Source of the DNA: Rhodospirillales bacterium
GTDB taxonomy: Bacteria; Pseudomonadota; Alphaproteobacteria; Rhodospirillales; 2-02-FULL-58-16
Assembly: GCA_021775195.1 (NCBI GenBank)
Contig: JAJFIG010000251.1
Span: 1-9,015, forward strand
Direction: 5' to 3'
DNA: 9,015 nt
The number at the start of each line of letters is the position of its first letter. The stretch's first letter is position 1. This document shows, in pieces, positions 1-9,015 of the stretch. The translations under genes were made by a program, and so were the position numbers. Under the pieces are notes generated by a model. The model saw nothing but the letters and a program-made list of their open reading frames with translations. It did no database searches and had not been told where the DNA came from.

Positions 1-357
1 TCCGAGGGGGGCCAACCCTTCTTCTTCGGTCCCGATGATACCAAGATCACCGTTTCCCGTGACGGAACCGTATCCACTGTGAACGGCGAGTTGGGGAAGC
101 TGCGCATCGTCCGCTTTGAGAACGACAAGAAGCTCCGTGAGGAAGGCGAGGGACTGTTCGTCACCGATCAGCCACCTCAGGCCGTCGCCGAGCCGGATGT
201 GGTCCAGCACGCGTTGGAAAGTTCCAACGTCCGCCCGATCACCGAAATGGCGCGGATGATTGCAGCCCAGCGGTCCTATGACAGTGTGCGGCGATTCATC
301 AATCGCGAGGATCAACGGATACGAACAATGATGCGCGAACTGACCCGGGCGGCATAA
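1..357 (+). CDS. flgF: Flagellar basal-body rod protein FlgF, C-terminal part (5' end outside window)
   Basis: The reading frame is open from base 1 and ends at TAA 355-357, giving the last 118 residues of a protein whose N-terminus lies outside the window. FlgF is a subunit of the proximal rod of the flagellar motor axle, in the periplasm. The C-terminal rod/hook helix is visible as ESSNVRPITEMARMIAAQRS, matching the family pattern SNV-(x)n-EM-RMI-QR-Y. It is followed by the extended tail with EDQRIRTMMREL, which is typical of alphaproteobacterial FlgF and not of FlgG. A GTG at 79 is only an internal codon. The position just upstream of flgG genes agrees with the usual flgF-flgG order. The gene after it starts 44 bases downstream, so they are probably co-transcribed. 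The FlgF identity, as opposed to another rod paralogue, comes from the tail and gene order. Confidence 0.88.
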   Translation, partial: SEGGQPFFFGPDDTKITVSRDGTVSTVNGELGKLRIVRFENDKKLREEGEGLFVTDQPPQAVAEPDVVQHALESSNVRPITEMARMIAAQRSYDSVRRFINREDQRIRTMMRELTRAA

Positions 358-385
358 GCCCGAGCAGGCAAGACAAGGCAGAACA

Positions 386-400
386 AAAGGACGGGAAACC
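386..400 (+). promoter_or_regulatory. Ribosome binding site of first flgG, shared with second flgG
   Basis: AAGGA at 387-391 lies 10 bases before the ATG at 402. The surrounding string AAAGGACGGGAA recurs at 1256-1267 in front of the second flgG, suggesting that the leader was duplicated along with the gene. Confidence 0.6.
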
Positions 401-401
401 A

Positions 402-1178
402 ATGGACATACTAAGCATCGCGACAACCGGAATGATGGCCCAGGAAGTGGCCGTTGACGTCATCGCCAACAATCTGGCCAACCTCAACACAACCGGCTAC
501 ATGCGGCGCAAGACCGAATTCAGCGACCTGCTCGTCGATACCTGGGATCGCCCCGACGCACCAGGTTCAGCGGCCAATGACCTGGCTCTTGGCGCCGTCG
601 AGTCCGGGTTCGGGGTCGGATTGGTCGCGGTAACCCGGATCCACGAACAGGGGCACCTGCACGCCACGAGCAATTCCTTTGACATGGCGATTGATGGTGA
701 GGGTTTTTTCGAGATCCAGCGTCCCGACGGCACCGCCGCCTACACCCGGGACGGCACGTTCCAGCTCAACGATGCCGGTGATATCGTCACTCACGACGGC
801 TACGTCCTTGCCCCGGGTATCACCGTGCCCAGCAACGCTATCGACGTCACCATCAATAAAAGCGGTGAGGTCCTGGCCAAGATCGAGGGTCAGGTCGCCC
901 TGCAAAATCTGGGCCAGATCCAGCTCACAACCTTCATCAACGCCGCCGGCCTTGACGCCGTCGGGAGCAATCTTCTGGTCGAAACCACGGCCTCCGGCTT
1001 GCCGACTGTGGGCACACCCACCGCCGCCGGTTTGGGTTCGATCCTCCAGGGATACCTGGAAGCATCCAACGTCAACCCGATCCGGGAGATCGCCAACATG
1101 ATCAAGGCCCAGCGAGCCTACGAAATGAATTCCAAGGTGGTTCAGGCCGCCGACGCCATGATGGCCCCGGTGCAATGA
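402..1178 (+). CDS. flgG: FlgG-like distal rod protein, divergent first copy of a tandem pair
   Basis: A 258-residue protein of the flagellar rod/hook family. FlgG builds the distal rod that carries torque through the P and L rings. Visible features are the N-terminal helix with NNLANLNTTGY (residues 23-33), the central domain including TRDGTFQLN (115-123), and the C-terminal helix SNVNPIREIANMIKAQRAYE (222-241). It aligns without gaps to the next gene over 254 residues with about 156 identities (hand count, 61%). Identity falls to about 7 of 30 in residues 41-70, the FlgG-specific segment, where the usual LYQ, PG and LPSG/VPSG patterns read LVD, PD and LALG. The C-terminus stops four residues after MM and lacks the usual LT-x-LR-like end. 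It follows flgF by 44 bases and has no separate promoter that I can see. Membership in the FlgG family is clear. Whether it is a working rod subunit, a specialised isoform or a decaying copy cannot be told, but the frame is intact. Confidence 0.85.
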   Translation: MDILSIATTGMMAQEVAVDVIANNLANLNTTGYMRRKTEFSDLLVDTWDRPDAPGSAANDLALGAVESGFGVGLVAVTRIHEQGHLHATSNSFDMAIDGEGFFEIQRPDGTAAYTRDGTFQLNDAGDIVTHDGYVLAPGITVPSNAIDVTINKSGEVLAKIEGQVALQNLGQIQLTTFINAAGLDAVGSNLLVETTASGLPTVGTPTAAGLGSILQGYLEASNVNPIREIANMIKAQRAYEMNSKVVQAADAMMAPVQ

Positions 1179-1234
1179 ACATTCGGGTGACCGGCGTCTT
1201 GCCACAACGGCACTGACCTGAAGACTGAAACCGG

Positions 1235-1267
1235 AAAACAAAAAAAACCAAAAAGAAAGGACGGGAA
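1235..1267 (+). promoter_or_regulatory. A-rich leader and ribosome binding site of second flgG
   Basis: The 91-base gap between the two flgG genes ends in an A-rich tract (1235-1258, almost only A with a few C and G), unusual in this GC-rich DNA. AAGGA follows at 1257-1261, eight bases before the ATG at 1270. An unstructured A-rich leader often favours ribosome loading; that role is inferred here. Confidence 0.5.
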
Positions 1268-1269
1268 CC

Positions 1270-2055
1270 ATGAGATCACTAGATATCGCCGCGACGGGCA
1301 TGATCGCCCAGCAACGGAACGTCGAGGTCGTGTCAAACAACCTCGCAAACATGAACACCACGGCCTACATGCGCCGACGGCCGGAATTTCATGACCTTCT
1401 TTACCAAAACCTGGTCATCCCCGGGTCCACCTCCTCGTCCTCCGGTACCGTCGTGCCGTCAGGCGTGCAACTGGGCCTCGGGGTCAAACTGGCCGCCGTC
1501 TACCGCATCCACCAACAGGGTAATCTGAGCGCCACCGACAACACCCTGGACCTTGCCATCCAGGGCAAGGGCTTCTTCCAGATCCAGTTGCCCACTGGCG
1601 ACACGGCCTTTACCCGGGACGGCACCTTCCAACTCAACGCCACCGGCAATATCGTCACCCACGACGGTTACACGCTGCAGCCCGGAATCACCGTCCCCAC
1701 CAACGCCGTTGATGTCAACATCAACGCCAGCGGCGAGGTCCTGGTCAAGATCGAGGGCCAGGTGAACCTGCAGAATGTCGGCCAGATCCAGCTCGCCGTG
1801 TTCCCCAACGAAGCCGGCCTCGAGGCCATCGGCGACAATCTGCTGCTCGAGACCCCGGCCTCGGGCACGGCGACCACGGGCAATCCCGCGTCGGTCGGGT
1901 TCGGGTCGATGTTGCAGGGGTTCCTGGAAACCTCCAACGTCAACGCGGTGGAAGAGATTTCCAATCTGATTTCGGCGCAGCGTGCCTATGAAATGAACTC
2001 GAAGGTCATCCAGACCTCCGACGAAATGATGGGCACCCTGACCGCCCTTCGCTAG
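1270..2055 (+). CDS. flgG: Flagellar basal-body distal rod protein FlgG, canonical copy
   Basis: A 261-residue protein of exactly the usual FlgG length. It is the main distal rod subunit, exported by the flagellar type III apparatus and assembled in the periplasm on top of the proximal rod. The N-terminal signature NNLANMNTTAYMRRRPEF (residues 23-40) and LLYQ (43-46) are followed by the FlgG-specific segment with PG, a serine run and VPSGVQLGLGV, all as in standard alphaproteobacterial FlgG. The central domain has TRDGTFQLN (115-123) and the C-terminal helix has TSNVNAVEEISNLISAQRAY. The protein ends in LTALR as expected. AAGGA lies eight bases upstream of the ATG. flgA begins 11 bases after the stop, so the two are translated from one message. 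Because it matches the family better than the upstream copy, this is probably the ancestral flgG of the operon. Confidence 0.95.
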   Translation: MRSLDIAATGMIAQQRNVEVVSNNLANMNTTAYMRRRPEFHDLLYQNLVIPGSTSSSSGTVVPSGVQLGLGVKLAAVYRIHQQGNLSATDNTLDLAIQGKGFFQIQLPTGDTAFTRDGTFQLNATGNIVTHDGYTLQPGITVPTNAVDVNINASGEVLVKIEGQVNLQNVGQIQLAVFPNEAGLEAIGDNLLLETPASGTATTGNPASVGFGSMLQGFLETSNVNAVEEISNLISAQRAYEMNSKVIQTSDEMMGTLTALR

Positions 2056-2066
2056 GGAGACCGGCC

Positions 2067-3038
2067 ATGAGGAAGATCCTGACCCTTTGGCTCCTGGTTG
2101 CCGCGCTGGCGGCCACCCCGGAAGCCGCCAGCGCGGCGGCGCCTATTACCACCGAGCCCGTCAGCCTGCGCCAATTCGTCGTCGTCGCCGACACGGTCGT
2201 GCGGTTGGGCGATTTGTTTACCAATGCCGGCGACAAGGCCGATGCCATTATCGCCTACGCCCCGAAACCGGGCCGGCATACGGTTTTCGACGCTCGCTGG
2301 CTGTATCGTGTCGCCCACGCCTACGGATTGGCTTGGCGGCCTCTCGGCGCCAAGGAGCAAACCCGGGTCACCCGCGACAGTGTCGCCATCGGCCGCGACG
2401 AAATCGGTGAGCACATTCTCGCCGCCCTCGTCGAAAAGGGCGCCGAGCCCGATATGGTGGTAGCGTTGAGCAACAGCCTGCTGCGCATCCATGTCCCCGG
2501 CGACTCGAGCACGACCATTGCCGTCGAGGATGCCACGTACGCCCCCCGGTCCCGCCGCTTCACCGCTATCCTGGTCGCGCCGGCCGGCGATCCCGCGGCC
2601 CAGCGCATCCGCGTCACTGGGCGCCTACACCAGATCACGGAGGTACCTGTACCGGCCCGCCTCATCGGCAAGGGAAAGGTGATCACCAGGTCCGACATCC
2701 AGTGGATAAAGGTACGCTCGCGTCTACTGCAACGGAACATCGTCCGTGATGCGGCGGACCTCATCGGCAAGGCCCCGCGTCGGGGCTTGCGCGCCGGCGT
2801 TCCGGTGCGCGCCACCGATGTCCGTCGGCCCGTCCTGGTTCCCAAGGGAAGCCTGGTGGTGATGGTATTGGGCACGCCCTACATGCGCCTGACCGTCCGC
2901 GGCCGGGCCCTGGAAGACGGTTCCAGCGGCCAGACCATACGCATCGCCAACATGCAAAGCCACAAGGTGATTGCCGCCGAAGTGACCGGTTCGGGTACCG
3001 TCGTCGTCCGTTCCGCCGACACCCTGGCGATGAATTAG
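2067..3038 (+). CDS. flgA: Flagellar P-ring assembly chaperone FlgA
   Basis: A 323-residue secreted protein. FlgA is the periplasmic chaperone that helps FlgI form the P ring around the rod. Residues 1-23 form a signal peptide (MRK start, hydrophobic LTLWLLVAALAA core, likely cleavage after ASA at 23). The C-terminal half holds the SAF/FlgA domain, from about residue 192: VPVPARLIGKGKVITRSDIQ (193-212), then IGKAPRRGLRAGVPVRATDV (233-252), then a beta-rich end with VRGRALEDGSSGQTIRIAN (277-295). Length is typical of alphaproteobacterial FlgA, longer than the enterobacterial form. The ribosome site AGGGAGA (2054-2060) overlaps the flgG stop codon and lies six bases before the ATG, supporting translational coupling. 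Its partner flgI is not in this window, so P-ring assembly depends on a copy elsewhere. Confidence 0.95.
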   Translation: MRKILTLWLLVAALAATPEAASAAAPITTEPVSLRQFVVVADTVVRLGDLFTNAGDKADAIIAYAPKPGRHTVFDARWLYRVAHAYGLAWRPLGAKEQTRVTRDSVAIGRDEIGEHILAALVEKGAEPDMVVALSNSLLRIHVPGDSSTTIAVEDATYAPRSRRFTAILVAPAGDPAAQRIRVTGRLHQITEVPVPARLIGKGKVITRSDIQWIKVRSRLLQRNIVRDAADLIGKAPRRGLRAGVPVRATDVRRPVLVPKGSLVVMVLGTPYMRLTVRGRALEDGSSGQTIRIANMQSHKVIAAEVTGSGTVVVRSADTLAMN

Positions 3039-3048
3039 GAGACTCGTC

Positions 3049-3810
3049 ATGATCAGCAACAACACCCGCATCGTGAGTACCCTGGTCGCCGTTGGCGTCG
3101 TTATCGCGGTCGTGCCCGGATGCAATCTGCTGACCCGCATATCCGAGGTCGGAGACGGACCCAAGCTGACCAATATCAGCAATCCCACGGCACGCCCGGA
3201 TTACCGCCCGGTGAGCATGCCCATGCCGGCGCCCCAGTCAGCCGAGGACAACCCCAACTCTCTGTGGCGGGCGGGCGCTCGCGCTTTCTTCAAGGACACC
3301 CGCGCCAAGACGATCGGCGACATCCTGACGGTCAAGCTCGACCTCAAGGACAAGGCGACAATGGACAACAAGACCGAGCGCGAACGCGACGACAAGGAAA
3401 AGTCGGACGTGACTAAGCTGCTCGGTCTCGAGGCAGAGTTCGCCAAGGTCCTGCCCCAGGCGGTGGACGCGACCTCGCTCATCGATTTCGAGAACAAGCA
3501 CGAGACCAAGGGCGACGGCTCCATCAACCGCAGCGAAGATATCCAACTTACCTTTGCCGCCGTGATCACCCAAATTCTGCCCAACGGCGCCCTGGTCGTC
3601 CTCGGACGCCAGGAGATCCGGGTCAACTACGAGCTCCGCGAACTCATGCTGACCGGCGTCGTCCGTCCAGAGGACATCGAATCCGATAACAGCGTCGATC
3701 ACACAAAGATTGCCGAAATGCGCGTCGCCTATGGTGGCCGCGGTACTCTGAGCGACATCCAGCAACCGCGCTGGGGCACCCAGATTTGGGACATCATATT
3801 CCCGTTCTAG
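3049..3810 (+). CDS. flgH: Flagellar L-ring lipoprotein FlgH
   Basis: A 253-residue precursor of the outer-membrane L ring, the bushing through which the rod passes. The N-terminus is a lipoprotein signal peptide: a basic start, a hydrophobic stretch (residues 9-23) and the lipobox VPGC with the lipidated cysteine at 25. Family hallmarks follow: SLW (71-73), RAFFKDTRAKTIGDILTVKL (79-98, twenty residues), GALVVLGRQEIRVNYELREL (180-199), TGVVRPEDI (202-210) and GGRGTLSDIQQPRWG (229-243). Proline at the -2 position of the lipobox is slightly unusual. AGGAGA (3037-3042) overlaps the flgA stop and lies six bases from the ATG. It is the last gene of the operon, followed at once by a terminator. Confidence 0.97.
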   Translation: MISNNTRIVSTLVAVGVVIAVVPGCNLLTRISEVGDGPKLTNISNPTARPDYRPVSMPMPAPQSAEDNPNSLWRAGARAFFKDTRAKTIGDILTVKLDLKDKATMDNKTERERDDKEKSDVTKLLGLEAEFAKVLPQAVDATSLIDFENKHETKGDGSINRSEDIQLTFAAVITQILPNGALVVLGRQEIRVNYELRELMLTGVVRPEDIESDNSVDHTKIAEMRVAYGGRGTLSDIQQPRWGTQIWDIIFPF

Positions 3811-3825
3811 GTTCCACCTGAACCT
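3809..3825. repeat. Small inverted repeat overlapping the flgH stop codon
   Basis: AGGTTC (3809-3814) and GAACCT (3820-3825) form a perfect six-base stem with a five-base loop. It begins inside the TAG stop and lies just before the main terminator hairpin, so the transcript end may carry two stacked hairpins. It has no T-run of its own. Confidence 0.45.
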
Positions 3826-3833
3826 GGAAACTC

Positions 3834-3865
3834 AAAGGCCGGTGCAATGCACCGGCCTTTTTTTT
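3834..3865 (+). terminator. Rho-independent terminator of the flg operon
   Basis: AAAGGCCGGTGC (3834-3845) and GCACCGGCCTTT (3849-3860) pair perfectly over 12 bases around a three-base loop AAT. Eight T residues run from 3858 to 3865. It lies 23 bases after the flgH stop. On the - strand the stem is followed by only TTT and then GAG, so termination of the convergent dksA transcript here would be weaker. Confidence 0.95.
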
Positions 3866-3935
3866 ATTATTCCGCGCTGCACTCTCTACAGGGACGAGAC
3901 CAAAAGCCCTTGGCGAATTGGACGGCAATTTACAG

Positions 3936-4352
3936 TCAGTCGTCCCGGTGGGTTTTTTCCATGCGCTCGTGGCGTTCCTGGGCTTCGATACTGAGGGTCG
4001 CGATCGGCCGCGCCTCCAGCCGTGACAGGCTTATGGGTTCGTTGGTGTCCTCGCAAAAACCGTAGGTACCGTCTTCGATCCGTTTGATCGCCTCATCGAT
4101 CTTGGCGATCAGCTTGCGGGCCCTGTCACGGGTTCGCAGTTCCAGCGCCCGCTCGGCCTCCACCGTCGCGCGGTCGGCGATATCGGCTTCGAGCTCACCA
4201 CCCTGCTGAAGAAGCTGGAGCGTTTCATTCGATTCATCCAGAAGTTCGTGCCTCCACGTCAACAGACGCTGCCGGAAATATTCCCGCATTTTCGGATTCA
4301 TGAACGGTTCTTTATCCGAAGGCCGGTAATTCGCTGGCAGGGTGACATTCAT
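3936..4352 (-). CDS. dksA: DksA-type RNA polymerase-binding regulator, single-cysteine zinc finger
   Basis: A 138-residue DksA/TraR-family protein, which enters the RNA polymerase secondary channel and works with ppGpp to reset transcription in starvation. The coiled-coil tip carries D57, D60 and A62 within the motif DIADRAT, matching the E. coli tip residues D71, D74 and A76. The C-terminal globular part has GTYGFCEDTNEPISLSRLEA (95-114) and RPIATLSIEAQERHERMEK (115-133). Of the four zinc cysteines of E. coli DksA only C100 remains; the others read T103, S121 and A124, a pattern known for alphaproteobacterial DksA. The frame is open up to an ATG at 4442, but a promoter at 4390-4418 lies inside that extension, and AAGGGAG (4363-4369) sits 10 bases before the ATG at 4352, so the shorter start is chosen. 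It lies downstream of fliX on the same strand and converges on flgH. Confidence 0.93.
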   Translation of the reverse strand: MNVTLPANYRPSDKEPFMNPKMREYFRQRLLTWRHELLDESNETLQLLQQGGELEADIADRATVEAERALELRTRDRARKLIAKIDEAIKRIEDGTYGFCEDTNEPISLSRLEARPIATLSIEAQERHERMEKTHRDD

Positions 4353-4389
4353 TTCTTCGTGACTCCCTTGTTGCTTTTGGCCGCGCCGG

Positions 4390-4418
4390 AATATAGGTGC
4401 GGCGCTCCGCCATCGCAA
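4390..4418 (-). promoter_or_regulatory. Predicted sigma70-type promoter of dksA
   Basis: On the - strand, TTGCGA (4418-4413) and TATATT (4395-4390) are separated by exactly 17 bases, matching four of six and five of six consensus bases. Transcription would start near 4383, leaving a leader of about 30 bases before the ATG at 4352. This makes dksA independent of fliX and argues against the longer N-terminus. Confidence 0.65.
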
Positions 4419-4420
4419 GA

Positions 4421-4435
4421 GAGGTTTTTCACCTC
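4421..4435. repeat. Small hairpin between fliX and dksA
   Basis: GAGGT (4421-4425) and ACCTC (4431-4435) flank a five-base loop, just upstream of the dksA -35 element. On the - strand only a weak T-poor sequence follows, so at best it is a partial terminator for fliX. The rest of the 153-base gap (4353-4505) shows only the dksA promoter and leader. Confidence 0.3.
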
Positions 4436-4505
4436 GACGCATAATCTCGTGAGGTTGATCGGTGAAGGTCGATATAGGTTCGGGATCGAGAAAAGATCGG
4501 GGAAA

Positions 4506-4946
4506 TCAAATGTCTCGGGTCAGTTTTGCAATCTCGACCTCAGCTCGAAGCTCGATTTCGTCGATGATTTCCCGCAGCCGCGGATCATCGGTCAGGCGTT
4601 TTTGTGCCCGCATGGTCTGGGCAAGCGCCGCCAGTCTATCCTTGGGGACCACACCGCCCAGGAGGTCGAGGCGCAGAGCTTCGAGATGGTCCAGCAACCG
4701 TTCGCCGTATTGCCGGGCCAACCCGCGGGATCGTCCATCAGTGGCATCACCGACTTCCTGGACGGAGAGAATCGACTCGACGGTACTAACCGGAGCACCC
4801 TCTACGGCCGCGTCTGACTCTGCCGCCCCGGCGGTTTCCTTCAGGCGCTGAGCGAATTCGCCCCCTTTCCCGGAGGCCGCCTTCTTGCGCCGGGTGCTGG
4901 AGGCCGTCTTGGTGGATTCCAGACCTTTTACCTTCATGGTCGCCAT
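4506..4946 (-). CDS. fliX: Flagellar assembly regulator FliX
   Basis: A 146-residue protein of the alphaproteobacterial FliX family. In Caulobacter FliX couples completion of the early basal body to the sigma54 activator FlbD and so to late flagellar gene expression; the same role is inferred here. The N-terminal third is basic, low in complexity and likely flexible (TKTASSTRRKKAASGKGG, 12-29). The conserved part begins at SILSVQEVGD (58-67) and continues through GERLLDHLEALRLDLLGG (81-98), VPKDRLAALAQ (100-110) and TDDPRLREIIDEIELRAEVE (119-138), ending AKLTRDI. It has no signal peptide or membrane segment. The ATG at 4946 has AGGGA (4957-4953) six bases upstream; a second ATG three codons in (4937) has worse spacing. 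It is transcribed away from the iron operon and towards dksA. In related genomes the P-ring gene flgI usually lies divergent to fliX, but not here. Confidence 0.9.
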   Translation of the reverse strand: MATMKVKGLESTKTASSTRRKKAASGKGGEFAQRLKETAGAAESDAAVEGAPVSTVESILSVQEVGDATDGRSRGLARQYGERLLDHLEALRLDLLGGVVPKDRLAALAQTMRAQKRLTDDPRLREIIDEIELRAEVEIAKLTRDI

Positions 4947-5391
4947 CGATATTCCCTAACACGAAATACGGCCCTGACGTGGTTTCCAGCCCGGTCGGCA
5001 CCACCCCTGTCGGGCGGACCCGCCATGCATACTCTTGTCCAGTATGGAATCATACAACATTGGCGGTCCTTGGGGAATCACCGCCCACCCAGCGCCCTTT
5101 TGGTGGGGCCAAAACTTCGGGCCGGGTCCGACGCTCCTCGCCCTCGAAATTTCCGTTCAATCTCGGGGTTACCCCGTCCGCTCCATTCCGAACAGGCGCG
5201 ATCCGGTCCATCATTTGTTCACGGGTATTTCCTGGTTCCCTTTCCGTGGCCTACCACCTTCACTCCCACCGACCGTCCATGTCTGCCAAAGCAGTCCGTC
5301 GCTGGTTTCTTTCCTTGTTTCAAATCAAGGGCTTCTAAGTCCTTTCATATCTAGGGTCATTCGGGTTATTAAAGGAGCGAGTGATTCTTGG
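4947..5391. other. Gene-poor gap between fliX and the iron operon, with inverted repeats
   Basis: This 445-base gap must hold the fliX promoter, but I could not pick a convincing -35/-10, sigma54 or CtrA-type site. No stop trinucleotide occurs in any + frame from 4978 to 5335, so three overlapping long open frames exist there; none has a good ribosome site or a protein sequence I recognise. On the - strand a 50-odd-residue frame (complement of roughly 5050-5210) begins ATGATG, but its third-position GC is low for this genome. Inverted repeats: GTATG/CATAC (5042-5046 with 5051-5055), GGCGGT/ACCGCC (5062-5067 with 5080-5085), TTTTGG/CCAAAA (5098-5103 with 5109-5114) and CGGGG/CCCCG (5164-5168 with 5172-5176). 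I found no flgI remnant. Confidence 0.5.
5094..5122. repeat. Compound hairpin in the fliX upstream gap
   Basis: TTTTGG (5098-5103) pairs with CCAAAA (5109-5114) around TGGGG. An outer GCCC (5094-5097) can pair with GGGC (5119-5122) if the four bases 5115-5118 bulge out. No T-run follows on either strand, so it is not a standard terminator. It could be part of a structured leader or small RNA; that is speculative. Confidence 0.35.
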
Positions 5392-5412
5392 AAATGAGAA
5401 TGATTTGCATTT
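5392..5412 (+). promoter_or_regulatory. Fur-box-like operator of the Fe(III) transport operon
   Basis: AAATGAGAAT (5392-5401) and ATTTGCATTT (5403-5412) flank a central G; eight of ten arm positions are complementary. The core TGAGAATGATTTGCA matches the 7-1-7 Fur consensus (TGATAAT-N-ATTATCA) at 11 of 14 arm positions. It covers the -35 element of the predicted promoter, so bound Fe-Fur would block RNA polymerase under iron-replete conditions. Confidence 0.75.
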
Positions 5413-5433
5413 GCAGGTCCGCCTGGCTATGAT
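5405..5433 (+). promoter_or_regulatory. Predicted sigma70-type promoter of the Fe(III) transport operon
   Basis: TTGCAT (5405-5410) and TATGAT (5428-5433) are 17 bases apart, with five of six matches at -10. The start of transcription would be near 5440. This leaves only about 10 bases before the ATG at 5450, favouring the later ATG at 5495 as the protein start. Confidence 0.65.
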
Positions 5434-5448
5434 GCGGCCAATGGAATA

Positions 5449-5473
5449 AATGCGATTCATTCTAAGTCGCATT
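5449..5473. repeat. Perfect dyad in the 5' leader of the iron operon
   Basis: AATGCGA (5449-5455) and TCGCATT (5467-5473) are exact reverse complements separated by 11 bases. The dyad lies just downstream of the predicted transcription start and seven bases before GGAG (5480-5483). It could be a second regulator site or an RNA hairpin near the ribosome site. Confidence 0.45.
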
Positions 5474-5494
5474 AAATATGGAGCAAAATCAACA

Positions 5495-6553
5495 ATGAAT
5501 ATGCGACCATGTTCAAAGTACTTCGGCAAATTGGGCCAATTGGGGACAGTGTGCACGGTTTTCGCACTTTTCCTGACCGTCACCCCGCCTGTTTCAGCGG
5601 CGGAGATCAATCTTTATTCCTATCGCCAACCCTTCTTACTCAAGCCGCTCCTAACGGCGTTCACCAAGGAGACCGGGATCAAAGTCAACGTTGTCTATGC
5701 CAAGAAGGGAATGTTGGAGCGTCTCAAGGCCGAGGGTATCAATAGTCCCGCAGATGCCGTTCTCACCGTCGACATCGGCCGCCTTAGTGATCTCGTTACC
5801 GCCGGCCTGGTACAACCCGTCAAGTCGCCAGTTCTGGAAACCAACATCCCACCCCAGTACCGTCATCCCATGGGCCTTTGGTTCGGTCTCACCACCCGCG
5901 CCCGCATTGTCGCCGCCCACAAGACCCGCGTGAAGCCGGGCGAGATCGGTAGTTACGAGGATCTCGCTGCACCCCGGTTCAAGGGTCGGGTATGCAGCCG
6001 TTCGGGCAAACACGCGTACAATATCTCCCTTGTCGCCTCCATCATCGTCGCCAAGGGTGAAAAGGCGGCCCAGGCATGGGCGGCGGCGGTCAAGGGCAAC
6101 CTCGCCCGCAAGCCCCAGGGCAACGACCGTGCCCAAGCCCGGGCTATCAAGGAAGGCGTCTGCGACGTCGCTCTTTTGAACACCTATTACATGGGCAAGA
6201 TGGCGACCAACGAGAAGAAGCCCCAGCAGAAGGAATGGGCCAAGGCCATCCGGGTCGTTTTCCCCAACCAGGGCAATCGCGGTACCCACGTCAACCTGAG
6301 TGGTGTCGCCGTGACCAAGAGCGCCAAGCACCGCGCCGAGGCCGTCAGGCTGCTCGAATTTCTGAGCGGCCCCTTCGCCCAGAAGATCTATGCCGAGCAG
6401 AATTTTGAGTACCCGGTCAAGGCGGGAACGCCTCTGCACCCGATGGTCGCTTCCTGGGGCCGGTTCACGGCCGATACTGTCAGCCTGGCGGAGGTCGCCA
6501 GGTATCGGACCCTGGCCTCGAAAATCATGGACAGGGTGTCCTTCGATCACTAA
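5495..6553 (+). CDS. Periplasmic Fe(III)-binding protein of an ABC importer (FbpA/FutA type)
   Basis: A 352-residue extracellular solute-binding protein that captures ferric iron in the periplasm and delivers it to the permease. Residues 1-35 form a signal peptide with a hydrophobic core (TVCTVFALFLTVT) and cleavage likely after VSA at 35. The mature protein opens with EINLYSYRQPFL. The tyrosines expected as iron ligands in FutA-like proteins are present: Y43 in YSYRQ, Y175 in SGKHAYN, and Y231-Y232 in NTYYMGKM. The FPNQGNRGTHVNLSGVAVTK segment (256-275) and the C-terminal EFLSGPFAQKIYAEQNFEYP (288-307) are also typical. The frame extends upstream to ATG 5450, but that codon lies almost on the predicted transcription start; ATG 5495 has GGAG 11 bases before it, and ATG 5501 is a further option. 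It is the first gene of a Fur-box operon with permease and ATPase. The metal (Fe(III)) is inferred from ligands and operator. Confidence 0.9.
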   Translation: MNMRPCSKYFGKLGQLGTVCTVFALFLTVTPPVSAAEINLYSYRQPFLLKPLLTAFTKETGIKVNVVYAKKGMLERLKAEGINSPADAVLTVDIGRLSDLVTAGLVQPVKSPVLETNIPPQYRHPMGLWFGLTTRARIVAAHKTRVKPGEIGSYEDLAAPRFKGRVCSRSGKHAYNISLVASIIVAKGEKAAQAWAAAVKGNLARKPQGNDRAQARAIKEGVCDVALLNTYYMGKMATNEKKPQQKEWAKAIRVVFPNQGNRGTHVNLSGVAVTKSAKHRAEAVRLLEFLSGPFAQKIYAEQNFEYPVKAGTPLHPMVASWGRFTADTVSLAEVARYRTLASKIMDRVSFDH

Positions 6554-6565
6554 GCAGGCCGGGGC

Positions 6566-6592
6566 CCCCGGGACGGACCCACCGTCCCGGGG
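6566..6592 (+). promoter_or_regulatory. Intercistronic hairpin between binding protein and permease genes
   Basis: CCCCGGGACGG (6566-6576) and CCGTCCCGGGG (6582-6592) make a perfect 11-base stem of almost pure GC with loop ACCCA, 12 bases after the binding-protein stop. No T-run follows, so it is probably not a full terminator. In binding-protein operons such hairpins typically protect the upstream mRNA and give more binding protein than permease. Confidence 0.7.
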
Positions 6593-6632
6593 CAACCCGC
6601 CCGGCACAGTTCAAGGAGCAACAGCGGGAGTT

Positions 6633-6644
6633 ATGACGGTTTGA
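6633..6644 (+). other. Three-codon reading frame ATG ACG GTT TGA overlapping the permease start
   Basis: The only ATG near the start of the permease (6633) reads three codons and stops at TGA 6642-6644, which overlaps the TTG at 6641. GGGAG (6626-6630) lies two bases before this ATG and 10 before the TTG. One extra T in the run 6640-6642 would join the ATG to the permease frame. It may be a minimal leader, a chance ATG, or a sign of an indel at the real start. Confidence 0.35.
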
Positions 6645-8359
6645 AATCCCTGGGCGCCAATTCGGACGCCGTGCTCGGCCGCGCTTCTGCGCGGCGTTTG
6701 CGCTTTGATAACTGGACCGCCGCGACCGCCCTCATCGCCGCCATGGCGGCGGTGCCGACGGTTGCCGTCGTTACCATGGCGTTCATGCCCACAGACAACA
6801 TCTGGCCACACCTCGCCTCCACTGTCCTGCCCCTTTACGTCCGCACCACCCTGGGCCTCATGCTCGGCGTCGGTCTGGGCACCTTCGTCATCGGCATGGG
6901 TACCGCCTGGCTGGTGACCATGTGCCGGTTTCCCGGCCGCCAGATCTTCGAGTGGGCGCTTTTGCTGCCCATGGCCATTCCCGCCTATGTCGTCGCCTAC
7001 GTTTACACCGACCTGCTCGAATTCGCCGGCCCCGTGCAGGGATTGTTGCGCTCGCAGTTCGGCTGGACCACGAAGGCCGAGTACTGGTTTCCCGAGATCC
7101 GTTCGCTTGGCGGCGCCATCGCCGTCATGACCCTGGCCTTCTACCCTTACGTCTATCTGCTTTCGCGGGCGGCTTTCCTGGAGCAGTCCGTCTGCGTTCT
7201 CGAGGTAAGCCGCACCCTGGGCCGCGGCCCCTGGCGCAGTTTCTTCCTGGTCGCCCTGCCCCTGGCCCGGCCGGCGATCGTCATCGGCCTCAGCCTGGTG
7301 CTGATGGAGACCCTCAACGATTTCGGCACCGTCGACTATTTTGCCGTCGCCACCTTCACCGCCGGCATACTCGATGTCTGGCTCAACATGAACAACACAT
7401 CGGGTGCTGCCCAGCTCGCCTCTGTGCTCCTGGTATTCGTCCTCGCCCTCATTTATTTCGAGCGCCGCGGCCGCCGGGCTCAGCGCTATCACCACACCTC
7501 GGCCCGCTACCGGGCACTGCCTGGCTACCCGTTGCAAGGACGCAGCGCAGCGTTGGCCACCGCCGCCTGCTTGCTCCCTGTGGTCCTCGGTTTCCTCGTC
7601 CCAGCCGGCGTGCTCTTGAACTACGCCCTCACCCACTACGCCGCCACCCTCGAGACAGACATCGTCCGCCTTACGCTCAACAGCCTCGGCCTCAGCCTGC
7701 TCGCCGCCATGATCACTGTCGCCGTCGGCGCCTTCCTCGCCTACGGTGTGCGCCTCAAGGGTAAGCCCGCTCTCACTGCGGCGGCGCGATTTGCCAGTCT
7801 CGGCTACGCGGTTCCCGGCGCCGTTCTCGCCATCGGCGTGATCATTCCCACCGCGTGGCTTGAGAATACGGTGGACGGGTTCATGCGCGCCACCTTCGGC
7901 GTCTCCACCGGACTGCTCCTCAGCGGCACGGTTGCCGCCGTCACCATGGGTTACGTCGTGCGTTTCCTGGCTCTCTCCTTCGGCACCGTCGAGGCCAGTC
8001 TCGCCAAGGTCACCGCCAGCATGGACGGCGCCGCCCGGACACTTGGCTCCGGGCCGGCGGCAACCCTTCGCCGTGTTCATCTGCCGCTCATGCGGGGCAG
8101 CATTCTCACCGCCGCGATCCTTGTTTTCGTCGACTGCATGAAGGAACTCCCGATGACGGTCATCCTGCGGCCGTTCAACTTCCACACCCTGGCCACTTTC
8201 GTGCACGAATACGCATCCGACGAATTGCTCGCTGAAAGTTCACTGGCCGCCCTCACCATCGTCGCCTCCGGTATCCTTCCGGTGATCATCCTCAGCCGTA
8301 CCATCACCCAGTCCCGCCCCGGCCACGGGCGTTCCAGCAACGGCAAGGCCAAGCCATGA
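6641..8359 (+). CDS. Fe(III) ABC transporter permease, fused two-domain type (FbpB-like)
   Basis: A 572-residue inner-membrane protein made of two binding-protein-dependent permease domains in tandem, the usual layout of FbpB/ThiP-type permeases with about 12 membrane segments. Hydrophobic segments include residues 26-48, 69-92, 104-121, 156-176, 211-230, 259-273, 303-328, 346-370, 387-404, 422-445, 488-505 and 534-553. Each half has an EAA-type loop that contacts the ATPase: SRTLGRGPWRSFFLVALPLA (190-209) and ARTLGSGPAATLRRVHLPLM (465-484). It would pass iron from the periplasmic binding protein across the membrane. The start is uncertain: TTG 6641 has GGGAG at 10 bases; a GTG at 6671 has a poor ribosome site; ATG 6633 is out of frame. 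The stop overlaps the ATPase start by ATGA (8356-8359), so the two are translationally coupled. Confidence 0.9.
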   Translation: MKSLGANSDAVLGRASARRLRFDNWTAATALIAAMAAVPTVAVVTMAFMPTDNIWPHLASTVLPLYVRTTLGLMLGVGLGTFVIGMGTAWLVTMCRFPGRQIFEWALLLPMAIPAYVVAYVYTDLLEFAGPVQGLLRSQFGWTTKAEYWFPEIRSLGGAIAVMTLAFYPYVYLLSRAAFLEQSVCVLEVSRTLGRGPWRSFFLVALPLARPAIVIGLSLVLMETLNDFGTVDYFAVATFTAGILDVWLNMNNTSGAAQLASVLLVFVLALIYFERRGRRAQRYHHTSARYRALPGYPLQGRSAALATAACLLPVVLGFLVPAGVLLNYALTHYAATLETDIVRLTLNSLGLSLLAAMITVAVGAFLAYGVRLKGKPALTAAARFASLGYAVPGAVLAIGVIIPTAWLENTVDGFMRATFGVSTGLLLSGTVAAVTMGYVVRFLALSFGTVEASLAKVTASMDGAARTLGSGPAATLRRVHLPLMRGSILTAAILVFVDCMKELPMTVILRPFNFHTLATFVHEYASDELLAESSLAALTIVASGILPVIILSRTITQSRPGHGRSSNGKAKP

Positions 8360-9015
8360 GCGGTCTCAGCATGAAACGGGTCTCTCACGCCTACGACGGC
8401 CACCGGGTCGTGGACGACGTTTCCCTTGAGGTTCGGCCCGGCGAGTTGGTCTGCCTGTTGGGGCCGTCTGGTTGCGGCAAGACGACGCTGCTCCGCCTCG
8501 CCGCCGGCCTCGAGTTGCTCCAGCACGGTCAGGTGAGCGTCGGCGGCCGCTCCGTCGGCAACGCCGTCGACGACCGCCACGTGCCCCCCGAGGACCGGGG
8601 CGTCGGTTTGATGTTCCAGGACTACGCCCTGTTTCCCCACCTGACCATTTTCGAGAACATTGCCTTCGGCCTGTTCAACAGCCCGCCGGAACGCCGGCAA
8701 TGGATCACCAGCGCCCTGGCGCAGATGGAAATGGCGGATTTCGCCGACAGTTATCCGCACACTCTGTCCGGCGGCCAGCAGCAGCGCGCCGCCCTGTTGC
8801 GGGCCCTGGCTCCCGAGCCCGGGGTGCTGTTGTTGGACGAGCCCTTCTCCGGCCTCGACGTCACCCGCCGCGCCCAGGTCCGCGAGGAGACCCTGGGCCT
8901 GCTCAAACAGACCGGCGTCGCCACCCTGATGGTCACCCACGACCCGGAAGAGGCGATGTTCATGGCCGACCGCATCCTGGTCATGGTCGAGGGCCGCATC
9001 GTCCAGGCCGGAACC
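8356..9015 (+). CDS. Fe(III) ABC transporter ATP-binding protein (FbpC-like), 3' end outside window
   Basis: The ATG at 8356 overlaps the permease TGA. The frame stays open to the window edge, giving 220 residues of an ABC ATPase, while members of this family are usually about 340-360 residues with a C-terminal regulatory domain. All catalytic motifs are intact: Walker A GPSGCGKT (36-43), Q-loop Q88 in FQDYALFPHLT, signature LSGGQ (137-141) followed by QQRAALLRALA, Walker B VLLLDEP (157-163), D-loop SGLD (165-168) and H-loop H195 in VTHDPEEAM. The phrase HVPPEDRGVGLMFQDYALFP (75-94) is typical of the iron/thiamine/spermidine importer group. It hydrolyses ATP on the cytoplasmic face to drive the permease just upstream. 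A second in-frame ATG at codon 6 is less likely given the ATGA coupling. Iron as substrate comes from context. Confidence 0.93.
   Translation, partial: MSGLSMKRVSHAYDGHRVVDDVSLEVRPGELVCLLGPSGCGKTTLLRLAAGLELLQHGQVSVGGRSVGNAVDDRHVPPEDRGVGLMFQDYALFPHLTIFENIAFGLFNSPPERRQWITSALAQMEMADFADSYPHTLSGGQQQRAALLRALAPEPGVLLLDEPFSGLDVTRRAQVREETLGLLKQTGVATLMVTHDPEEAMFMADRILVMVEGRIVQAGT

What the first reader, a model, noticed from the sequence alone, without database searches (positions are those of the whole stretch)
402..2055. Tandem pair of divergent flgG genes in a basal-body operon
Two full-length FlgG-family genes follow flgF where one is normal. They align without gaps over 254 residues with about 61% identity by hand count. 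Both frames are intact, so this is an old, maintained duplication rather than a recent repeat. Two rod isoforms could form successive zones of the distal rod, give a longer or mechanically different rod, or serve two flagellar states. The function is inference; the duplication is visible.
Basis: partly seen in the sequence, partly recalled or inferred. Interest (0 to 1): 0.75.

Follow-up and report, generated by a model that had tools for sequence, protein, structure and literature searches.

The report
A second, rewritten flagellar rod protein
This uncultured bacterium has two intact genes, side by side, for the flagellum's drive-shaft protein FlgG; the second is the ordinary one, and the first is a diverged, kept copy rewritten mainly at its ends and in a loop that stiffens the shaft in Salmonella, so it likely builds a separate short zone at the base of the outer shaft.

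Summary
In detail: two intact FlgG genes (402-1178, 1270-2055; 60% identical) lie between flgF and flgA-flgH. Copy 2 is the order's ordinary FlgG; copy 1 is a divergent paralogue. Tandem pairs were seen in 5 of 317 genomes of the order (location of a second copy unseen in 6) and in none outside it in a 385-genome class sample. Of the best 120 metagenome and genome homologues listed, 28 are of copy-1 type (one 92% identical). In another family a similar FlgG paralogue sits alone, away from flagellar genes. The change is focused: the window copies share 3 of 24 L-stretch residues but 83 of 121 in domain D1. In Salmonella and Campylobacter the L-stretch reaches onto earlier-assembled subunits, and in Salmonella it stiffens the rod and carries most polyrod mutations. 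The acidic loop-tip residue is kept in 68 of 70 ordinary FlgGs and 0 of 34 paralogues; the export motif is kept in 33 of 34. Best reading, inferred: copy 1 is an exported rod subunit that seats on FlgF, beneath ordinary FlgG. Not shown: expression, incorporation or position. Whether all paralogues share one origin is unsettled, and orphan copies kept where flagellar genes were lost argue for another or residual role.

The parts
1..357 (+). flgF, 3' part (open at the window edge)
   Evidence: FlgF / hook-basal-body models NF009332, NF009331, TIGR02490 partial matches; Pfam Flg_bbr_C
386..397 (+). AAAGGACGGGAA, likely ribosome-binding site of copy 1
   Evidence: read from the sequence; the same 12 bases precede copy 2; function inferred
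402..1178 (+). flgG copy 1 (divergent paralogue, 258 aa)
   Evidence: TIGR02488 320.4 bits, over cut-off; paralogue branch
519..533 (+). copy 1 export-gate motif FxxxPhi (FSDLL, residues 40-44)
   Evidence: present in 33 of 34 paralogues and 70 of 70 ordinary FlgGs; its export role is from PMC8983047 passages
534..605 (+). copy 1 L-stretch segment (residues 45-68), rewritten
   Evidence: 3 of 24 residues identical to copy 2, against 83 of 121 in D1
1161..1175 (+). copy 1 C-terminal tail (residues 254-258), shortened
   Evidence: 1 of 5 aligned residues identical; the last residue of ordinary FlgG (261) has no counterpart in any full-length paralogue
1256..1267 (+). AAAGGACGGGAA, likely ribosome-binding site of copy 2
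   Evidence: read from the sequence; function inferred
1270..2055 (+). flgG copy 2 (ordinary FlgG, 261 aa)
   Evidence: TIGR02488 349.7 bits; median 79% identity to 69 ordinary FlgGs
1402..1473 (+). copy 2 L-stretch segment (residues 45-68)
   Evidence: conserved in ordinary FlgGs; window copy 2 itself has lost R49 and D57
2067..3038 (+). flgA (P-ring chaperone)
   Evidence: TIGR03170 117.5 bits, cut-off 54.65
3049..3810 (+). flgH (L-ring)
   Evidence: NF001305 304.7 bits, cut-off 255; Pfam FlgH

Best explanation
The operon encodes an ordinary distal-rod protein FlgG (copy 2) and, just before it, a diverged FlgG paralogue (copy 1) that is likely exported and likely assembled as a short zone at the base of the distal rod, seated on FlgF and capped by ordinary FlgG. 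Shown: both genes are intact FlgG-family genes; copy 1 keeps domain D1, the core of the terminal helices and the export motif, but is rewritten in the L-stretch and at both ends, and lacks the acidic L-stretch-tip residue. From published Salmonella and Campylobacter structures: the L-stretch lies on earlier-assembled (lower) subunits and the FlgG N-terminal helix touches the subunit below, so what changed is mainly what a subunit meets underneath, while the D1 and helix surfaces on which later subunits dock stayed FlgG-like. Inferred: such a protein suits the layer where what lies underneath is not FlgG, that is on FlgF, in line with the gene order flgF-flgG1-flgG2 and the assembly order FlgB-FlgC-FlgF-FlgG; its tip, without the acidic residue, would grip the P ring less.
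For: Family membership. Copy 2 is orthologous to single FlgGs, copy 1 is not. Divergence between 34 paralogues and 70 ordinary FlgGs: 17 of the 26 most divergent columns lie in the 40 columns of L-stretch, N-end and C-tail (Mann-Whitney p 8e-7; hypergeometric p 6e-10); for the five tandem copy 1s alone, 12 of 26; a control comparison (seven beta/gammaproteobacterial FlgGs against 64 ordinary ones) shows no such focus (5 of 26, p 0.37). The L-stretch keeps its length in all 34. Acidic residue at position 57 (Salmonella Glu-58): 68 of 70 ordinary, 0 of 34 paralogues, 0 of 28 database copy-1 proteins. FxxxPhi kept in 33 of 34. Structural direction and polyrod sites from passages of PMC6681337, PMC5288503, PMC5097172, PMC8298488; zone order from PMC11673145. 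In the three tandem genomes of the window's family copy 2 has V for R49, which is R in 63 of 65 single or non-tandem FlgGs: both L-stretches changed, as partners might.
Against: No expression, export or basal-body data. The three-region test was framed after seeing the ranked columns. Three of the five copy 1s keep the glycine at position 52. Copy-1 L-stretches differ strongly between sublineages (window against P0002 0.38, against G003 copy 1 0.21), and G003/G009 copy 1 has dN/dS 0.70 against 0.18 for copy 2, which also fits relaxed constraint. In family f27 the paralogue stands outside the operon, and it persists where flagellar genes were lost, which a pure rod part would not need. R49 and D57 in copy 2 could have changed once in a common ancestor. 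No model of the assembled rod could be made; the monomer models are poor outside D1.
Confidence: 0.4

Rival explanations
1. Copy 1 mixes with or replaces copy 2 and makes the distal rod longer or mechanically different, for example under another growth state.
For: Most known polyrod mutations of Salmonella FlgG fall in or near the same L-stretch (PMC6681337, PMC8298488 passages), where copy 1 is rewritten. Copy 1 and copy 2 L-stretches both changed in the window's family.
Against: Same operon and same leader string, so no sign of separate control. The terminal ends changed as well as the loop. G65, a polyrod site, is kept in 32 of 34 paralogues, though the window's copy 1 has A.
Confidence: 0.2
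2. A duplicate under relaxed constraint with little or no function of its own.
For: Faster evolution: G003/G009 copy 1 dN/dS 0.70 against 0.18 for copy 2; fast L-stretch change between sublineages; lost or never present in most relatives.
Against: Open, full-length frames in all 34 paralogues but one cut by a contig end; window against G003 copy 1 dN/dS 0.25, orphan pairs 0.04-0.21; export motif kept in 33 of 34; D1 about as well kept as in ordinary FlgG.
Confidence: 0.17
3. The paralogue family has a role outside the rod (for instance an exported or cytoplasmic regulator of rod or P-ring building), of which the tandem copy is one arrangement.
For: In family f27 it is a single gene away from flagellar genes. 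Three f27 genomes, G035, G046 and G043, give no FlhA and no FlgI hit, yet keep it intact; in G035 the flagellar cluster is visibly deleted (a FliF start joined to a FlhF end), while the pairwise dN/dS of its copy with that of G085 is 0.06.
Against: The window's copy is in the rod operon. The losses look recent (remnants remain), so low pairwise dN/dS may be mostly from before the loss. Missing hits can be assembly gaps: the window's own genome and G052, which have ordinary FlgG, also lack a FlgI hit. The export motif is kept.
Confidence: 0.13
4. Copy 1 is a junction layer at the top of the distal rod, between FlgG and the hook protein FlgE.
For: A paralogue with a changed L-stretch could ease the change from stiff rod to flexible hook, whose FlgE has a shorter L-stretch in Salmonella (PMC11673145 passage).
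Against: A top layer would still sit on FlgG and should keep the downward contacts, which are the ones that changed. L-stretch length is not shortened. Published work describes a direct rod-hook join without a junction protein (PMC5288503, PMC5097172 passages).
Confidence: 0.07
5. Copy 1 belongs to a second flagellar system or came in by transfer from outside the order.
For: Genomes elsewhere in the class with two FlgGs have them at separate loci (5 of 5), as dual systems do.
Against: Copy 1 falls inside the order's FlgG tree, not with outside FlgGs, and sits in the main operon. The f27 orphans whose surroundings were read in full (4) have no second gene cluster beside them.
Confidence: 0.03

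Closest known systems
FlgG, distal-rod protein (TIGR02488; Salmonella FlgG, PDB 7cgo and others)
   Same: Both copies pass the FlgG model; D0, Dc/L-stretch and D1 regions align without gaps in the L-stretch; export motif kept.
   Different: Copy 1 has a rewritten L-stretch, a shortened C-tail and a changed N-end, and lacks the acidic L-stretch-tip residue.
Salmonella FlgG polyrod mutants (P52L, G53R, G65V, G183R, deletion 54-57)
   Same: Changes fall in the same loop; the window's copy 1 has D where G53 is and A where G65 is.
   Different: Laboratory mutants with abnormal long rods; copy 1 is a natural gene kept beside a normal FlgG. No rod phenotype is known.
flgG_1/flgG_2 or FlgG1/FlgG2 names of Campylobacterota (recalled; names seen in listings)
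   Same: Two neighbouring names of the FlgG kind.
   Different: As recalled, one of those pairs is FlgF-type; here both are FlgG by model score and a separate flgF stands upstream.
Dual flagellar systems (for example Bradyrhizobium, PMC6406911, seen in a listing)
   Same: Two FlgGs in one genome.
   Different: Those have two gene sets; here one operon holds both genes.

Membership tests
FlgG (TIGR02488 equivalog) | Score over the curated cut-off of 252.75 bits | tested here: met
   Copy 1 320.4, copy 2 349.7 bits
FlgG | Flg_bb_rod, LlgE_F_G_D1 and Flg_bbr_C domains in order | tested here: met
   All three over cut-off in both copies
FlgG | Full-length L-stretch (FlgG-specific segment absent from Salmonella FlgE) | tested here: met
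   No gap in residues 45-68 in any of 34 paralogues; the sequence, not the length, differs
FlgG | Conserved L-stretch letters and C-terminal end of the order's FlgGs | tested here: not met
   Copy 1 has 3 of 24 and 1 of 5 residues of copy 2; so copy 1 is a FlgG-family paralogue, not an orthologue of the ordinary FlgG
FlgG | Rod-type export signals (gate recognition motif, N-terminal hydrophobic residues) | tested here: met
   FxxxPhi in 33 of 34 paralogues; hydrophobic residues at 4, 6 and 11 in most; export itself untested
FlgG | Presence in the distal rod | not testable with these tools
   Needs basal-body mass spectrometry or cryo-EM
FlgF (TIGR02490) | Score over the curated cut-off of 178.5 bits | tested here: not met
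   158.5 and 154.9 bits
FlgE hook protein | FlgE equivalog score and extra domain D2 | tested here: not met
   FlgE models far below cut-off; 258 aa with no D2 insert

The most novel reading that the evidence does not exclude
An extra rod zone protein: a FlgG paralogue that inserts a layer between FlgF and FlgG whose loop tip cannot hold the P ring, so that it sets where the P ring stops and the stiff rod begins; in one family the same paralogue left the operon and works without a complete flagellum.
Probability: 0.25. Interest if true: 0.75.

Novelty: new variant of a known kind. Interest (0 to 1): 0.5.

Why it matters
In the well-studied rods the distal part is described as one protein, FlgG (PMC11673145 passage). 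A natural paralogue rewritten in the element that governs stiffness and length and that faces the P ring would give a natural test of how the rod knows where to change zone, how long to grow and where the P ring sits. Full-text searches for duplicated, paralogous, second or FlgG-like flgG brought up no description of such a pair in the open library searched; subscription papers are mostly not in it.

Tried and rejected
Assembly artefact: rejected, because the same order stands in other assemblies. FlgF in disguise: rejected by model scores. Second flagellar system: not supported. Plasmid origin: no match of 1-3810 in the plasmid collection in near mode.

One duplication for all paralogues: supported by the full tree (one branch of 29 orphans and 5 copy 1s, 97/97), but this support leans on the rewritten columns. 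With these left out (57 of 112 rows, 215 columns) the tree splits them: window, G003, G009 and G011 copy 1s together (99/98), orphans with G016 copy 1 apart; holding all together is not rejected (AU p 0.427), nor is a late duplication within the window's family (AU p 0.155). Left open.

Structure models of both copies were collected: mean pLDDT 57.0 and 56.4, usable only in D1, so I drew nothing from them and ran no fold search. FlgI lysines that face the L-stretch tip in Salmonella were not mapped: the alignment was not carried that far. Alignment A2 was made and not used further.

Full report
Observation. The window holds flgF (3' part), two FlgG genes, flgA and flgH in one direction, then dksA and fliX on the other strand and an ABC transporter. 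The two FlgGs are 60% identical, without gaps until the last residues. Both pass the FlgG model and miss the FlgF model. The same 12 bases stand before both start codons. The finding is right as described.

Which copy is which. Against 69 ordinary FlgGs of the order, copy 2 is 62-87% identical (median 79%; 64 of 69 at 70% or more), copy 1 only 50-64% (median 60%). Copy 2 is therefore the ordinary FlgG and copy 1 the derived one. In six relatives of the same family a single FlgG follows FlgF (L008, L010, L013, L017, L021, L023).

Distribution. In 317 genomes of the order adjacent FlgG pairs were seen in five: the window's genome, G003 and G009 (same family; 3 of the 10 family genomes, 6 with one copy and G007 with none found), G011 and G016. 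Another 32 genomes, all in family f27, have two or more FlgG hits; for 26 of these I saw both places, on different contigs or far apart, and for six (G071, G077, G078, G080, G082, G083) the second place was not listed. Not every first-look candidate was scored, so counts are lower bounds. In a 385-genome class sample, five genomes outside the order have two hits, in all five at separate places. A search of 5.8 billion proteins scored 8000 candidates; of the 120 best listed, 28 carry the copy-1 type motif, the nearest 92% identical to copy 1 (P0001).

Orphan relatives. In f27 the second FlgG is a lone gene: in the four cases read in full no flagellar gene is beside it (L110, L111, L118, L119), with a D-Ala-D-Ala carboxypeptidase neighbour in the two whose neighbour was scanned, L118 and L119. 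The tree uses 29 such proteins from 28 genomes.

Phylogeny. The full tree puts the 5 tandem copy 1s and the 29 orphans on one branch (97/97), and window, G003 and G009 copy 1 together (99/96). Without the L-stretch and end columns the second result remains (now with G011, 99/98), the first does not; one clade is not rejected (p 0.427) and neither is a late duplication within the family (p 0.155). If origins are separate, the same elements were rewritten more than once.

What changed. Ranking columns by divergence between 34 paralogues and 70 ordinary FlgGs pointed to the L-stretch and the ends; I then tested these regions, so the test is not blind. 17 of the top 26 columns fall in these 40 of 261 columns. 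In the window pair identity is 3 of 24 in the L-stretch, 4 of 8 at the N-end, 1 of 5 at the C-tail, 83 of 121 in D1 and 25 of 37 in the C-terminal helix. Beta/gammaproteobacterial FlgGs against ordinary ones show no such focus (5 of 26). The last residue of ordinary FlgG is present in 70 of 70 and in no paralogue (33 of the 34 reach that end; one is cut by a contig end). The glycine matching Salmonella G53 is kept in 70 of 70 ordinary and 3 of 34 paralogues, the three being tandem copy 1s. The acidic tip residue matching Salmonella Glu-58 is kept in 68 of 70 and 0 of 34. The L-stretch length is unchanged in all 34.

What the places mean. From passages only: in Salmonella the FlgG-specific segment makes the rod straight and rigid, and most polyrod mutations lie there (PMC5288503, PMC6681337); the L-stretch touches subunits at -5, -10, -11 and -16, numbered by order of building in the Campylobacter hook, and is uncovered at the proximal end (PMC6681337, PMC5097172); the FlgG N-terminal helix touches the lower subunit (PMC5288503); Glu-58 at the tip is discussed as facing FlgI Lys-63 and Lys-95, and G53R or G183R polyrods bear no P ring (PMC8298488). 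So copy 1 has changed mainly what meets earlier-assembled parts. Assembly runs FliE, FlgB, FlgC, FlgF, FlgG (PMC11673145). A subunit with FlgG-like upper faces and non-FlgG-like lower contacts fits best on FlgF, at the base of the distal rod; this is inference.

Constraint. The export-gate motif FxxxPhi is kept in 33 of 34 paralogues and 70 of 70 ordinary FlgGs (meaning from PMC8983047 passages). dN/dS: window against G003, copy 1 0.25, copy 2 0.15; G003 against G009, copy 1 0.70, copy 2 0.18 at equal dS (0.076, 0.075); nine orphan pairs 0.04-0.21; many dS values are high, so these are rough. Copy-1 L-stretches are alike within the G003 type (0.81) but not between types (0.17-0.38). So copy 1 is constrained, less than copy 2, and least in its L-stretch.

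A possible link between the copies. In window, G003 and G009, copy 2 has V for R49 (R in 63 of 65 ordinary FlgGs without a tandem partner); D57 is D in 1 of 5 tandem copy 2s and 64 of 65 others. Shared ancestry makes these counts weaker than they look.

Against the reading. Three f27 genomes with an intact orphan give no FlhA or FlgI hit. In G035 a FliF start is joined to a FlhF end and a hook gene is altered, with fliX and dksA kept, so the loss is real there; G046 keeps FliG, FlgF, FliL and FliM and may be partly lost or partly unassembled; G043 is 79% complete. G052 (ordinary FlgG present) has neither a FlgI nor a FliF hit and the window's genome no FlgI hit, so absence alone is weak. If orphans last without a flagellum, the paralogue may do more than build a rod.

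Verdict. A real, rare and unequal FlgG pair; a new variant of a known kind. The base-zone mechanism is the best fit but untested.

Noticed in passing
L115:2-1165 (-) and L117:732-2018 (-), contigs C152 and C283 of the window's genome: Two different FlgE-type hook proteins in the window's genome, one cut by a contig end; several relatives also show two FlgE-like hits.
   Followed up: partly
L110, L111, L118, L119 and other f27 loci: A FlgG paralogue as a lone gene outside any flagellar cluster, in most f27 genomes examined.
   Followed up: partly
L170 (G035:C6): A deleted flagellar cluster: a FliF start joined to a FlhF end, an altered hook gene, fliX and dksA kept.
   Followed up: partly
L171 (G046:C36): flgF stands next to dksA without flgG, flgA and flgH, while FliG, FliL and FliM are kept and no FlhA, FlgI or FliF was found.
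   Followed up: partly
L020 / L065 (G036): The ordinary FlgG of this genome has one in-frame TAG.
   Followed up: no
window 1402-1473: The window's copy 2 also departs from ordinary FlgGs in its L-stretch (R49, R50 and D57 lost).
   Followed up: partly
G064 (L160, L161): One f27 genome has two orphan FlgG paralogues besides its ordinary FlgG.
   Followed up: no
window 3936-9015: dksA and fliX on the minus strand, then an ABC transporter (binding protein, permease, ATPase); dksA, fliX and an ABC transporter also stand by the degraded cluster of G035.
   Followed up: no
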